Shown here piece after piece: positions 1 to 64,000 of a stretch of 64,000 bases of DNA (its first letter is position 1; each line of letters begins with the position of its first letter). The translations under genes and the position numbers were made by a program. The stretch comes from Micromonospora sp. WMMD980 (GTDB lineage: Bacteria; Actinomycetota; Actinomycetes; Mycobacteriales; Micromonosporaceae). The notes under the pieces are model-generated. The model saw nothing but the letters and a program-made list of their open reading frames with translations, was not told where the DNA came from and did no database searches. The stretch spans positions 4,402,001 to 4,466,000 of the forward strand of contig NZ_JARUBE010000003.1 of the NCBI RefSeq assembly GCF_029626035.1. The letters run 5' to 3'.

Positions 1-1340
1 TCCGAGGAGAGCGTGGCGCCCATGTAGACGCCGTGCACCCAGTCCCGCGCCTCGGTGACCAACGGGACGGTGTCCCGGCGCCGGCCGCCGAACAGGATCG
101 CGTCGATCGGCACGCCGTTCGGGTCGAAGTAGTCCTCGGCCAGGATCGGGCACTGGGTGATCGGGGTGCAGAACCGGCTGTTCGCGTGCGAGGAGAGGTT
201 CTCGCTCTCCGGCGTCCAGTCGTTGCCCTTCCAGTCGATCAGGTGCGCCGGCGGCTCACCCATGCCCTCCCACCAGATGTCGCCGTCGTCGGTGAGGGCC
301 ACGTTGGTGAAGACCGAGTTGCCACGGTCGAGCGTGCGCATGGCGTTGGCGTTGGTCTTCCAGTCGGTGCCGGGCGCGACGCCGAACAGGCCGTACTCCG
401 GGTTGATCGCGTAGAGGCGGCCGTCCTGGCCGAACCGCATCCAGGCGATGTCGTCACCGATGGTCTCGACCTTCCAGCCCGGGATGGTCGGCTCCAGCAT
501 GGCGAGGTTGGTCTTGCCGCAGGCCGACGGGAACGCGCCGGCGATGTGGTAGACCTTGCCCTCCGGCGAGGTGATCTTGAGGATCAGCATGTGCTCGGCG
601 AGCCAGCCCTCGTCGCGGCCCATCACGCTGGCGATCCGCAGCGAGTAGCACTTCTTGCCGAGCAGCGAGTTGCCGCCGTAGCCGGAGCCGTAGGACCAGA
701 TCTCCCGGCTCTCCGGGAAGTGCGAGATGTACTTGGTCTCGTTGCAGGGCCAGGCCACGTCCTGCTGACCCGGGGCCAGCGGGGCGCCGATGGAGTGCAG
801 CGCGTGCACGAAGTCGGCGTCGTCGCCCATCGCCTCCAGGATCGCCGAGCCCATCCGGGTCATGATGCGCATCGAGGCGACCACGTACGGGCTGTCGGTG
901 ATCTCGACGCCGAACATGGGGTTCTCCGCCTCGACGGGACCCATGCAGAACGGGATGACGTACATGGTGCGACCGCGCATGCTGCCGCGGTAGAGCTCCG
1001 TCATCGTCCGCTTCATCTCGGCCGGCGCCATCCAGTTGTTGGTGGGGCCGGCGTCCGCCTCGTCGACGGAGCAGATGAAGGTGCGCTCCTCGACCCGGGC
1101 GACGTCCGTCGGGTCCGTCCGCGCGTAGAACGAGTTGGGCTTCTTCTCGGGGTTCAGCCGGATGAGGGTGCCGTTCTCGACGAGCTCGTCGGTGAGGCGA
1201 CGCCACTCCTCGTCGGACCCGTCCACCCAGACCACCCGCTCGGGGGTGGTCAGTTCCGCGACCTCACGAACCCAGGCGAGCAGTTGGGGGTGGGACGTCG
1301 GGGCCTGATCGATACCCCGAACAGCAGCCGGAGCAACCAT
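1..1340 (-). CDS. pckG: Phosphoenolpyruvate carboxykinase (GTP), 3' end outside the window
   Basis: Converts oxaloacetate plus GTP to phosphoenolpyruvate, GDP and CO2, the entry step of gluconeogenesis, in the cytosol. About 446 N-terminal residues are present of a family length near 610; the rest lies left of the window. The diagnostic nucleotide-loop motif [12 protein letters not shown], with the reactive Cys of GTP-type PEPCKs, is at about residues 268-281. The start is ATG at 1340 ([14 protein letters not shown]), preceded by AAGGAG about 8 nt upstream. There are no breaks in the visible part. The family call is firm. Confidence 0.96.
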
Positions 1341-1754
1341 GTCACATCTCCTTGTGGTCGACGCTGACCGATCTATGGGATGCACGAGTTCTGGCGGGCG
1401 AGGCGCCGCCGTCGTGGAAACCTGGGATTGGGCTCAGCGTAAACCGGGCTGCCTCGCCAGTCAGTGGGACTGGTTGTGAAGAACTGCACAAGGTGCGGCC
1501 ACGCTGCGGCATCGCGATCTGATACCCGCTTTCGCGCGCAGTTTCACGCAAATCCTGCGGTGAACCTCCATCGTCCCGGTCCGGGCGAGCGGGATTGCGT
1601 GACCGGCTCCACACATTCGGACCACCGGTTACCCTGTGCTCACGGATATCCGGCACGGGCCCCGTCGCCCACCCGGCGGCCGGGCGCCGAAGCTGCCGTG
1701 GTCGACTCGCCGTTGCAGTCGGTCCGGGTTGGGCGCAACCGGTACTCTCTGCGA
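1341..1754. other. Intergenic region between pckG and the first GtrA gene
   Basis: This 414-bp stretch between divergent genes must hold the pckG promoter and the promoter of the gtrA-like gene. Open frames on both strands lack coding-like codon use and any Shine-Dalgarno. TTGTG/CACAA half-sites flank AAGAACTG near 1472-1489 and could be a regulator site. Nothing stronger is visible. Confidence 0.4.
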
Positions 1755-2303
1755 GTGGCCGCGACGATGACCGGGGACCAACCGGGGGCTCCGGAGACCC
1801 GTCGGGGTCCGATCGGAGCCCTGCTCCACCGCTTCGGTCACCTCGTCCACGAGCTGAGCAAGTTCGCCACCGTCGGTGGTGTCGCCTTCCTCGTCGACTT
1901 CGCGCTCTTCAACTACCTGTCGAGCGGTCGCGGCATGCCGCCGCTGGTGGCGAAGACCATCTCCACCGTGATCGCCGCGACGGTCGCCTTCCTCGGCAAC
2001 CGGTTCTGGACCTGGCGGCACCGGCAGCGCTCCCACCCCGCCCGCGAGTACGCGCTCTTCTTCTTCTTCAACGCGGTGGGTCTCGGCATCGCGGTGGCCG
2101 TCCTGGCGATCAGCCACTACGGGCTCGGCGCGATCTGGCCCCGGGTGTTCCAGACGCCGCTGGCCGACAACGTCGCCAGCTTCGTCGTCGGCACCGGCCT
2201 GGGCACGCTGTTCCGGTTCTGGTCCTACCGACGGTTCGTCTTCGTCGAGGCGGGAACACTCCCCGTTCCGGCACCGAACCACGACCGAGAGTCCGGGGCG
2301 TGA
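1755..2303 (+). CDS. GtrA family membrane protein
   Basis: GtrA/DPMS-type proteins are small four-helix membrane proteins linked to flipping of polyprenyl-linked sugars or to cell-wall glycosylation. The 182-aa product has the family pattern: FATVGGVAFLVDFALFNYL (helix 1), a second helix ending in GNRFWTWRHR, a third around EYALFFFFNAVGLGIAV, and a last helix ending in LFRFWSYRRFVF. GTG 1755 is chosen because TACTCT (1743-1748) lies 6 nt before it, the spacing of a leaderless promoter; ATG 1767 is the alternative. A paralogue follows directly. Confidence 0.85.
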   Translation: MAATMTGDQPGAPETRRGPIGALLHRFGHLVHELSKFATVGGVAFLVDFALFNYLSSGRGMPPLVAKTISTVIAATVAFLGNRFWTWRHRQRSHPAREYALFFFFNAVGLGIAVAVLAISHYGLGAIWPRVFQTPLADNVASFVVGTGLGTLFRFWSYRRFVFVEAGTLPVPAPNHDRESGA

Positions 2304-2366
2304 CGCACCGCCCATCCCGACCCGCTGGGCCCAGCCGGCCCCGCCCACTGCCCTAAGGTGTTTCGC

Positions 2367-3053
2367 ATGCCTGGAGTCCGTCTGCTGCCCGCGCGCTGGC
2401 AGAAGTTCATCCACGAGGCGCTCAAATTCGGCATCGTCGGCGGCATCAACACCGTCATCAATTACGCGGTGTTCAATGCGCTCGCACTCACGGTTTTCCG
2501 GGACGGTCAGCTCAAGGCGACCGTGATCGCCACCATCGTCGCGACGATCACGTCGTATCTGATGAATCGGCACTGGACGTACCGCGATCGACCGAAATCT
2601 GCGCTACGGCGCGAATACATCCTTTTCTTCCTGTTCAACGGCGCCGGTCTGCTCATCGAACTCGGCGTGCTGGCCCTGGCCAAGTACGGCCTCGGCGTGC
2701 ACGGCCTGCTGGCGCTGAACGTGGCGAAGACCATCGGTGTCCTGCTCGCCACGCTGTTCCGCTTCTGGTCCTACCGGACCTTCGTCTTCCAGCCGGTGCC
2801 GAAACACGCCGAGGAGACCTGGCACGACGTCCCCCGGGACGAGTGGGACAACGTCGCCGAGATGGACCCGGTCGCCGAGCTGGCAGAGTCCGTCACCGAG
2901 CTGGAGGAGGAAGAGCCGCCGCTGGGCGCGAACCGCCCCGGCAGCGACTACACCCCACCGCAGGGCCGCACGGCACCCGCCGGCGGCGCGCTCGGCGCCG
3001 ACCTGGACGCGGAACTCGCCGCCGAGCTGCGGCCCCGCCGCGCCCGCCGCTGA
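2367..3053 (+). CDS. GtrA family membrane protein with acidic C-terminal tail
   Basis: This 228-aa paralogue of the preceding gene has the same four-helix GtrA fold: FGIVGGINTVINYAVFNAL, then NRHWTYRDRP, FFLFNGAGLLIELGVL and LFRFWSYRTFVFQ. Beyond about residue 145 it has a 75-80-residue hydrophilic, Glu/Pro-rich and presumably cytosolic tail missing from the first copy. ATG 2367 is preferred: TAAGGT (2354-2359) is 7 nt upstream and could be a leaderless -10 box. The tandem pair probably arose by duplication. The lipid-linked sugar it would serve cannot be told from context. Confidence 0.86.
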   Translation: MPGVRLLPARWQKFIHEALKFGIVGGINTVINYAVFNALALTVFRDGQLKATVIATIVATITSYLMNRHWTYRDRPKSALRREYILFFLFNGAGLLIELGVLALAKYGLGVHGLLALNVAKTIGVLLATLFRFWSYRTFVFQPVPKHAEETWHDVPRDEWDNVAEMDPVAELAESVTELEEEEPPLGANRPGSDYTPPQGRTAPAGGALGADLDAELAAELRPRRARR

Positions 3054-3078
3054 ACGCTCCCACGGCCAGCGGCGGCGC

Positions 3079-3648
3079 TCAGGACGGGTCACGCAGCGAC
3101 TTGCCCTCGGCCATGTCGGCCAGGATCTCGCGCATCTCGTCGTCACCCAGGCTGTGCTTGTCGTGGTGCGCCTCGACCAGCTCGTAGAGCTTCGTCTGCA
3201 CCCGGTCCACGTGCGGCACGTCAGCGAGCACCGACTGGCCCCGCTCGCCGGCCGACTCGATGGTCAGCGTGCCGCAGCCGAGGATCCGCTCCACGAACCG
3301 CTGGTGCATGGCGTGGTCGTTGATCCGGGTCAGTGGCAGGTCCCGCCGGTTGCGGGAGAACACCCCCTCCTGGAGCAGCACCCGCTCGTTGGTGAAGAGG
3401 TAGTGCGTGGTGCGCCAGACCAGGAACGGCCACAGGCCCAGCCACAACGCCAGCACCAGGCCGAGCCCGGCGATGGCGTAGAGCGCGATCGTGCCGCCGT
3501 CGCCGTCGGGAAGCAGGAGCCAGCCGGCGACGACCGCCGCGACGGTGAGCACCAGCACCAGGATCGGCCGGATCAGGGCCTTCCAGTGCGGGTGCAGGTG
3601 CAGCACGACGTGCTCGTCCTCGGTGAGCACGTCTTCGGGGAACGCCAC
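3079..3648 (-). CDS. Bacterial PH (DUF304) domain membrane protein
   Basis: The 189-aa product starts VAFPEDVLTEDEHVVLHLHPHW, a hallmark of actinobacterial PH-like (bPH2/DUF304) proteins. Two adjacent membrane segments follow (LIRPILVLVLTVAAVVAGWL and LYAIAGLGLVLALWLGLWPF), then the beta-rich PH-like domain (TTHYLFTNERVLLQEGVFSRNRRDLPL). GTG 3648 is chosen because AGGAGG lies 6 nt upstream. Its role is unknown. The gene is convergent with the GtrA pair and is followed upstream by a GGGGCCCC repeat and birA. Confidence 0.88.
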   Translation of the reverse strand: MAFPEDVLTEDEHVVLHLHPHWKALIRPILVLVLTVAAVVAGWLLLPDGDGGTIALYAIAGLGLVLALWLGLWPFLVWRTTHYLFTNERVLLQEGVFSRNRRDLPLTRINDHAMHQRFVERILGCGTLTIESAGERGQSVLADVPHVDRVQTKLYELVEAHHDKHSLGDDEMREILADMAEGKSLRDPS

Positions 3649-3735
3649 TTCGAACCTCCTCGCGGAAACCGGACGCGCTGACCGTAACCGGTCAGCGCAC
3701 CCCGGCGGCATCGGCCGCGCGGGCGGCTGCCGGGA

Positions 3736-3791
3736 GTTAAGAGGGGGCCCCGCCTATACCTGAGGCGTTAAGAAGGGGCCCCGCCTTTCAC
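3736..3791. repeat. GGGGCCCC double-core repeat, copy A
   Basis: Two GGGGCCCC cores (3744-3751 and 3775-3782) are 31 bp apart, linked by CGCCTATACCTGAGGCG. The right edge, read on the minus strand, begins TGAAAGGCGGGGCCCC, and that TGA is the stop codon of birA. The same unit recurs at five other gene ends in this window. Confidence 0.85.
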
Positions 3792-4663
3792 CGAAGGTGG
3801 AGGACGTCGCCGGCGGCCAGGCGGAGCGGGGCGCCGTCGGCCTCGACCAGGAGCTGGCCGTCCGGGTCGACGCCGGTGGCGGTGCCGTGCACCTCGCGAC
3901 CGTCCGGCAGCAGCACCCGCACCCGGCGGCCGACCGTGGCGCAGCCGGCCAGGTAGGTGTCGCGCAGCCCGCTGGCCACCGCGTCGCCACCCGCGTCGCG
4001 CCAGCGCTCGTACCAGTCGGCGAGCGAGCGCAGCAGCGACCGCAGCAACGGGTCGCGGTCGGTGGCGGTGGCACCGGCGAGCTGGAGCGAGGTGGCCGGC
4101 AGGCCGGTCGGGTTCTCCGGCAGCTCGTCGGCGCGCACTGTCACGTTCAGCCCGACGCCGACCACGATCGCCGGCGGCCGGTCGTCACCGTCACCCGGCA
4201 CCACCTCGGCCAGCACGCCGGCGCACTTCGCGCCGTCCACCAGCAGGTCGTTGGGCCACTTCAGCCGGGCGTCCACCTCGGCCAGCAGGCGTACCGCCTC
4301 GACCAGCGCGACGCCGGCGAGCAGCGGCAGCCAGCCGTACCCGGTGACCGGCACCGGCGACCAGCCGCGCTCGGCGTTCACCTCACCGGGCCGGAGCAGC
4401 ACGCTCGCCGCGATGCCGGCGCGCGGCGGCGACTGCCAGACCCGGCCCCGCCGCCCCCGGCCGGCGCTCTGCCGCTCGGCGACGACCACCAGGCCCTCCG
4501 GTTCGCCGGCCCGCGCCGCGGCGACCACGTCGGCGTTCGTCGAACCGGTCTCCGCCAGCAACTCCAGGCGGCGCCAGGGCCCGTGCGGCGCGACCAGCGC
4601 GCGGCGCAGCCGGGCCGCCGACAGCGGCGGGCGATCCAGGTCGGTGTACGGCGAGCCGGGCAT
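3788..4663 (-). CDS. birA: Biotin-[acetyl-CoA-carboxylase] ligase
   Basis: Activates biotin as biotinyl-AMP and attaches it to the biotin carrier lysine, here presumably the MKM lysine of the alpha subunit at 31167-32921. The 291-aa product has the biotin/ATP-binding motif GRGRRGRVW at residues 68-76, KWPNDLLVDGAKCAGVL and a C-terminal SH3-like domain. No N-terminal winged helix is present, so it is a group I enzyme, not a repressor. ATG 4663 has TACGCT (4670-4675) 6 nt upstream, a leaderless arrangement. It is divergent from the carboxylase beta gene. Its stop codon lies inside repeat copy A. Confidence 0.95.
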   Translation of the reverse strand: MPGSPYTDLDRPPLSAARLRRALVAPHGPWRRLELLAETGSTNADVVAAARAGEPEGLVVVAERQSAGRGRRGRVWQSPPRAGIAASVLLRPGEVNAERGWSPVPVTGYGWLPLLAGVALVEAVRLLAEVDARLKWPNDLLVDGAKCAGVLAEVVPGDGDDRPPAIVVGVGLNVTVRADELPENPTGLPATSLQLAGATATDRDPLLRSLLRSLADWYERWRDAGGDAVASGLRDTYLAGCATVGRRVRVLLPDGREVHGTATGVDPDGQLLVEADGAPLRLAAGDVLHLR

Positions 4664-4669
4664 CCGATC

Positions 4670-4675
4670 AGCGTA
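4670..4675 (-). promoter_or_regulatory. birA -10 box (leaderless)
   Basis: TACGCT on the minus strand is 6 nt before the birA ATG. Initiation 6-7 nt downstream would put the transcript start at the start codon. No clear -35 is visible. Confidence 0.55.
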
Positions 4676-4723
4676 CGACCCGGATGAGGCGCACTGCACA
4701 GCGTCACCCGCCTGAACCATCGT

Positions 4724-4729
4724 TATATT
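4724..4729 (+). promoter_or_regulatory. -10 box of the acyl-CoA carboxylase beta gene (leaderless)
   Basis: TATATT is 6 nt before GTG 4736 in an otherwise GC-rich divergent 72-bp spacer. This predicts a leaderless mRNA beginning at the GTG. The -35 region is weak. Confidence 0.65.
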
Positions 4730-4735
4730 CCCTGG

Positions 4736-6319
4736 GTGACTACCGAGACCGGGATCAACATCCACACGACCGCCGGCAAGCTGGCGGACCTGGAGCGACG
4801 GCTCGACGAGGCGGTGCACGCCGGGTCGACGCGTGCGATCGAGAAGCAGCACGCGCGGGGCAAGAAGACCGCCCGGGAGCGGATCGACATGCTCCTCGAC
4901 GAGGGTTCCTTCGTCGAGCTGGACGAGTTCGCCCGGCACCGCTCCACCAACTTCGGGCTGGAGCGGACCCGCCCGTACGGTGACGGCGTGCTGACCGGCT
5001 ACGGCACCGTGGACGGCCGGCAGGTCTGCGTGTTCGCGCAGGACTTCACCGTCTTCGGCGGCTCGCTCGGCGAGGTCTTCGGCGAGAAGATCGTCAAGCT
5101 GATGGACCTGGCCATGAAGATCGGCTGCCCGGTCGTCGGCATCAACGACTCCGGCGGCGCGCGGATCCAGGAGGGCGTCGCCTCGCTCGGCCTCTACGGC
5201 GAGATCTTCTTCCGCAACGTGCGGGCCAGCGGCGTCATCCCGCAGATTTCCCTGATCATGGGCCCGTGCGCGGGCGGCGCGGTCTACTCGCCGGCGGTCA
5301 CCGACTTCACCGTCATGGTCGACCAGACCTCGCACATGTTCATCACCGGCCCCGACGTGATCAAGACGGTCACCGGCGAGGACGTCGGCATGGAGGAGCT
5401 GGGCGGCGCCCGCACCCACAACGCCCGCAGCGGCAACGCGCACTACCTCGGCACCGACGAGGAGGACGCGATCGAGTACGTGAAGGCGCTGCTGTCCTAC
5501 CTGCCGCCGAACAACCTGGACGAGCCGGTGGTGTTCGACGCCCCGGCCGAGCTGGCGATCACCGATGAGGACCGGGAGCTGGACACGCTGATCCCCGACT
5601 CGGCCAACCAGCCGTACGACATGCACCGGGTCATCGAGCACGTGCTCGACGACGGCGAGTTCCTGGAGGTGCAGCCGCTCTACGCGCAGAACATGGTGGT
5701 CGGCTTCGGTCGCGTCGAGGGCCGCCCGGTGGGCGTGGTGGCGAACCAGCCGATGCAGTTCGCCGGCACGCTCGACATCGCGGCCTCGGAGAAGGCGGCC
5801 CGCTTCGTGCGCACCTGCGACGCGTTCAACGTGCCGGTGCTGACGTTCGTGGACGTGCCCGGCTTCCTCCCCGGCACCGGCCAGGAGTGGGACGGCATCA
5901 TCCGGCGCGGCGCGAAGCTCATCTACGCGTACGCCGAGGCCACCGTCCCGAAGGTCACCGTCATCACCCGTAAGGCGTACGGCGGCGCGTACGACGTGAT
6001 GGGCTCCAAGCACCTCGGCGCGGACCTGAACTTCGCCTGGCCGACCGCGCAGATCGCGGTGATGGGCGCGCAGGGCGCGGTGAACATCCTCTACCGTGCC
6101 GAGCTGGCCGCCGCCGACGACCCGGCGGCGGTGCGGGCGGAGAAGATCGCCGAGTACGAGGACACGCTCGCCAACCCGTACATCGCCGCCGAGCGCGGCT
6201 ACGTCGACGGGGTGATCCCGCCGCACGAGACGCGGACCCAGATCGTCCGGGCGCTGCGGGTGCTGCGCACCAAGCGCGAGACGCTGCCGCCGAAGAAGCA
6301 CGGCAACATCCCGCTGTAG
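4736..6319 (+). CDS. pccB: Acyl-CoA (propionyl-CoA) carboxylase beta subunit
   Basis: Carboxyltransferase subunit that moves CO2 from carboxybiotin to acetyl- or propionyl-CoA, giving malonyl- or methylmalonyl-CoA for fatty-acid and polyketide synthesis. At 527 aa it has normal length and shows both crotonase-like halves: SGGARIQEG and [12 protein letters not shown] in the N-half, [11 protein letters not shown] and [22 protein letters not shown] in the C-half. It ends in the usual basic KKHGNIPL. Partners are the alpha subunit (31167-32921) and epsilon (22483-22695), which are adjacent in many actinobacteria but separated here. GTG 4736 is set by the -10 box. Repeat copy B follows the stop. 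Confidence 0.96.
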
Positions 6320-6376
6320 GTGTAAGGAGGGGCCCCCGCTTAACGCCTCCGGTATAGGCGGGGCCCCTTTTTAATA
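6320..6376. repeat. GGGGCCCC double-core repeat, copy B
   Basis: Cores at 6329-6336 and 6360-6367 (31 bp apart) are joined by CGCTTAACGCCTCCGGTATAGG. The element starts GTGTAAGGAGGGGCCCC one base after the carboxylase stop and ends in a T-run on the plus strand, so it may act as a terminator between the convergent genes. Confidence 0.85.
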
Positions 6377-6389
6377 CGCGCGGCCCGGC

Positions 6390-7265
6390 TCAGCAGCCGG
6401 GGTTGGCGGCGACGCACAGGTGCTCGGCTGCGGCCCGGGCCGTGTCCAGGAGTTGCGCCTCGTCCCCCTCGACGTCGCGGACGCCGGGGCGGAGGGTGCC
6501 CGCCGGCACCAGGACCGTCACCAGGTCACCCACCCGGACGACCACCCGGTCCTCGACCGGCTGCGCGACGCCCCGCGGGCGACCGGTCCCCGGGTCCGGT
6601 GGCACGGTGACGTCGTGCCGCAACAGCACCGACTGGTCGCCGGCGAAGCCGCTCGCGGCGACGCGCCAGCGGTGCACGACGTCGGCGGTGACCATCTCCC
6701 GGTCGGCGTAGACCTGGCCGGGGGTCCGCCACGCGCCGCAGGCCGTCACGACGCGCTCCAGGTCGCCGAGGAACCGGCCGGCTGTTCCGGCATCCAACCG
6801 GTAGACGTCCTGGGTGACGACCGCCGTGGGCATGGTCGGCGGGGGGCCGCCGGGAGCAGCCAACATGGTCAGTGACCGGGAGTAGCGCGAACGCGGCTCC
6901 TGCACCGGCAATCCCTGGGCGCGGCCGCACACCTGGAGAAGGTCGTCGACCCGCACCGGCTCGTCGAGGTCCGTCTCGGTGAGCACGTCGCCGGTCCGTA
7001 CCGGGACGTCGACGGCGGTCAGCATGGCCTCCACGGGGATCTCCGTGTTCCCGCCCGCCGCGTCGCCGGGGGGCGGCGGCGAGGCGCCGGTCCGGTCCAC
7101 CATCGTGGCGCCGAGCGCGGCGACCAGCACCACCGAGGCGGCGGCCAGCGCGGCGGTCCGCCGGCTGCGTCGCCGGGCCAGGGCCCGGAGCGCCGCCGGC
7201 TCCGCCCACCGGACGTCCCGCAGGTCCCGGTGCAGCACCTCCACGAGCGTGACGTCGTCAGGCAT
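6390..7265 (-). CDS. Putative membrane anti-sigma factor-like protein
   Basis: The 291-aa product overlaps the 3' end of an ECF sigma gene by 8 nt (TGA within ATGCCTGACG), so the two are translationally coupled. A roughly 35-residue cytosolic N-terminus (VLHRDLRDVRWAEPAALRALARRR) leads into one membrane segment (TAALAAASVVLVAALGATMV). A large secreted domain with few cysteines follows. No ZAS zinc motif is present. Anti-sigma function is inferred from position and topology only. The extracellular domain may be a sensor. Confidence 0.6.
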   Translation of the reverse strand: MPDDVTLVEVLHRDLRDVRWAEPAALRALARRRSRRTAALAAASVVLVAALGATMVDRTGASPPPPGDAAGGNTEIPVEAMLTAVDVPVRTGDVLTETDLDEPVRVDDLLQVCGRAQGLPVQEPRSRYSRSLTMLAAPGGPPPTMPTAVVTQDVYRLDAGTAGRFLGDLERVVTACGAWRTPGQVYADREMVTADVVHRWRVAASGFAGDQSVLLRHDVTVPPDPGTGRPRGVAQPVEDRVVVRVGDLVTVLVPAGTLRPGVRDVEGDEAQLLDTARAAAEHLCVAANPGC

Positions 7266-7761
7266 CTGCCGCCTCCTCCTGAAGATCCACCACGGCGAGC
7301 AGCCCGGCGAGCGCGGTCCGCCCCCGGGACAGCCGGGCCTTGACGGTGCCGACCGGCGCCTCGGTCTCCCGGGCCACCTCGGCGACCGGCATGCCGAGCA
7401 GGTAGTGCATCGCGATCGCGGTCCGCTGCGCCTCGGGCAGCCGGCGCAGCGCGGCGACCACGTCCATCGTCTCGGTGCTCGGTGCCGGCACGTCGCCCAC
7501 CGCGCCGTGCCGCAGGTAGGCCCGGGCCCGGCTGCGCAGGCTGCGCCACCGGCTCACCGCGATCCGGCTGGCCACCACCCGTACCCAGGACTCCGGATCG
7601 TCGTAGGCGCGCACCGTCGACCACCGCTGCCAGGCCCGGATGTACGCCTCCTGCACGGCGTCCTGCGCCTCGGCCAGATCACCGGTGAGCACGTAGACGA
7701 AGCCGAGCAGCCGTTGCCGGCTGCCCCGGTAGAAGTCGTCGAAGTCGTCGCCGTCGGGCAC
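7258..7761 (-). CDS. ECF RNA polymerase sigma factor, SigE family
   Basis: A 167-aa group 4 sigma factor with region 2 (FDDFYRGSRQRLLGFVYVLTGDLAEAQDAVQEAYIRAW, about residues 5-42) and region 4 (LRRLPEAQRTAIAMHYLLGMPVAEVARETEAPVGTVKARLSRGR). It matches the SigE-family ECFs abundant in Streptomyces and Micromonospora. GTG 7761 is preferred to GTG 7767 because GGGGAGG sits 5 nt before it. The downstream coupled membrane protein is the probable regulator. Confidence 0.92.
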   Translation of the reverse strand: MPDGDDFDDFYRGSRQRLLGFVYVLTGDLAEAQDAVQEAYIRAWQRWSTVRAYDDPESWVRVVASRIAVSRWRSLRSRARAYLRHGAVGDVPAPSTETMDVVAALRRLPEAQRTAIAMHYLLGMPVAEVARETEAPVGTVKARLSRGRTALAGLLAVVDLQEEAADA

Positions 7762-7818
7762 CGTCACCTCCCCGTGTTCGCGAGGGACACGCCTGGCGGC
7801 GCCGTCCGGGTTGCCCGG

Positions 7819-8802
7819 TCAGCCGATCAATTTCGACAGCTCGCCCGCGCCGAAGCCACCGGCCGGGATGCGCTCGCGGACGGCGCGCCGCACCGCGGCC
7901 TGCACCGCCGCGTTGACCGGGGTGGGCACGCCGTGCTGGCGGCCGAGCAGCACGATCTCGCCGTTGAGGTGGTCGGCCTCGGCCGAGCCGGCGCCCCGGA
8001 CCAGACTCTGCCAGGTGGAGCCGCCGGAGCGGGACTCGCCGTCGACCGGTCGGTGCGACACCAGGTCGCCGCGTTCGGCGGCCTCCTCCTCCCGGGTGGT
8101 GTGCGGGATGCCGGCGGCGGCGAGCGCCGCCTCGCCCTCGGCGCGTACCCGCTGCGACAGCGGCTCGGGGACGTCCGGGCCGAGCAGCGCCTGGAGGCCG
8201 TTGCCGAGGTTGGCCAGCAGCTTGCCGTACTTCCAGCGCATCACGTCGTCGCGCACCGGGGCGACGAAACCGGCGGCGGTCAGGTCGGCCGCGACCGCCC
8301 GGCTGGTGTCGTCGGCGCCGGACGGGTAGCGCCCGAGGTGCAGCATGCCCGGGTGCGGGTGCCCGTTGGCGACCACCACGCCCGGCTCCAGGTGGGTGGC
8401 GGGCAGCCACACGCAGACCGGGTGCACGCGGGCGAAGAGCCGCAACGCGGCCGGCTCGTTCGCCACGCCGTTCTGCGCGAGCACGACCGGCAGCCGCTCG
8501 CCGGCCGTCCCGCCGCCCTCCACCGGTGCGTCCACCCAACCGGCCAGCGCGGCGGCGGTGTCCTGCGACTTCACGGTGAGCACCAGCACGGTGTCGGCCG
8601 GCAGCGGCGGGCCGTCCGGCCCGGCCACCGCCGGCAGCCGGCCGGTCACCGTGCCGTCGGGCCGCCGCAGCGTCAACCCCCGCTCGCGCACCGCGTCCAG
8701 GTGCGCGCCGCGGGCCACGAGCGTCACGTCCCGGCCGGCCTCGCCGAGGAGTACGCCGATGGTGCCGCCGACCGCGCCCGCTCCGATGATCACGTATCGC
8801 AT
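7819..8802 (-). CDS. panE: 2-dehydropantoate 2-reductase (ketopantoate reductase)
   Basis: NADPH-dependent reduction of ketopantoate to pantoate in CoA synthesis. The 327-aa product begins with a Rossmann motif, MRYVIIGAGAVGGTIGVLL, continues with LTVKSQDT and QNGVANE, and has the family C-terminal helical domain with WKYGKLLANLGNGLQALLG, containing the catalytic Lys region. There are many paralogues in this family, so a role in another 2-keto acid reduction is possible. It is flanked by the sigma factor and a dead ABC-permease fragment, with no pan genes nearby. Confidence 0.85.
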   Translation of the reverse strand: MRYVIIGAGAVGGTIGVLLGEAGRDVTLVARGAHLDAVRERGLTLRRPDGTVTGRLPAVAGPDGPPLPADTVLVLTVKSQDTAAALAGWVDAPVEGGGTAGERLPVVLAQNGVANEPAALRLFARVHPVCVWLPATHLEPGVVVANGHPHPGMLHLGRYPSGADDTSRAVAADLTAAGFVAPVRDDVMRWKYGKLLANLGNGLQALLGPDVPEPLSQRVRAEGEAALAAAGIPHTTREEEAAERGDLVSHRPVDGESRSGGSTWQSLVRGAGSAEADHLNGEIVLLGRQHGVPTPVNAAVQAAVRRAVRERIPAGGFGAGELSKLIG

Positions 8803-8849
8803 CCGTCCGATTCTGCCCGGCCGGGGCGCGCGCCGCCCGGGGGCGCGCG

Positions 8850-9055
8850 TCAGGAGCCGGTCAGCGCGTGCGCCGGGGCCATCCGGCTCGCCCGCAGCGC
8901 CGGGTAGAGCCCGGCGAGCGCGCCGATGAGCACCGTCGCGCCGAGACCACCGGCGGTCGCCCATACGGGTACGACGGTGGGCCAGCCCTGGGTGCGCGCG
9001 TACCCGCCGGTGGCGAGCACGCCGAGCGCGATTCCCCCGCCGCCGCCGCTCCCCG
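8850..9055 (-). pseudogene. C-terminal remnant of a FtsX/MacB-type ABC transporter permease
   Basis: Read on the minus strand the frame ending at 8850 gives GIALGVLATGGYARTQGW, then VIGALAGLYPALRASRMAPA-type sequence (here VLIGALAGLYPALRASRMAPA) and ALTGS-stop, the canonical last transmembrane helix and tail of MacB/FtsX permeases. Only about 65 codons remain. No start, no upstream permease sequence and no ATPase gene are present. Homology stops near 9055, where the sequence becomes AT-richer (TATCAACGTTTTTCTT). I infer a deletion remnant. Confidence 0.75.
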
Positions 9056-9126
9056 TGACGCGAACCTATCAACGTTTTTCTTGCCCGGAATTCGTCGAAC
9101 CCCAGGTAATGGGGCTGCGCGCCGAC

Positions 9127-9870
9127 TCAGAAGGTGATACCGGCCTCGGCCAGGATCGGGCCGGCGAGCAACAACCCGCCGGCAACCAACGCGCCGAGCG
9201 CGACCAGCAGGAAGACTCCCACCCAGGCCAGCGGCGGGACCGGCGTGAGCCGGGCGAGCTGGTCGGCGTCGGACTCCGGCATCCGGCCCCGGCTGCGCTG
9301 GCGCCGCAGCTCGAAGACCGGCCGCACGCCGCCGAACAGCAGGAACCAGACCGACGTCCAGGCGAACGCGGCCTGGACCTGGGGTGAGGTGTACCAGGAG
9401 ACGGCGAGCACGACGCCGCCGGTGACCAGCAGCGACAACGCGCCGAACAGGTTGCGGATCAGCACCAGCATGGCCAGCAGCAGCACCACCGCCAGCCAGA
9501 GCAACAGCGTGATCCGGTTGCCGGCCAGCAGCCACGCGCCGCCGAGGCCGAGCAACGACGGCGCGACGTAGCCGGCGAGCAGGGTGAGGATCATGCCGGG
9601 GCCGCTGGGGCGGCCGGCCGAGAGCGTCAGCCCGGAGGTGTCCGAGTGCAGCCGGATGCCGTGCAGCCGGCGGCCGGTGAGCAGCGCCACCAGGGCGTGA
9701 CCGCCCTCGTGCGCGATGGTCACCGCGTTGCGGGCGATCCGCCACGGCAGCCGGGTGGCGACCACGGCGAGCGCGACCACGGCGGTGAGCACCACCAGCA
9801 GCGGCGGCGGGTCCGGCTGGGCGCTGAGCAGGGTGTCCCAGAGCGTGGTGAGGCCGTCGATCAGGGGCAT
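9127..9870 (-). CDS. M50B-like membrane zinc metallopeptidase
   Basis: A 247-aa polytopic protein with the zinc-binding HEGGH motif (HExxH) in TIAHEGGHALVALLTGRRLHG, followed by the family pattern SGLTLSAGRPSGPG and LLAGYVAPSLLGL. It fits the Peptidase_M50B group of actinobacteria, a site-2-protease relative expected to cut substrates in or near the membrane. About five hydrophobic segments are visible. TAGGCT is 8 nt before the ATG at 9870. No substrate is suggested by the neighbours. Confidence 0.85.
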   Translation of the reverse strand: MPLIDGLTTLWDTLLSAQPDPPPLLVVLTAVVALAVVATRLPWRIARNAVTIAHEGGHALVALLTGRRLHGIRLHSDTSGLTLSAGRPSGPGMILTLLAGYVAPSLLGLGGAWLLAGNRITLLLWLAVVLLLAMLVLIRNLFGALSLLVTGGVVLAVSWYTSPQVQAAFAWTSVWFLLFGGVRPVFELRRQRSRGRMPESDADQLARLTPVPPLAWVGVFLLVALGALVAGGLLLAGPILAEAGITF

Positions 9871-10029
9871 GGGCGGGGAGCCTACCGGCCCGAGCCGTGT
9901 CGTTCGACAGGCCGTGTCTCATAGAGTGTGGGATTTTCACCCCGTCACGCAGTGTGACTTACGCTCTCATGGCGCTTCACCTGGCCTTTTGCGTGTGGCA
10001 CCAACTCGCCGCATCGAAATCTATCGGTG

Positions 10030-10053
10030 TTGACGGCGACGGTGACGGCAACC
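10030..10053 (+). repeat. Left attachment-like direct repeat (attL candidate) of the AICE
   Basis: A 24-bp sequence (TTGACGGCGACGG then TGACGGCAACC) matches 17512-17535 at 23 of 24 positions in the same orientation; seven of the next ten bases also match. It encloses integrase, Xis, Rep and Tra genes, so I read it as one end of the element. It is not a tRNA 3' end. Confidence 0.65.
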
Positions 10054-10101
10054 TGGGGAGACGTCCACGCTCACCGGCAGCCGGTGCATCGATGAGCGAC
10101 G

Positions 10102-10575
10102 CTATCCGAGGTAGGGGGTGTCGCGGTACTCGGCGTGGTGGTGGAGGCGGAGGCGGACGGTGTCGTGGATGGGGATGTGGTCGAAGTCGGTGGGGTGGAT
10201 GAAGCGGACCTCGGTGGACTCGTCGCTGACGGTCAGCGTGCCGCCGGTGACTCGGGCGAGGTAGGTCACGGTGAACTCCTGCCGCACCTCACCGTCGGCG
10301 TATGCGATGACGTGCGCGGGGTCAGTGTAGATGCCGAGTAGGCCGGTGATCTCGATGTCGAGGCCGGTTTCTTCCTTGACCTCGCGGATGGCGCACTGTT
10401 GGAGTGTTTCGCCGATGTCCATGGCACCGCCGGGTAGGGCCCAGTTGCCGGAGTCGGTGCGCCGTTGCAGCAGTACGCGGCCATGCTCGTCGGTGACGAT
10501 GGCGGCGGCACCGGGGACGAGGCTGTTGGCGGCCGGTGCCTGGGGGTCGTGGTAGTAGTCGCGCCGGCCGGTCAC
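10102..10575 (-). CDS. Nudix hydrolase carried by the AICE
   Basis: A 157-aa protein with a complete Nudix box, beginning GGAMDIGETLQQCAIREVKE and followed by ETGLDI (GX5EX7REUXEEXGU), for metal-dependent hydrolysis of nucleoside diphosphate derivatives. The GTG start overlaps the stop of the upstream XRE gene (GTGA), so the two are coupled. In pSAM2 the Pif immunity factor carries a Nudix motif needed for transfer immunity; a similar role here is an inference from location. Ordinary nucleotide clean-up is equally possible. Confidence 0.85.
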   Translation of the reverse strand: MTGRRDYYHDPQAPAANSLVPGAAAIVTDEHGRVLLQRRTDSGNWALPGGAMDIGETLQQCAIREVKEETGLDIEITGLLGIYTDPAHVIAYADGEVRQEFTVTYLARVTGGTLTVSDESTEVRFIHPTDFDHIPIHDTVRLRLHHHAEYRDTPYLG

Positions 10576-11318
10576 CGGGTCTCCTTCGGGTAGGCGGTGG
10601 TGGTTTGCCAGATCTGTTCGAACTGGTCGGCGTGGGCGGCGAAGATGCCGTGCGGCGAGAGTTCGCGCAGGTGCAGGGCGGGGTGTTGGTAGCCGCGGGC
10701 GCGGTACAGGTGTGGGGTGACGATCATCTGGTGGTCGAAGCGGAACGCCGAGTTGTACAGGTGCACGGTGTGCAGGCCGATCTCCACGCCGGGCACGCCG
10801 TGGAGGGGTTCGCAGAAGTTGAGGGCGTTGCGGATCCGCCCGGGTAGGGTGCCGCCGATCTGTTCGAGGGCGTCGCGTTCGGCGACGTGCGGGCAGTCGG
10901 GGTCGGCGAACGCGAGCCGAACCTGTGCGCCGTTGGTGGCTTTGTCGGTGATGAGCTGCATGGTGTTGGGCAGCAACTCCAGGAGAAACGGGTAGGCGTA
11001 GCCGAGCAGGTCGATCCGCTTCGTGGCGCCGGTGAGCAGGGCAGCCCAGACGTGGTGGGGGATGTCGGCGCGGTGGGCGTAGGCGGCGACGACCTCAGCG
11101 GTGGCCTCCGCGCCGGGAGCCTGGTCGGGGCGGGTCTGCGGCCACAGGTCGGCCTCGGTTTCGCCGAGGGCGTCGGCGACCGCAAGGCGGGTGCGTTGGT
11201 GCGGGACGCGACCGGCGAGCCACCGGGTGACGGTCTTGACGTCGACACCGACGGCTGCGGCGAGGGCGGCCGGGTCGAGGTGGGCGCGGAGCATGGCCGC
11301 GCGGAGGCGGTGACTCAT
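10572..11318 (-). CDS. XRE-type HTH regulator with DUF5919 C-terminal domain
   Basis: The 248-aa product has an N-terminal helix-turn-helix (AAAVGVDVKTVTRWLAGRVPHQRTRLAVADALG). Its C-terminal domain has GATKRIDLLGYAYPFLLEL, GAQVRLAFADPDC, RIRNALNF, VEIGLHTVHLYNSAFRFDHQMIV and HPALHLREL, the pattern of the DUF5919 family. ATG 11318 is supported by TACCGT 7 nt upstream (leaderless). It forms a coupled pair with the Nudix gene. Target genes are not evident. Confidence 0.82.
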   Translation of the reverse strand: MSHRLRAAMLRAHLDPAALAAAVGVDVKTVTRWLAGRVPHQRTRLAVADALGETEADLWPQTRPDQAPGAEATAEVVAAYAHRADIPHHVWAALLTGATKRIDLLGYAYPFLLELLPNTMQLITDKATNGAQVRLAFADPDCPHVAERDALEQIGGTLPGRIRNALNFCEPLHGVPGVEIGLHTVHLYNSAFRFDHQMIVTPHLYRARGYQHPALHLRELSPHGIFAAHADQFEQIWQTTTAYPKETR

Positions 11319-11559
11319 ACCGTCCACGGTAGTGGACACGGTGGGACGCGCCGGGGTCATGCAAGTGTCCGGCATGGTGTCTGTCGGGACGTTGGGGTGC
11401 CCGGGGCTGGTTCGTAGGTTCTGCGGCAGGGCCTTGCCGGTTCGCTTGCGGCAGATTCGCCGGGCTGGTGGGTGCCAGGGGGAAGGGGTTGCCGCCGGCC
11501 CTGGGTTGGTCGGGTCGGGTGTCGGCGGTGGCCCCTTCCCCTTCCAACGAGCCCGATGG

Positions 11560-11811
11560 GTGGCGGGGTGGTTGTCGGTGCATCAGCCGGTACGGCCGCA
11601 GTGGATCTGCGCGGGGTGCGGGGCGCCGTGGCCGTGTCGAACTCGCAAGCGGCAGCTCGTGGCGGAGTTCACCGGCGCGCGGATATCGCTAATGCTGCAC
11701 CTGTCGGCGTACCTGGTGCAGGCGTGTGAAGATCTACCGCACACCCCGTCGGGCGTCCTGCACGCACGGTTCCTGGCTTGGCCACGCTCAGCGGCACTGC
11801 GCAACGAGTAG
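11560..11811 (+). CDS. Small conserved actinobacterial protein with a CxxC pair
   Basis: An 83-aa product: HQPVRPQWICAGCGAPWPC then a helical segment ISLMLHLSAYLVQACEDLP and a C-terminal RFLAWPR. I recognise this pattern (PxWxCxxCGxPWPC...YLxxA...LxxRFLxW) from small actinobacterial proteins encoded beside XRE regulators, often loosely labelled flavin reductase. The cysteines could bind a metal. GTG 11560 is the best in-frame start but has no good SD. It is convergent with the integrase and divergent from the XRE gene. Confidence 0.6.
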   Translation: MAGWLSVHQPVRPQWICAGCGAPWPCRTRKRQLVAEFTGARISLMLHLSAYLVQACEDLPHTPSGVLHARFLAWPRSAALRNE

Positions 11812-11816
11812 CGGGA

Positions 11817-11848
11817 GCCCCGACCAGGATCATGGGTCCGGTCGGGGC
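11817..11848. terminator. Hairpin between the small CxxC gene and int
   Basis: GCCCCGACC (11817-11825) pairs perfectly with GGTCGGGGC (11840-11848) around a 14-nt loop, between two convergent genes. It could terminate both. Confidence 0.6.
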
Positions 11849-11863
11849 GCCGCTGATCGGGTA

Positions 11864-13147
11864 TCAGCCGTCTGCGGGTGGGGTGTCGTCGTCCGGGTCG
11901 GTGTCGTCGGGGTGCAGGGCGCGGTTCATGGCTTCGATGGCGTCGCGGTGCAGGCGGGGTCGGACGTGGGCATAGATGTCGGCGGTAACGTGCAGCCGGG
12001 CATGGCCGAGGAGTTCCTTGATGGTGACGAGTTCAACGCCCTGTTCCAGCAGCAACGTCGCGCACGTGTGTCGGAGATCGTGAAAGCGGATGTAGCGGAC
12101 CTCGGCGAGGTAGCAAATCGTCTCGTGCTGACGGTGCACGTTGGCAGGATCGAGCGGCCCGCCCGTAGTTGAGGCGAACACCAGGTCGAGATCTGTCCAG
12201 GTGTCGCCGGCTTCCCGCCGGTCGATGTCCTGCCGGCGCCGGTAGCGGGTCAGCGAGGCGATGCAGTCTCGGGGTAGCAGGATCCGCCGTTGCGACGCCT
12301 CCGTCTTGGGTGGTTGGAAGGTCATGCCGCCTTTGGTGCGGGCGAGGGTGCGGCGTACAGACAGGTGCCCGGCATCAAGGTCGATGTCGGACCATTGCAG
12401 ACCGAGGATTTCGCCGCGCCGCAGGCCGGTGCGTAGCGCGAGTTCGAACAGCGGGCCGTGGCGGTGGAACGCGGCGGCGTACAGGTACTTGCGGGCCTCG
12501 CCGGCGGTGAACGGTTGGTATCGGCTGCGTGCGGGGGTGGGGAGCCGGACCGGGGAGGCGACGTTGCGGTGCAAGAGTTCCTCCCGTACGGCGTGGGCGA
12601 GGGCTGCGGACAGGACCGCCCGGATGTAGCGGACGGTCGCCGGCTTCAGGTGGCGTTGGCAGCAGGCGCCGACGGCGCAGCAGCGGGGCCGGCGGTCCTT
12701 GCGCGGGTGGTGCGGGTCGCGGCGGGCGTCCCAGCCGCGGGCGCAGCACTGGCACACAGTTTGGATGGTGTCGAGGAAGGTGCGGACCTCGGTGACGGTG
12801 AGCGCGGCGAGCCGGCGGTGACCGATTGCGGGGATGAGGAACTGGCGGATGTAGGTGTCGTAGTTGGCGTAGGTGGTGGGGCGTACCTGGTGGACCGCCA
12901 CGGTGGTCAGCCAGCGGGTGAGGTAGTCGCCGACGGTGAGCGTCGGGTCGGCGGTCGCGGGTAGGCCACGGTGGGACTCGGCGAGTTTGACTGCCAGCTT
13001 GTCGGCGGCTTCCTTGCGAGTGGCGCCGTAGACGCGGACCCGGCGGCTGCTGCCGTCGGCGGCCTGGACGTAGCCGGCGCCTTCCCACCGGCCGTCGGCG
13101 CGCTGGTAGACGGTGCCTTCACCGTTGGCGCGTTTCCTACCGGCCAT
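11864..13147 (-). CDS. int: Tyrosine site-specific integrase of the AICE
   Basis: A 427-aa tyrosine recombinase for integration and excision. It has an AP2-like arm-binding N-terminus (GEGTVYQRADGRWEGAGYV), a core-binding domain and a catalytic domain with Arg in TGLRRGEILGLQW, HDLRHTCATLL, LGHARLHVTADIYAHV (HxxR, His and nucleophile Tyr). The core-binding domain carries an unusual Cys-rich insert of about 35 residues (CQCC ... CCAVGACC). ATG 13147 overlaps the xis gene by 11 nt. It is the last gene of the rep-xis-int operon. Confidence 0.95.
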   Translation of the reverse strand: MAGRKRANGEGTVYQRADGRWEGAGYVQAADGSSRRVRVYGATRKEAADKLAVKLAESHRGLPATADPTLTVGDYLTRWLTTVAVHQVRPTTYANYDTYIRQFLIPAIGHRRLAALTVTEVRTFLDTIQTVCQCCARGWDARRDPHHPRKDRRPRCCAVGACCQRHLKPATVRYIRAVLSAALAHAVREELLHRNVASPVRLPTPARSRYQPFTAGEARKYLYAAAFHRHGPLFELALRTGLRRGEILGLQWSDIDLDAGHLSVRRTLARTKGGMTFQPPKTEASQRRILLPRDCIASLTRYRRRQDIDRREAGDTWTDLDLVFASTTGGPLDPANVHRQHETICYLAEVRYIRFHDLRHTCATLLLEQGVELVTIKELLGHARLHVTADIYAHVRPRLHRDAIEAMNRALHPDDTDPDDDTPPADG

Positions 13148-13328
13148 GACCGGTCACCTCCCCGCTCAACTCACGCAGGTAGGCGGCCAGGGCCGTGGTG
13201 GGGATGCGGCGGCACCGGCCGATGCGCACCGACCGCAGTCGTCGGGTGCGGATGAGGTGGTAGACGGTGTGCTTGGAGACTTGGAGCCGGTCCATGACCT
13301 GGGCCACGGTGAGCAGGTCAGCAGTCAC
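13137..13328 (-). CDS. xis: Excisionase-type MerR/HTH protein
   Basis: A 63-aa winged-helix protein of the excisionase family: LLTVAQVMDRLQVSKHTVYH then LIRTRRLRSVRIGRCRRIP. It would bend attL/attR DNA and steer the integrase toward excision. GTG 13328 overlaps the stop of the Rep gene (GTGA), and its 3' end overlaps int by 11 nt. This tight rep-xis-int order is typical of pSAM2-like elements. Confidence 0.9.
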   Translation of the reverse strand: MTADLLTVAQVMDRLQVSKHTVYHLIRTRRLRSVRIGRCRRIPTTALAAYLRELSGEVTGHGR

Positions 13329-14674
13329 GCCCCACCTCCGGGTCCGGCGTAGCGCCAGTCGCCGACGACGAGCACGCTCGCCGGGTCGACGCCGGCCCGC
13401 TCGGCATGCCGGTCGGCCATCCAGTTGCGGCGTTCGGCGCGCAGGGCGGTGAGGGTGGTGGAGTAGGTGCGGGAGGTGGTGGCGAAGTGGCCCCGGAAGC
13501 CGAGGGTGTGCGCGTACCGGCGTAGCCGCAGCCGACCGAGGCCGGGTTGGACGCCCAGCCACCAGCAGGTGTCGACCAGCCGGCGGGCGTGCCCGCTCAG
13601 GTGCCGCAGGCTGGCGCCGGGTCGCCGACCAGTGCCCGCGCACCGGTGACACAGCACCGTCGTTGTGGGGTTGGTGCCGTGGCCATCGCAGGTGCGGCAG
13701 TAGATCGGGCCGAGGTCGACCCCGACCGTCTCGGCGGCCTTGGTGGCGTACTTTGCGACGTACCGGGCCACCACCGTCTCCGACATTCCATCAGCGCGGG
13801 TGATCGGGCGGACGTCGACCTGCCGGCCCCACCTCAACCGTCGCAAGGGCACCCGGCGACAGGCCGGGGTGGTCACCTCTACCCGCCGGATCGCGGCGCG
13901 GATCGCGTGGTCGAGTAGGTCGACGCTGGCCCAGCCGGCCGGGGCCGAGGACGGGCCGTCGGCGCCGTCCAGGCGGACGATCGCGTGCAGGTGCACCACG
14001 CCTCGGGCCTGGAACTCGGCGACCTTGGCGAACACCACCCGTACCTGCCGGGCCGCCACCGCCCGAGGCAGACCGGCTGCGGCAGCCAGGCCACGACGCG
14101 TCTCGGTCGTGAACCGTGCCCACAGCAGTCCGACGTGCGCGTTGAACAGAACCTGACCGGGGTAGTCGTAGCCGGCCGGGTCCAGGGGCGTGCCGATCGC
14201 CGGGTCGGCGGCGAGGTGCCACCGGCCGCAGCTACGACGCACGGGCATACGCCGGGTGCGGGGGTGGCAGGGGCGCGGCTGGCCGTGCCGGTCCGGGCCG
14301 AGGTGTACCGGCCCGAACGACGGCGCGGTCGCCGTGACGAACAGCCGGGGCCGGTCGGCGACCTGCGGCGGAGTGTTCTTCCCCCCATGCAGGCCGGCGG
14401 CGATCAGGTGGTAGGCGTCCAGCTTGTACAGCGCCGAGCAGGCCGGACAGACCGACGCGCGGCGGCTGCGGCAGCGCAGCCCGACCACCCGGCCCGATGT
14501 GGTGGCTGTATCGAAGCGGTCGACGATCCGGCCGGTGCCACGCTCGACGAGCAGACTGCTACCGGCGACAGCGACTGGATGCCGGCACTGGCCGACCTGC
14601 TGGGCGAGGTCGGTGGAGGCCGCGACGCGGAGCAAGCCGCCCGGGTCGGCCGGTATGGGGTGGGGTGACATCAT
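13325..14674 (-). CDS. RepSA-like replication initiator
   Basis: Rolling-circle initiator for the excised circle. The 449-aa product has a HUH-like motif (VVHLHAIVRLDG), a later Tyr-containing helix (VVARYVAKYATKAAE), an N-terminal CPAC pair and a zinc ribbon (CRTCDGHG ... CHRCAGTG), all as in RepSA proteins of actinomycete elements. The first of two tandem ATGs at 14674 is chosen for AAGGAA 9 nt upstream; the frame is open to 14791, overlapping the tra stop by 17 nt. Coupled to xis downstream. Confidence 0.88.
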   Translation of the reverse strand: MMSPHPIPADPGGLLRVAASTDLAQQVGQCRHPVAVAGSSLLVERGTGRIVDRFDTATTSGRVVGLRCRSRRASVCPACSALYKLDAYHLIAAGLHGGKNTPPQVADRPRLFVTATAPSFGPVHLGPDRHGQPRPCHPRTRRMPVRRSCGRWHLAADPAIGTPLDPAGYDYPGQVLFNAHVGLLWARFTTETRRGLAAAAGLPRAVAARQVRVVFAKVAEFQARGVVHLHAIVRLDGADGPSSAPAGWASVDLLDHAIRAAIRRVEVTTPACRRVPLRRLRWGRQVDVRPITRADGMSETVVARYVAKYATKAAETVGVDLGPIYCRTCDGHGTNPTTTVLCHRCAGTGRRPGASLRHLSGHARRLVDTCWWLGVQPGLGRLRLRRYAHTLGFRGHFATTSRTYSTTLTALRAERRNWMADRHAERAGVDPASVLVVGDWRYAGPGGGA

Positions 14675-14774
14675 TGAGGGTGGTTCCTTCTCAGTGCTGG
14701 GATAGGGGCTGGACCCGGGCAGCGCGGCGGAGTGTTCTTGGCGGAATGGGCCGCCGCTCTGCCCGGGGAACTCG

Positions 14775-16142
14775 TCATCGGGGTGCGGCATCGGCCACCG
14801 CCTCCCGCGTGGTCAACAGGTGCAGCGGGTCGCGGACCAGGTGCGCGGTCGCGGCAGCGATGGCATCGGCGGTCGCGTCCGGCACGTACGGCGCGCGGAC
14901 CAGGGTGAACCCGGGCCGGCCCTGCGCGACCATCGACGCCACCCCGACGTAGGCCGGGTCCTGCAGCCGACGCGGATGCTCATTCGGCGCGGCCGTGATG
15001 TCCGAGCCGAGCACCGCCGTGGCCGCCTCCGAGGTGCGCTGCGCGAAGCTGATCGCGACCTGGCAGTTGTCGCGGACCTTCGTCGGGATTGCATCCCCGG
15101 TCGCCTTCTGCGTCGCCAGAACGACCTGGATGCCGACGTTGCGGCCCTTACGAATCAGCTCCTCCACCAGCCGGGCCGTCTCCCGGGCCAGGGCGTCGAA
15201 GCGCTTGGACTGCGCGTCGGTGCCCTTGGTCTCGTTCAGGAACGTGTGCGCCTCATCGATCACCACCACGACCAGAGGCCAGGAGGCGGACGGGCCGACG
15301 TGCCACACGTTCTTCACCCCGAGCACCGAGCGGATCGCGTGCTGACGGGCGACCATCAACTCCCGCACCCGGGTCAGATGGTCACGGACCTGCTCCGGGT
15401 TGTCCTTCGCCGACAGCCACGCGCGGGTGAACAGGTCGTCGTAGTCCGGGCCGCCCTTGCCGTCGATCAGCACGAACTGCACCGCCGGGCACGGGGCAAG
15501 CTGGCAGAACCGGGCGTTGAGGAACGACGTCTTGCCGTAACCCGCCAGCCCGGCCACCACCACGCCGGAAACACCAGCCGAGCGGATCGTGACCGGCTGA
15601 CCGTCGGCATCGACGCCAGCGACCCACACCGCCGGATCCGTCCCGGCCGCTGCCGATTCGGTCCATGTCGCGGGTTCGGTGAGGGGGTCGTGCAGCAGCG
15701 CCCGTATCCGGACCAGGCCGGGACGGACCTGCGCCACCCTCACGAGCGGCACACGCCACACGTCGGCCAGATGCCCGGCCGCCTGCGTGAACTCCTCAAC
15801 GCCGATACGGCCCACGGTGGAAGCGTCGACGCGCACACCCCACCGCTCGGCCGCCACCGTCACCGCCGGAATCAACTCCCGAGTCACGACCGTGCCCGGC
15901 GGACGGTTGGACCACCACGGCGGGCGGACCCGCTCGGACTGCACGAGCCCGACCTGGCGGGCAGTCCGCCGCCACGTGTACCTGATCCGCCACGCGACCC
16001 GCAGCACCGGACGGAGTTGCCTGCCTGCTACCAGGTACCGCACGGCGTGCGCGCCGAGCCACACGAGTACGGCCAGGGCGGCGACCGCCAGCACGACCGC
16101 CGGTACCGCCATGATCAGACGAACATCAGGGGGATGGATCAT
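14775..16142 (-). CDS. FtsK/SpoIIIE-type DNA translocase (conjugal transfer protein)
   Basis: A 455-aa membrane-anchored ATPase: N-terminal membrane segment (LIMAVPAVVLAVAALAVLVW), Walker A GLAGYGKTSF near residue 200, Walker B VVVVIDEAHTF, then ATQKATGDAIPTKVRDNCQ (sensor region). It is the TraSA/TraB-type motor expected to pump double-stranded DNA from mycelium to mycelium. The ATGA overlap with the upstream 107-aa gene shows coupling. It lacks an obvious C-terminal winged-helix gamma domain, which in TraB recognises clt repeats. Confidence 0.88.
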   Translation of the reverse strand: MIHPPDVRLIMAVPAVVLAVAALAVLVWLGAHAVRYLVAGRQLRPVLRVAWRIRYTWRRTARQVGLVQSERVRPPWWSNRPPGTVVTRELIPAVTVAAERWGVRVDASTVGRIGVEEFTQAAGHLADVWRVPLVRVAQVRPGLVRIRALLHDPLTEPATWTESAAAGTDPAVWVAGVDADGQPVTIRSAGVSGVVVAGLAGYGKTSFLNARFCQLAPCPAVQFVLIDGKGGPDYDDLFTRAWLSAKDNPEQVRDHLTRVRELMVARQHAIRSVLGVKNVWHVGPSASWPLVVVVIDEAHTFLNETKGTDAQSKRFDALARETARLVEELIRKGRNVGIQVVLATQKATGDAIPTKVRDNCQVAISFAQRTSEAATAVLGSDITAAPNEHPRRLQDPAYVGVASMVAQGRPGFTLVRAPYVPDATADAIAAATAHLVRDPLHLLTTREAVADAAPR

Positions 16143-16462
16143 CCGGGCTTCACCGCCGTCAACGCCGACGCCCGGAAGATCTGCCAGGCCCGACCGTTCT
16201 TCTCCCCTGTCACGAACGTCAACCCGGACGCCTTGACCATCTGCCCCACGGCCAGGTCCTTCGGCACCGCCGGCAGCGGCACCGACACCCGCAACACCTG
16301 CGGCTGCCCACCCTCGACCGTCAACGCGAGGGGCACCTCCACCAACGGCGCACCCGTGACCCGATCCGTCGCGGCCACACCATTGGCCTTGTCCTTGAAC
16401 TGCGGCGCCGGCACCGCCAGCACCAGCAGCGTCTGGCTGCCATCAATCGGCAACACCAACAT
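16139..16462 (-). CDS. AICE operon leader protein of unknown function
   Basis: A 107-aa soluble protein beginning MLVLPIDGSQTLLVLAVPAP, with FKDKANGVAATDRVTGAPL and a C-terminal VKASGLTFVTGEKNGRAWQI. ATG 16462 is set by GAGGAG about 9 nt upstream. It is first in the tra-rep-xis-int operon and overlaps tra by 4 nt. Beta-strand-rich repeats could suggest an OB-like or single-strand-binding fold, but I do not recognise it; a transfer accessory role is inferred from position. Confidence 0.7.
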   Translation of the reverse strand: MLVLPIDGSQTLLVLAVPAPQFKDKANGVAATDRVTGAPLVEVPLALTVEGGQPQVLRVSVPLPAVPKDLAVGQMVKASGLTFVTGEKNGRAWQIFRASALTAVKPG

Positions 16463-16513
16463 GTTGTGTTCTCCTCTGCTCCGGTCCACGCCACTGCGGC
16501 GTGCGTCCCGTGC

Positions 16514-16519
16514 ATATAA
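16514..16519 (-). promoter_or_regulatory. Putative -10 box of the AICE tra-rep-xis-int operon
   Basis: TTATAT on the minus strand lies about 50 bp before the first operon gene. The palindromic operator 16521-16534 immediately abuts it upstream, so bound repressor would cover the promoter. Confidence 0.5.
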
Positions 16520-16520
16520 G

Positions 16521-16534
16521 GTGTCACGTGACAC
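16521..16534. promoter_or_regulatory. KorSA-like operator, site 1
   Basis: GTGTCACGTGACAC is a perfect 14-bp palindrome between the divergent repressor gene and the transfer operon. It is adjacent to the operon -10 box. Assignment to the GntR-type protein is an inference. Confidence 0.6.
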
Positions 16535-16566
16535 CTGTGACGGTCAAGAGGTGTTTAGAGACACGA

Positions 16567-16578
16567 GTGTCATGTGAC
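16567..16578. promoter_or_regulatory. KorSA-like operator, site 2
   Basis: GTGTCATGTGAC repeats site 1 with one change, 46 bp away (start to start) and about 34 bp before the GntR -10 box. Two similar sites in one divergent spacer fit repression of both transcripts. Confidence 0.55.
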
Positions 16579-16623
16579 GCCCATCCCGCCTGATCAACCC
16601 ATGACGGCGGCTACGATCAGCGC

Positions 16624-17190
16624 ATGGCCCACGACCCAGACGACAAGCGAGCCCTGTTCCAGCAGGTCGTCGACGACATCCTCGACCAGATCCGCGACGG
16701 ACGCCTCAACCCCAACGACCCACTACCGTCCGCCCGCAAGATGGCCGACCTCTACGGCGTGGCCTCCATGACCGCCCAACGCGCACTACGCGAACTCCAA
16801 CACCGACGCATCACCTACAGCGTCGCCGGCAAAGGCACCTTCGTCCACCCCGACGCCTTCGACCTACTACGCGGCGGCGTCCTCCGCGAACCCATCGACG
16901 ACCCCGACCTACGCCGCCGAGTCACCGCCTACCTCGCCGACCAGCAGGCCATCACCATCCGCTACCACCACGCCCGCACCGCCGACGACAAGAACGCAGC
17001 CCTGCACGACCTGCTACGCCACGCCGACACCAACAGCGACCTCATCGACGAAGTGATCAAATACCAGGCCGACCGAGGCAACTTCGCCCAGCAGCCCGAA
17101 CACCTCCGACGCCCCAGCAACGACGACGCGCCATCACCCGCCAAGCGCTCACGCAGCAGCCGCAGCCGCAGCCGCGCACCAAAGCAGTAA
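16624..17190 (+). CDS. GntR family repressor of the AICE (KorSA-like)
   Basis: A 188-aa regulator with an N-terminal GntR winged helix (FQQVVDDILDQIRDGRLNPN, DPLPSARKMADLYGVASMTA, QRALRELQHRRITYSVAGKG). The small C-terminal domain ends in a Ser/Arg-rich tail. KorSA of pSAM2 is a GntR repressor that silences transfer, and this gene holds the same divergent position. ATG 16624 has TACGAT (16612-16617) 6 nt upstream, a leaderless start. Two GTGTCA-type palindromes lie in the spacer. Confidence 0.88.
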   Translation: MAHDPDDKRALFQQVVDDILDQIRDGRLNPNDPLPSARKMADLYGVASMTAQRALRELQHRRITYSVAGKGTFVHPDAFDLLRGGVLREPIDDPDLRRRVTAYLADQQAITIRYHHARTADDKNAALHDLLRHADTNSDLIDEVIKYQADRGNFAQQPEHLRRPSNDDAPSPAKRSRSSRSRSRAPKQ

Positions 17191-17230
17191 GCCAGCCGGA
17201 TCAAGGCCCCCGACCAAGATCCGGCTGGCT
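17190..17230. terminator. Terminator after the GntR gene
   Basis: AGCCAGCCGGATC (17190-17202) pairs perfectly with GATCCGGCTGGCT (17218-17230). The 15-nt loop is followed by CAAAACT. Confidence 0.75.
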
Positions 17231-17511
17231 CAAAACTGCTCTACAGGATCAAGAGCGGCCCGGCTGACGCCGGGCCACGCGCACGCGCTACGGCCTACGG
17301 CCCCGCGCGCACGCCCACCAACACCGGGCCAACCACGAGCCCCAGCCATCGACCAGCCGGGGCCGGACGATCCCTTCACCAGCCACTCTCAACGGACGCT
17401 TCCGGGGATCGACGCCGCACCGCTACGCGGCGCGCCACCGCACGCATACCTCCGCGCCGTGATCCCAGGCACTGTGCATGACATCGGCACATCGCCATAC
17501 GTGCCTTGCCT
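17231..17511. other. Non-coding right end of the AICE
   Basis: GC-rich sequence with a small hairpin (GGCCCGGC-TGAC-GCCGGGCC near 17256-17275) and repeated CGGCCTACGGCC-like dyads. No convincing ORF. A replication origin or transfer locus would be expected in such a place, but nothing diagnostic is visible. Confidence 0.35.
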
Positions 17512-17535
17512 TTGACGGCAACGGTGACGGCAACC
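17512..17535 (+). repeat. Right attachment-like direct repeat (attR candidate) of the AICE
   Basis: Matches 10030-10053 at 23 of 24 bases (TTGACGGCAACGG then TGACGGCAACC). Just outside it is a perfect palindrome, GACTGTCGACAGTC (17551-17564), then a sharp drop in GC. I take it as the right junction. Confidence 0.65.
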
Positions 17536-17682
17536 CGAGCAGACGACCCCGACTGTCGACAGTCTACGACTACAATGCGTAATCGCCAGGAATTGGACTC
17601 GAAGAGCCAGGCAACGTTTACCCGGAACGCTGCCTGGCTCCTCCAGACCACCTTTGGGCATCAGTGCGATTTGCTGAATCCC

Positions 17683-18111
17683 TTATTCTGGATTCGCTAT
17701 CCTCGCCAGCGAGAGGGTCTCTACACCTGCCTGCAGCGCCGAGGAGAGCTCCTCCTGTGCAGCACGCCGCCGCTCTCCCAATATTGCGTCCGCCTCCTGC
17801 ATATCCGAAATTTCCTCGAATCGCCTCCATGCCTCATATACGGCCCGAGTCTGTTCAAGTGGAAGTCCGGCCAGGATAGCCGTCTCTTTAAGCCCACGCT
17901 GCAAGGCCTTCCCTTCCTTCAAGAACCACAGCGTAAACAGAGAGTGTTCTGCAATAAAGCGCCCAAGGAGCACAAGAACCTCGTGACCAAGATAGTCACA
18001 CGACAGCATTCTTATCGCAAGGTTCGCCTCAACACTCTTACTAGGTTCTAGCAGCTCACCCGGCGGCTTCCACTCATCCGGAAGCTCACTGAGCCAATCA
18101 AAATCAGCCAT
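17683..18111 (-). CDS. Putative immunity protein for the adjacent toxin fragment
   Basis: A 142-aa, probably all-helical acidic protein: MADFDWLSELPDEWKPP, then VLVLLGRFIAEHSLFTLWF and a long helix ending GVETLSLARIANPE. It lies 42 bp after the toxin-domain stop, the standard toxin-then-immunity order. Codon use is much more AT-rich than in the flanks. I do not recognise the family. Immunity function is inferred only from position and size. Confidence 0.55.
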   Translation of the reverse strand: MADFDWLSELPDEWKPPGELLEPSKSVEANLAIRMLSCDYLGHEVLVLLGRFIAEHSLFTLWFLKEGKALQRGLKETAILAGLPLEQTRAVYEAWRRFEEISDMQEADAILGERRRAAQEELSSALQAGVETLSLARIANPE

Positions 18112-18153
18112 TGGTACCGCCCCTGCTACTCCGACAACCAGCTTCCATGGACG

Positions 18154-18600
18154 CTAACCATGCTTCCTGAGTAGCCACTCAGTCGCAGCCTTCGTGCGTG
18201 TCGGTATGTCCGACACGCCGCCTGCCCGGAGAACCTGAGCACAATAAGTTACACAACTCTGCGCAGCTAGATTGTAACGTGGATACTGCCCTCTCGCCGT
18301 CCTCGCCATCATGACCTCGGCGTACGCCATTGCACCCCCCGGATTCGGCAGAGGAATGCGAACATTGATGGTGTTCGGCGATAGCGTCGCGGGGTCAAAC
18401 TCAGCCACTCCGTTCGTCGGGGTGTTCACACCACCGAACTGCTCCGTGTGAAGCACTTCATCGCCGTTCTTGACGGTGATCAGAGCATGCTTCGCATCCG
18501 GGTCGAGGTGAACGATCGCTTCTCCGCAGTTGTGTACGAGCACCGGGGTGTTGCCGGCGAGCACATAGAGTGTGTGGAACTGATCGGACGAGGCGTCCGA
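18154..18600 (-). pseudogene. Orphan C-terminal toxin module with the tail of a HINT pretoxin domain
   Basis: The minus-strand frame gives FHTLYVLAGNTPVLVHNCG, the end of a HINT self-cleaving domain in polymorphic toxins. A toxin domain of about 125 residues follows: AKHALITVKNGDEVLHTEQF, then PLPNPGGAMAYAEVMMARTA and NLAAQSCVTYCAQVLRAGGV. A conserved-looking His early and Cys late recall permuted NlpC/P60-LRAT folds, but this is a guess. The N-terminal secretion and repeat parts are missing: homology stops near 18600, where the SD of the divergent Uma2 gene begins. No confident start codon. Likely a cassette stranded by recombination. Confidence 0.65.
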
Positions 18601-18615
18601 ACGGAGGTGAGGTCG

Positions 18616-19176
18616 GTGAGCGCAGCTCCCTTGGAGCCCTACAGCTCGCACGTGGGCCCGTGGACCGAGGCCGACTACCTCACGCTGGGCGACAGCCACG
18701 ACCGCGTCGAACTGCTCGACGGGGGCCTGATCGTGAGCCCTGCCCCGAGTCGGCGGCACCAGCGGGTGGCACGACGGCTGGCGAACGCTGTCGAGATGGC
18801 GGCCGAACCGGTCGGCCTGTTCGTCTACGACGCCATCGACGTGCGGCTGGGAGCCGACCGGATCGTGATCCCGGATCTCGTCGTCACCGATGCTGACGAC
18901 GACGGAGTGATCCTGGATGCCGGCCGCGTCGCGCTTGTCGGCGAAATCGTCTCGCCCGGCGACGCCGCCGCCGGCCGGCTGGTCAAGATGCAGCTCTACG
19001 CGATCGCCCGCATCCCGTTCTACCTGCTGGTCGAGCAGGACGGGGACACCCACTCGCTGCGGCTGCACCGGCTCGACGAGGGGCACTACGTCGAGGACCG
19101 CGTGGCGAAGGCTGGTGAGACGCTCAGCGTGACCGAGCCGTTCCGCTGGGCGATGGATCCGGCCACGCTCCGCTGA
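18616..19176 (+). CDS. Uma2 family (DUF820) putative endonuclease
   Basis: A 186-aa protein of the Uma2 family, which has a PD-(D/E)XK nuclease-like fold: WTEADYLTLGDSHDRVELLD, GGLIVSPAPSRRHQRVARRL, DIDVRLGADRIVIPDLVVTD-type metal site, then EIVSPGDAAAGRLVKMQLYA with the family ExVSPG motif. GTG 18616 is chosen for GGAGGTGA 5 nt upstream. The biological role is unknown; members often occur in large paralogous sets. It abuts the truncated toxin head-to-head. Confidence 0.85.
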   Translation: MSAAPLEPYSSHVGPWTEADYLTLGDSHDRVELLDGGLIVSPAPSRRHQRVARRLANAVEMAAEPVGLFVYDAIDVRLGADRIVIPDLVVTDADDDGVILDAGRVALVGEIVSPGDAAAGRLVKMQLYAIARIPFYLLVEQDGDTHSLRLHRLDEGHYVEDRVAKAGETLSVTEPFRWAMDPATLR

Positions 19177-19269
19177 ACGAAGTGAAAATTTTCTTGCATC
19201 CTATTGCGATCTAGGGCACTAACCTCCAAAGATGGGCGTCAATCAGTAGACGTCCTCTGGAGGCACCCC

Positions 19270-20022
19270 ATGGCCCGTACCAGACTTTCCGTGCGCCAGC
19301 TGCTCGCCGCCGGCCTCACCGTGGCCGCCACCGCGGCCGCGGCCCTCGTGGCGACCGCCGGACCGGCCGCCGCCGCGACCACCCCCGGCGTCGACGTCTC
19401 CCGCTACCAGGGCAGCATCAACTGGACCAGTGCGCGCAACGCCGGCATCCAGTTCGCCTTCATCAAGGCCACCGAGGGCACCAGCTACAAGGACCCGAAC
19501 TTCAACTCGAACTACGTGAACGCCTACAACGCCGGTGTGATCCGGGGTGCCTACCACTTCGCCCGGCCGAACATCTCCGCCGGCTCCACCCAGGCGAACT
19601 ATCTGGCCAGCAACGGCGGCGCCTGGTCGGCGGACAGCCGTACGCTGCCCGCCGCGCTGGACATCGAGGCCAACCCGTACAGCGGTGGCTACTGCTACGG
19701 CCTGAGCACCACCGGCATGCGCAACTGGGTCCAGTCCTTCCTCAACACCTACAAGTCCCGCACCGGCCGGTACGCGGTCATCTACACCACCACGAGCTGG
19801 TGGAACCAGTGCACCGGCAGCTGGACCGGCCCGTGGGCCAACCACCCGCTCTGGCTCGCCCGCTGGTCCAGCACGCCGGGCGCCCTGCCGGCCGGCGCGT
19901 CGGTCTGGAGCTTCTGGCAGTACACCAGCACCGGCAGCGTCTCCGGGATCAGCGGCAACGTCGACCGCAACTACTGGAACGGTGACCGGAGCCGGCTGAT
20001 CGCCCTGGCCAACAACACCTGA
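19270..20022 (+). CDS. Secreted GH25 lysozyme
   Basis: Muramidase that cuts the MurNAc-GlcNAc bond of peptidoglycan. The 250-aa product has a signal peptide (positive MARTRLSVRQ, hydrophobic core, cleavage near GPAAAATT) and a full GH25 domain: GVDVSRYQGSINW, FAFIKATEG, GAYHFARP, ALDIEANP (catalytic acids) and LWLARWSSTPG. ATG 19270 has GGAGG 7-8 nt upstream. It is single and monocistronic, with a strong terminator after it. Function in wall turnover or competition cannot be told apart. Confidence 0.94.
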   Translation: MARTRLSVRQLLAAGLTVAATAAAALVATAGPAAAATTPGVDVSRYQGSINWTSARNAGIQFAFIKATEGTSYKDPNFNSNYVNAYNAGVIRGAYHFARPNISAGSTQANYLASNGGAWSADSRTLPAALDIEANPYSGGYCYGLSTTGMRNWVQSFLNTYKSRTGRYAVIYTTTSWWNQCTGSWTGPWANHPLWLARWSSTPGALPAGASVWSFWQYTSTGSVSGISGNVDRNYWNGDRSRLIALANNT

Positions 20023-20034
20023 CGGACGCACGGA

Positions 20035-20067
20035 AGCGGGACCGCCCCGATCTGGGGCGGTCCCGCT
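20035..20067. terminator. Terminator between the GH25 gene and the small membrane gene
   Basis: AGCGGGACCGCCCC (20035-20048) and GGGGCGGTCCCGCT (20054-20067) form a perfect 14-bp stem with a 5-nt loop. Confidence 0.85.
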
Positions 20068-20093
20068 GTCGTCGTACCGTCTTGGTTCTCGCC

Positions 20094-20309
20094 TCAGGCC
20101 CGGCGCCGCGCGGCGGTCGCCATGGGCACGGTCGCGGGTCGCCGGGTCCAGCGCCACACCGCCACCCCGGCGACGGTCAGGGTGAGCACGCCGAGGACCG
20201 CGACCGGCGCGGACAGGCCGGCGGCGACCAGCAGCAGGACGGCGTCGCCGAGCGCGACCAGCATCCACAGTGCCAGCCGGGGGCCGGTGTCCCTGTGTCG
20301 GTAACCCAT
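20094..20309 (-). CDS. Small two-helix membrane protein
   Basis: A 71-aa product with two membrane segments (LALWMLVALGDAVLLLVAAG and VAVLGVLTLTVAGVAVW) and a basic tail RWTRRPATVPMATAARRRA. ATG 20309 is preceded by AAGGAGGTG with 4-5 nt spacing, a very strong SD. No family recognised. Confidence 0.7.
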   Translation of the reverse strand: MGYRHRDTGPRLALWMLVALGDAVLLLVAAGLSAPVAVLGVLTLTVAGVAVWRWTRRPATVPMATAARRRA

Positions 20310-20396
20310 GTCGCACCTCCTTCGTCGTCGGGGTGTTCATACCCCCGACTACGGAAAGTCATGCGAACCAGTTTCACACCGGCGAGACTCCCAGCG

Positions 20397-22391
20397 TCAG
20401 TTGCGGCGATCCGGCACGAAGCCCTTGGTGATGATGTCGAAGTTGGGCAGGTTGGCCTGCCAGTCCTTCGCCGGGACCTCCCAGCGCAGCGCGAAGCCCC
20501 GGTTGCTGGCCGTCGCCACACCCCGGTTACGCACGTGGAACCGGACGTTGCCGCTGCGCGTCTCCAGCCAGTCCCAGTCGGCGCAGGTGCGGTAGTAGCC
20601 GTCGCACCGGGTGATGCTGAGGTACTTGTAGTTCCGGACGTAGTTCTTCCGGGCCGACTCCTTGCTCTTCCAGTCGGCCTCCGCGTCCTTCTCCGGGCTG
20701 TCCGTCCACTGCATGAACAGCACCCGATTGGTACCACCGACCTCGTAGAGCGTGACCTGATTCCCCTCCGCCTTGGCCTGAAAGTTCTTCGGGATCGGCA
20801 CCTTGAAGCCGTTCGAGCCGGTGTAGTACTTCCAGCCGGCCGGCAGCACAAACCCGGTCGGGGACGGGCTCGCCGACGGCGACGGGCTGGCCGACGGGCT
20901 GGCCGACGAGGCGGCCGCGCTCGGTGCGGCGCTGGCGGTCGGCGCGGGCGGGCCCGCCGACGCCACCGAGGAGCCGGCCGTCGGCCCGCCGCCGTCACCG
21001 TCGTCGTCGCCGTTGTTGAGCAGGGGCAGGGCCACCGCCAGCCCAACCAGGAGCACCAGGACCAGCGCGCCGATCAGCAGGTTGCGCCGGTTCGGCGCGG
21101 TCTTGACGCCGGACGGCACGGTGGCCCGGCCGGGGGAGGGCGCCGGACTGACCGGGGCGGAGTCGGACGGGGCCGGGCGCTGCGCGGGAGCCGTGACCGG
21201 CTCCCCGTCGAGCCGGGTCTCGTCGAGCGCGGGGGCGGCGTCGTCCCCCCGGCTCTCGTCGAGCGCGGGGACGTCGTCCACCCGGGTCGCGTCGACCGGC
21301 GGGTCGGCGTCGAGCGTGGTCGTCGGGTCGGCGACCGGCGGCGACACCTTCGCGGTCGGGCCCGCGTCCGAGATGGGTGCCGGCACCTTCGCGGTCGGGT
21401 CGGCGGACGCCGCCGTACCCCCGGTGACCGCCACCCCGGACGCGCCGGCGGCCGCGCGTTGCACCTGGTCGTCGGCCGGACGCGGCGCCGGCACCAACGG
21501 CGGCCGCGGCGCGCGCGGACCGTTCGGCCCCGGCCGGCGTACGCCGTCCAACAGGGAAATGCTCTTGGCCCGCCGCCCGGCGGCCTTGCGCAGCATGCGC
21601 TCCGCCACCTCGGCGGTGATCCGCTCGTCCGGGTCCTTGCGCAGCAGCCCTTGCAACACCGGCTTGAGCGGCCCGGCGTTGCGCGGCGGCGGCATCGGCT
21701 CGGTGGCGAGCGCCGCCAACGTGGCGATGGCCGACGGGCGCGCGTAGGGCGACTTGCCCTCCACCGCGGCGTAGAGCGTGGCGCCCAGCGACCACAGATC
21801 GGCCTCCGGCCCGGCCGTGCCGTCCCGCGCCCGCTCCGGCGAGATGTAGGCGGGTGAGCCCAGCACCATGCCGGTGCGGGTCACGTTCGGGTCGCCGGGG
21901 ATGGTCGCCAGGCCGAAGTCGGTGAGCACCACCCGGCCGTCCTCGCCGAGCAGCACGTTGCCCGGCTTGACGTCGCGGTGCATGATGCCGGCCTTGTGCG
22001 CGGCCTTCAGCGCGCCCAGCACGCCGAGGCCGATCTCGACCGCCTTGGCCGCCGAGACCGGGCCGTCCTCGGCGATCGTGTCCTGCAACGACTTCGACGC
22101 CACGTATTCCATGACGATCCACGGATCGCCGTCGGTGCGCAGCACGTCGAAGATGCGGACCACGTTGACGTTGTTGAGGCGGGCGATGGCCCGCGCCTCG
22201 CGCAGCGAGCGTTCCCGCATCTCACGGCGCTCGTCGGGGGTGAGGCCGGGCGGCGGGACCAGCTCCTTGATGGCGACGTCGCGGTGCAGCACCTCGTCCC
22301 GCGCCTTCCAGACGCGGCCCATGCCGCCCTGACCGAGCGGCGTGAGAAGCCGATACCGGTCAGCGACGAGTTGGGGAAGTGCGTTCGACAT
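20397..22391 (-). CDS. Receptor-type serine/threonine protein kinase
   Basis: A 664-aa PknB-type kinase. The N-terminal Hanks domain has GQGGMGRVWKA (20-30), catalytic AIKE Lys 42, HRDVKPGNVLL, DFGLA and YISPERA. A Pro/Asp-rich cytosolic linker follows, then one membrane helix (LLIGALVLVLLVGLAVALPLL), a Ser/Pro stalk and an extracytoplasmic domain starting LPAGWKYYTGSNGFKVPIPK with two Cys. There are no PASTA repeats. ATG 22391 is the first codon of the kinase domain. The outer domain resembles that of the kinase at 53861, suggesting a shared sensor type. Confidence 0.93.
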   Translation of the reverse strand: MSNALPQLVADRYRLLTPLGQGGMGRVWKARDEVLHRDVAIKELVPPPGLTPDERREMRERSLREARAIARLNNVNVVRIFDVLRTDGDPWIVMEYVASKSLQDTIAEDGPVSAAKAVEIGLGVLGALKAAHKAGIMHRDVKPGNVLLGEDGRVVLTDFGLATIPGDPNVTRTGMVLGSPAYISPERARDGTAGPEADLWSLGATLYAAVEGKSPYARPSAIATLAALATEPMPPPRNAGPLKPVLQGLLRKDPDERITAEVAERMLRKAAGRRAKSISLLDGVRRPGPNGPRAPRPPLVPAPRPADDQVQRAAAGASGVAVTGGTAASADPTAKVPAPISDAGPTAKVSPPVADPTTTLDADPPVDATRVDDVPALDESRGDDAAPALDETRLDGEPVTAPAQRPAPSDSAPVSPAPSPGRATVPSGVKTAPNRRNLLIGALVLVLLVGLAVALPLLNNGDDDGDGGGPTAGSSVASAGPPAPTASAAPSAAASSASPSASPSPSASPSPTGFVLPAGWKYYTGSNGFKVPIPKNFQAKAEGNQVTLYEVGGTNRVLFMQWTDSPEKDAEADWKSKESARKNYVRNYKYLSITRCDGYYRTCADWDWLETRSGNVRFHVRNRGVATASNRGFALRWEVPAKDWQANLPNFDIITKGFVPDRRN

Positions 22392-22482
22392 CGCAGAAAC
22401 GGTACCCGGCCGCTCCGACGCGCACACCGCCGGCACGCCACTGTATGCCGACCGTCGAGTTCGCGACGCGTACCCTGGGTCC

Positions 22483-22695
22483 ATGTCTGCCGAAGAGCCG
22501 ATGTTCCGGGTCGTCCGTGGCGTGCCCACCGCCGAGGAGCTGGCCGCTCTGGTCGGCGCCATCGTGGTCCGCACCCGGCCCGTCGCCGCCGCCGCACCGC
22601 CCGCCGTGTCGCGGTGGTCGCGCAGCGCCCACCGCGCCGGCGCGACGCTCGCCGCAGGTCCCGGCGCGTGGCGCGCCTCGGGCCTTCCCCGCTGA
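22483..22695 (+). CDS. accE: Acyl-CoA carboxylase epsilon subunit
   Basis: A 70-aa product, FRVVRGVPTAEELAALVGAI then SRWSRSAHRAG, the typical sequence of the small epsilon subunit that stabilises actinobacterial acyl-CoA carboxylase complexes. ATG 22483 has TACCCT (22471-22476) 6 nt upstream, a leaderless start. It normally follows the beta gene directly; here it is about 16 kb away, with maf and the alpha gene further on. Confidence 0.85.
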   Translation: MSAEEPMFRVVRGVPTAEELAALVGAIVVRTRPVAAAAPPAVSRWSRSAHRAGATLAAGPGAWRASGLPR

Positions 22696-22796
22696 AACCT
22701 TCCCCGCGTACGCGAGCCGGGCTGGGGCTGCCGGGATCCGCGCGGAGCCATTAACCTCACTCAGGGAAACCGTGCGGTGACGGGCAGGGAGGTCCG

Positions 22797-23249
22797 ATGA
22801 TCCCGGAGGACAACCGGCCAGCCGGCTGGCTGCGTGACTACGGCGGCATCGAGGCCGACATCCGACAGATGAGGGAGTTCGCCGACCGACTCCAGGACGA
22901 GGTCACCCGCAACTACGCCCCCCACCTGTCCTACATCGCCGACGACATGAAGGCCCTGGTGCCCAACCCGGCCGACGCCTTCATCGAGCTGGTCCAGTTC
23001 CTCCAGGCCCACCACGAGACGCAGAAGGCCGCGGTCAGCGCCGTCTGGGACCTGGCGCCCGCCACCGGCCGGCTCGCCGACGCCGCCGGCCGGATCGCCG
23101 CCCACTACGACGACTCCGACGCCTTCTCCTCCGCCCGAGTCGCCGACGTCGAGCGGGCACTCGCCACACCCACCACCACGGCCGCCCGCCCGACCCCACC
23201 ACTGGCCGACCCCACCGGCCCCGACCAGGGGCGGGTGGTCCTGCCGTGA
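22797..23249 (+). CDS. WXG100/ESX-like small helical protein
   Basis: A 150-aa product: GWLRDYGGIEADIRQMREFA, a helical stretch, and a Pro-rich tail TPTTTAARPTPPLADPTGP. The helical N-terminal 110 residues and position before a second similar protein and a mycosin suggest a type VII-associated substrate or chaperone. No WXG motif proper is seen. GGGAGG lies 5 nt before ATG 22797. The next gene overlaps by 4 nt (GTGA). Confidence 0.6.
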   Translation: MIPEDNRPAGWLRDYGGIEADIRQMREFADRLQDEVTRNYAPHLSYIADDMKALVPNPADAFIELVQFLQAHHETQKAAVSAVWDLAPATGRLADAAGRIAAHYDDSDAFSSARVADVERALATPTTTAARPTPPLADPTGPDQGRVVLP

Positions 23250-24604
23250 TCGAACGGGGCGGCGGACGCACCTCCGGGCTCACCGACTGGCGGCTGATGG
23301 ACGTGCTCAGCATGTGGGCGTGCCTGCACGACCAGGACACCACCGGCCAGTGGAAGCAGGTCGCCGGCTGGCGCAAGGTCTGCGACCTCGCGCTGGCGCA
23401 CCTGGGCCGGCTGCGGGAATACCGTCGCGGGCTCGCCGAGGCGTGGCCGCCCGAGACCAACGCCGCCGCGCGGGCCTACGTGGGCGAACTCGACCAACTC
23501 ATCGACCGGGTGCAGCGCACCCACGACGCGGCCGCCGCGAACTACGACGCGCTCGCCGCCGCCGCCCGCGCCATCGGCGGCGCCCGCGCCGAGTTGCAGC
23601 CGCTCTACGACGAGTACGCGACCAAGCTCGGCCAGAAGCGGGCTTACGAGGCGACGATCGCCGACCCGAAGGCGGTGGCTGGCAGCCGGTTGCCGGAACG
23701 TCCGCCGGTCACGAACGACGACCTGGAGCAGTTGAACGTACGGGCGCGCGGGTTGATGACGGGGTTGAGCGGGGAACTCCAGCTCGCCCAGGTCATGCTC
23801 CAACGCCCGCCAGCACCAGTTCGACCTGGTCGCCAGGTAAACGACCCTGATATATACGGACAGGCCCCACCTGCCATTCCGCCAGTTTTGCCGATTTCAA
23901 TACCATCCTCAACAGGAAACCACACCCCCAAAATGGCGGCCCTTTCTGCAACGCCGGCACGGCCGTCGACACCCGCAGCGGGGGCTGTTGGGCCAATCTT
24001 GGGAGGGGCTGGAACGGCCCAATCACCTACCCAAGCGACCCCACCGATCAATACGACTCCCGCCGCATCACCCGGATACAGCGCCCAGGCCGCCATACCG
24101 CCACTGAACGGCATGGAGGGGCGCTTGCCCACTCGCCCCGAACTTTCCGTCCCCCCGAACCTCCGCCCTGGCGAAGGACTTGCGGTTCGCCCGTCGCCGC
24201 CCAGCCCTCCTCGGCCAACGCTTCCTAGCGGCTTCATCGGTTCGCCGCCCGGCACCGGCATCAGCCAGCCAGCGTCTGGCACTCCGCGACGAGTTAATCC
24301 CGTAGGAGGAGTAATCGGGGGAGGTGGCGCGGGGACTGCCCCAAGCGGATCTGCGGGTTCTAGGCCGGGAACAGGACGATTCACTCCACCGCTGGGGAAC
24401 CAGAGCGCTTTCCCAGTAGGCGGTTCCCCGACCAACACGACCAGGATTGGGCGAATAGGTTCGAATCGAGAAGAATCGGATGAAAAACCGAACTGGGACC
24501 CGGATCACCCATGGCAGACGAGCCGAGGGGTCAACCCCGTAATGCTTCCCCCAGAAGAAGAAGGGCCAATAGATCCTGGCCCCGCAATTGGCTTCGACCG
24601 GTGA
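23246..24604 (+). CDS. Type VII-associated protein with helical N-terminus and Pro/Gly-rich C-terminus
   Basis: A 452-aa product. Residues 1-190 are helical with ANYDALAAAARAIGGARAEL and other heptad-like stretches. From about residue 195 it is low-complexity, rich in Pro, Gly, Ser and Thr, ending PIDPGPAIGFDR. The GTG start overlaps the previous stop, and its own stop overlaps the mycosin start, so the three genes are coupled. The C-terminal half has clearly lower GC3 than the N-terminal half. PPE-like secretion is possible but unproven. Confidence 0.6.
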   Translation: MIERGGGRTSGLTDWRLMDVLSMWACLHDQDTTGQWKQVAGWRKVCDLALAHLGRLREYRRGLAEAWPPETNAAARAYVGELDQLIDRVQRTHDAAAANYDALAAAARAIGGARAELQPLYDEYATKLGQKRAYEATIADPKAVAGSRLPERPPVTNDDLEQLNVRARGLMTGLSGELQLAQVMLQRPPAPVRPGRQVNDPDIYGQAPPAIPPVLPISIPSSTGNHTPKMAALSATPARPSTPAAGAVGPILGGAGTAQSPTQATPPINTTPAASPGYSAQAAIPPLNGMEGRLPTRPELSVPPNLRPGEGLAVRPSPPSPPRPTLPSGFIGSPPGTGISQPASGTPRRVNPVGGVIGGGGAGTAPSGSAGSRPGTGRFTPPLGNQSAFPVGGSPTNTTRIGRIGSNREESDEKPNWDPDHPWQTSRGVNPVMLPPEEEGPIDPGPAIGFDR

Positions 24605-25737
24605 ATTGGGCACCTTTCGCCGCAATAGCACTGCTGCTTCTCAGTGGAACTGGAGCTGCACCTGATCAGTCCAGCGCGAACTGGGAGGCGCCCGCGCCAC
24701 GGGACAGAATACGAAACGACCAGTGGCATCTGCGTTTCTTGAAGACAGAGGCCGCCAACGCCGTAAGCCGAGGAAGCGGGGTGATAGTAGCAGTGCTAGA
24801 CACGGGAGTTGATCGCCACCCCGATCTTCGCAGAAACCTACTGGTTGGCACGTCAACCATCCCAGGGAGCCCCGGCGACGGGCTTTTAGATAGAAATAGT
24901 CATGGAACAGGGATGGCTGGCCTAATTGCAGCCCATGGCCAACCGAACAATAAGGGAGCCCTGGGGATCGCTCCAGATTCTAAGATACTTCCCGTTAGGT
25001 CATCGGGGGCAGCCAACACTGGCCAGGCCGACGACCTGGCGGCCGGGATCGACTACGCGATCGCCCACCATGCGGGAGTAATCAGCATCTCTAGCAGTGG
25101 CGCCACGAGCACAAAATTGGTGAGAGCAATACAAGATGCGCTATCAGCAGATATAGTCGTTGTTGCGGCGGCTGGAAATAAGCCAGAAGACGCATACGTT
25201 GGCTATCCCGCCGAAGAACCCGGCGTGATCGCGGTCGGAGGCGTTGATCGTTCTGGGCTTCACGCCCCGGTTTCAGTTAGCGGCCCGGAGATCGACGTCG
25301 TAGCGCCTGCCGTTGACATCTACAGCACCAGCTATGGCGGCAAGTACTCGAAGGGCACAGGAACCTCTAGTGCCACCGCGATCGTGGCCGGGGCCGCTGC
25401 GTTGATTCGCTCCAAATACCCTCACCTCCCCGCGGCCGAGGTCGCACACCGGCTCACGGCGACTGCCGTCGACAAGGGCCCACCCGGCCGGGACGACGAG
25501 TACGGCTACGGGGTCATCGACCTGGTCGCCGCGCTCACCGCCGACGTACCCCCGATCGGTTTCGGGTCGAGCGGGGTCACCGCGCCGGCTTCGACGGCGG
25601 CCGGGCCCAGCGGCGACGGCGGCGGCACGGCTCGGGGCTTCGCGACCCTCGGTGTGCTGCTGGCCGCGGGCGGCGGTTATCTGGTCTGGCGTCGTCGTCG
25701 ACGTGCCGGCGACCCGCCGCCGAGGATCAGCCGGTAG
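24601..25737 (+). CDS. Mycosin-type membrane-anchored subtilisin protease
   Basis: Serine protease of family S8 as found with type VII secretion. From GTG 24601 (378 aa) it has a signal peptide (NWAPFAAIALLLLSGTGAA), catalytic Asp in VAVLDTGVDRHPD, His in NSHGTGMAGLIAAHG, Ser in GTGTSSATAIVAGAAAL, and a C-terminal anchor (FATLGVLLAAGGGYLVW) with basic tail. GTG 24601 gives a GTGA overlap with the upstream stop, as at the gene before; an ATG at 24511 is in frame and would add a basic extension. No EccB/C/D/E genes are adjacent. Confidence 0.9.
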   Translation: MNWAPFAAIALLLLSGTGAAPDQSSANWEAPAPRDRIRNDQWHLRFLKTEAANAVSRGSGVIVAVLDTGVDRHPDLRRNLLVGTSTIPGSPGDGLLDRNSHGTGMAGLIAAHGQPNNKGALGIAPDSKILPVRSSGAANTGQADDLAAGIDYAIAHHAGVISISSSGATSTKLVRAIQDALSADIVVVAAAGNKPEDAYVGYPAEEPGVIAVGGVDRSGLHAPVSVSGPEIDVVAPAVDIYSTSYGGKYSKGTGTSSATAIVAGAAALIRSKYPHLPAAEVAHRLTATAVDKGPPGRDDEYGYGVIDLVAALTADVPPIGFGSSGVTAPASTAAGPSGDGGGTARGFATLGVLLAAGGGYLVWRRRRRAGDPPPRISR

Positions 25738-25740
25738 CGT
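25735..25740 (+). promoter_or_regulatory. maf -10 box overlapping the mycosin stop codon
   Basis: TAGCGT is 7 nt before GTG 25748, and its TAG is the mycosin stop. It indicates a separate leaderless maf transcript. Confidence 0.5.
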
Positions 25741-25747
25741 CGGCGAG

Positions 25748-26404
25748 GTGTCGACCTCCGTGCCGTTGCGCCTCGTCCTGGCCTCGCAGAGCCCCGCCCG
25801 CCGCAAGCTGCTCCAAGCCGCCGGGATCGAGCCCGACGTGCTGGTCAGCGGCGTTGACGAGTCGCAGGTGGTCAGTGCTCGGGCCGAGGATCTGTGTCTG
25901 GAACTGGCACGGCTGAAGGCTCAGGCCGTGCTCGGCCGGCTGCGTCCCGCCGGGGGCGAGCGCACGTTGGTGCTCGGGTGCGACTCGGTGCTCGCGTTCG
26001 ACGGGGAGATCCTGGGCAAGCCGGCCGACGCGGCCGACGCGACCCGGCGCTGGCAGCGGATGCGCGGGCGCAGCGGCGTCCTGCACACCGGCCACTGCCT
26101 GATCGACGTGGTGCACGAGGCCCGCGCGGAGGCGGTCGCGTCGACCACCGTGCACTTCGCCGACATCACCGACGAGGAGATCGCCGCGTACGTGGCGACG
26201 GGTGAGCCGCTGGCGGTGGCCGGCGCGTTCACCATCGACGGGCTTGGCGGCGCGTTCCTGACCGGTATCGAGGGTGACCCGGGCACGGTGGTGGGGCTCT
26301 CCCTGCCGCTGCTGCGCCGGCTCCTCGGCGAGTTGGAGCTGCGTCTTGTCGACCTGTGGACGAAGGTCGCGCCGGGGGGCCAGGAGATCGAGCATCTCGG
26401 CTAA
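25748..26404 (+). CDS. maf: Maf family nucleoside triphosphate pyrophosphatase
   Basis: Hydrolyses non-canonical or excess NTPs (dTTP/UTP or modified bases) to NMP and PPi. The 218-aa product has the N-terminal signature LVLASQSPARRKLLQAAGI, LVLGCDSVLAFDGEILGKP, and MRGRSGVLHTGHCLI. It is the usual neighbour of the epsilon carboxylase gene in actinobacteria. GTG 25748 is chosen for the leaderless -10 spacing; an in-frame upstream ATG would overlap the mycosin gene. Confidence 0.93.
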   Translation: MSTSVPLRLVLASQSPARRKLLQAAGIEPDVLVSGVDESQVVSARAEDLCLELARLKAQAVLGRLRPAGGERTLVLGCDSVLAFDGEILGKPADAADATRRWQRMRGRSGVLHTGHCLIDVVHEARAEAVASTTVHFADITDEEIAAYVATGEPLAVAGAFTIDGLGGAFLTGIEGDPGTVVGLSLPLLRRLLGELELRLVDLWTKVAPGGQEIEHLG

Positions 26405-26413
26405 CGTCCGGGC

Positions 26414-27067
26414 ATGACCACGAAGCCGTTGCCGCTGACCCCGGAACTGCACGCCTACCTGGTGGCCCACGGGTCCACCCCGGACGAGGTGGTCCGGGAA
26501 CTGGCCGAGGAGACCCGGGCGGCCCTGCCGGCCGAGGCCGACATGCAGGTCGCGCCGGAGCAGGCGGCGTTCCTCACCTTCCTGACCCGGCTGCTGGGTG
26601 TGCGACAGGCGGTGGAGGTGGGCACGTTCACCGGGCTGTCCTCGCTGGCGATCGCCCGCGGGCTGGCCGAGGGTGGCCGGCTGACCTGCTTCGACATCTC
26701 CGAGGACTACACCGGCGTGGCCCGCCGCTACTGGGCTCGGGCGGGTGTCCAGGACCGGATCGAGCTACGCATCGGGCCGGCCGCCGAAACGCTGCGGGAG
26801 CTGCCCCGGGAGCGTCATCTCGACTTCGCGTTCATCGACGCGGACAAGGTCGGCTACCCGGTCTACTGGGACGAGCTGGTGCCGCGGATGCGTTCCGGCG
26901 CGGTCATCGCGGTCGACAACACGCTGCGCGCCGGCCGGGTGCTCGCCCCGCGCAACGCGGACGACCGGGCCATCGCCGCCTTCAACGACGAGGTTCTCGC
27001 GGACGTCCGCGTCGAGGCGGTCATGCTCCCGATCGCCGACGGGGTGACCCTCGCCCGGGTGCGCTGA
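26414..27067 (+). CDS. SAM-dependent O-methyltransferase (caffeoyl-CoA-OMT type)
   Basis: A 217-aa class I methyltransferase: motif I AVEVGTFTGLSSLAIARGL, LTCFDISEDYTGVARRYW, and FAFIDADKVGYPVYWDEL with the metal-binding Asp/Asn set (IDADK, VDNTL). Mg-dependent O-methylation of a catechol-like substrate is expected. TAACGT (26402-26407) is 6 nt before ATG 26414, another leaderless start. The substrate is unknown. Confidence 0.9.
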   Translation: MTTKPLPLTPELHAYLVAHGSTPDEVVRELAEETRAALPAEADMQVAPEQAAFLTFLTRLLGVRQAVEVGTFTGLSSLAIARGLAEGGRLTCFDISEDYTGVARRYWARAGVQDRIELRIGPAAETLRELPRERHLDFAFIDADKVGYPVYWDELVPRMRSGAVIAVDNTLRAGRVLAPRNADDRAIAAFNDEVLADVRVEAVMLPIADGVTLARVR

Positions 27068-27075
27068 GCCAGGTC

Positions 27076-27120
27076 GGCGAGGTGGCGGTATCCGGTGGGA
27101 CCGGACCCCGCCACCTCGCC
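27076..27120. terminator. Bidirectional terminator between O-methyltransferase and MFS genes
   Basis: GGCGAGGTGGCGG (27076-27088) pairs perfectly with CCGCCACCTCGCC (27108-27120), between convergent genes. Confidence 0.8.
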
Positions 27121-27147
27121 GAAGTGGAGTCGATCAAGAGCGCGTGG

Positions 27148-28509
27148 TCAGGCCGGCTCGGGGTGCAGGGCCCGGCCCAGCCGCACGGTCAGCAGCACGG
27201 CCACCGCGATGAACGCGGGCAGCAGCAGGAAGGCCGCGTGCGGTCCGACGCCGTCGGCCACCCGGCCGAGCGCGACGGGCGCGATCCCGAAACCCACCCC
27301 CATCGAGTACGACGACCAGCCCGCCGCCCGATCGGCGGCCCCACCGGCCACCGCGAGCGCGATGGAGATCGCCAGCGGGTAGTGCAGGGCGTTGCCCAGG
27401 CCGAGCACGACCAGACCGGTGACCGCGAGCCAGCCGACCGGGCTCGCCCAGAACAGCGTGAACCCGGCCAGTGAGACGGTGAGCGCGCCGAGCAGCAGCG
27501 ACACCGGAGGCCAACGCATCGCGGCCCGGCCGCCGGCGAGCCGGCCGGCGAACATGCCGCACACGATCGCCGCGACGGCGGCCGACGCCCCGCCGGCGCT
27601 CAGGCCGGCGTGGGTCCGGAGCACGTCGGCGGTCCACAGCGACAGGCAGACCTCGATCGACCCGGTGACGGACATCAACACCCAGGCGATCCAGTACGCC
27701 CGCGGCAGCCGCTGCGAACCCGCCGGGGAGCCGGGATCGTAGCCGCTTGCCGTTGTTCTGCGACCCGAACGCGAACCGTCCGGGATCTCGCGCTCCCCGG
27801 CACCTGGCCGCGCGACCTCGGTGCCAGCCGACGCCCGGACGGCACCCGCAGCGGTGGATCCGGCTTCGACACCCGGACCGGCAGGCACGGGAAGGACCGC
27901 TGAGGCCACGGCAGGTCGGGCGGTAGCCGCGGCAGCGGGGGCGCGCTTCGGTCGGCGTACCCGGAAGGTCATGGCGGTGAGCGCGAGCAACGTGATCAGC
28001 CCGACCTCGACGGCCATCACCGGTCGCCAGCCGAGGCCGGCGTCGACGGTGGCGCCGATGGTCAGCGGGGCCAGGATGCCCATCCCGGCGCAGGCGGCGT
28101 TGGCCTCGGTGAGCGCGGCGGGCGCGGCCGGCCCGTGCCGGGCGGTGAGCACCACGTTGACTCCGCTGATCACCATCATGCCGAAGGTCGCGACGATCGC
28201 GACGGCGGCGATGGTGGCGGGCAGCGGGCGGAGCAGGCCGAGCGCGGTGACGCCGGCGGCCACGCCGGCCAGCCCGAGCCAGACGGCCGGGCCGCGGCCG
28301 AAGCGGCGGGCGACCGGGGCGAAGAGCGCGCCGCCGGCCAGGGCGCCGACCGCGATGCCGGTGCTGTGCAGGCCGGCGACCGCGGCGCTGGTGGCCTGTT
28401 CGTCGCGGAGCAGGGGTACGACCGGGCCGAACCCGTAGAGGAAGAAGCCCCAGAGGCCGAGCTGGCCGTAGGTCAGCCAGGTGGTCCGGTCACGGGTGAG
28501 GCGGGGCAC
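27148..28509 (-). CDS. Major facilitator superfamily transporter
   Basis: A 453-aa integral membrane protein with about 12 helices in two halves (first half from TYGQLGLWGFFLYGFGPVVP; second half from YWIAWVLMSVTGSIEVCLSL). The halves are separated by an unusually long, Ala/Gly-rich hydrophilic linker of about 70 residues between helices 6 and 7. GTG 28509 is preferred because TAGCGT (28517-28522) lies 7 nt upstream; GTG 28527 is an alternative. Substrate unknown; drug efflux is a common role for the group. Confidence 0.85.
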   Translation of the reverse strand: MPRLTRDRTTWLTYGQLGLWGFFLYGFGPVVPLLRDEQATSAAVAGLHSTGIAVGALAGGALFAPVARRFGRGPAVWLGLAGVAAGVTALGLLRPLPATIAAVAIVATFGMMVISGVNVVLTARHGPAAPAALTEANAACAGMGILAPLTIGATVDAGLGWRPVMAVEVGLITLLALTAMTFRVRRPKRAPAAAATARPAVASAVLPVPAGPGVEAGSTAAGAVRASAGTEVARPGAGEREIPDGSRSGRRTTASGYDPGSPAGSQRLPRAYWIAWVLMSVTGSIEVCLSLWTADVLRTHAGLSAGGASAAVAAIVCGMFAGRLAGGRAAMRWPPVSLLLGALTVSLAGFTLFWASPVGWLAVTGLVVLGLGNALHYPLAISIALAVAGGAADRAAGWSSYSMGVGFGIAPVALGRVADGVGPHAAFLLLPAFIAVAVLLTVRLGRALHPEPA

Positions 28510-28560
28510 CAACCCGACGCTACGCACGCGTGGCCGGCACCCCGCCAGCAGCTCTCGTGA

Positions 28561-28617
28561 GTGTGAGAAGGGGCCCCTTCTCTACTGGAGGCGTTAACAG
28601 GGGGCCCCGCCTTTCAC
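28561..28617. repeat. GGGGCCCC double-core repeat, copy C
   Basis: Cores at 28570-28577 and 28601-28608 (31 bp apart). On the minus strand its edge is TGAAAGGCGGGGCCCC, and this TGA is the stop codon of the ABC permease gene. It separates that gene from the MFS promoter. Confidence 0.85.
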
Positions 28618-29369
28618 CGCACGCTGCGGGCGAACTGGCGGGCGGCCCAGACCACGCCGGCCACGGCGAGCACGGCGATGATGCCGAGGCCCTGCCAGAC
28701 GTTGTCGTTGCCGAGGTCGCCGTCGAAGAGCGCGCGGGTGCCGTCGACCGCCCAGGAGAACGGGTTCCACTTGGCCACGCCCTGCAACCAGCCGGGGGCG
28801 AAGGTGAGCGGCAGCAGGATGCCGGAGAGCAGCAGCACCGGTTGCGCGACGGTGTTCATCAGCGGGGCCAGCGCGTCCTCGCTCTTGACCTTGAGCGCGA
28901 CGCCGTAGGAGACGGCCGAGGTCATCAGCGCGATGAGGGCGAGCATCAGGTAGGCCAGGAGCAGGTAGCCGATGAAGACGCGCAGGTCGAACAGGAGCGC
29001 CAGCACGGTGATGATGACGGCCTGGGCGATCAGCGAGACCACGTCGCGCAGGGAGCGGCCGAGCAGCAGCGCGAGGCGGCTGACCGGGGTGACCCGGGAG
29101 CGTTCGATCACGCCGGCGCGCAGCTCGGCGATCAGGCCGAAGCCCTGGAACAGGCCGCCGAAGATGGCCAGCAGGACGAGCAGGCCGGGCACGAAGATCT
29201 TGTACGCGGCGGCCTGCGTGGGCGCGTTCAGCGCCGGTTTGAGCAGGGGGGCGAAGAGCAGCAGGTACATCACCGGCTGGAAGACGCCGACGAAGACCCA
29301 GACCGGGTTGCGCAGCAGCAGTTGCGCCTGGCGCTGGAAGATCAACCAGGTGTCGCGGGCGAGTTTCAT
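28614..29369 (-). CDS. ABC-2 type exporter permease (DrrB-like)
   Basis: A 251-aa permease with six helices: RNPVWVFVGVFQPVMYLLLF, PGLLVLLAIFGGLFQGFGLI, IAQAVIITVLALLFDLRVFI, YLLLAYLMLALIALM, PVLLLSGILLPLTFAPGWL and IIAVLAVAGVVWAA. It also has the ABC-2 signature region RAGVIERSRVTPVSRLALLL. It pairs with the ATPase 17 nt upstream to form a DrrAB-like exporter. ATG 29369 has GGAG 8 nt upstream. Its stop lies in repeat copy C. The transcript is probably under PadR control. Confidence 0.93.
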   Translation of the reverse strand: MKLARDTWLIFQRQAQLLLRNPVWVFVGVFQPVMYLLLFAPLLKPALNAPTQAAAYKIFVPGLLVLLAIFGGLFQGFGLIAELRAGVIERSRVTPVSRLALLLGRSLRDVVSLIAQAVIITVLALLFDLRVFIGYLLLAYLMLALIALMTSAVSYGVALKVKSEDALAPLMNTVAQPVLLLSGILLPLTFAPGWLQGVAKWNPFSWAVDGTRALFDGDLGNDNVWQGLGIIAVLAVAGVVWAARQFARSVR

Positions 29370-29386
29370 GACAGCTTCTCCGGGGG

Positions 29387-30346
29387 TCAGGACTCGCGCA
29401 GCGAGCGGCCGGTCTTGGTGAGGAAGACGTCGTCCAGGCTGGGGCGGTGCAGCTCGATCGAGCGCAGCTCCAGCCCGGCGTGGTCGAGGCGGCGCAGCAC
29501 CTGCGGGATGGCGACGGCGCCCTCGTCGACGTAGAGGCGGAGGCCGCCCTCGTCGGCGGTCTCCAGCTTGGTCACGTACGCCTCGGTGTCGAGCAGTTGC
29601 GCGGCCTGCGGGGTGGTCGCGGCGTCCAGGCCGACGATCACCACCTCGCCGGAGATCTCGCGCTTCAGCTCGGTCGGAGTGCCCTCGGCGACCACCTCGC
29701 CGTGATCCATGATGGCGATGCGGTCGCAGAGCGCGTCGGCCTCGTCGAGGTAGTGCGTGGTGATGAAGACGGTCATCCCCTCGGTGCGCAGCCGGCGGAT
29801 CTCGTCCCACATGTGCGCGCGGCTCTGCGGGTCGAGGCCGGTGGTCGGCTCGTCCAGCAAGACGATCTTCGGTTCGTGGATGATGCCGAGCGCGATCTCG
29901 ACCCGTCGGCGCTGGCCGCCGGAGTAGGTCTTACACTTGCGGTCGGCGTACTCGCTGAGCTGGAAGGCGTCCAGCGCGCGGATGGCGCGCCGGTTCGCGT
30001 CGGCCTTGGCGATGCCGTAGAGGCGGGCCTGGAGCACCAGCTCCTCGCGAGCGCTGGACTCGTCCCAGGTGCTGCCGCCCTGGGGCACGTAGCCGATCCG
30101 GCGGCGCACCCCGGCCGGGTCCTTGAGCAGGTCGGCGCCGGCGACGGTGGCCTCGCCGCCGTCCGGCTCGATGAGGGTGGCGAGCATCCGCAGCGTGGTG
30201 GTCTTGCCGGCGCCGTTCGGCCCGAGGAAGCCGAAGATCTCCCCCGCGGCGACGTCGAGGTTGACGCCGCGCACCGCGTCCACGGTCTTCGTCTCGCGAC
30301 CCGCGCGGGAGCGGAACGACTTCCGCAGCCCCCTGGTCTCGATCAT
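29387..30346 (-). CDS. ABC exporter ATP-binding protein (DrrA-like)
   Basis: A 319-aa ATPase: Walker [20 protein letters not shown]-loop [11 protein letters not shown], signature [15 protein letters not shown], Walker [15 protein letters not shown] and switch His in [13 protein letters not shown]. Its C-terminal extension ends [18 protein letters not shown], the tail typical of DrrA/daunorubicin-resistance ATPases. ATG 30346 has AGGAGC 5 nt upstream. An operator-like dyad (30428-30443) overlaps its probable -35 region. It works with the permease at 28614. Confidence 0.95.
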
Positions 30347-30427
30347 TTCTGCTCCTGGTCGTCCGGGCCGGAGTTGCCCGGCCACCGGTCAGTGGTTCGC
30401 GTCGAGGCTAACGCGATATAGCTCTTA

Positions 30428-30443
30428 TAGTCAACGTTGGTTA
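30428..30443. promoter_or_regulatory. PadR operator in front of the ABC exporter
   Basis: TAGTCAA-CG-TTGGTTA, an imperfect dyad. On the minus strand it supplies TTGACT, which is 18 nt before TAGCCT and so fits a -35/-10 pair for the exporter genes. It shares 13 of 16 bases with the site in front of padR and overlaps the padR stop codon. Confidence 0.7.
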
Positions 30444-31049
30444 TTTCGCGTCACCGTCGGTCCAGCCGGACCAGCCCTCCCCGCGCTCCATCCCCGCGGG
30501 CAGGTACGACACCCCGGACTCGATCCGCTCCGCGATCCGCTCGCACCACGCCGTCTCGGCCTCCGCCCGGGCCAGCCACAGCTCGAACATCCAGCCCACG
30601 TGCACCGGCTTGCGGGTGCGCACCCAGTCGGAGTCCAACGACGCGCGCATCGACTCGACGCCGGCACGCAGCAGATTGGCGCGGTTGCGCAGCGCCGCCG
30701 CGGCCTCGTCGCGAGGCATCGCCGGCAGGAACGAGAACGCCACCGCGAACGGGTCCGGCGACTCGTGCACCTGCCACCACTGCGCCCGCAGCAACGTCTC
30801 GAACTCGTCCTCCCCCTTCGCCGTCACCTCGTACGTGGTCCGGGCCGGACGGGCGCCCACCTGCTCGACCGAGACCGTCCGCAGCAGCCCCTCGTCGGTG
30901 AGCTTGCGCAGCGCGTGGTAGATCGACCCGGGCTGCACGTTGGCCCACTTGTCAGCACTCCAGCTCAACAGCTCGCGGCGCACGTCGTAGCCGTGCACCG
31001 GCTGCATCCACCTGACCAGGCCCAGAATCATCATCCGCGTCGCCGACAC
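30441..31049 (-). CDS. PadR family transcriptional regulator
   Basis: A 202-aa repressor with the PadR winged helix ([55 protein letters not shown]) and the helical C-terminal dimerisation domain. GTG 31049 has TACGCT 6 nt upstream (leaderless). The gene lies just upstream of a DrrAB-like exporter, a classic PadR target. Near-identical dyads precede both it and the exporter, suggesting autoregulation and ligand-dependent induction. Confidence 0.92.
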
Positions 31050-31062
31050 CGGACAAGCGTAA

Positions 31063-31078
31063 TAGCCAAGTTTGACTA
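31063..31078. promoter_or_regulatory. PadR operator in its own promoter
   Basis: On the minus strand TAGTCAA-AC-TTGGCTA, a nearly perfect dyad, immediately upstream of the TACGCT -10 box of padR. A bound dimer would block initiation. Compare 30428-30443. Confidence 0.7.
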
Positions 31079-31166
31079 CAGTGCGGCATCCCACACTGAG
31101 CGATCGTTAGGGCCGGTACACCGGCCGATACACTCCCGGCATCGACCTCCCGGGAGGAGCCCCAAG

Positions 31167-32916
31167 GTGCGCAAGGTCCTCATCGCCAACCGCGGCGAGA
31201 TCGCCGTCCGCGTCATCCGCGCCTGCCGCGACGCCGGGCTGGCAAGCGTCGCCGTCTACGCGGACTCCGACCGGGACGCCCTGCACGCCACGCTCGCCGA
31301 CGAGGCGTACGCCCTGGGCGGCGACACCGCCGCCGACAGCTACCTGCGCATCGACAAGCTGATCGACGTGGCGGCCCGGGCCGGCGCGGACGCCGTGCAC
31401 CCCGGCTACGGCTTCCTCTCCGAGAACGCCGACTTCGCCCAGGCCGTGATCGACGCCGGCCTGACCTGGATCGGCCCCACCCCGCAGGCGATCCGTGACC
31501 TGGGCGACAAGGTGACCGCCCGGCACATCGCCCAACGCGCGGGCGCCCCGCTGGTCCCCGGCACGCCCGACCCGGTCGCCGGCGCCGACGAGGTGACCGC
31601 GTTCGCCACCGAGCACGGCCTGCCGGTCGCCATCAAGGCGGCGTTCGGCGGCGGTGGGCGCGGGCTCAAGGTGGCCCGCACCATGGAGGAGATCCCGCAC
31701 CTGTTCGAGTCGGCCACCCGCGAAGCGGTCGCCGCGTTCGGCCGGGGCGAGTGCTTCGTCGAGCGCTACCTCGACCAGCCCCGCCACGTCGAGGCGCAGG
31801 TGCTCGCCGACCAGCACGGCAACGTGATCGTGGTCGGCACCCGGGACTGCTCGCTCCAGCGCCGGCACCAGAAGCTGGTCGAGGAGGCGCCCGCGCCGTT
31901 CCTCACCGACGCGCAGCGCGCCCAGATCCACGACAGCGCCAAGGCGATCTGCCGGGAGGCCGGCTACCACGGCGCCGGCACTGTGGAATACCTGGTCGGC
32001 GCGGACGGCACCACCTCCTTCCTGGAGGTCAACACCCGGCTCCAGGTGGAGCACCCGGTGACCGAGGAGACCGCCGGCATCGACCTGGTCCGCGAGCAGT
32101 TCCGCATCGCCGACGGGGAGAAGCTGCGCATCACCGAGGACCCGACGCCGCGCGGGCACGCCATCGAGTTCCGGATCAACGGCGAGGACCCGGGCCGCAA
32201 CTTCCTGCCCGCCCCGGGCACCGTCACCGCGCTGCGGCTGCCCAGCGGCCCGGGCGTGCGGGTGGACACCGGCATCTCCGCCGGCGACGTGATCGGCGGC
32301 AACTTCGACTCGCTGCTGGCCAAGGTGATCATCGTCGGCGAGACGCGTACCGAGGCGCTGGAGCGGGCCCGCCGGGCGCTCGACGAGATGGTCGTCGACG
32401 GCATGGCCACCGCGCTGCCCTTCCACCGCCTGGTCGTCCGCGACGAGGCGTTCACCGCTGAGCCGTTCACCGTGCACACCCGGTGGATCGAGACCGGGTG
32501 GGACAACACCGTGCCGGCCTTCACCGCCGCCGCCGGCCCCGCCGAGGGCCCGGCCGAGCGCGAGACCGTCGTGGTCGAGGTGGCCGGCAAGCGCATCGAG
32601 GTGGTCCTCCCCGCCGGCCTCGGCGCGGGTACGGCCGCCGCCGCGCCCGCCGCGCGCAAGCCGGCCCGCCGTGGCGGCGCGGGCAAGGCCGGCGGCGCGG
32701 TCGGCGGGGACACGCTCGCCTCCCCGATGCAGGGCACCATCGTCAAGATCGCCGTGGCCGACGGCGACACCGTCGCCGAGGGCGACCTGGTGGTGGTGCT
32801 GGAGGCGATGAAGATGGAGCAGCCGCTGCACGCGCACAAGGCCGGCACGGTGAGCGGGCTGGCCGCCGAGGTCGGCGCCGTCATCACCGCCGGCGCCCCC
32901 ATCTGCACCATCGAGG

Positions 32917-32921
<5 letters not shown>
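31167..32921 (+). CDS. accA: Acyl-CoA carboxylase alpha subunit (biotin carboxylase plus carrier)
   Basis: Carboxylates its own biotin with ATP and bicarbonate and delivers CO2 to the beta subunit. The 584-aa product has biotin carboxylase domains ([23 protein letters not shown]-grasp [10 protein letters not shown], catalytic [14 protein letters not shown]), then an Ala/Pro linker. The carrier domain (about 510-584) holds EAMKMEQPL, whose Lys is biotinylated. GTG 31167 has GGAGGAG about 9 nt upstream. Its TAA is the first part of repeat copy D. The companion subunits are at 4736 and 22483. Confidence 0.96.
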
Positions 32922-36104
<3,183 letters not shown>

Positions 36105-36119
36105 TGCGTCCCCCTCTTT

Positions 36120-36138
36120 TAGCTAGATTTTCTAGCTA
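36120..36138. promoter_or_regulatory. MarR operator between the DHA2 pump and its regulator
   Basis: TAGCTAGA-TTT-TCTAGCTA is a perfect 8-bp inverted repeat in the 56-bp divergent spacer. A further TAGC half-site at 36149 overlaps the marR -10 box TAGCTT (36149-36154), which is 6 nt before GTG 36161. The palindrome would cover the marR -35 region and the 5' leader of the pump. Confidence 0.75.
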
Positions 36139-36160
36139 CCCGAGATGCTAGCTTTAACCC

Positions 36161-36679
36161 GTGGAGGGGTCGCCGTCAACCGGAGCGGCCGGGCCGCCGC
36201 CGAGCAGCGAGGCCGCCCGGGCCCTGCGCGAGGTGCTGCGGATCGCCGGGGACACCCGGGCCGCGCTGGCCCGCCGACTGGGTCTCGGCGCGACCGACGC
36301 CGCGGCGATCGACCACCTGGTCTTCAGCCCCGAGCCGCTGGGCCCGGTCGAGTTGGGCAACCGGCTCGGCATCCGGTCCGCGTCCGCCACCACCCTGGTC
36401 GACCGGCTGGTGCGCGCCGGCCACGTCGCCCGCGCCCCGCACCCGCACGACCGCCGGCGGCTCAGCCTCCAGGTGACCGAGCACGCGGTCGGTGAGGTGC
36501 TGGAGGCGCTGCGCCCGATGCTGGTCGGCGTCGACCGGGCGGTCGCCCGGCTCACCCCCGAGCAGGCCGAGGCCACCGCGGCGTTCCTGCGCGAGGTGGC
36601 GGACGTGATGCGCGACTACGTGGCGACCGCACCGGACGAGCCCACGACCACCCGGCGCACCGGCTCCGACCCCGACTGA
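36161..36679 (+). CDS. MarR family transcriptional regulator (DHA2 pump control)
   Basis: A 172-aa regulator with a MarR winged helix: AAIDHLVFSPEPLGPVELGN, RLGIRSASATTLVDRLVRAG and wing HPHDRRRLSLQVTE. It has N- and C-terminal dimerisation helices. GTG 36161 has a leaderless -10 (TAGCTT) 6 nt upstream. Divergence from the DHA2 pump and the shared palindrome indicate local repression of both. Confidence 0.88.
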   Translation: MEGSPSTGAAGPPPSSEAARALREVLRIAGDTRAALARRLGLGATDAAAIDHLVFSPEPLGPVELGNRLGIRSASATTLVDRLVRAGHVARAPHPHDRRRLSLQVTEHAVGEVLEALRPMLVGVDRAVARLTPEQAEATAAFLREVADVMRDYVATAPDEPTTTRRTGSDPD

Positions 36680-36735
36680 GGCGCTTCTCAGAAATTAGTT
36701 TGGGGCCTGATGGTACGGGCGCTAATCTAGCGCCC

Positions 36736-37263
36736 GTGAACATGGGACCGCTCGTCCGCTTCCCCGACGCGCTGCAACACGCGCCGCTCGGCCGGCTCGT
36801 CTCCATCGCCGGCCACGTCGTCGAGCAGCACTGGGGGCGCTACCTGGCCGAGCACCACGGCCTCACCTCCGCCGGCATGCGCGTGCTGATGATCCTGCTG
36901 CGCTCCGGCGACGTCACCCACCGGGAGATGGCGGAGCTGTGCTTCGTCCGGCCGGCCACCCTCACCGGCATCGTCGACACCCTGGAACGGGACGGCTTCG
37001 TCGTCCGCCGACGCAACCCCGAGGACCGTCGCACCGTCCAGCTCACGCTCACCGACAAGGGCCAGGAACACGCCCGCGCGATCATCGACATGATCCACAG
37101 CGACCGCCCACTGACCTCGGTCGACGCCGACCCGGCCAAGCGGGCGATCATCCGCGAATTCCTGACCGAAATCATCACCGGCATGTCCGACGGGGACCTC
37201 CGTCGGTTGAACCGGGACAGCGAGTCCGACACCGAGTCGCCAACCGGGAGACATCCGTGCTGA
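36736..37263 (+). CDS. MarR family transcriptional regulator (ABC exporter operon)
   Basis: A 175-aa MarR protein: SAGMRVLMILLRSGDVTHRE, MAELCFVRPATLTGIVDTLE and wing RRRNPEDRRTVQLTLTDKG. GTG 36736 has TAATCT (36723-36728) 7 nt upstream, a leaderless start. Its stop overlaps the start of the first ABC half-transporter by 7 nt, so regulator and exporter form one operon, probably autoregulated. No clear palindrome is visible in its short promoter. Confidence 0.9.
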   Translation: MNMGPLVRFPDALQHAPLGRLVSIAGHVVEQHWGRYLAEHHGLTSAGMRVLMILLRSGDVTHREMAELCFVRPATLTGIVDTLERDGFVVRRRNPEDRRTVQLTLTDKGQEHARAIIDMIHSDRPLTSVDADPAKRAIIREFLTEIITGMSDGDLRRLNRDSESDTESPTGRHPC

Positions 37264-38990
37264 TCCGCCTGCTCCAAACCCACCTACGCCCGTACCGACG
37301 ACTACTGGCCGCCGTGGTGGCGTTCCAGTTCGTCGGCACGATGGCCTCGCTCTACCTGCCCAGCCTGAACGCCGACATCATCGACCGGGGCGTCGCCCGC
37401 GGCGACACCGACCAGATCCTGCGTACCGGCGGGTGGATGCTGGTGGTCAGCCTGCTCCAGATCGCCTGCTCGATCGCCGCCGTCTACCTCGGCGCGAAGA
37501 CCGCGATGGGCTTCGGCCGGGACGTCCGGGCCGCCATCTTCGGGCACGTCAACCGCTTCTCCGCCCGCGAGGTCGCCCGCTTCGGCGCCCCGTCGCTGAT
37601 CACCCGCAACACCAACGACGTCCAGCAGGTGCAGATGCTGGTGCTGCTGAGCTGCACCATGCTGGTGGCCGCGCCGATCATGAGCATCGGCGGCGTGGTG
37701 ATGGCACTGCGCGAGGACGTCGGGCTCTCCTGGCTGATGCTGGTCTGCGTGCCGGTGTTGGCCGTCGCGCTGGGCCTGATCATCCGCCGGATGGTGCCCG
37801 GCTTCCGGCTCATGCAGACCCGGATCGACACCGTCAACCGGGTGCTGCGCGAGCAGATCACCGGCATCCGGGTGGTCCGGGCGTTCGTCCGCGAGCCCTA
37901 CGAGACGGACCGCTTCCAGGTGGCCAACGCCGAGCTGACCGCGACCGCGCTGCGCATCGGCCGGCTCCAGGCGCTGATCTTCCCGATCGTGATGCTGGTG
38001 CTCAACGTCTCCAGCGTCGCGGTCCTCTGGTTCGGCGCGAGCCGGGTCGACTCCGGTCAGATCCAGATCGGCGCGCTCACCGCGTTCCTGCAATACCTGA
38101 TGCAGATCCTGATGGCGGTCATGATGGCCACCTTCATGCTGATGATGGTGCCCCGCGCGGCGGTCTGCGCCGAGCGCATCGAGGAGGTGCTGGACACCGA
38201 GTCGTCGGTGGTGCCGGCACCGGACCCGGTCACCGAGGTCTCCGGCCGCGGTGAGCTGGAGCTGCGCGGCGCCGGCTTCCAGTACCCGGGCGCCACCGCG
38301 CCGGTGCTGCACGACATCTCGTTCACCGCCCTGCCGGGCCGGACCACGGCGATCATCGGTTCCACCGGCGCCGGCAAGACCACCCTGCTGACGCTCATCC
38401 CCCGGCTGGTCGACCCGACCGCCGGCTCGGTCCTGGTCGACGGCGTGGACGTGCGGGAACTGGCCCCGGACGAGCTGTGGCGGCGGATCGGGCTGGTGCC
38501 GCAGCGGCCGTACCTGTTCAGCGGCACGGTGGCGAGCAACCTGCGCTACGGCAACCCGGACGCCACCGACGCCGATCTGTGGGGGGCGCTGGAGATCGCC
38601 CAGGCGCGTGACTTCGTGACCGAGATGCCCGGCGGGCTGGACGCGCCGATCGCGCAGGGCGGCACGAACGTCTCCGGCGGCCAGCGGCAACGCCTGGCCA
38701 TCGCCCGCGCGCTGGTGCGCAAGCCGGAGATCTACCTCTTCGACGACTCCTTCGCCGCGCTCGACCTCGGCACGGACGCCCGACTGCGGGCGGCGCTGAG
38801 GCCGGTCACCGCGGACGCGGCGGTGGTGATCGTGGCCCAACGGGTCTCCACGATCGTCGGCGCCGACCAGATCATCGTGCTCGAGGACGGGGGTGTCGTC
38901 GGGATGGGACGGCACGAGGAACTGCTGGAGAACTGCCCGACGTACGCCGAGATCGTGGCGTCGCAGCAGACCGCGGGGGTGGCGGCATGA
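37257..38990 (+). CDS. ABC exporter half-transporter, subunit 1 (degenerate catalytic site)
   Basis: A 577-aa membrane-ATPase fusion with six helices (from [20 protein letters not shown]) and a nucleotide-binding domain: Walker [12 protein letters not shown], signature [16 protein letters not shown], Walker [13 protein letters not shown]. The residue after Walker B Asp is Asp instead of the catalytic Glu. GTG 37257 has GGGAG about 6-7 nt upstream. The next gene starts within its stop (ATGA). With subunit 2 it forms a heterodimeric multidrug-type exporter (TM287/288 or LmrCD type). Confidence 0.94.
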
Positions 38991-41098
38991 GCGAACGCAC
39001 CGAGCGCAGCGAGGGCCGTGAGGGCATGCCCGGCCAGCACGGCGTGAAGGCGGGGAAGGGCACGGCCGTCCCGCAGCAGAAGGGCGAGCCGAAGCGGCTG
39101 CCGGCGGCCGGGCGGCGACCGGGTGGCCCGCCGCACATGAGCATGGGCATGCCGGCCGAGAAGGCGATGCGGTTCGGGCCGTCCGCCCGCCGGCTGCTGG
39201 GGCGGCTGCGGCCGCACCGGGTCCAGCTCACCGGCGTGCTGGCGCTGGCGCTGGCCAGCGTCGGCCTGAGCGTGGTCGGGCCGAAGGTGCTCGGGCACGC
39301 CACCGACCTGATCTTCAACGGGGTGATCGGCCGGCAGTTGCCGGCCGGCACCAGCACCGAGGCGGCGGTGGCCGCGGCCCGGGCGTCGGGCAACGGCAAC
39401 TTCGCCGACATGCTGGCCCGGATGGACGTGGTGCCCGGCGTGGGCATCGACTTCGGCCGGCTGGGGCGGGTGCTGGCGTTCGCGGTCGCGCTCTACGTCG
39501 TCGCCGGCGTCCTGATGTGGGCCCAGGGCTGGGTGCTCAACGGCGTGGTGCAGCGCACCGTGCTGCGCCTGCGCGCCGACGTGGAGGACAAGCTCAACCG
39601 GCTGCCGCTGCCCTACTTCGACAAGCAGCCCCGCGGCGAGCTGCTGAGCCGCGTCACCAACGACATCGACAACATCTCGCAGACGCTCCAGCAGACGCTG
39701 AGTCAGTTGCTCACGTCGCTGCTCACGGTCGTCGGCGTACTCGGGATGATGTTCTGGATCTCGCCGCTGCTGGCGTCGGTGGCACTTGTCGCGATCCCGC
39801 TGTCGGTGATCGTCACCGGCCAGATCGCCAAGCGGTCGCAGCGCAAGTTCATCGCCCAGTGGACGCACACCGGCGAGCTGAACGCCCAGATCGAGGAGGC
39901 CTACACCGGGCACGAGCTGGTCAAGGTGTTCGGCCGGCAGAAGGAGGTCGAGGCCGCCTTCCACGCCAAGAACGAGGAGCTGTTCGAAGCCAGCTTCGGC
40001 GCCCAGTTCGTCTCCGGGATCATCATGCCGGCGATGTTCTTCATCGGGAACCTCAGCTACGTGGCGATCGCGGTGGTCGGTGGCCTGCGGGTGGCCTCCG
40101 GCGCGATGAGCCTCGGCGACGTGCAGGCGTTCATCCAGTACTCGCGGCAGTTCACCCAGCCGCTGACCCAGGTCGCGTCGATGGCCAACCTGCTCCAGTC
40201 CGGGGTGGCCTCGGCCGAGCGGGTCTTCGCCGTGCTCGACGCCGACGAGCAGAGCGCCGACCCGGCCGAGCCGGCCCGGATCGCCGAACCGCACGGCCGG
40301 GTCGAGTTCGCGCACGTCTCCTTCCGGTACGACCCGGACCAGCCGCTGATCGACGACCTCTCCCTGGTCGCCGAGCCCGGGCACACGGTGGCCATCGTCG
40401 GCCCCACCGGCGCCGGCAAGACGACCCTGGTCAACCTGGTCATGCGGTTCTACGAACTGGATGCCGGACGGATCACCCTGGACGGGGTGGACGTCAGCAC
40501 CATGCGCCGCGACGACCTGCGCGGCCGGATCGGCATGGTGTTGCAGGACACCTGGCTCTTCGGCGGCACCATCCGGGACAACATCGCCTACGGCCGGCCG
40601 GACGCCACCGAGGAGGAGATCCTCGCCGCCGCCCGGGCCACCTTCGTGGACCGCTTCGTGCGCAGCCTGCCGGACGGCTACGACACCGTGATCGACGAGG
40701 AGGGCAGCAACGTCAGCGCCGGCGAGAAGCAGCTCATCACCATCGCCCGGGCGTTCCTGGCCGAGCCGTCGCTGCTGATCCTGGACGAGGCGACCAGCTC
40801 GGTGGACACCCGGACCGAGGTGCTGCTCCAGCGCGCCATGGCGGCGCTGCGCTCCGACCGGACCAGCTTCGTCATCGCGCACCGGCTCTCCACCATCCGC
40901 GACGCCGACCTGATCCTGATGATGGAGCGGGGGCGGATCGTCGAGCAGGGCACCCACGACCAGCTCGTCGCCGCCGACGGCGCGTACGCCCGGCTCTACC
41001 GGGCGCAGTTCACCGGCGCGGTGATCGCCGACGAGGTGCCGGCGCCGACGGGACCGCCGGCCGGGATGCGACCCATCGGCACGCCGGTCGGGAACTGA
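38987..41098 (+). CDS. ABC exporter half-transporter, subunit 2 (canonical Walker B)
   Basis: A 703-aa half-exporter. A 65-residue hydrophilic N-terminal extension (starting [13 protein letters not shown], encoded by a GAGCG-type repetitive stretch) precedes six helices. The nucleotide-binding domain has Walker [15 protein letters not shown], Walker [13 protein letters not shown] with the catalytic Glu, but a non-standard signature [16 protein letters not shown]. Coupled to subunit 1 by ATGA. A strong bidirectional terminator follows. Confidence 0.94.
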
Positions 41099-41130
41099 CG
41101 TGGACCCTGCGACAGTCCCGACACCGGGCA

Positions 41131-41161
41131 CCGCCCGGGTGACCGTGGGTCACCCGGGCGG
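41131..41161. terminator. Bidirectional terminator between the ABC operon and the ThrRS gene
   Basis: CCGCCCGGGTGACC (41131-41144) and GGTCACCCGGGCGG (41148-41161) are perfect 14-bp arms with a GTG loop. Confidence 0.85.
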
Positions 41162-41171
41162 CGGGCCCGGG

Positions 41172-42389
41172 TCAGGCCGGCGGGAGCAGGTCGAGCGACC
41201 GGCTCGCGACCACCCCGCCGATGAGGTCCAGCGCGCGACCCACCGGCATCGGGTCGAGGCCACGCCCGTCGCGCAGGCGCAGCGAGAGCGAGCCGTCGGC
41301 CGCCTCCCGGGCGCCCAGCACCCCGACGTACGGGATGCGACGGCGGGCCGCGTCGCGGATCCGGGCGCCCAACGAGCCCCCGGCGTCGACCTCGGCCCGC
41401 AGGCCGGCCGCCTCCGCCTCCCGGCACAGCCGCCGGGCCGCGCTGGCCTGCGCGTCGTCGATCGGGAGCAGCAGCACCTGCACCGGGGCGTACCAGGCCG
41501 GGAACGCGCCCTCGTGCACCTCGATCAGGTGGGCGAACAGCCGCTCCATGCTGCCCACCAGGCTCCGGTGCACCATCACCGGCCGCTTCCGGCTCCCGTC
41601 CGAGTCGGTGTAGGACAGGTCGAACCGCTCCGGCTTGTCGAAGTCGAGCTGCACGGTGGAGATGGTCGACTCCCGGCCGGCGGCGTCCACGATCTGCACG
41701 TCGATCTTCGGGCCGTAGAACGCGGCCTCGCCGGGGGCCTCGACCGCGTCCACCCCGTCGAGCGCGGCGCGGAGCAGGTTCTCGGCCCGTGCCCAGCCGG
41801 CGTCGTCGCCGACGTACCGCTGCCCCGGCCCGCGCACCGACAGGCGGAACCCGGCCGGGCGGACGCCGAGCGCGGCGTGCGCCTCGCCGATCAGCCGCAG
41901 GATCTCCCGGACCTCGTCGCCGACCTGCTCCGGCGCGCAGAAGTTGTGCGCGTCGTTCAGCGAGATGGCGCGTACCCGGGAGAGCCCGCCGAGCACGCCG
42001 GAGCGCTCCGCCCGATACATCCCGCCCAGCTCGGCGATCCGCAGCGGCAACTCCCGGTAGGACCGGCCGCGCGCGGCGAACACCAGCGCGTGGTGCGGGC
42101 AGAGCGCCGGGCGGAGCACGAACTCGTCGTCGGCGCTCAGCCGCATCGGCGGGAACATGTCGTCGGCGAACCAGCCGAGATGCCCGGAGCGCTCGAACAG
42201 CTCCCGCTTGCCCAGCGGCGGCGAGTAGACGTGCCGGTAGCCGGCCCGGCGCTCCAGCTCCCGGACGTACTCCTCCACGGCGTGCCGGGCGGCGGCGCCG
42301 GCCGGCAGCCAGATCGGCAGGCCGGCGCCGGCGAGCGGATCGGAGACGAACAGCTCCAGGTCCCGGCCGAGCCTACGGTGGTCGATCAT
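41172..42389 (-). CDS. Short threonyl-tRNA synthetase paralogue lacking the TGS and editing domains
   Basis: A 405-aa class II synthetase that would attach Thr to tRNA(Thr). It keeps the full catalytic core: motif 2 ELGGMYRAERSGVLGGLSRV, zinc ligands in LRPALCPHH, DAHNFC and VMVHRSL, motif 3 MVHRSLVGSMERLFAHLIE, and the anticodon-binding domain (APVQVLLLPIDDAQASAARR onward). The N-terminal TGS and editing domains of standard ThrRS (about 640-690 aa) are absent. ATG 42389 has AAGGAGA about 6 nt upstream. Upstream lie a Thr-rich leader peptide and a hairpin. It could be a resistance-type or stress-induced second ThrRS. Confidence 0.9.
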   Translation of the reverse strand: MIDHRRLGRDLELFVSDPLAGAGLPIWLPAGAAARHAVEEYVRELERRAGYRHVYSPPLGKRELFERSGHLGWFADDMFPPMRLSADDEFVLRPALCPHHALVFAARGRSYRELPLRIAELGGMYRAERSGVLGGLSRVRAISLNDAHNFCAPEQVGDEVREILRLIGEAHAALGVRPAGFRLSVRGPGQRYVGDDAGWARAENLLRAALDGVDAVEAPGEAAFYGPKIDVQIVDAAGRESTISTVQLDFDKPERFDLSYTDSDGSRKRPVMVHRSLVGSMERLFAHLIEVHEGAFPAWYAPVQVLLLPIDDAQASAARRLCREAEAAGLRAEVDAGGSLGARIRDAARRRIPYVGVLGAREAADGSLSLRLRDGRGLDPMPVGRALDLIGGVVASRSLDLLPPA

Positions 42390-42441
42390 GTCGCTCTCCT
42401 TGATCGGGTACGACCCGGAGGCGAGCGGGCCCGGAACGCCG

Positions 42442-42474
42442 CGAGGCCCCGGAGCGGATCGCCCCGGGGCCTCG
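42442..42474 (-). terminator. Attenuator-like hairpin in the ThrRS leader
   Basis: CGAGGCCCCGG (42442-42452) and CCGGGGCCTCG (42464-42474) are perfect 11-bp arms with an 11-nt loop, lying between the leader peptide stop (42487) and the ThrRS start. No U-run follows, as is usual in high-GC actinobacteria. It fits a regulated terminator. Confidence 0.7.
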
Positions 42475-42486
42475 TCGACGGAAACG

Positions 42487-42540
42487 TCAGTGCGGCGCGC
42501 CGGGAACACCCGGCGTCGTGGTCCTCTCCGCGCTGCGCAT
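42487..42540 (-). CDS. Threonine-rich leader peptide (putative attenuation sensor)
   Basis: A 17-codon ORF, MRSAERTTTPGVPGAPH, with three consecutive Thr codons (ACC ACG ACG). It starts at ATG 42540, 6 nt after a TACGGT -10-like box (42547-42552), so a leaderless start is likely. It ends 12 nt before the hairpin stem and about 100 nt before the ThrRS gene. Ribosome stalling at the Thr run under threonyl-tRNA shortage would be expected to open the terminator. The arrangement is seen directly; the mechanism is inferred. Confidence 0.7.
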   Translation of the reverse strand: MRSAERTTTPGVPGAPH

Positions 42541-42596
42541 GCGGTGACCGTACGGCCGGTGGGCCGGACGGCGCGACCGAGTTTCCGGTCGGCGGG
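42541..42596. promoter_or_regulatory. Promoter region of the Thr leader/ThrRS transcript
   Basis: TACGGT on the minus strand at 42547-42552 is the probable -10 box. The -35 region (42570-42575 at 17-nt spacing) is GC-rich and weak. Confidence 0.45.
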
Positions 42597-42683
42597 TCAG
42601 CGCTTCTCGCAGGCGACGCCGTCCCGGTCCCGGTCCAGGTGGGTGTTCTTGGCGTGGACGGCGTTGGAGACCGTGGAAACCAT
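42597..42683 (-). pseudogene. Excalibur calcium-binding domain remnant or 28-aa micro-ORF
   Basis: The minus strand encodes 28 residues including SNAVHAKNTHLDRDRDGVACEK, i.e. the C-terminal half of an excalibur domain, with its DxDxDG calcium loop and terminal ACE(K). A GGAGG sits 4 nt before ATG 42683, and an in-frame TAG lies nine codons upstream, so the N-terminal part of the usual secreted protein is missing. It is probably a remnant, though it may still be translated. Confidence 0.6.
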
Positions 42684-42951
42684 CGAGCCTCCAGCGTGGA
42701 GTTTCCGCTAGGGCCCAAGATCGTATCTGGGGAGCGCAGACCGGGAGGCGCGCTGTCGCAGGCCCGACAGCGGAGAGTGGGTGCGGGTCGCCGGCACGGG
42801 ACCTGCCGACGACCCGCGGCGGCCCGGGCGTCGGGAACGGGGGACCCGACGGCGCCGGTGCCGCGTCCCGTCAACGGTACGCCGGTGCGCGCGGTTCCGC
42901 CGCCCCGCTCCGCGCCCGGCCCGACCCGGGAACTCCGGCCGGGTGGCGCTC
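42684..42951. other. Intergenic region before the DedA gene
   Basis: About 270 bp, GC-rich, without a convincing ORF or hairpin. It must contain the dedA-like promoter; no clear -10/-35 pair was found. Confidence 0.35.
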
Positions 42952-43764
42952 ATGGCTGACCTCATCGCCCACGTCGCGTCGCCCGCCTGGGCGTACGCGC
43001 TGCTGTTGGCCCTGCTGGTCGCGGACGCCTTCGTGCCGGTGGTGCCGACCCAGATCGTGATGATCACCAGCGGCGCGCTGACCGTCTACGGCGGGCTCAG
43101 CCTGCCGCTGACCATCGCGGTCGGCGCGGCCGGCGTCTTCGTCGGCGACCTGGCCTGCTATCTGCTCGGCCGCACCGCGCCGGCCCGGCGGGCGGCCCGG
43201 CACGCGACGCCGGGCCGGACCCGCCGGGCCGTCGCCCGGGCCACCCGCCGGCTGCGCGAACCCGGACCGCTGGTGATCCTGCTGTGCCGGTTCGTGCCCG
43301 GCGGCCGGATGGCGGCGTGCTTCTCGGCCGGCCGCCGCCGCTACCCGTACCGCCTCTTCCTGGCCTACGACGCGGTCGCGGCGATCGGCTGGGCCGGCTA
43401 CGGCACGCTCGTCGGCCACCTGGGCGGCGCGGCGCTCACCGGTTCGGCGTGGCGGTTGCTGCTTATCGGCGGCGTCGCCGCCGGCGGGTTCGCGGCGGCC
43501 GGCTGGGCGATGACCTGGCTCGGCGCCCGCCAGGCCGCGACGCCATCAGCCGGTGACCTTGTCGAAGGAGAATCGATCATGAATGACGGAGCGAACCGGC
43601 GCGAGATCCGCGCCGGAGCCCAGCGGCTCGACCCCACCTGGAACGATCCCGAGCGGGTGGCCCGACGTCGACAGCTCAGCGAGCAGATGCTGGCCGCGGT
43701 AGACGGCGCGCAGCCGGTCCCGGCCGGCGAGGAGCCGGACCGGGCCGGGACTCCGGTCGACTGA
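42952..43764 (+). CDS. DedA family membrane protein with an extra C-terminal segment
   Basis: A 270-aa product. Residues 1-205 are a DedA/SNARE-associated domain (VADAFVPVVPTQIVMITSGA, GVFVGDLACYLLGR, VILLCRFVPGGRMAACFSAG, YDAVAAIGWAGYGTLVGHLG), a family linked to undecaprenyl-phosphate or phospholipid flipping. The last 61 residues (from MNDGANRREIRAGAQRLDP) are soluble and charged. An AAGGAG stands 8-9 nt before that internal ATG (43579), so a second protein may start there in the same frame. ATG 42952 is chosen; GTG 42943 is possible. Confidence 0.82.
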   Translation: MADLIAHVASPAWAYALLLALLVADAFVPVVPTQIVMITSGALTVYGGLSLPLTIAVGAAGVFVGDLACYLLGRTAPARRAARHATPGRTRRAVARATRRLREPGPLVILLCRFVPGGRMAACFSAGRRRYPYRLFLAYDAVAAIGWAGYGTLVGHLGGAALTGSAWRLLLIGGVAAGGFAAAGWAMTWLGARQAATPSAGDLVEGESIMNDGANRREIRAGAQRLDPTWNDPERVARRRQLSEQMLAAVDGAQPVPAGEEPDRAGTPVD

Positions 43765-43828
43765 GCCCGGATCTCCGAGGACGTCGGAGTGCCGCAACCC
43801 GCAGCGCACCAGGTCCACTTGTCCCGCG

Positions 43829-45232
43829 CTACTCCAGCTCGTGCAGCATGAGCTGGCGGGCGGCCTCGGTGATCGAACCGGACAGGCTCGGATAGATGGT
43901 GATGGTGTGCGCCAGCTCGTTGACGGTGAGGTTGTTCTCCACCGCCATGGTGATCGGCAGGATCAGCTCGCTCGCCTTCGGCGCCACCACCACGCCGCCG
44001 ATCACCTGGCCGCTGGCCGGCCGGCAGAACAGCTTGACGAAGCCGTCGGCCAGGTCGTCCATCTTCGCCCGGGCGTTGCCGGACAGCGGCAGCATCACCT
44101 GGCGGGCCGGGGTCTTGCCGGCGTCGACCTCGTCCTGCGAGACGCCGACCGTGGCCAGCTCCGGGTCGGTGAAGACGTTCGCCGCGACGGTACGCAGCCG
44201 CAGCGGCCGGACCGCCTCGCCCAGCGCGTGCCACATGGCGATCCGGCCCTGCATGGCCGCGACGCTGGCCAGCGGCAGCACCCCGGTGCAGTCGCCGGCC
44301 GCGTAGACGCCGGGCACGTTGGTCCGGGACACCCGGTCGACCGTGACGTAGCCGCCCCGGGCCAGCTCGACGCCGTATTCCGCCAGGCCCAGGTCGGCGG
44401 TGTTCGGGATCGAACCGACCGCGATCAGCGCGTGTGAGCCGGTGACCTGACGCCCGTCGGAGAGCACCACCTCGACTCCGTCGCCGACCCGGCGCACCGC
44501 CTCGGCCCGCGAGTTGTTGAGGATGCTCATGCCCCGGTTGCGGAACACCCGCTCGATCGCCATCGCGGCGTCCGCGTCCTCGTGCGGCATCACCCGGTCC
44601 CGGCTGGAGACCAGCGTGACCCGCACGCCCATGGCCAGGTAGGCGCTGGCGAACTCGGCGCCGGTGACGCCGGAGCCGACCACGATCAGGTGCTCGGGCA
44701 GCTCCGGCAGGTCGTAGACCTGACGCCAGGTCAGGATCCGCTCGCCGTCGGGCACGGCGGTGGGCAGCTGGCGCGGGGTCGCGCCGGTGGCGACCAGCAC
44801 GGTGGAGGCTCCGACCGGGTACGCGGGCGAGCCGTCCGCCGGGGTGACGATCACCTGGTGGGTGTGGCCGAGCGTGTCCTCGCCGAGCCGCGCGGTGCCG
44901 GCCACGAACTCCACCCCGGCCTTGACCAGCTTGGTGTGGATGTCGGCGGACTGGGCCAGCGCGAGCCGCCTGACCCGCTCGTGCACCGCCCGGGCGTCGA
45001 CCGTGACCGCCTCCAGGCCGTCGGAGTGGACCCCGAACTCCTCGGTGTCCCGATAGCCGGTGACGACCTCGGAGCTGGCGATGAAGGTCTTGGAGGGCAC
45101 GCAGTCGGAGAGCACGCACGCGCCGCCGGCGCCGTCCGCCTCGACCACTGTGACATCGGCGTCCAGCTGGGCGGCGACCAGTGCCGCCTCGTACCCGGCC
45201 GGCCCGCCGCCGATGATCACGATCTGGCTCAC
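43829..45232 (-). CDS. lpdA: NAD(P)H-quinone dehydrogenase / lipoamide dehydrogenase-like flavoprotein
   Basis: A 467-aa pyridine nucleotide-disulphide oxidoreductase: FAD motif IVIIGGGPAGYEAALVA, NAD motif LIVVGSGVTGAEFASAYLAM, FAD-binding VPGVYAAGDCTGV and a C-terminal dimerisation domain. The redox motif is degenerate (GGACVLSDCVPSK instead of CxxxxC), matching the mycobacterial LpdA group that reduces quinones rather than lipoamide. GTG 45232 has AAAGGA about 8 nt upstream. A GAGCG-type repeat lies just upstream. GGCT lies upstream in the opposite direction. Confidence 0.9.
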   Translation of the reverse strand: MSQIVIIGGGPAGYEAALVAAQLDADVTVVEADGAGGACVLSDCVPSKTFIASSEVVTGYRDTEEFGVHSDGLEAVTVDARAVHERVRRLALAQSADIHTKLVKAGVEFVAGTARLGEDTLGHTHQVIVTPADGSPAYPVGASTVLVATGATPRQLPTAVPDGERILTWRQVYDLPELPEHLIVVGSGVTGAEFASAYLAMGVRVTLVSSRDRVMPHEDADAAMAIERVFRNRGMSILNNSRAEAVRRVGDGVEVVLSDGRQVTGSHALIAVGSIPNTADLGLAEYGVELARGGYVTVDRVSRTNVPGVYAAGDCTGVLPLASVAAMQGRIAMWHALGEAVRPLRLRTVAANVFTDPELATVGVSQDEVDAGKTPARQVMLPLSGNARAKMDDLADGFVKLFCRPASGQVIGGVVVAPKASELILPITMAVENNLTVNELAHTITIYPSLSGSITEAARQLMLHELE

Positions 45233-45239
45233 AGGGCCG

Positions 45240-45296
45240 TCCTTTCGTTCGCGACTGCGGGGCTCCGCTCCGCTGCACTCCTCGCGCTCACCGGTC
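45240..45296 (-). repeat. Dispersed GTGAGCGCGAGGAGTG-type repeat
   Basis: On the minus strand GGTGAGCGCGAGGAGTGCAG runs into CCCCGCAGTCGCGAACGAAAGG. I recognise this as a family of short dispersed repeats in Micromonospora/Salinispora genomes, often ending just before a start codon and supplying its SD (here AAAGGA for lpdA). Recognition is from memory. Confidence 0.55.
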
Positions 45297-45397
45297 AAGC
45301 CCCTCGTCTTTCCTCACAGTGACTTTCTTCTCCCCGTCGCGTCCGACACGCACCGTCGTATTCTCCCCCACCCGTCGACCGGGCTATCGTCGTCGCC

Positions 45398-45853
45398 GTG
45401 CGTCTCTACGCCGCTTACGGCTCAAACCTGGACCCCGCTCGCATGCGCGCCTACTGCCCGCATTCGCCGATGGTGGGCACCGGCTGGCTGGAGGGGTGGC
45501 GACTCACCTTCGCCGGCGAGGACGTCATCGGCTGGGAGGGCTCGGTCAGCACCGTGGTCGAGGCACCGGGTGACCGGGTCTTCGTGGCGCTCTACGACAT
45601 CCACCCGTACGACGCCGCCCAGCTCGACGAGATCGAGGGCGTGACCGCCGGCACCTACCGCAAGCTGACCGTCCGCGTCTCGACGCTCGACGGGGACGTG
45701 ACCGCGTGGGTCTACGTCTTCGACGGCTACGAGGGCGGCCTGCCGACGTCGTGGTACCTGTCGGAGATCGCGAACGCGGCGGAGAAGGCGGGCGCGCCGG
45801 ACGACTACGTCACCGAGCTGCGGTCCCGCCCCACCGGCACGGCGTCCGCGTAG
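45398..45853 (+). CDS. Gamma-glutamylcyclotransferase family protein
   Basis: A 151-aa GGCT-fold protein with the substrate loop YAAYGSNLDPARM near the N-terminus, the conserved Glu region LDEIEGVTAGTYRKL and VYVFDGYEGG. Members cyclise gamma-glutamyl amines to 5-oxoproline. GTG 45398 has TATCGT 7 nt upstream (leaderless). Divergent from lpdA, an arrangement I recall from mycobacteria. Confidence 0.88.
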   Translation: MRLYAAYGSNLDPARMRAYCPHSPMVGTGWLEGWRLTFAGEDVIGWEGSVSTVVEAPGDRVFVALYDIHPYDAAQLDEIEGVTAGTYRKLTVRVSTLDGDVTAWVYVFDGYEGGLPTSWYLSEIANAAEKAGAPDDYVTELRSRPTGTASA

Positions 45854-45927
45854 CGCGTCTCCCACCCCGACAGTGTGCGCCGGGCGGCCACCCGCCCGCT
45901 CGGCGACCCCGTCGCGGGGGTCCCGGG

Positions 45928-46890
45928 TCACACCTGCGGGGCGGGCACGCTCCGCTCGTACACGTCGACCCAGCGCTCCTCCACCAGCCCGACCGAGTGG
46001 TAGAGGGTGACCGGCGCGGTCGGGTTGGCCAGGTCCACGCCCAGCCCGGCACGGGCGCGGCCCTTCGCCGCGTAGACCGCGAAGGCCCGGCGCAGCAGCG
46101 CCGCGCCCACCCCGCGCCGGCGGTGGGCCGGCAGCACGGACAGCGTCCGCACCCAGCCCGCGTCCTGCTCCACCGCCTGGTCGGAGGACTGGAGGGCACC
46201 GGCCGGCTCGCCGTCGACCTCGGCCACGAACCACTCGTCCCAGACCTTGCCGGAGGAGGGGAGCAGGTCCCGCCAGCGGTCGAAGTCGAGCGGCTCGTGG
46301 TCGAGCGTGTCCCGGAAGGCGGTGTCGTGGATCAGGTGGAACAACCGCAGGTCGGCCTCGTCGTCGGGACGCAGCGGCCGGACCGTCACCCCGGCCGGCG
46401 GGGCCGGCTCGGCGGGCAGGTCGGCCAGTGACCGGCTCATCCGGAGGTAGCGCTTGATCCGGGTGAACCCGGCCGCCACCAGCTCCCCCGCCCAGCGGGT
46501 CTCCGGCGCGTACACCCCCGCGCGGGCGGTCAGCGCGGGCACCTCCCGCTCGGCGGCCCGTTCGGCGACCCGGTCGAGCATCCGGGCCAGCAACGGCGCG
46601 CGCAGCTCGGCGCCCCGGTCGGGGTCGACGAGCACGTCCACCCACTCCCGGCCGACGCCCGTCGGGTTGTTCAGGAACGACCACGCCACCGCCGTCCCGT
46701 CCGGGTCGGTGACCAGCCAGGAGTCCCGGGACGGGTCGACGAACGGCGCGGTGAGCGCGTCCCGCACGTCCTCGGCGTCGAAGTCGGGATGGCCCACCGC
46801 GAACGTGTCGGCGGCGTGCACCACCGCCAGGATCGCGGGGACGTCGTCGAGGGTGGGGCGGCGGGCCGTCCAACCGGCGGGGAGCGTCAC
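45928..46890 (-). CDS. Two-domain GNAT acetyltransferase
   Basis: A 320-aa product with two GNAT repeats. The C-terminal one has a clear acetyl-CoA loop (VLPAHRRRGVGAALLRRAFA) and YHSVGLVEERWVDVYER; the N-terminal one is weaker (VDVLVDPDRGAELRAPLLAR). The tandem layout resembles mycothiol synthase, but similarity is not strong enough to assign it. GTG 46890 is the start. Substrate unknown. Confidence 0.85.
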   Translation of the reverse strand: MTLPAGWTARRPTLDDVPAILAVVHAADTFAVGHPDFDAEDVRDALTAPFVDPSRDSWLVTDPDGTAVAWSFLNNPTGVGREWVDVLVDPDRGAELRAPLLARMLDRVAERAAEREVPALTARAGVYAPETRWAGELVAAGFTRIKRYLRMSRSLADLPAEPAPPAGVTVRPLRPDDEADLRLFHLIHDTAFRDTLDHEPLDFDRWRDLLPSSGKVWDEWFVAEVDGEPAGALQSSDQAVEQDAGWVRTLSVLPAHRRRGVGAALLRRAFAVYAAKGRARAGLGVDLANPTAPVTLYHSVGLVEERWVDVYERSVPAPQV

Positions 46891-46931
46891 GCGGCCGATC
46901 CTGGCAGCCGGACCGCGCCCGCGCCTCCCAA

Positions 46932-47672
46932 TTATCCGTGCCGGGCGTGCAGGCGCGCGGCGGTCAGCAGGTCGACGAGTTCCCCGCCGCCGGCCGCGCC
47001 GAGCGCGTGGAACGCCGGCGACACCAGCCGGTCGGTCACCGCCTCGGCCCAGATCCGCCGCCGCACCAGCGGACCGACGGGCGGATACGGCGGGGCCCAG
47101 CCGCAGGCCGCGGCACCCGCCTCGCCCTCCGGCCCGGCCAGCACCGCCTCCATCGGGGTCAGCCCGGAGGCCCGCACGGCCAGCAGGTAGGCCCCGGCGA
47201 AGTGCTCACGCAGCAGCAGCAGGCCGACCGCGGCGCGGGCGCCGGCGGACGGGTCGCGCATCGGCATGGCCCGCCAGGCGGCGAAGAGCGGCATGGCGCT
47301 GCCGTCCGCCGCGTCCACGGCCCGGCCGAGCAGCCCGGCCAGCCGGGACACGCCCGGCGCGTCGCCCAGCCGGGAAGTGCCCCAGCGGCAGCACTCGGCC
47401 AGGTTGGCGGCCGCCACCTCCAGCGGCGGCACCCCACGCGCCGCGGCGTCCCAGCCGTCCGCGACCGCGTCCGGGGCGATGAAGCCGAGCGCCGACGCCA
47501 CCGTCTCGGCACGGACGTCGCCGAGCGCACCGGCCCGCCCGGTGATGTAGAAGGCCCACCCGGAGATGCCGAGCAGGCGGGCCCGGCGCAGCGTCGAGGG
47601 GCAGCGGGAGAACGCCTCCCCCAGCTCCAGCACCAGCGGCTTGCAGGCGGCGGCGACCTGCTCCGGAGTCAT
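46932..47672 (-). CDS. SCO6745-like conserved actinobacterial protein
   Basis: A 246-aa alpha-helical protein: GWAFYITGRAGALGDV, ALGFIAPDAVADGWDAAARG, PLFAAWRAMPMRDP, LLLREHFAGAYLLAVRASGL and GWAPPYPPVGP. These match the recurring pattern of SCO6745-type proteins. Function unknown. ATG 47672 has GGTGGG 6 nt upstream; the frame extends further upstream without one. Confidence 0.75.
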   Translation of the reverse strand: MTPEQVAAACKPLVLELGEAFSRCPSTLRRARLLGISGWAFYITGRAGALGDVRAETVASALGFIAPDAVADGWDAAARGVPPLEVAAANLAECCRWGTSRLGDAPGVSRLAGLLGRAVDAADGSAMPLFAAWRAMPMRDPSAGARAAVGLLLLREHFAGAYLLAVRASGLTPMEAVLAGPEGEAGAAACGWAPPYPPVGPLVRRRIWAEAVTDRLVSPAFHALGAAGGGELVDLLTAARLHARHG

Positions 47673-47715
47673 CGGCGACCCACCGCCGTCCGTCCACCCT
47701 GGCCGTTCATCGCGC

Positions 47716-48663
47716 TCAGTCTGCCCGTTCGGCACCGGCCTCGGCATCCCCCTCTTCGGCGTCGAGCGCCTCCAACACGGCCTCCACCTCGCCGGCCCGT
47801 CGCCGGGCGGCGGTGACCACCCGTTCCGCGGCCCGCCGGGCCAGCCGGGCCCGGCTCAGCTCCTGCTCGGCCACCGCCCGGCGGCGCTCCAGCTCGGCCA
47901 GCTCGGTCTCGATCCGGTCCAGCGTGGCCGCGCCGTCCCGCTCGGCCCGCTCGGCCCCGGACCGGTCCGTCTCGGCCCGGCCCAACTCCGCGCGCGCCTT
48001 CTCCAGTTCGCGGGTGGCCGTCCGCCGCCGCTTCGCCCGTTCGGCCCGCGCCGCCCGCTCGTCGCGGGCCCGGCGCGCCTCGGCCCGCTCGGCCGCCCGA
48101 TCCGGTACGCGGGACCTCGCCGCCCCGGTCTCCTCCGCCTCGTCGCCGCCGGTGAGCAGCCGCAACTGGGGGCGGGGCACCTCGCCGAACCCGGCGTAGT
48201 GGCTGGCCCGCAGCAGCCGTCCGGCGCGTACCTGCTCGGCCACGTCGGTGTCGGAGAGCGCGGCGTTGAGCGTGGCCTCCACCTCGCCCAGCGGCAGCTT
48301 CCCGACCGGTGGGGCGGCGGGCTCGGCGGCGGCCAGCCGGCGTACCTCGGCGACGAGCGCTCCCACCACGGCACGGCGCTGGGCGGAGAGCTCTCGGAGC
48401 TTGCCGCCGCGCAGGTCGCGTTGCGCGGCACGGAGCGACGCGGCGAGCTGGGTCAGGTCGGCGACCAGTTCGGGTCGCCGGATCGCGAGCAGGTTGACCA
48501 GCCAGGCCGCGACGGTGGGTCGCCGCAGCCGGCCGATCTCCCGGGCGACACGCGGGTCGCCGGCCTCGCGCGCCTGCGCGGCGGCGGCGTCCCGGGCCGC
48601 GACGAACCTCTCCGGTGGCGTGGCGTAGAGCCGCCGGACCACCTCGGCGGGTACGTCAGGCAT
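47716..48663 (-). CDS. Coiled-coil hypothetical protein
   Basis: A 315-aa product. Residues 1-160 form a conserved N-terminal region (VVRRLYATPPERFVAARDAA, RRPTVAAWLVNLLAIRRPEL, RASHYAGFGEVPRPQL). From about 185 on it is a long Arg/Glu/Ala-rich coiled coil (ERAEARRARDERAARAERAK and onward) ending acidic. The start overlaps the MBL-fold gene stop by 8 nt, so they are co-transcribed. Actinobacterial family of unknown role. Confidence 0.8.
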   Translation of the reverse strand: MPDVPAEVVRRLYATPPERFVAARDAAAAQAREAGDPRVAREIGRLRRPTVAAWLVNLLAIRRPELVADLTQLAASLRAAQRDLRGGKLRELSAQRRAVVGALVAEVRRLAAAEPAAPPVGKLPLGEVEATLNAALSDTDVAEQVRAGRLLRASHYAGFGEVPRPQLRLLTGGDEAEETGAARSRVPDRAAERAEARRARDERAARAERAKRRRTATRELEKARAELGRAETDRSGAERAERDGAATLDRIETELAELERRRAVAEQELSRARLARRAAERVVTAARRRAGEVEAVLEALDAEEGDAEAGAERAD

Positions 48664-49288
48664 CGATCCGGGTGCCCGGCTCCAGACGGCGGTAGTCGGT
48701 GTTCGACATCGCGGTGTACTGCCGGTCGAGCACCCCGAATCCGTTGGCGTTGAGCAGCCCGTCGTGCAGCGCGTACGCCCGCCGGGGGGCGACCGCGCGG
48801 ATGAAGTCGAGCACCTCGGAGAACTTCGACCAGGGCGCGTGGATCGGGGCGAACAGCGTGTCGACCCGGACGTCGTCGGGGACGAACAGCGCGTCGCCCG
48901 GGTGGTAGACGGTGTCGTCGAGGAGGTAACCCAGGTTCGGGATCACCGGCAGGTCCGGGTGGATGACGGCGTGCTGGCCGCCGTACGCCCGGACCGGCAC
49001 CCCGGCCGCGGTGAACGACTCCCCCGGCGTGACCGCGACGAGCGCCTCGGCGGCGTCGCCGAGCACGCCGGCGAGCGACGCCGGGCCGTGCACCGGCACC
49101 GGCCGCCGCTGGAGCGCGGCGGTCAACGCGGCGACGTCCACGTGGTCCGGATGCTCGTGGGTGATCAGCACCGCGTCCGCCCCGTCCAGCGCCTCGGCCG
49201 CGGCGCTGAAGACACCGGGGTCGACGACGAGGACTCCCCCGTCGTGCTCCACCCGGAGACAGGAGTGGGCGTACTTGGTGAGCTGCAT
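48656..49288 (-). CDS. MBL-fold metallo-hydrolase
   Basis: A 210-aa protein of the UlaG-like/small metallo-beta-lactamase group: LTKYAHSCLRVEHDGGVLVV DPG region, metal motif THEHPDHVD, HPGDALFVPDD and IHAPWSKFSEVLDFIRAVAP with ALHDGLLNANG. It is expected to bind two metal ions. ATG 49288 has GAGGAGT 4-5 nt upstream. Coupled to the coiled-coil gene downstream. Substrate unknown. Confidence 0.88.
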   Translation of the reverse strand: MQLTKYAHSCLRVEHDGGVLVVDPGVFSAAAEALDGADAVLITHEHPDHVDVAALTAALQRRPVPVHGPASLAGVLGDAAEALVAVTPGESFTAAGVPVRAYGGQHAVIHPDLPVIPNLGYLLDDTVYHPGDALFVPDDVRVDTLFAPIHAPWSKFSEVLDFIRAVAPRRAYALHDGLLNANGFGVLDRQYTAMSNTDYRRLEPGTRIDA

Positions 49289-49411
49289 CGTGACTCCTCG
49301 ATTATCGAATCGTGACGTCCTGAGCGCAGTCTGCCGGAACCGGCGCGACAACGCGTCGCGTCCGAGGTATCGGTCCCGGCTCGCGGGGCCGTCGACGATC
49401 GGAGCGGGGAG

Positions 49412-50374
49412 ATGGGCGGACGACGACTCCGGGGCGTGGCCCTGGCAGCGGTGGGTCTCGCCGCGGTGCTGGCCGTGGGGGCCTGCAGCGCGGGCGGGGA
49501 CAGCGGCGGGGACAGCGGCGGCGGGGACGCGGCGGCGCCGGCCGCCGAGGGTGGTGCCGGGCGGGACCAGGCGGCGCCCGGCGGGACCGGCGGCGCCGAC
49601 CTGCGGGTGGACCAGCGGTCCATCGTCTACACCGGGACGATGCAGGTCCGGGTGGACGACGTGGACACCGCGGCGCGGGAGGCGACCACGGCGGTCACCG
49701 CGGCCGGCGGTTTCGTCGGCGGGGACCGGCGGTCGAGCCAGTCGTCCGACGCCCGGGCGGTGCTGACGCTGCGGGTGCCGGCGGAGAAGTTCGCCGGCGT
49801 GATCGACCAGTTGGCCGGCTACGGCCGGCAGGAACGCCGGGAGATCCGCACCGAGGACGTCACCGAGCAGGTGGTCGACCTGGACGCCCGGATCGCCACC
49901 CAGCGGGCCCGGGTGGAGAGCGCCCGCAAGCTGCTCGCCCAGGCCAACTCCGTGGACCAGTTGGTCACGCTGGAGAACGAGGTGGGCACCCGGCAGGCGG
50001 ACCTGGCCGCGTTGGAGGCGCGCAAGCGCCGGCTGGCCGATCTCACCGCGCTCTCCACCATCACCGTGACGTTCCTGGGCCGGGACGCCAGCACCGCCGA
50101 GGAGGGCGCCGACCTCGGCTTCCTCAGCGGCCTCGGTGGCGGCTGGGCGGTCTTCCGCACCTCGGTGCGCGTGCTGCTCACCGTGCTCGGCGCGCTGCTG
50201 CCGTTCGCGGTGGTGTTCGGCGTACCGCTGTGGCTGCTGCTGCGGTGGCGACGCCGCCGGCCCCGGCGGACCCCACCGCCGGCCGCACCGACGCCGCCGG
50301 GACCGCCGTTCGGGCCGCCCGGCGGTCCGGTCAGCGCGCCGCCACCAGTGCCCGCAGCGCGGTCTGGACCATGA
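49412..50374 (+). CDS. DUF4349 domain lipoprotein
   Basis: A 320-aa secreted lipoprotein: signal peptide with lipobox VGAC (Cys about residue 25), a Gly/Ala linker, a DUF4349 domain (RSIVYTGTMQVRVDDVDTAA, GRQERREIRTEDVTEQVVDL, coiled coil ARVESARKLLAQANSVDQL) and a C-terminal membrane helix (VLLTVLGALLPFAVVFGVPL) with a basic, Pro-rich tail. ATG 49412 lies after GGAGCGGGGAG. Its 3' end overlaps the convergent amidohydrolase gene by 44 nt. Confidence 0.85.
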   Translation: MGGRRLRGVALAAVGLAAVLAVGACSAGGDSGGDSGGGDAAAPAAEGGAGRDQAAPGGTGGADLRVDQRSIVYTGTMQVRVDDVDTAAREATTAVTAAGGFVGGDRRSSQSSDARAVLTLRVPAEKFAGVIDQLAGYGRQERREIRTEDVTEQVVDLDARIATQRARVESARKLLAQANSVDQLVTLENEVGTRQADLAALEARKRRLADLTALSTITVTFLGRDASTAEEGADLGFLSGLGGGWAVFRTSVRVLLTVLGALLPFAVVFGVPLWLLLRWRRRRPRRTPPPAAPTPPGPPFGPPGGPVSAPPPVPAARSGP

Positions 50375-51590
50375 GGCGCACGCCCGCCTCGATGGCGCGC
50401 TCGTCCACGTCGAAGGAGGCCCGGTGCAGGTCCACGTTGGGACCGTTCCGGCCGACGCCGAGGCGGGCGAGCGCGCCGGGGACGTGCTCCAGATACCAGG
50501 AGAAGTCCTCGCCGCCCATGCTCTGCGGCGTCTCGGCGATGCCCTCCGGCCCGAGCGCCGACGCGGTGGCCGCGGTGAACACGCCGATCGCTCCGGCGTC
50601 GTTCGTCACCGGCGGGCGGCCCCGCAGGTATTCCAGGTCCACGGTGGCGCCGGTGGGGGCCAGTACGTCGCGCACCACCTGCGCCACGATCTTGGGCGCC
50701 TGGTCCCAGGTGTCCCGGTCCATGACCCGGAGCGTGCCGGCCGCGGACGCCTCGGAGGGGATGACGTTGTAGCGGGTGCCGGCCGACGCGTGACCGAACA
50801 CCAGCAGCAGTCCACTGTTGGCCGGCACCCGGCGGCTGATCAGCGTCGGCACCTCGGTGACCAGCCGGCCGAGCGCGTCGACCAGGTCGACGGTCAGGTG
50901 CGGGCGGGCGGTGTGCCCGCCCGGCCCGGTGAGCCGGACGGTGACGTTGTCCGCGGCGGCGGTGATCGGGCCGACCCGCAGGCCGACCTTGCCCACCGGC
51001 AGGTTCGGGTCGCAGTGCAGCGCGAAGATCTGCACCACGTCGTCCAGGCCGCCGGCCTCGATGACCTCGAGCGAGCCGCAGGGCAGGATCTCCTCGGCCG
51101 GCTGGAAGATCAGCCGGACCCGGCCGTCCAGTTCCCCGAGGTCGGCGAGTTGGGCGAGCAGCATGCCGACGCCGAGCATCACGGCGGTGTGCACGTCGTG
51201 GCCGCAGGCGTGGCAGACGCCGTTCACGGTCGAGCGGTAGGGGACGTCCTTCGAGTCGCTCAGCGGCAGCGCGTCGATGTCGGCGCGGAGGGCGACCACC
51301 GGCCCGTCCGGGCGGCCGTCGATGTCGCAGATGACGCCGTTGCCCTTAGGCAGGAGGCGCGGCTTCAGCCCGGCGAGGGACAGCTCGCGGTGCACCAGGG
51401 CCGCCGTCTCGAACTCCTCGCCCGACAACTCCGGGTGGGAATGGATGTGACGACGGGTCGCGATGAGGCCGGGTACCCGCAGCGCGAGCAGATGGTCGAG
51501 CTCGAAGGGCAGGGGCTGGGAACCGGTCGGCGACTCGGGCCGGGACGACGCCAGCGGGCCGCCAGAAGACAGCGTCAACGCACTCGTCAC
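50331..51590 (-). CDS. M20 family amidohydrolase/peptidase
   Basis: Zinc hydrolase of the amidohydrolase (AmiA/hippurate hydrolase) type. Metal-site motifs are VCHACGHDVHTAVMLGVGML, FQPAEEILPCGSLEVIEAG (catalytic Glu) and MGGEDFSWYLEHVPGAL. It also has the dimerisation lid HTARPHLTVDLVDALG. From GTG 51590 it is 419 aa, typical of the family. An in-frame ATG at 51776 with AGGAGGTG about 9 nt upstream would add 62 residues, but that stretch has low GC3, so I prefer 51590. Equivalent to the mycobacterial amiA-type gene near lpdA/GGCT. Confidence 0.86.
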   Translation of the reverse strand: MTSALTLSSGGPLASSRPESPTGSQPLPFELDHLLALRVPGLIATRRHIHSHPELSGEEFETAALVHRELSLAGLKPRLLPKGNGVICDIDGRPDGPVVALRADIDALPLSDSKDVPYRSTVNGVCHACGHDVHTAVMLGVGMLLAQLADLGELDGRVRLIFQPAEEILPCGSLEVIEAGGLDDVVQIFALHCDPNLPVGKVGLRVGPITAAADNVTVRLTGPGGHTARPHLTVDLVDALGRLVTEVPTLISRRVPANSGLLLVFGHASAGTRYNVIPSEASAAGTLRVMDRDTWDQAPKIVAQVVRDVLAPTGATVDLEYLRGRPPVTNDAGAIGVFTAATASALGPEGIAETPQSMGGEDFSWYLEHVPGALARLGVGRNGPNVDLHRASFDVDERAIEAGVRLMVQTALRALVAAR

Positions 51591-52016
51591 GTCGAATTCT
51601 CGATCACTAGAGAGGGATGGATCATCGGGTAGGACAGCAGACAGCCTAGACCCTTGACGGTGACGCTGCGCAACATCCTTCGTGTAGCGGTCGGACCGCG
51701 CAGCGTCACGAACGCCCTGGTGGGAGTGCTCGAATATCTGCGGGACAGCAGGTAGATCGTGGTCGGACGCCGTCATCTGCACCCCACCTCCTACAACGCG
51801 TAACCGTTTCATCGGTCACCAAATAGCGAGTCGTCGTTCCGAATTGTCGCATTAGTCGCGGCAATTAACTGCCGCTCCGACAATTGGCCGACAACATTCG
51901 GCTGCCGGGCGACTCCTGACGGTGACATGACCGCGCCGTGCGCGACCGCACAGACTGTCCGTCCCGTTCACCCGATCGGGTTACCCCTATTCCGACATCG
52001 CACACCCGGACGGGAC
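51591..52016. other. Intergenic region upstream of the M20 gene
   Basis: Holds the M20 promoter (TAGGCT near 51645 on the minus strand is a candidate -10 box) and either a long leader or the N-terminal extension discussed there. AT-richer around 51790-51900 (TTAGTCGCGGCAATTAACTG). No other gene is seen. Confidence 0.4.
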
Positions 52017-52060
52017 GCGGCCCGTGTCGGCGCACCCCGGGGTGCGCCGACACGGGCCGC
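52017..52060. terminator. Perfect 22-bp inverted repeat after the acyl-CoA mutase gene
   Basis: Arms 52017-52038 and 52039-52060 are exact reverse complements with no spacer (GCGGCCCGTGTCGGCG... and its mirror). It ends 12 bp after the mutase stop, so it most likely terminates that gene. Confidence 0.8.
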
Positions 52061-52072
52061 CGTCGGGACGCG

Positions 52073-53656
<1,584 letters not shown>

Positions 53657-53860
53657 TACCGGATGGTAGGACGCGGTCGCCACCGGACGGGTGAGGGATA
53701 CCGCACACCGGGAAGCGGGCGGCCCACCGGAGGTGAGTAGCTGCCCACATACCGTCGAGTAGGTAAACGCCCGTCGCGTCGGGTTTCGCATCGGGCGTCG
53801 GAACCAGCAAGATAGAGGGGTTGTGTCCCAGCCCCCTCGATATCCCCCGGTGGCTTTTCT

Positions 53861-55876
53861 GTGACTCAGATTCCGACGTGGAGCGGTGGACCGGCCAGTC
53901 CCCCCACTGGACGCGCGGCGCCCGGCACCACCATCGGTGGTCGCTACTCGTTGCGCTCCCCGGTGGGCAACGGTGGCATGGGCACGGTCTGGCGGGCCAC
54001 CGACACATTGCTGCGCCGCGACGTGGCGGTCAAGGAGGTCGTGCTCCCGCCGGGGCTCGCCCCCAGCGACCGCGACGCGCTCTACGAACGCACGCTGCGT
54101 GAGGCCCGCGCCGCCGCCGCCATCCAGCACCCGGCCGTGGTGCAGGTCTACGACGTGGTCACCGAGGGTGGCCGCCCGTGGATCGTGATGGAGCTGCTGG
54201 ACGCCCGCAGCCTGGCCGACATGGTGATCGAGGACGGGCCGGTCGCGCCCCGCGCGGTCGCCAAGATCGGCATCGCCCTGCTCGGCGCGCTGGAGGTGGC
54301 GCACGCGCTCAGCGTGCTGCACCGCGACGTCAAGCCGGCGAACGTGCTGATCTGCTCCGACGGTCGCTGCGTGCTCACCGACTTCGGCGTCGCCCGGATG
54401 CCCACCGACGTGCAGCTCACCACGCCCGGCATGGTGCTCGGCTCGCCGCACTTCATCTCCCCCGAGCGGGCCATGGGCCAGGAGTTCGGCCCGCCGAGCG
54501 ACCTGTTCTCGCTCGGCGTCACGCTCTACACCGCGGTCGAGGGGCGGCCCCCGTTCGACAAGGGCGACCCGATCGAGACCATGCACGCCGTGGTCGAGGA
54601 TCCGCCGGCCACGCCGCAGCGCAGCGGCCCGCTCACCGGCGTGCTGATGGGCCTGTTGGAGAAGGACCCGGCCCGCCGGCTGGACGTGCACCGGGCCCGG
54701 GCCATGCTGCGCGAGCTGCTCGCCGGCCCGCTGACCAGCACCGCCACCGCCGTCAACTCGGTCACCGACCCGTACGCCGTGGTGCCGGTGCCGCGCCCGA
54801 CCACGCCGCCGCCGGCCGCCCCGGAGCCCAAGCCGGGTGGGCAGATCGGCGGCCGGGCGATGATCGGCCCGAGCGAGTCGCTGACCGACCGGCTCGCCGC
54901 CCTGCGGCGCGGCGAGCGCCCCGGCGCGACGCCCGCGGCCGGCGCCGCGGCGCTCGACGAGACCAGTGCCGACGCGCTGGCCGGGCCGCTGCACACCCCC
55001 ACCGGCGCGATGTCCGGGCCGGACGCGCCCGGGGCCACCCAGCGCATCTCGTCGGACGCCACGGTCCGCTTCGGCCAGGGCGCCGGCTCCGACGCCACCC
55101 AGCGCGTGCCCACCGGCCCGCCGGCCACCTACGGCGGCGGCGCCGACCCCACCCGCCCGGTGTACGGCGGCGGCAACCAGTGGTCGGTGACCGGCACCGG
55201 CCAGCCGTGGACCACCCCGGCCACCGCGCCGGCCGCGAGCGGCGGGGCGTTCGGTGCCGCGAAGGGTCTCGTCGGGCGGATCAAGGCGTGGCCCCGCAAG
55301 GTCCAGCTCGCTGCCGCCGGCGGTCTGGCCGTGGTGCTGCTGGTGAGCGTGATCGCGCTGACCAGCGGCGGCGACGACGCTCCCCCGCCGATCGTGGGCA
55401 CCCTGCCGTCCAGCTCGGCCGCCGCCCCGCCGGTGGAGATGCAGCAGCAGACCACCAAGGGCATGACGGTCCAGATCCCGAAGGGCTGGGACCGCAAGAC
55501 CGGTGGCGTCTTCGTCGACTACGTCGACCCACAGGACTCCGGCCGCAAGGTGCGCCTGCTCGCGGAGGACTGGGGTGGCACGTCGATCAGCTGGGCCGAG
55601 TTCGCCTCACGCAACCTGCGCGACAAGAGCAAGTCCTGCGCCAAGCCCTACGAACAGCTCGCGATGAACGAGACGACCCTGGCCGGCAAGCCGGCGGCCG
55701 AGTTCGAATACACCTGCGGCGAGGGTGACGCCAAGCGGCACGGGGTGTGGCGCGGCGTGGTGCAGGGCGACAAGGTCTACTCGTTCTACCTCACCGCCAG
55801 CGAGGCGACCTTCGCCGAGAGCAAGCCGATCTTCGACGCGATGGTCGGTTCTTTCCAGCTCACGGCGGCCAACTGA
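53861..55876 (+). CDS. Receptor-type serine/threonine protein kinase
   Basis: A 671-aa PknB-type kinase: glycine loop [12 protein letters not shown], catalytic Lys 58 (VAVKE), [28 protein letters not shown] long Pro/Thr-rich linker follows, with ATQRI/ATQRV repeats that look like phosphorylatable FHA-binding sites. Then one membrane helix ([20 protein letters not shown]) and an extracytoplasmic domain of about 145 residues ([20 protein letters not shown] onward, two Cys). GTG 53861 is the start. Its outer domain is of the same general kind as in the kinase at 20397. Confidence 0.93.
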
Positions 55877-55925
55877 GTCGAGGCCGACGGCCAGTGGTGA
55901 TCCGCCGCCGTGCTTTCATGAGGCC

Positions 55926-57590
55926 ATGGCGGCGGATACCACTGACCTTGACGACCTTCGCGTACGCGCCGAGCACTGGCTCGCCGACGACCCGGACCCG
56001 GCCGACCGCGCCGAGCTGCGCGCCGTCCTCGACGGGCTGCCCGGCACGGCCGCCGAGCTGGCCGACCGGTTCGCCGGCCCGCTGACCTTCGGCACCGCCG
56101 GGCTGCGCGGCCCGCTGCGCGCCGGGCCGAACGGGATGAACCTCGCGGTGGTCACCCAGGCCGCCGCCGGGCTGGTCGGCTGGCTCGCCGCCCAGGGCGG
56201 CGAAGGCCCGCTGGTGATCGGGTACGACGCCCGGCGCGGCTCGCGTGCCTTCGCCGAGCGCACCGCGCAGGTCGCCACCGGCGCGGGCCGGCCGGCGCTG
56301 CTGCTGCCCCGCCCGCTGCCCACGCCGGTGCTCGCGTTCGCGGTGCGACAGCTCGGCGCGGTCGCCGGGGTGATGGTCACCGCCAGCCACAACCCGCCGC
56401 AGGACAACGGCTACAAGGTCTATCTGGGCGCGCGGCTCGGCGGGGAGCTGGGCGCCGGGGCGCAGATCGTGCCGCCGGCCGACGCCGGCATCGAGGCGGC
56501 CATCCGGGCGGTCGGCGCGCTCGCCGAGGTGCCCCTCGGCCCGGCCGGCCAGGTGCTCGGTGACGACCTCGTCGCCGCGTACGTGGACCGGGCCGCGGCG
56601 GTGGTCGCCCCGGCCGGACCACGGGACCTGAAGGTGGCGTACACGCCGCTGCACGGGGTGGGGGCGGCGGTGCTGACCGCCGCGTTCGCCCGGGCCGGGT
56701 TCGGGGTGCCCGGCGTGGTGCCCGAGCAGGCCGAGCCGGACCCGGCCTTCCCCACCGTCAGCTTCCCCAACCCGGAGGAGCCGGGCGCGGTGGACCTGCT
56801 GGTCGCGCTCGCCGACCGGACCGGCGCGGACCTCGCCGTCGCCAACGACCCGGACGCGGACCGCTGCGCGGTGGCGGTCCGCGACGCCGGGTCGTGGCGG
56901 ATGCTGCGCGGCGACGAGGTGGGCGCGCTGCTCGCCGACCACCTGATGCGGCGCGGGGTGACCGGCCTGTACGCCACCACCATCGTCTCGTCGACGCTGC
57001 TGCGCGCCATGTGCGCGGCCCGGGGCCTGCCCTACGACGAGACGCTCACCGGCTTCAAGTGGATCGTCCGGGCCGGCGGCGGTCGGGAGCCGCTGGTCTT
57101 CGGCTACGAGGAGGCGCTGGGCTACTGCGTCGCGCCGGAGCACGTCCGGGACAAGGACGGCATCACCGCCGCGCTGACCGTCGCCGAGCTGGCCGCCGGG
57201 CTCAAGGCCGAGGGCCGGACCCTCACCGACCGGCTGGACGAGCTGGCCGCCGAGTTCGGCGTACACCACACCGACCAGCTCTCGGTGCGGGTGGCGGACC
57301 TGCGGGTGATCACGGACTCGATGGCGCGGATCCGGGCGGCCACCCCGACCACGCTGCTGGGGCACCCGGTCACCGAGGCGTCCGACCTGCTCCCCGACGC
57401 GGACGTGGTGATCCTGCGCACCGACGCCGTCCGGGTGGTGATCCGGCCCTCCGGCACCGAGCCGAAGCTCAAGGCGTACCTGGAGGTGGTGGAGCCGGTC
57501 ACGGGCGGCGACGTCGCCGCGGCCCGGCACCGGGCCCGCGCGGCGGTCACCGAGCTGCGCACCGAGATCGCCGCCGCCCTCGGCCTCTGA
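55926..57590 (+). CDS. pmmB: Phosphomannomutase/phosphoglucomutase family enzyme
   Basis: Interconverts hexose or pentose 1- and 6(5)-phosphates through a phosphoserine. The 554-aa product has GTAGLRGPLRAGPNGMN, catalytic Ser in TASHNPPQDNGYK, metal loop NDPDADRCAV, sugar loop FGYEEALGY and phosphate loop RPSGTEPKLKAY. Length and the GTAGLRG start fit the PmmB/phosphopentomutase-like group. Position next to upp and deoC suggests a role in deoxyribose/ribose phosphate salvage, though mannose phosphate use is possible. ATG 55926 is the start. Confidence 0.92.
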   Translation: MAADTTDLDDLRVRAEHWLADDPDPADRAELRAVLDGLPGTAAELADRFAGPLTFGTAGLRGPLRAGPNGMNLAVVTQAAAGLVGWLAAQGGEGPLVIGYDARRGSRAFAERTAQVATGAGRPALLLPRPLPTPVLAFAVRQLGAVAGVMVTASHNPPQDNGYKVYLGARLGGELGAGAQIVPPADAGIEAAIRAVGALAEVPLGPAGQVLGDDLVAAYVDRAAAVVAPAGPRDLKVAYTPLHGVGAAVLTAAFARAGFGVPGVVPEQAEPDPAFPTVSFPNPEEPGAVDLLVALADRTGADLAVANDPDADRCAVAVRDAGSWRMLRGDEVGALLADHLMRRGVTGLYATTIVSSTLLRAMCAARGLPYDETLTGFKWIVRAGGGREPLVFGYEEALGYCVAPEHVRDKDGITAALTVAELAAGLKAEGRTLTDRLDELAAEFGVHHTDQLSVRVADLRVITDSMARIRAATPTTLLGHPVTEASDLLPDADVVILRTDAVRVVIRPSGTEPKLKAYLEVVEPVTGGDVAAARHRARAAVTELRTEIAAALGL

Positions 57591-57591
57591 G

Positions 57592-57681
57592 GTGTAAGGA
57601 GGGGCCCCCTCTTAACACCCGGGGTGTGAGAGGGGGCCCCTTCTCTACCGGAGGCGTTAAAAGGGGGCCCCTCCTTACACC
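57592..57681. repeat. GGGGCCCC triple-core repeat, copy F
   Basis: Three cores at 57601-57608, 57633-57640 and 57664-57671 (32 and 31 bp apart), the only triple copy. It fills the space between convergent pmmB and GPP34 genes; on the minus strand GTGTAAGGAGGGGCCCC supplies the TAA stop of the GPP34 gene. Confidence 0.85.
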
Positions 57682-58355
57682 GGGCGCTTGCCGAGGGCCT
57701 GGTCGACGGCTTGGGCGAGGGCGGCGACGACCAGGCTCACCGAGGGGCGCACCACGCTGTCGTCCAGGCTCACCGTGCCGGAGAAGCCGGCACCCGTCGC
57801 GATCTCCTCCAGGCGCGTGCCGGCCTCGTCGGCGGCGGTGCCGGTGAGCCCGAGCGCCGGCTCCATCCGCAGCACCGCGACCAGCGTGGCCAGCGCGGCG
57901 GTGCGCTCGTCCGGGAGCTGACCGCTGGTCAGCGCCTCGGCCAGCCGTCGCCGGATGTCCGCCTCGACGGAGGTGTCGGCGACCGGGTAGCGGTGCACGT
58001 GGATGAAGCCCAGCTCGGTCTCGTCGACGTCCCGGACCACGCCCCGGCCGCAGAGGTCACCGAGGATCTTCTCGCGCAGCCCGTGCCGCAGCCGCTGCAC
58101 CCAGGACGACGGCGTGTGCGGGGTGTCCGCGGCGATCTTGGCGAGCACCGCGTCCGCGATCGGCTCGCCGGTGGGCGCCGGGTCGACCACCGCCAGGTTC
58201 CCGTCCGCGTACGCGACGCGGCCGGCCAGCGCCAGCTCCACCAGCACCGCGGCGGCCATGCCCAGGTCGAGGCTGATCCGCGGCATCGCGGCCTTGCCGG
58301 TTTCGTCGTCATACGCGAGGAGCAGCAGCTCCTCGGCGAGCGCAACACCAGTCAT
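57675..58355 (-). CDS. GPP34 (GOLPH3/VPS74-like) family phosphoprotein
   Basis: A 226-aa helical protein starting ALAEELLLLAYDDETGKAAM, with LDLGMAAAVLVELALAGRVA and SSWVQRLRHGLREKILGDLC. This is the bacterial GPP34 pattern, related to eukaryotic Golgi phosphoprotein 3, which binds PI4P. Bacterial function is unknown; many actinobacteria have several copies. The stop codon comes from repeat copy F. Confidence 0.88.
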   Translation of the reverse strand: MTGVALAEELLLLAYDDETGKAAMPRISLDLGMAAAVLVELALAGRVAYADGNLAVVDPAPTGEPIADAVLAKIAADTPHTPSSWVQRLRHGLREKILGDLCGRGVVRDVDETELGFIHVHRYPVADTSVEADIRRRLAEALTSGQLPDERTAALATLVAVLRMEPALGLTGTAADEAGTRLEEIATGAGFSGTVSLDDSVVRPSVSLVVAALAQAVDQALGKRPV

Positions 58356-58424
58356 GGCCCGGAACGCTAGCGCCTCCCCGCACCCCGCGCACGGACTCGC
58401 CGAGGGTGCTCCCCCGCACCGCCC

Positions 58425-58477
58425 GATTCACGGAAAGAGGGCCCGTCCGAGCGGATCGGGCCCTCTTTCCGTGAATC
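58425..58477. terminator. Strong terminator after upp
   Basis: Perfect 20-bp arms (58425-58444 and 58458-58477; GATTCACGGAAAGAGGGCCC and its complement) around a 13-nt loop, 7 bp after the upp stop. Confidence 0.9.
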
Positions 58478-58483
58478 GCCGGT

Positions 58484-59116
58484 TCAGAAGCGCGGCATGC
58501 CGCCGAACTGGCGGTCGCCGGCGTCGCCGAGACCCGGCACGATGAACATCCGATCGTTGAGGCCCTCGTCGATGGACGCGGTGACCAGGCGCAGCGGCAG
58601 GCCGGACCGTTCCAGCCGCTCGATGCCGACCGGCGCGGCCAGCACGCAGAGCACGGTGATGTCGGTGCAGCCCCGGTCGGCGAGCAGCCGGCAGCAGTGC
58701 TCCAGCGAGCCGCCGGTGGCCAGCATCGGGTCGAGCACCAGCACCGGCCGACCACTGAGGTCCCGGGGCAGCGACTCCATGTACGCCCGGGGCTCGTACG
58801 TCTCCTCGTCGCGGGCCAGGCCGACGAAGCCCATCGACGACTCGGGCACCAGGGCGAGCGCGGCGTCGGCCATCCCGAGCCCGGCCCGCAGCACCGGCAC
58901 CAGCAGCGGCGGGTTGGCCAGCCGGGTGCCCTCGGTGGCGGTGACCGGGGTCTGGATCGAGTAGTTCTCGACGGGGAAGGAGCGCGCGGCCTCGTACACC
59001 AGCATGGTGGTGAGTTCGCGCAGCGCGGCCCGGAACGACGCGGAGTCGGTCCGGGCGTCCCGCATGGCGGTCAGCCGCGTCTGGGCGAGCGGATGGTCAA
59101 TGACGGTTACGTCCAC
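58484..59116 (-). CDS. upp: Uracil phosphoribosyltransferase
   Basis: Makes UMP from uracil and PRPP in pyrimidine salvage. The 210-aa product has normal length, with [34 protein letters not shown], the PRPP loop [12 protein letters not shown] and the C-terminal uracil-binding [17 protein letters not shown] 59116 has TAGGTT about 8 nt upstream. It is divergent from deoC, which produces substrates of the same salvage route. Confidence 0.97.
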
Positions 59117-59253
59117 GATCGCTCAACCTACCGGTCGCCGGGCCGGCGTACGCCGGGTGCGGCCCGACCAGCGACGCCGCTCACGTATGCGGCGCCCCGG
59201 CGGCTGCGCCGTGACCAAGATCACTCGACTCGCGGGTGCGTACTATTCGGGGC

Positions 59254-60213
59254 ATGACGGCGACAGCGACGTCGGCCCGGTCGGACCTCTCCGAGCTGGG
59301 ACGATCCGAGACCGCTCTGCGGACCTTCCTGCACGGCCTACCGGGCGTGGACCAGGTCGGCGCGGAGCAGCGGGCGGCCCAACTCGGCACCCGCTCCATC
59401 AAGACCACGGCCAAGGCCGAGGCGATCGACCTGGCGATCCGGATGGTCGACCTGACCACCCTGGAGGGGGCCGACACCCCGGGCAAGGTGCGGGCGCTGG
59501 CCGCCAAGGCGCTGCGGCCCGACCCGGCGGACCCGAGCTGCCCGCACGTCGGCGCGGTCTGCGTCTACCCGGCGATGGTCCCGTACGTGGCCGAGGTGCT
59601 GCGCGGCAGCGACGTGCACCTGGCCAGCGTGGCGACCTCGTTCCCGTCCGGACAGGCCCCGTTGGAGATCAAGCTCGCCGACGTCCGGGCAGCCGTCGAG
59701 GCCGGCGCGGACGAGATCGACATGGTGATCAACCGGGGCGCGTTCCTGGCCGGTCGCTACCAGGAGGTCCACGACGAGATCGTGGCCACCAAGGAGGCGT
59801 GCGGGGACGCGCACCTGAAGGTGATCCTGGAGACCGGCGAGCTGGCCACCTACGACAACGTGCGGCGCGCCTCCTGGCTCGCCATGCTGGCCGGCGGCGA
59901 CTTCATCAAGACCTCCACCGGCAAGGTCCCGGTCGCGGCCACGCTCCCGGTGACGCTGGTGATGCTGGAGGCGGTCCGCGACTTCCGCGCCGCCACCGGG
60001 CGGCAGGTCGGCGTGAAGCCGGCCGGCGGCATCAAGAACACCAAGGACGCGCTCAAGTACCTGGTCATGGTCAACGAGACGGTCGGCGCCGACTGGCTCG
60101 ACCCGGACTGGTTCCGGTTCGGCGCGTCCAGCCTGCTCAACGACCTGCTCATGCAGCGCACCAAGCTGACGACCGGCGTCTACGCCGGCCCCGACTACTT
60201 CACCCTGGACTGA
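59254..60213 (+). CDS. deoC: Deoxyribose-phosphate aldolase
   Basis: Splits 2-deoxyribose 5-phosphate into acetaldehyde and glyceraldehyde 3-phosphate. The 319-aa product (long actinobacterial form) has VGAVCVYPAMV, ASVATSFPSGQAPLEIKLAD, EIDMVINRGAFLAGRY, KVILETGEL and the Schiff-base Lys motif DFIKTSTGK. ATG 59254 has TACTAT (59241-59246) 7 nt upstream, a textbook leaderless start. The two aldehyde dehydrogenase genes follow within 6 bp and could oxidise the acetaldehyde. Confidence 0.96.
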   Translation: MTATATSARSDLSELGRSETALRTFLHGLPGVDQVGAEQRAAQLGTRSIKTTAKAEAIDLAIRMVDLTTLEGADTPGKVRALAAKALRPDPADPSCPHVGAVCVYPAMVPYVAEVLRGSDVHLASVATSFPSGQAPLEIKLADVRAAVEAGADEIDMVINRGAFLAGRYQEVHDEIVATKEACGDAHLKVILETGELATYDNVRRASWLAMLAGGDFIKTSTGKVPVAATLPVTLVMLEAVRDFRAATGRQVGVKPAGGIKNTKDALKYLVMVNETVGADWLDPDWFRFGASSLLNDLLMQRTKLTTGVYAGPDYFTLD

Positions 60214-60218
60214 ACGCG

Positions 60219-61649
60219 ATGTTCGAATACGCACCCGCCCCCGAGTCGCGCTCGGTGGTCGACATCAAGCCCTCGTACGGGCTCTTCGTCGACGGGACGT
60301 TCGTCGACCCGTCCGACGGCGGCAGCTTCAAGTCGGTCAACCCGGCCTCCGAGGAGGTCCTGGCCGAGATCGCCGAGGCCGGTCGCGAGGACGTGGACCG
60401 TGCGGTCCGCGCCGCGCGCAAGGCGTACGAGAAGGTCTGGGGTCCGATGCCGGGCCGGGACCGGGCGAAGTACCTGTTCCGGATCGCCCGGATCATCCAG
60501 GAGCGCTCCCGCGAGCTGGCCGTGCTGGAGTCGCTGGACAACGGCAAGCCGATCCGCGAGTCCCGCGACGTCGACCTGCCGCTCGTCGCCGCGCACTTCT
60601 TCTACTACGCGGGCTGGGCGGACAAGCTGGAACACGCCGGTTTCGGCGCGAACCCGCGCCCGCTGGGCGTGGCCGCGCAGGTCATCCCGTGGAACTTCCC
60701 GCTGCTCATGCTCGCCTGGAAGATCGCCCCAGCGCTCGCGGCGGGCAACACGGTGGTGCTGAAGCCGGCCGAGACCACCCCGCTGACCGCGCTGCTCTTC
60801 GCCGAGATCTGCCAGCAGGCCGACCTGCCGGCCGGCGTGGTCAACATCGTCACCGGCGCCGGTGACACCGGCCGGGCGCTGGTCGAGCACCCGGGCGTGG
60901 ACAAGGTCGCGTTCACCGGCTCCACCGAGGTCGGCCGGGCCATCGCGCGGGCCGTGGCCGGCACCCGCAAGAAGCTGACCCTGGAGCTGGGCGGCAAGGC
61001 CGCCAACATCGTCTTCGACGACGCGCCCGTCGACCAGGCGGTCGAGGGCATCGTCAACGGCATCTTCTTCAACCAGGGGCACGTCTGCTGCGCCGGTTCC
61101 CGCCTGCTGGTGCAGGAGTCGGTCGCCGACGAGGTGCTGGAGTCGCTGAAGCGCCGGATGGCCCGCCTGCGGGTCGGTGACCCGCTGGACAAGAACACCG
61201 ACGTCGGCGCGATCAACTCGGCCGAGCAGTTGGCGCGCATCAGCGAGCTGTCCGAGGTGGGCGCCGCCGAGGGCGCGCAGCGCTGGTCGCCGCCGTGCGA
61301 GCTGCCCGACCGCGGCTTCTGGTTCGCGCCGACCATCTTCACCGGGGTCACCCAGGCGCACCGGATCGCCCGCGAGGAGATCTTCGGCCCGGTGCTGTCC
61401 GTGCTGACCTTCCGCACCCCGGCGGAGGCGGTGGAGAAGGCCAACAACACGCCGTACGGGCTGTCGGCCGGGATCTGGACCGACAAGGGTTCCCGGATCC
61501 TCTGGACGGCCGACCGGCTGCGCGCCGGCGTGGTCTGGGCCAACACGTTCAACAAGTTCGACCCGACGTCGCCGTTCGGCGGCTACAAGGAGTCGGGCTA
61601 CGGTCGCGAGGGCGGCCGGCACGGGCTGGAGGGGTACCTCAATGTCTGA
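60219..61649 (+). CDS. NAD(P)-dependent aldehyde dehydrogenase
   Basis: A 476-aa full-length enzyme: Rossmann WNFPLLMLAWKIAPALAAGN, FTGSTEVGRAIARAVAG, catalytic Glu in LTLELGGKAANIV, catalytic Cys in NQGHVCCAGSRL, EIFGPVLSVL and the C-terminal PFGGYKESGYGREGG. It starts 5 nt after the deoC stop and overlaps the next gene by 8 nt, so it is in the deoC operon. Oxidising the acetaldehyde made by DeoC is the likely job. Confidence 0.94.
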   Translation: MFEYAPAPESRSVVDIKPSYGLFVDGTFVDPSDGGSFKSVNPASEEVLAEIAEAGREDVDRAVRAARKAYEKVWGPMPGRDRAKYLFRIARIIQERSRELAVLESLDNGKPIRESRDVDLPLVAAHFFYYAGWADKLEHAGFGANPRPLGVAAQVIPWNFPLLMLAWKIAPALAAGNTVVLKPAETTPLTALLFAEICQQADLPAGVVNIVTGAGDTGRALVEHPGVDKVAFTGSTEVGRAIARAVAGTRKKLTLELGGKAANIVFDDAPVDQAVEGIVNGIFFNQGHVCCAGSRLLVQESVADEVLESLKRRMARLRVGDPLDKNTDVGAINSAEQLARISELSEVGAAEGAQRWSPPCELPDRGFWFAPTIFTGVTQAHRIAREEIFGPVLSVLTFRTPAEAVEKANNTPYGLSAGIWTDKGSRILWTADRLRAGVVWANTFNKFDPTSPFGGYKESGYGREGGRHGLEGYLNV

Positions 61650-62466
61650 GCGGGTCGCGGTACGTAAGACGTACAAGCTCTTCATCGGCGGGAAGTTCCC
61701 GCGCAGCGAGTCGGGACGGTCGTATCTCGTGCAGGACTCCAACGTGTCGCTGGCCTCCCGCAAGGACGCGCGGGACGCGGTCGTCGCGGCCCGGGCCGCG
61801 GTGAAGGGCTGGGCCGGGGCGACCGCCTACAACCGGGGCCAGATCCTCTACCGGGTGGCCGAGATGCTGGAGGGCCGACGCGAGCAGTTCGTGGCGCTGG
61901 GCGTACCGGCCGACGAGGTGGACGCGGCGATCGACCGCTGGGTCTGGTACGCCGGCTGGGCCGACAAGCTGCCGCAGGTCTACGGCGGCGCGAACCCGGT
62001 GGCCGGCCCGTACTTCAACCTGTCGGCCCCGGAGCCGACCGGCGTGGTGGCCGTGGTGGCGCCCGAGGCGCCGGCGCTGCTCGGCCTGGTCAGCGTGATC
62101 GCCCCGGCGATCGTCAGCGGCAACACCGTGGTGGTGGCCGCCTCCCCGGCGACGCCGCTGGCGGCGGTGACGCTGGCCGAGGTGCTGGCCACCTCCGACC
62201 TGCCGGGCGGCGTGGTCAACATCCTCACCGGGAAGATCACCGAGACCGCGCCGACGCTTGCCGCGCACATGGACGTCAACGCCGTCGACCTGACCGGCGT
62301 GACCGACGCCGAGCTGGCGGTGGAGCTGGAGGTCAAGGCCGCGGAGAACCTCAAGCGGGTGCTCCGCCCGGCCCCGGCCGACCACGACTGGCACGCCGAT
62401 CCGGGCCTGGCCCGGATGACCACGCTCCTGGAGACCAAGACGGTCTGGCACCCCAAGGGCGTCTGA
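61642..62466 (+). CDS. Truncated aldehyde dehydrogenase-like protein without catalytic domain
   Basis: A 274-aa product with the ALDH N-terminus (YKLFIGGKFPRSESGRSYLV) and a degraded cofactor-binding half (VVAVVAPEAPALLGLVSVIA, TPLAAVTLAEVLATSDLPGG, VVNILTGK). The rest of the family fold is absent: no LELGG Glu, no catalytic Cys, no PFGG tail. It overlaps the active ALDH gene by 8 nt, and I recall the same pair after deoC in Streptomyces, so it is probably a conserved non-catalytic partner, not a fresh pseudogene. Confidence 0.8.
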   Translation: MSERVAVRKTYKLFIGGKFPRSESGRSYLVQDSNVSLASRKDARDAVVAARAAVKGWAGATAYNRGQILYRVAEMLEGRREQFVALGVPADEVDAAIDRWVWYAGWADKLPQVYGGANPVAGPYFNLSAPEPTGVVAVVAPEAPALLGLVSVIAPAIVSGNTVVVAASPATPLAAVTLAEVLATSDLPGGVVNILTGKITETAPTLAAHMDVNAVDLTGVTDAELAVELEVKAAENLKRVLRPAPADHDWHADPGLARMTTLLETKTVWHPKGV

Positions 62467-62476
62467 GACAGGTCTA

Positions 62477-62492
62477 CTACGCGGGGTAGGAT
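62477..62492 (+). promoter_or_regulatory. blaI promoter with overlapping CTAC-N5-GTAG dyad
   Basis: TAGGAT (62487-62492) is 6 nt before GTG 62499 (leaderless). CTAC-GCGGG-GTAG (62477-62489) overlaps it and is a plausible BlaI autoregulatory site. Confidence 0.5.
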
Positions 62493-62498
62493 TGACGG

Positions 62499-62951
62499 GT
62501 GACTCGGCTGGGGGACCTTGAGCGTGCGGTGATGGACGTGCTGTGGGACTCGGCGCCCACCACGCCCGACGGGGTGACCGTGCGCGAGGTCGCGGACGCG
62601 CTCGACGGGCGTGAGCTGGCCTACACCACGGTGATGACGGTGCTCGACCGGCTCGCCGGCAAGGGCATGGTGCAGCGCGAGCGGGAGGGGCGGGCCTGGC
62701 GTTACCGGCCCGCCGCCACCCGCGAGGCGCACATCGCCCAGCTCATGCTCGACGCCCTCGACCTCGGCGGCAGCCGGGACGCCGCGCTGGTGCGCTTCGC
62801 CCGCTCGGTGACCGGCACCGAGGCGGACGTGCTGCGCGCGGCGCTCGGCGCCGAGGCCGCCGGGACAGCTCCGAACGCCGGGCTGACCGACCGGGTCGAG
62901 GACCCGCGACGGTCCGCCGGGTCGGCGCTCGACGAGGCGACGGACCGGTAG
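62499..62951 (+). CDS. BlaI/MecI family transcriptional repressor
   Basis: A 150-aa winged-helix repressor: LGDLERAVMDVLWDSAPTTP, VREVADALDGRELAYTTVMT, VLDRLAGKGMVQREREGRAW, RYRPAATREAHIAQLMLDAL, then an acidic tail. It is followed 10 bp on by an M56 membrane peptidase, the BlaR1-like partner that may inactivate it. In mycobacteria BlaI also controls respiratory genes; here cydA lies just downstream. Confidence 0.92.
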   Translation: MTRLGDLERAVMDVLWDSAPTTPDGVTVREVADALDGRELAYTTVMTVLDRLAGKGMVQREREGRAWRYRPAATREAHIAQLMLDALDLGGSRDAALVRFARSVTGTEADVLRAALGAEAAGTAPNAGLTDRVEDPRRSAGSALDEATDR

Positions 62952-62961
62952 GGCGGCCGCC

Positions 62962-63867
62962 GTGGCGTACGCCGTGCACTTCGCCGCGACCGTCCTGGCC
63001 TGCTGGCTGACCGCGCAGGTCCTCGCCGCCGCGCGGTGGACGTGGCGCGCCCCCCGGGTGGCGATCGTCTGCTGGCAGGCGGTCGGCCTGGCGCTCGGGC
63101 TCTCCGCGATGGGCCTGCCGATGGCGGTGGGTCTCGCCGCCTACGACCGGCCGACCGGGGGCGCCCTGCTGGCGCTCGCCGACGACCTGGTCCACGGCAC
63201 GCTGCCGCCGGGCGTGGGCGCGGCGCACCTCGGCCTGGTCGGGGTGGGCTTCGGCATCGGCGCGGTGCTGCTCACCACGACCGTGCGCGCGGTGCACGGC
63301 GCGGTCCGCGCCCAGCGCCGGCACCGGGAGCTGCTGAGCCTGGTCGCCCGGCGCGACCCGACGGTGCCGGGCGCGCTGGTGCTCGACCACCCGAGCGCGG
63401 CGGCATACTGCCTGCCCGGGGTGCGGCCCCGGGTGGTGGTGAGCGCCGGCACTGTCGACCTGCTGGATCCGGCGGAGCTGGCCGCGGTGCTCACCCACGA
63501 GCGGGCGCACGCCCAGGAGCGGCACGATCTGGTGCTGCTGCCGTTCACCGCGCTGTGCCGGGCGCTGCCCTGGTTCGGCTGGGTGCGCGAGGCGCACGCC
63601 CGGGTGGCGCTGCTGGTCGAGATGCGCGCCGACGACAAGGCCCGGGAGCTGCACGCGGACGCGCCGCTGGCGGGCGCGCTGCGCCGGTTCGCCGCCGCCG
63701 GGCACCGGGTGACGCCGGCCGGCACGCTCGGCATCGGCGACCAGGATCTCGACGTACGCGTGCAGCGCCTGCTGGTCGCGGACCGCCCGCCGCGGCTGCT
63801 GGGCGCGACCGCGCTGGCGGTGGCCGGCACGCTCGTCGCGCTGCCGATCTCGTTGTTCCTGAGCTGA
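62962..63867 (+). CDS. M56 family (BlaR1-like) membrane metallopeptidase
   Basis: A 301-aa integral membrane zinc protease: N-terminal helices (AVHFAATVLACWLTAQVLAA; VAIVCWQAVGLALGLSAMGL), LGLVGVGFGIGAVLLTTTVR, the zinc motif LTHERAHAQERHDLVLLPF and a downstream Glu ligand region EMRADDKARE. One C-terminal helix ends at SLFLS. It lacks the penicillin-sensing domain of BlaR1, so the signal is unknown. GTG 62962 is the start; the neighbour blaI is the likely substrate or target. Confidence 0.9.
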   Translation: MAYAVHFAATVLACWLTAQVLAAARWTWRAPRVAIVCWQAVGLALGLSAMGLPMAVGLAAYDRPTGGALLALADDLVHGTLPPGVGAAHLGLVGVGFGIGAVLLTTTVRAVHGAVRAQRRHRELLSLVARRDPTVPGALVLDHPSAAAYCLPGVRPRVVVSAGTVDLLDPAELAAVLTHERAHAQERHDLVLLPFTALCRALPWFGWVREAHARVALLVEMRADDKARELHADAPLAGALRRFAAAGHRVTPAGTLGIGDQDLDVRVQRLLVADRPPRLLGATALAVAGTLVALPISLFLS

Positions 63868-63908
63868 CGACCCCTACGGGACTTCTCCGGGTTCGCGCGC
63901 CCCTATAG

Positions 63909-63930
63909 GTAGGCAAGCTACGTGTAGGGT
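63909..63930 (+). promoter_or_regulatory. Candidate cydA promoter with GTAG/CTAC dyads
   Basis: GTAG-GCAAG-CTAC (63909-63921) and CTAC-GT-GTAG (63918-63927) overlap TAGGGT (63925-63930), a possible -10 box about 38 nt before the cydA start. The dyads resemble the one at the blaI promoter. Confidence 0.4.
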
Positions 63931-63967
63931 CGCTATGACAAGCGAACCAACCCGTGGGAGAACCGCC

Positions 63968-64000
63968 GTGGATCCCCTGCTCCTCGCCCGCCTCCAGTTC
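63968..64000 (+). CDS. cydA: Cytochrome bd ubiquinol oxidase subunit I, first 11 codons
   Basis: The window ends after V/M-DPLLLARLQF, which matches the N-terminus of actinobacterial CydA (MDxLLLARLQF). GGGAG lies 8-9 nt before GTG 63968. Cytochrome bd is the high-affinity terminal oxidase of the plasma membrane. Only 33 nt are visible, so the call rests on the short match and the SD. Confidence 0.65.
   Translation, partial: MDPLLLARLQF

Follow-up and report, generated by a model that had tools for sequence, protein, structure and literature searches.

A short threonyl-tRNA synthetase (ThrRS) gene in the window, i.e., the whole 64,000-nucleotide stretch of Micromonospora DNA that was analyzed, is preceded by a conserved leader that is quite probably a ribosome-mediated leader-peptide attenuator of this ThrRS paralogue, with a transcript probably starting from a WhiB7/WblC-dependent promoter and with an additional element, E, that would link the leader to translation. 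In the 5' to 3' direction of the minus strand (42585-41172), the order of elements is GAAACT, a weak -35, TACGGT, the leader, the hairpin, E, the Shine-Dalgarno (SD) sequence, and the ThrRS gene, as follows:

42580..42585, minus strand: GAAACT, WhiB7/WblC-type box, matching GAAAWY in 5 of 6 positions, 27 nt from the -10 box
42576-42571, minus strand: weak -35 TCGCGC, 3 nt 3' of the box, with an 18-nt spacer to the -10 box
42547..42552, minus strand: -10 box TACGGT, 6 nt 5' of the leader ATG; a TAnnnT sequence within the search criterion
42487..42540, minus strand: thrL-like leader peptide ORF, MRSAERTTTPGVPGAPH followed by a stop; 17 codons, ATG at 42540
42535-42528 / 42495-42488, minus strand: P1a, start of the ORF paired with its end; 86% of cells paired in both groups of leaders
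42514..42522, minus strand: Thr codons ACC ACG ACG, the proposed sensing codons (codon counts in 157 leaders are given below)
42515-42509 / 42504-42498, minus strand: P1b, the 1:2 hairpin CGCCGGG / CCCGGCG, directly after the Thr codons
42500..42505, minus strand: segment B (2:3, antiterminator-like), which can pair with CCGGGG (42467-42462) of segment C
42489-42487, minus strand: leader stop TGA, exactly 12 nt from the hairpin
42474-42460 / 42456-42442, minus strand: terminator-like hairpin C:D (3:4), loop ATC
42417..42424, minus strand: element E (TCGCCTCC), complementary to GGGGCGA of C (42465-42459)
42401-42396, minus strand: SD AAGGAG; the SD region with the E-complementary stretch is 42391..42401
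41172..42389, minus strand: short ThrRS, 405 aa, ATG at 42389; only catalytic and anticodon-binding domains were found

The Leader ORF and the Short ThrRS Gene

The original prediction had described a 17-codon leaderless ORF with three Thr codons, followed after 12 nt by a perfect 11-bp stem and then by the SD and the ATG of a short ThrRS. All these elements are present at the places it gave, and a leaderless transcript starting at the leader ORF is plausible because the TAnnnT -10 box sits 6 nt before the ATG. What it had overlooked is the hairpin inside the ORF, formed by CGCCGGG and CCCGGCG directly 3' of the Thr codons. The ORF is short, and its codon run matches the amino acid of the downstream gene, as would be expected of an attenuator; its translation is predicted from the sequence. 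The minimum free energy (MFE) of the region 42540-42389 is -93.1 kcal/mol (z -4.1), and none of 200 shuffled sequences was equally stable. The core leader pattern has a single match in its own genome (6.83 Mb), ahead of a ThrRS, and the suggestion that the element stands before short ThrRS genes only is limited to that genome.

The short ThrRS scores 417.5 bits against the thrS equivalog model TIGR00418 (cut-off 383.65), and its top PDB match by score is 1nyq, which we take to be a Staphylococcus enzyme. The motifs PALCPHH, NDAHNF, and MVHRSLV, at residues 94, 145, and 272, respectively, presumably cover the Zn-ligand positions of ThrRS. A second, longer open frame elsewhere in the genome (740 aa, with the match being 42% identical) likely encodes the full-length ThrRS. 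Another genome, G821, carries two short-ThrRS copies with equal scores in opposite orientation on one contig, ~24 kb apart (G821:C1:27015-28184 and 51562-52731). Just 5' of the promoter in the window lies a 28-codon ORF (42683-42597, minus strand; MVSTVSNAVHAKNTHLDRDRDGVACEKR) that ends in DxDxDGxxCE, in our view resembling an Excalibur-type calcium-binding motif; a similar DNA end (gcgagaagcgctga) is also found upstream in locus L076.

Conservation of the Leader

Matches to the short ThrRS were detected in 132 of the 160 genomes of the genus and in 93 of 250 and 127 of 249 genomes of two further families (all at 1e-120), as well as in 63 of 394 genomes of a class-wide draw at 1e-110, including genome G230, where the match is only in a long ThrRS frame. 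The upstream DNA inspected was that of 309 fetched loci, not of all ThrRS matches; the loci were drawn from families f1 (Micromonosporaceae) and f19-f22 and from one f2 genome. The named ones (the best 80 of 101) include Micromonospora, Salinispora, Plantactinospora, Asanoa, Actinoplanes, Phytohabitans, and Catelliglobosispora, along with one Kitasatospora and two Streptomyces.

With the leader defined by a Thr-Thr-Pro or Thr-Thr-Ser codon pattern in a short ORF located 5-8 nt after TAnnnT, within 500 nt, it was present at 304 of the 309 short-ThrRS loci (some genomes are included twice) and in none of 2480 control stretches of like size, taken, 40 per locus, from the flanks of those of loci L033-L108 that are at least 9000 bases long. 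The five misses comprise L169, located near a contig edge; L262, with a degenerate Thr-Thr-Arg; and L237, L252, and L284, each of which has, by eye, a Thr-Thr-Thr-Pro leader that the pattern did not match. A wider pattern search gave matches in 100 of the 394 class genomes, with the leader spacing absent in many of them.

Three consecutive Thr codons were found in 152 of 157 distinct leaders and Asn-Thr-Thr in the other 5. The run ends in ACG ACG in 156 of the 157 and begins with ACG in 84, with ACC in 68, and with AAC in 5. Locally, ACG is the second Thr codon (ACC 400 vs ACG 156 in 19 long window ORFs that were chosen by codon-position GC). The 157 are the distinct members of 174 leaders found (L049, L169, and L178 were skipped, two of them Thr-Thr-Ser variants); their counts are quoted because in the larger set, where 303 of the 304 leaders have ACGACG and 285 are distinct, ACG is there by construction. 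Both the Thr run and the hairpin are kept across orthologous leaders, which was the check that the original prediction itself had named. On its second point, the position of the transcription start, a start ahead of the ORF is favored by the conserved -10 box, although TAnnnT belongs to the search criterion.

The Promoter and the WhiB7/WblC Box

In Streptomyces coelicolor, WblC-activated promoters carry GAAAWY 3 bp before the -35, a 16-19-bp spacer, and TAnnnT, and thrS2 is listed among the WblC-activated genes (PMC7157823, in excerpt). The same layout is found here, with a weak -35. At the corresponding distance, 25-28 nt upstream of the -10, 196 of 284 leaders have a box matching in at least 5 of 6 positions, compared with 5 of 284 at 40-43 nt; the remaining 88 leaders have no box at this level. 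Among the six WhiB-family matches in the genome, L319 (G000:C3:6474558-6474707) has EPWGVWGG and RGRP. An EPW-type motif and RGRP are marks of WhiB7 (PMC10727445, in excerpt), and L319 is likely to be the WhiB7/WblC of this genome. The leader promoter can be seen as a putative WhiB7 target, and the transcript probably starts from it.

Mutually Exclusive Hairpins

A recognizable SD and an in-frame start were found in 255 of the 285 leaders, comprising 97 from Micromonosporaceae and 158 from distant families, of which 58 and 147, respectively, were kept after reduction. Hairpin C:D has a stem of 11 perfect pairs (15 pairs with one G-U as RNA), and its score is above those of all shuffles in 202 of the 255 leaders. 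It also covaries: same-branch changes are compensatory in 9 of 11 doubles among the 58 Micromonosporaceae sequences (P 0.001) and in 4 of 6 among the 147 distant ones (P 0.009), and in a 50-sequence alignment, 18 cells changed on both sides, versus 5.9 after shuffling. A U-run after the hairpin is absent, with at most three T in 8 nt in 236 of the 255 leaders, the window's own leader being likewise without one. Of the two features of a classical intrinsic terminator, the hairpin has the GC stem and lacks the U-run; it was not classed as an intrinsic terminator, and any termination at C:D is putative because no U-run follows. Rfam covariance models gave no T-box or other match in window positions 41000-44000 at E-values up to 1, and no match at the gathering threshold in L001, L113, L118, and L149.

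The 1:2 hairpin P1b is nearly invariant, with 99.9% of cells paired in the 147 distant sequences and 97% in the 58 from Micromonosporaceae; P1a showed 0 and 1 compensatory events in the two groups, respectively. For B:C, there were no compensatory events in either group (58 Micromonosporaceae, 147 distant), and its use is suggested by complementarity and folding. When the nascent RNA was folded cut before D, with a Thr-stalled ribosome of an assumed footprint, the median number of expected B:C pairs was 8.1 in the 97 Micromonosporaceae leaders and 8.3 in the 158 distant ones, compared with 0.1-0.2 without a ribosome and 0 with the ribosome at the stop codon. Stalling was predicted to add more than two B:C pairs in 93 of the 97 Micromonosporaceae leaders and in 113 of the 158 distant ones; in the other 4 and 45, respectively, the gain was two pairs or fewer. 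Mutually exclusive 1:2, 2:3, and 3:4 pairings that depend on the position of the ribosome are found in the leader, with 2:3 predicted from complementarity and from folding of the nascent RNA; apart from the absent U-run, this is the layout of a textbook attenuator. When the window RNA is folded at full length, C:D is dominant even with a stalled ribosome (0.93), and therefore any effect must be kinetic. A candidate pairing of the Thr codons with the post-hairpin tail (A:Dtail) was rejected: 79% of its cells are paired, yet 72% still pair when slid by -3, and it shows no compensatory event.

Element E and the Shine-Dalgarno Region

In addition to its complementarity to C, element E is complementary to GGAGAGCGA at the SD (42399-42391), and the SD region pairs with E in the MFE fold of the window leader. 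When column pairs from the 147 distant sequences were ranked with no structure supplied, the pairing of the hairpin arm/loop with E came out on top. Under two covariation nulls, no pair reached an E-value of 0.5 or below; the second null, which is conservative, had a lowest value of 1.93, and with it the two highest-ranked pairs among the 147 sequences were C:E pairs. In the same-branch test, which was chosen after the covariation ranking had been seen, 11 of 12 C:E doubles were compensatory in the distant set (P 0.001; at most 1 in slid versions) and 1 of 1 in the 58 Micromonosporaceae sequences (P 0.48), where C:E hardly varies. For E:SD, which comprises two helices, the corresponding test gave 2 of 11 and 2 of 3 compensatory doubles among the distant sequences (4 of 14) and 0 of 4 in Micromonosporaceae, with slid versions reaching 3.

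Further counts come from alignment A1 (a random 50 of 113 sequences) and from a swap test, which overlap with the data above and are only partly independent checks. In A1, C:E is 93.2% paired, with 17 both-side cells versus 5.0 shuffled, and E:SD is 86.1% paired, with 20 versus 6.7; slid versions yielded 8 both-side cells versus the real 17 for C:E, 14 versus 18 for C:D, and 14 versus 20 for E:SD. A less stringent count, that of pairs in which both sides had changed, was reached in 500 shuffles 36 times for C:E, 43 times for C:D, and 6 times for E:SD. The swap test covered the 180 of 205 leaders with a hairpin score of at least 21 and a long enough E and was not corrected for phylogeny. A leader's own partner was better than the average of the partners of others in 144 of 180 cases for C:E and 139 of 180 for E:SD; among the 36 leaders whose loops are unusual, it was better in 33 for each of the two pairings. 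Within Micromonosporaceae, the result was not significant for C:E (26 of 46, P 0.22) and weak for E:SD (30 of 46, P 0.013).

E, located next to the SD, seems to be common to C and the SD; its apparent co-evolution with both, seen mainly in the distant families, suggests a translational layer. Coverage of the SD by an upstream element in one state is seen in folding and complementarity, the tree test being weak. In equilibrium folding of 190 of the 205 leaders, which includes no kinetics or pseudoknots, the SD opened by more than 0.2 in 6 of 144 distant and 1 of 46 Micromonosporaceae leaders with the ribosome stalled and D withheld, and in 18 of 144 and 4 of 46, respectively, with C wholly free. 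As modeled, these counts would oppose a simple translational mechanism unless folding kinetics or a pseudoknot plays a part. A pseudoknot of the H type that combines C:D with C:E was considered on paper only, as the folding programs used do not predict pseudoknots.

Several individual leaders stand out. In L288, the loop, E, and the SD region all have, by eye, a matching change, a natural case of compensation; the rare leader L283 has matching changes in the hairpin loop and E (alignment A1). L127, L255, and L263 form a lineage in which the leader stop and the start codon lie close together (separated by 66 nt in L127); the SD is a different one (AAAGGA), which on visual inspection retains its complementarity to their own E.

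Proposed Mechanism and Alternative Explanations

We think that the leader senses Thr-tRNA because its amino acid is the one used by the downstream enzyme and because C is predicted to switch partners when the ribosome stalls. With ample Thr-tRNA, the ribosome would pass the ACG codons, B would be engaged in the 1:2 hairpin or occupied by the ribosome itself, C:D would form (the OFF state), and the SD would be covered by E. With scarce Thr-tRNA, the ribosome would stall on ACG-ACG and the freed B could pair with the emerging C; B:C would delay C:D, and the downstream gene would be expressed. E would provide the link to translation, with C and the SD competing for it, and the same switch could act on the ribosome-binding site, perhaps alongside or in place of termination. 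The leader would then have two inputs, ribosome stress via WhiB7/WblC and Thr-tRNA supply via the leader peptide. The readout may be termination, SD exposure, or both. We suggest, tentatively, a two-input, two-level switch, in which WhiB7/WblC would turn on transcription and, with C common to B, D, and E, and E common to C and the SD, a shortage of Thr-tRNA would act on elongation and translation initiation together; this is a real possibility, if short of a probable one. The transcription attenuator of the original prediction is retained to the extent that the 1:2, 2:3, and 3:4 pairings exist, but termination is putative because the U-run is missing, and the co-evolution of E with the SD region points to translation as well.

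A chance combination of an ORF and a hairpin in GC-rich DNA has in its favor that hairpins are frequent at such GC content and that shuffled regions reach a hairpin score of 30. It is refuted by the conservation of the leader at 304 of 309 loci versus 0 of 2480 controls, and the hairpin scores that beat every shuffle in 202 of 255 leaders and the compensatory changes also count against it, so that it can hardly be entertained. The leader could also be a sensor of general stalling by translation inhibitors, as is the whiB7 uORF (PMC7157823 and PMC10727445, in excerpt), with the Thr codons kept for the sake of RNA structure. The WblC-type promoter, the WblC activation of thrS2, and the fixed last two Thr codons (ACG ACG in 156 of 157 leaders) would all fit such a sensor. 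We regard it as improbable: the amino acid matches the downstream gene, the opening position of the run is taken by ACG (84 of 157) or ACC (68), both Thr (AAC in 5), and the core pattern occurs once in its own genome, ahead of a ThrRS.

The two other alternatives differ in where the leader would act. In a purely transcriptional attenuator, as put forward in the original prediction, termination would occur at C:D, either intrinsically without a U-run or with the help of Rho; B:C would serve as the antiterminator, and E would be incidental. The 1:2, 2:3, 3:4 architecture, nascent folding, and covariation of C:D speak for this version, but there is no U-run, and in the distant families both C and the SD region co-evolve with E, something that a pure terminator would not require; we consider it rather unlikely. 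In a mainly translational attenuator, the hairpin would be non-terminating, and the choice between C:D and C:E would decide whether E covers the SD. This is possible but, on balance, doubtful. It draws on the absence of the U-run, the E:SD pairing in the MFE fold of the window leader, and the better fit of own partners among the unusual loops, at 33 of 36 for C:E and E:SD each. However, stalled-ribosome folding leaves the SD closed, the signal is weak in Micromonosporaceae, and B and E compete for C, so it is hard to explain how B would favor C:E.

Comparison with Known Systems

The original prediction, which knew of no described case for a synthetase in high-GC actinobacteria, needs correcting: Streptomyces synthetase attenuators are in print, including a thrL before thrS. 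The gene for an auxiliary TrpRS in Streptomyces, the subject of Vecchione and Sello 2010, is said, from the title of that report, to be controlled by ribosome-mediated transcriptional attenuation; by this title, it would likewise combine a spare synthetase with leader-peptide attenuation, for Trp and not Thr. Attenuators have also been predicted for trpS and leuS in Streptomyces (Seliverstov 2005, PMC1262725, in excerpt), likewise as classical attenuators ahead of actinobacterial synthetase genes. Unlike here, for threonine operons, the same excerpt describes no conserved upstream RNA structure. The second ThrRS gene of Anabaena, thrS2, is controlled by zinc through Zur repression (PMC4787780, in excerpt); it is a stress-induced second ThrRS as well, but that excerpt describes no leader peptide.

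If true, the proposed mechanism would explain how induction of a spare ThrRS is confined to those episodes of translation stress in which charged Thr-tRNA is scarce. This would bear on the hypothesis that WblC-activated synthetases supply aminoacyl-tRNAs under antibiotic stress (PMC7157823, in excerpt). Besides PMC8079986, no ThrRS attenuator in Streptomyces or Micromonospora was found in the open-licence literature, and among the titles listed from that literature, none joins WblC with this leader. Within it, neither the conserved E switch nor the presence of a WblC box in the leader promoter seems to have been described; what looks new is the taxonomic reach, the stress-type promoter, and the second RNA switch at the ribosome-binding site.

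The closest known relative is found in the reannotation of S. lividans TK24, which places thrL (SLIV_19412) before thrS (SLIV_19410) and also lists alaL, trpL2, and leuL2 (PMC8079986, in excerpt); its metL, a leader before metN (Table 4 of the same paper), also holds TTTPG (MSTTSDRTPATEATTTPGARCMCRRMCAF). The thrL product is a leaderless peptide, MKRVRPFLETTPGFVPAR, close to the MKRA..TTPE.VPAR leaders of the short ThrRS genes studied here, and it is very likely the same element, judging from the leader ending TTPxxVPAR; SLIV_19410 would then be a short ThrRS. The S. lividans leader differs in having two Thr instead of three, and conservation, an antiterminator, SD pairing, and a WblC box are not described in the excerpted account of it. 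It has one hairpin and no U-run, and the authors call termination not clear (PMC8079986, in excerpt). The leader analyzed here offers an answer for that U-run-less hairpin, which may work on the ribosome-binding site.
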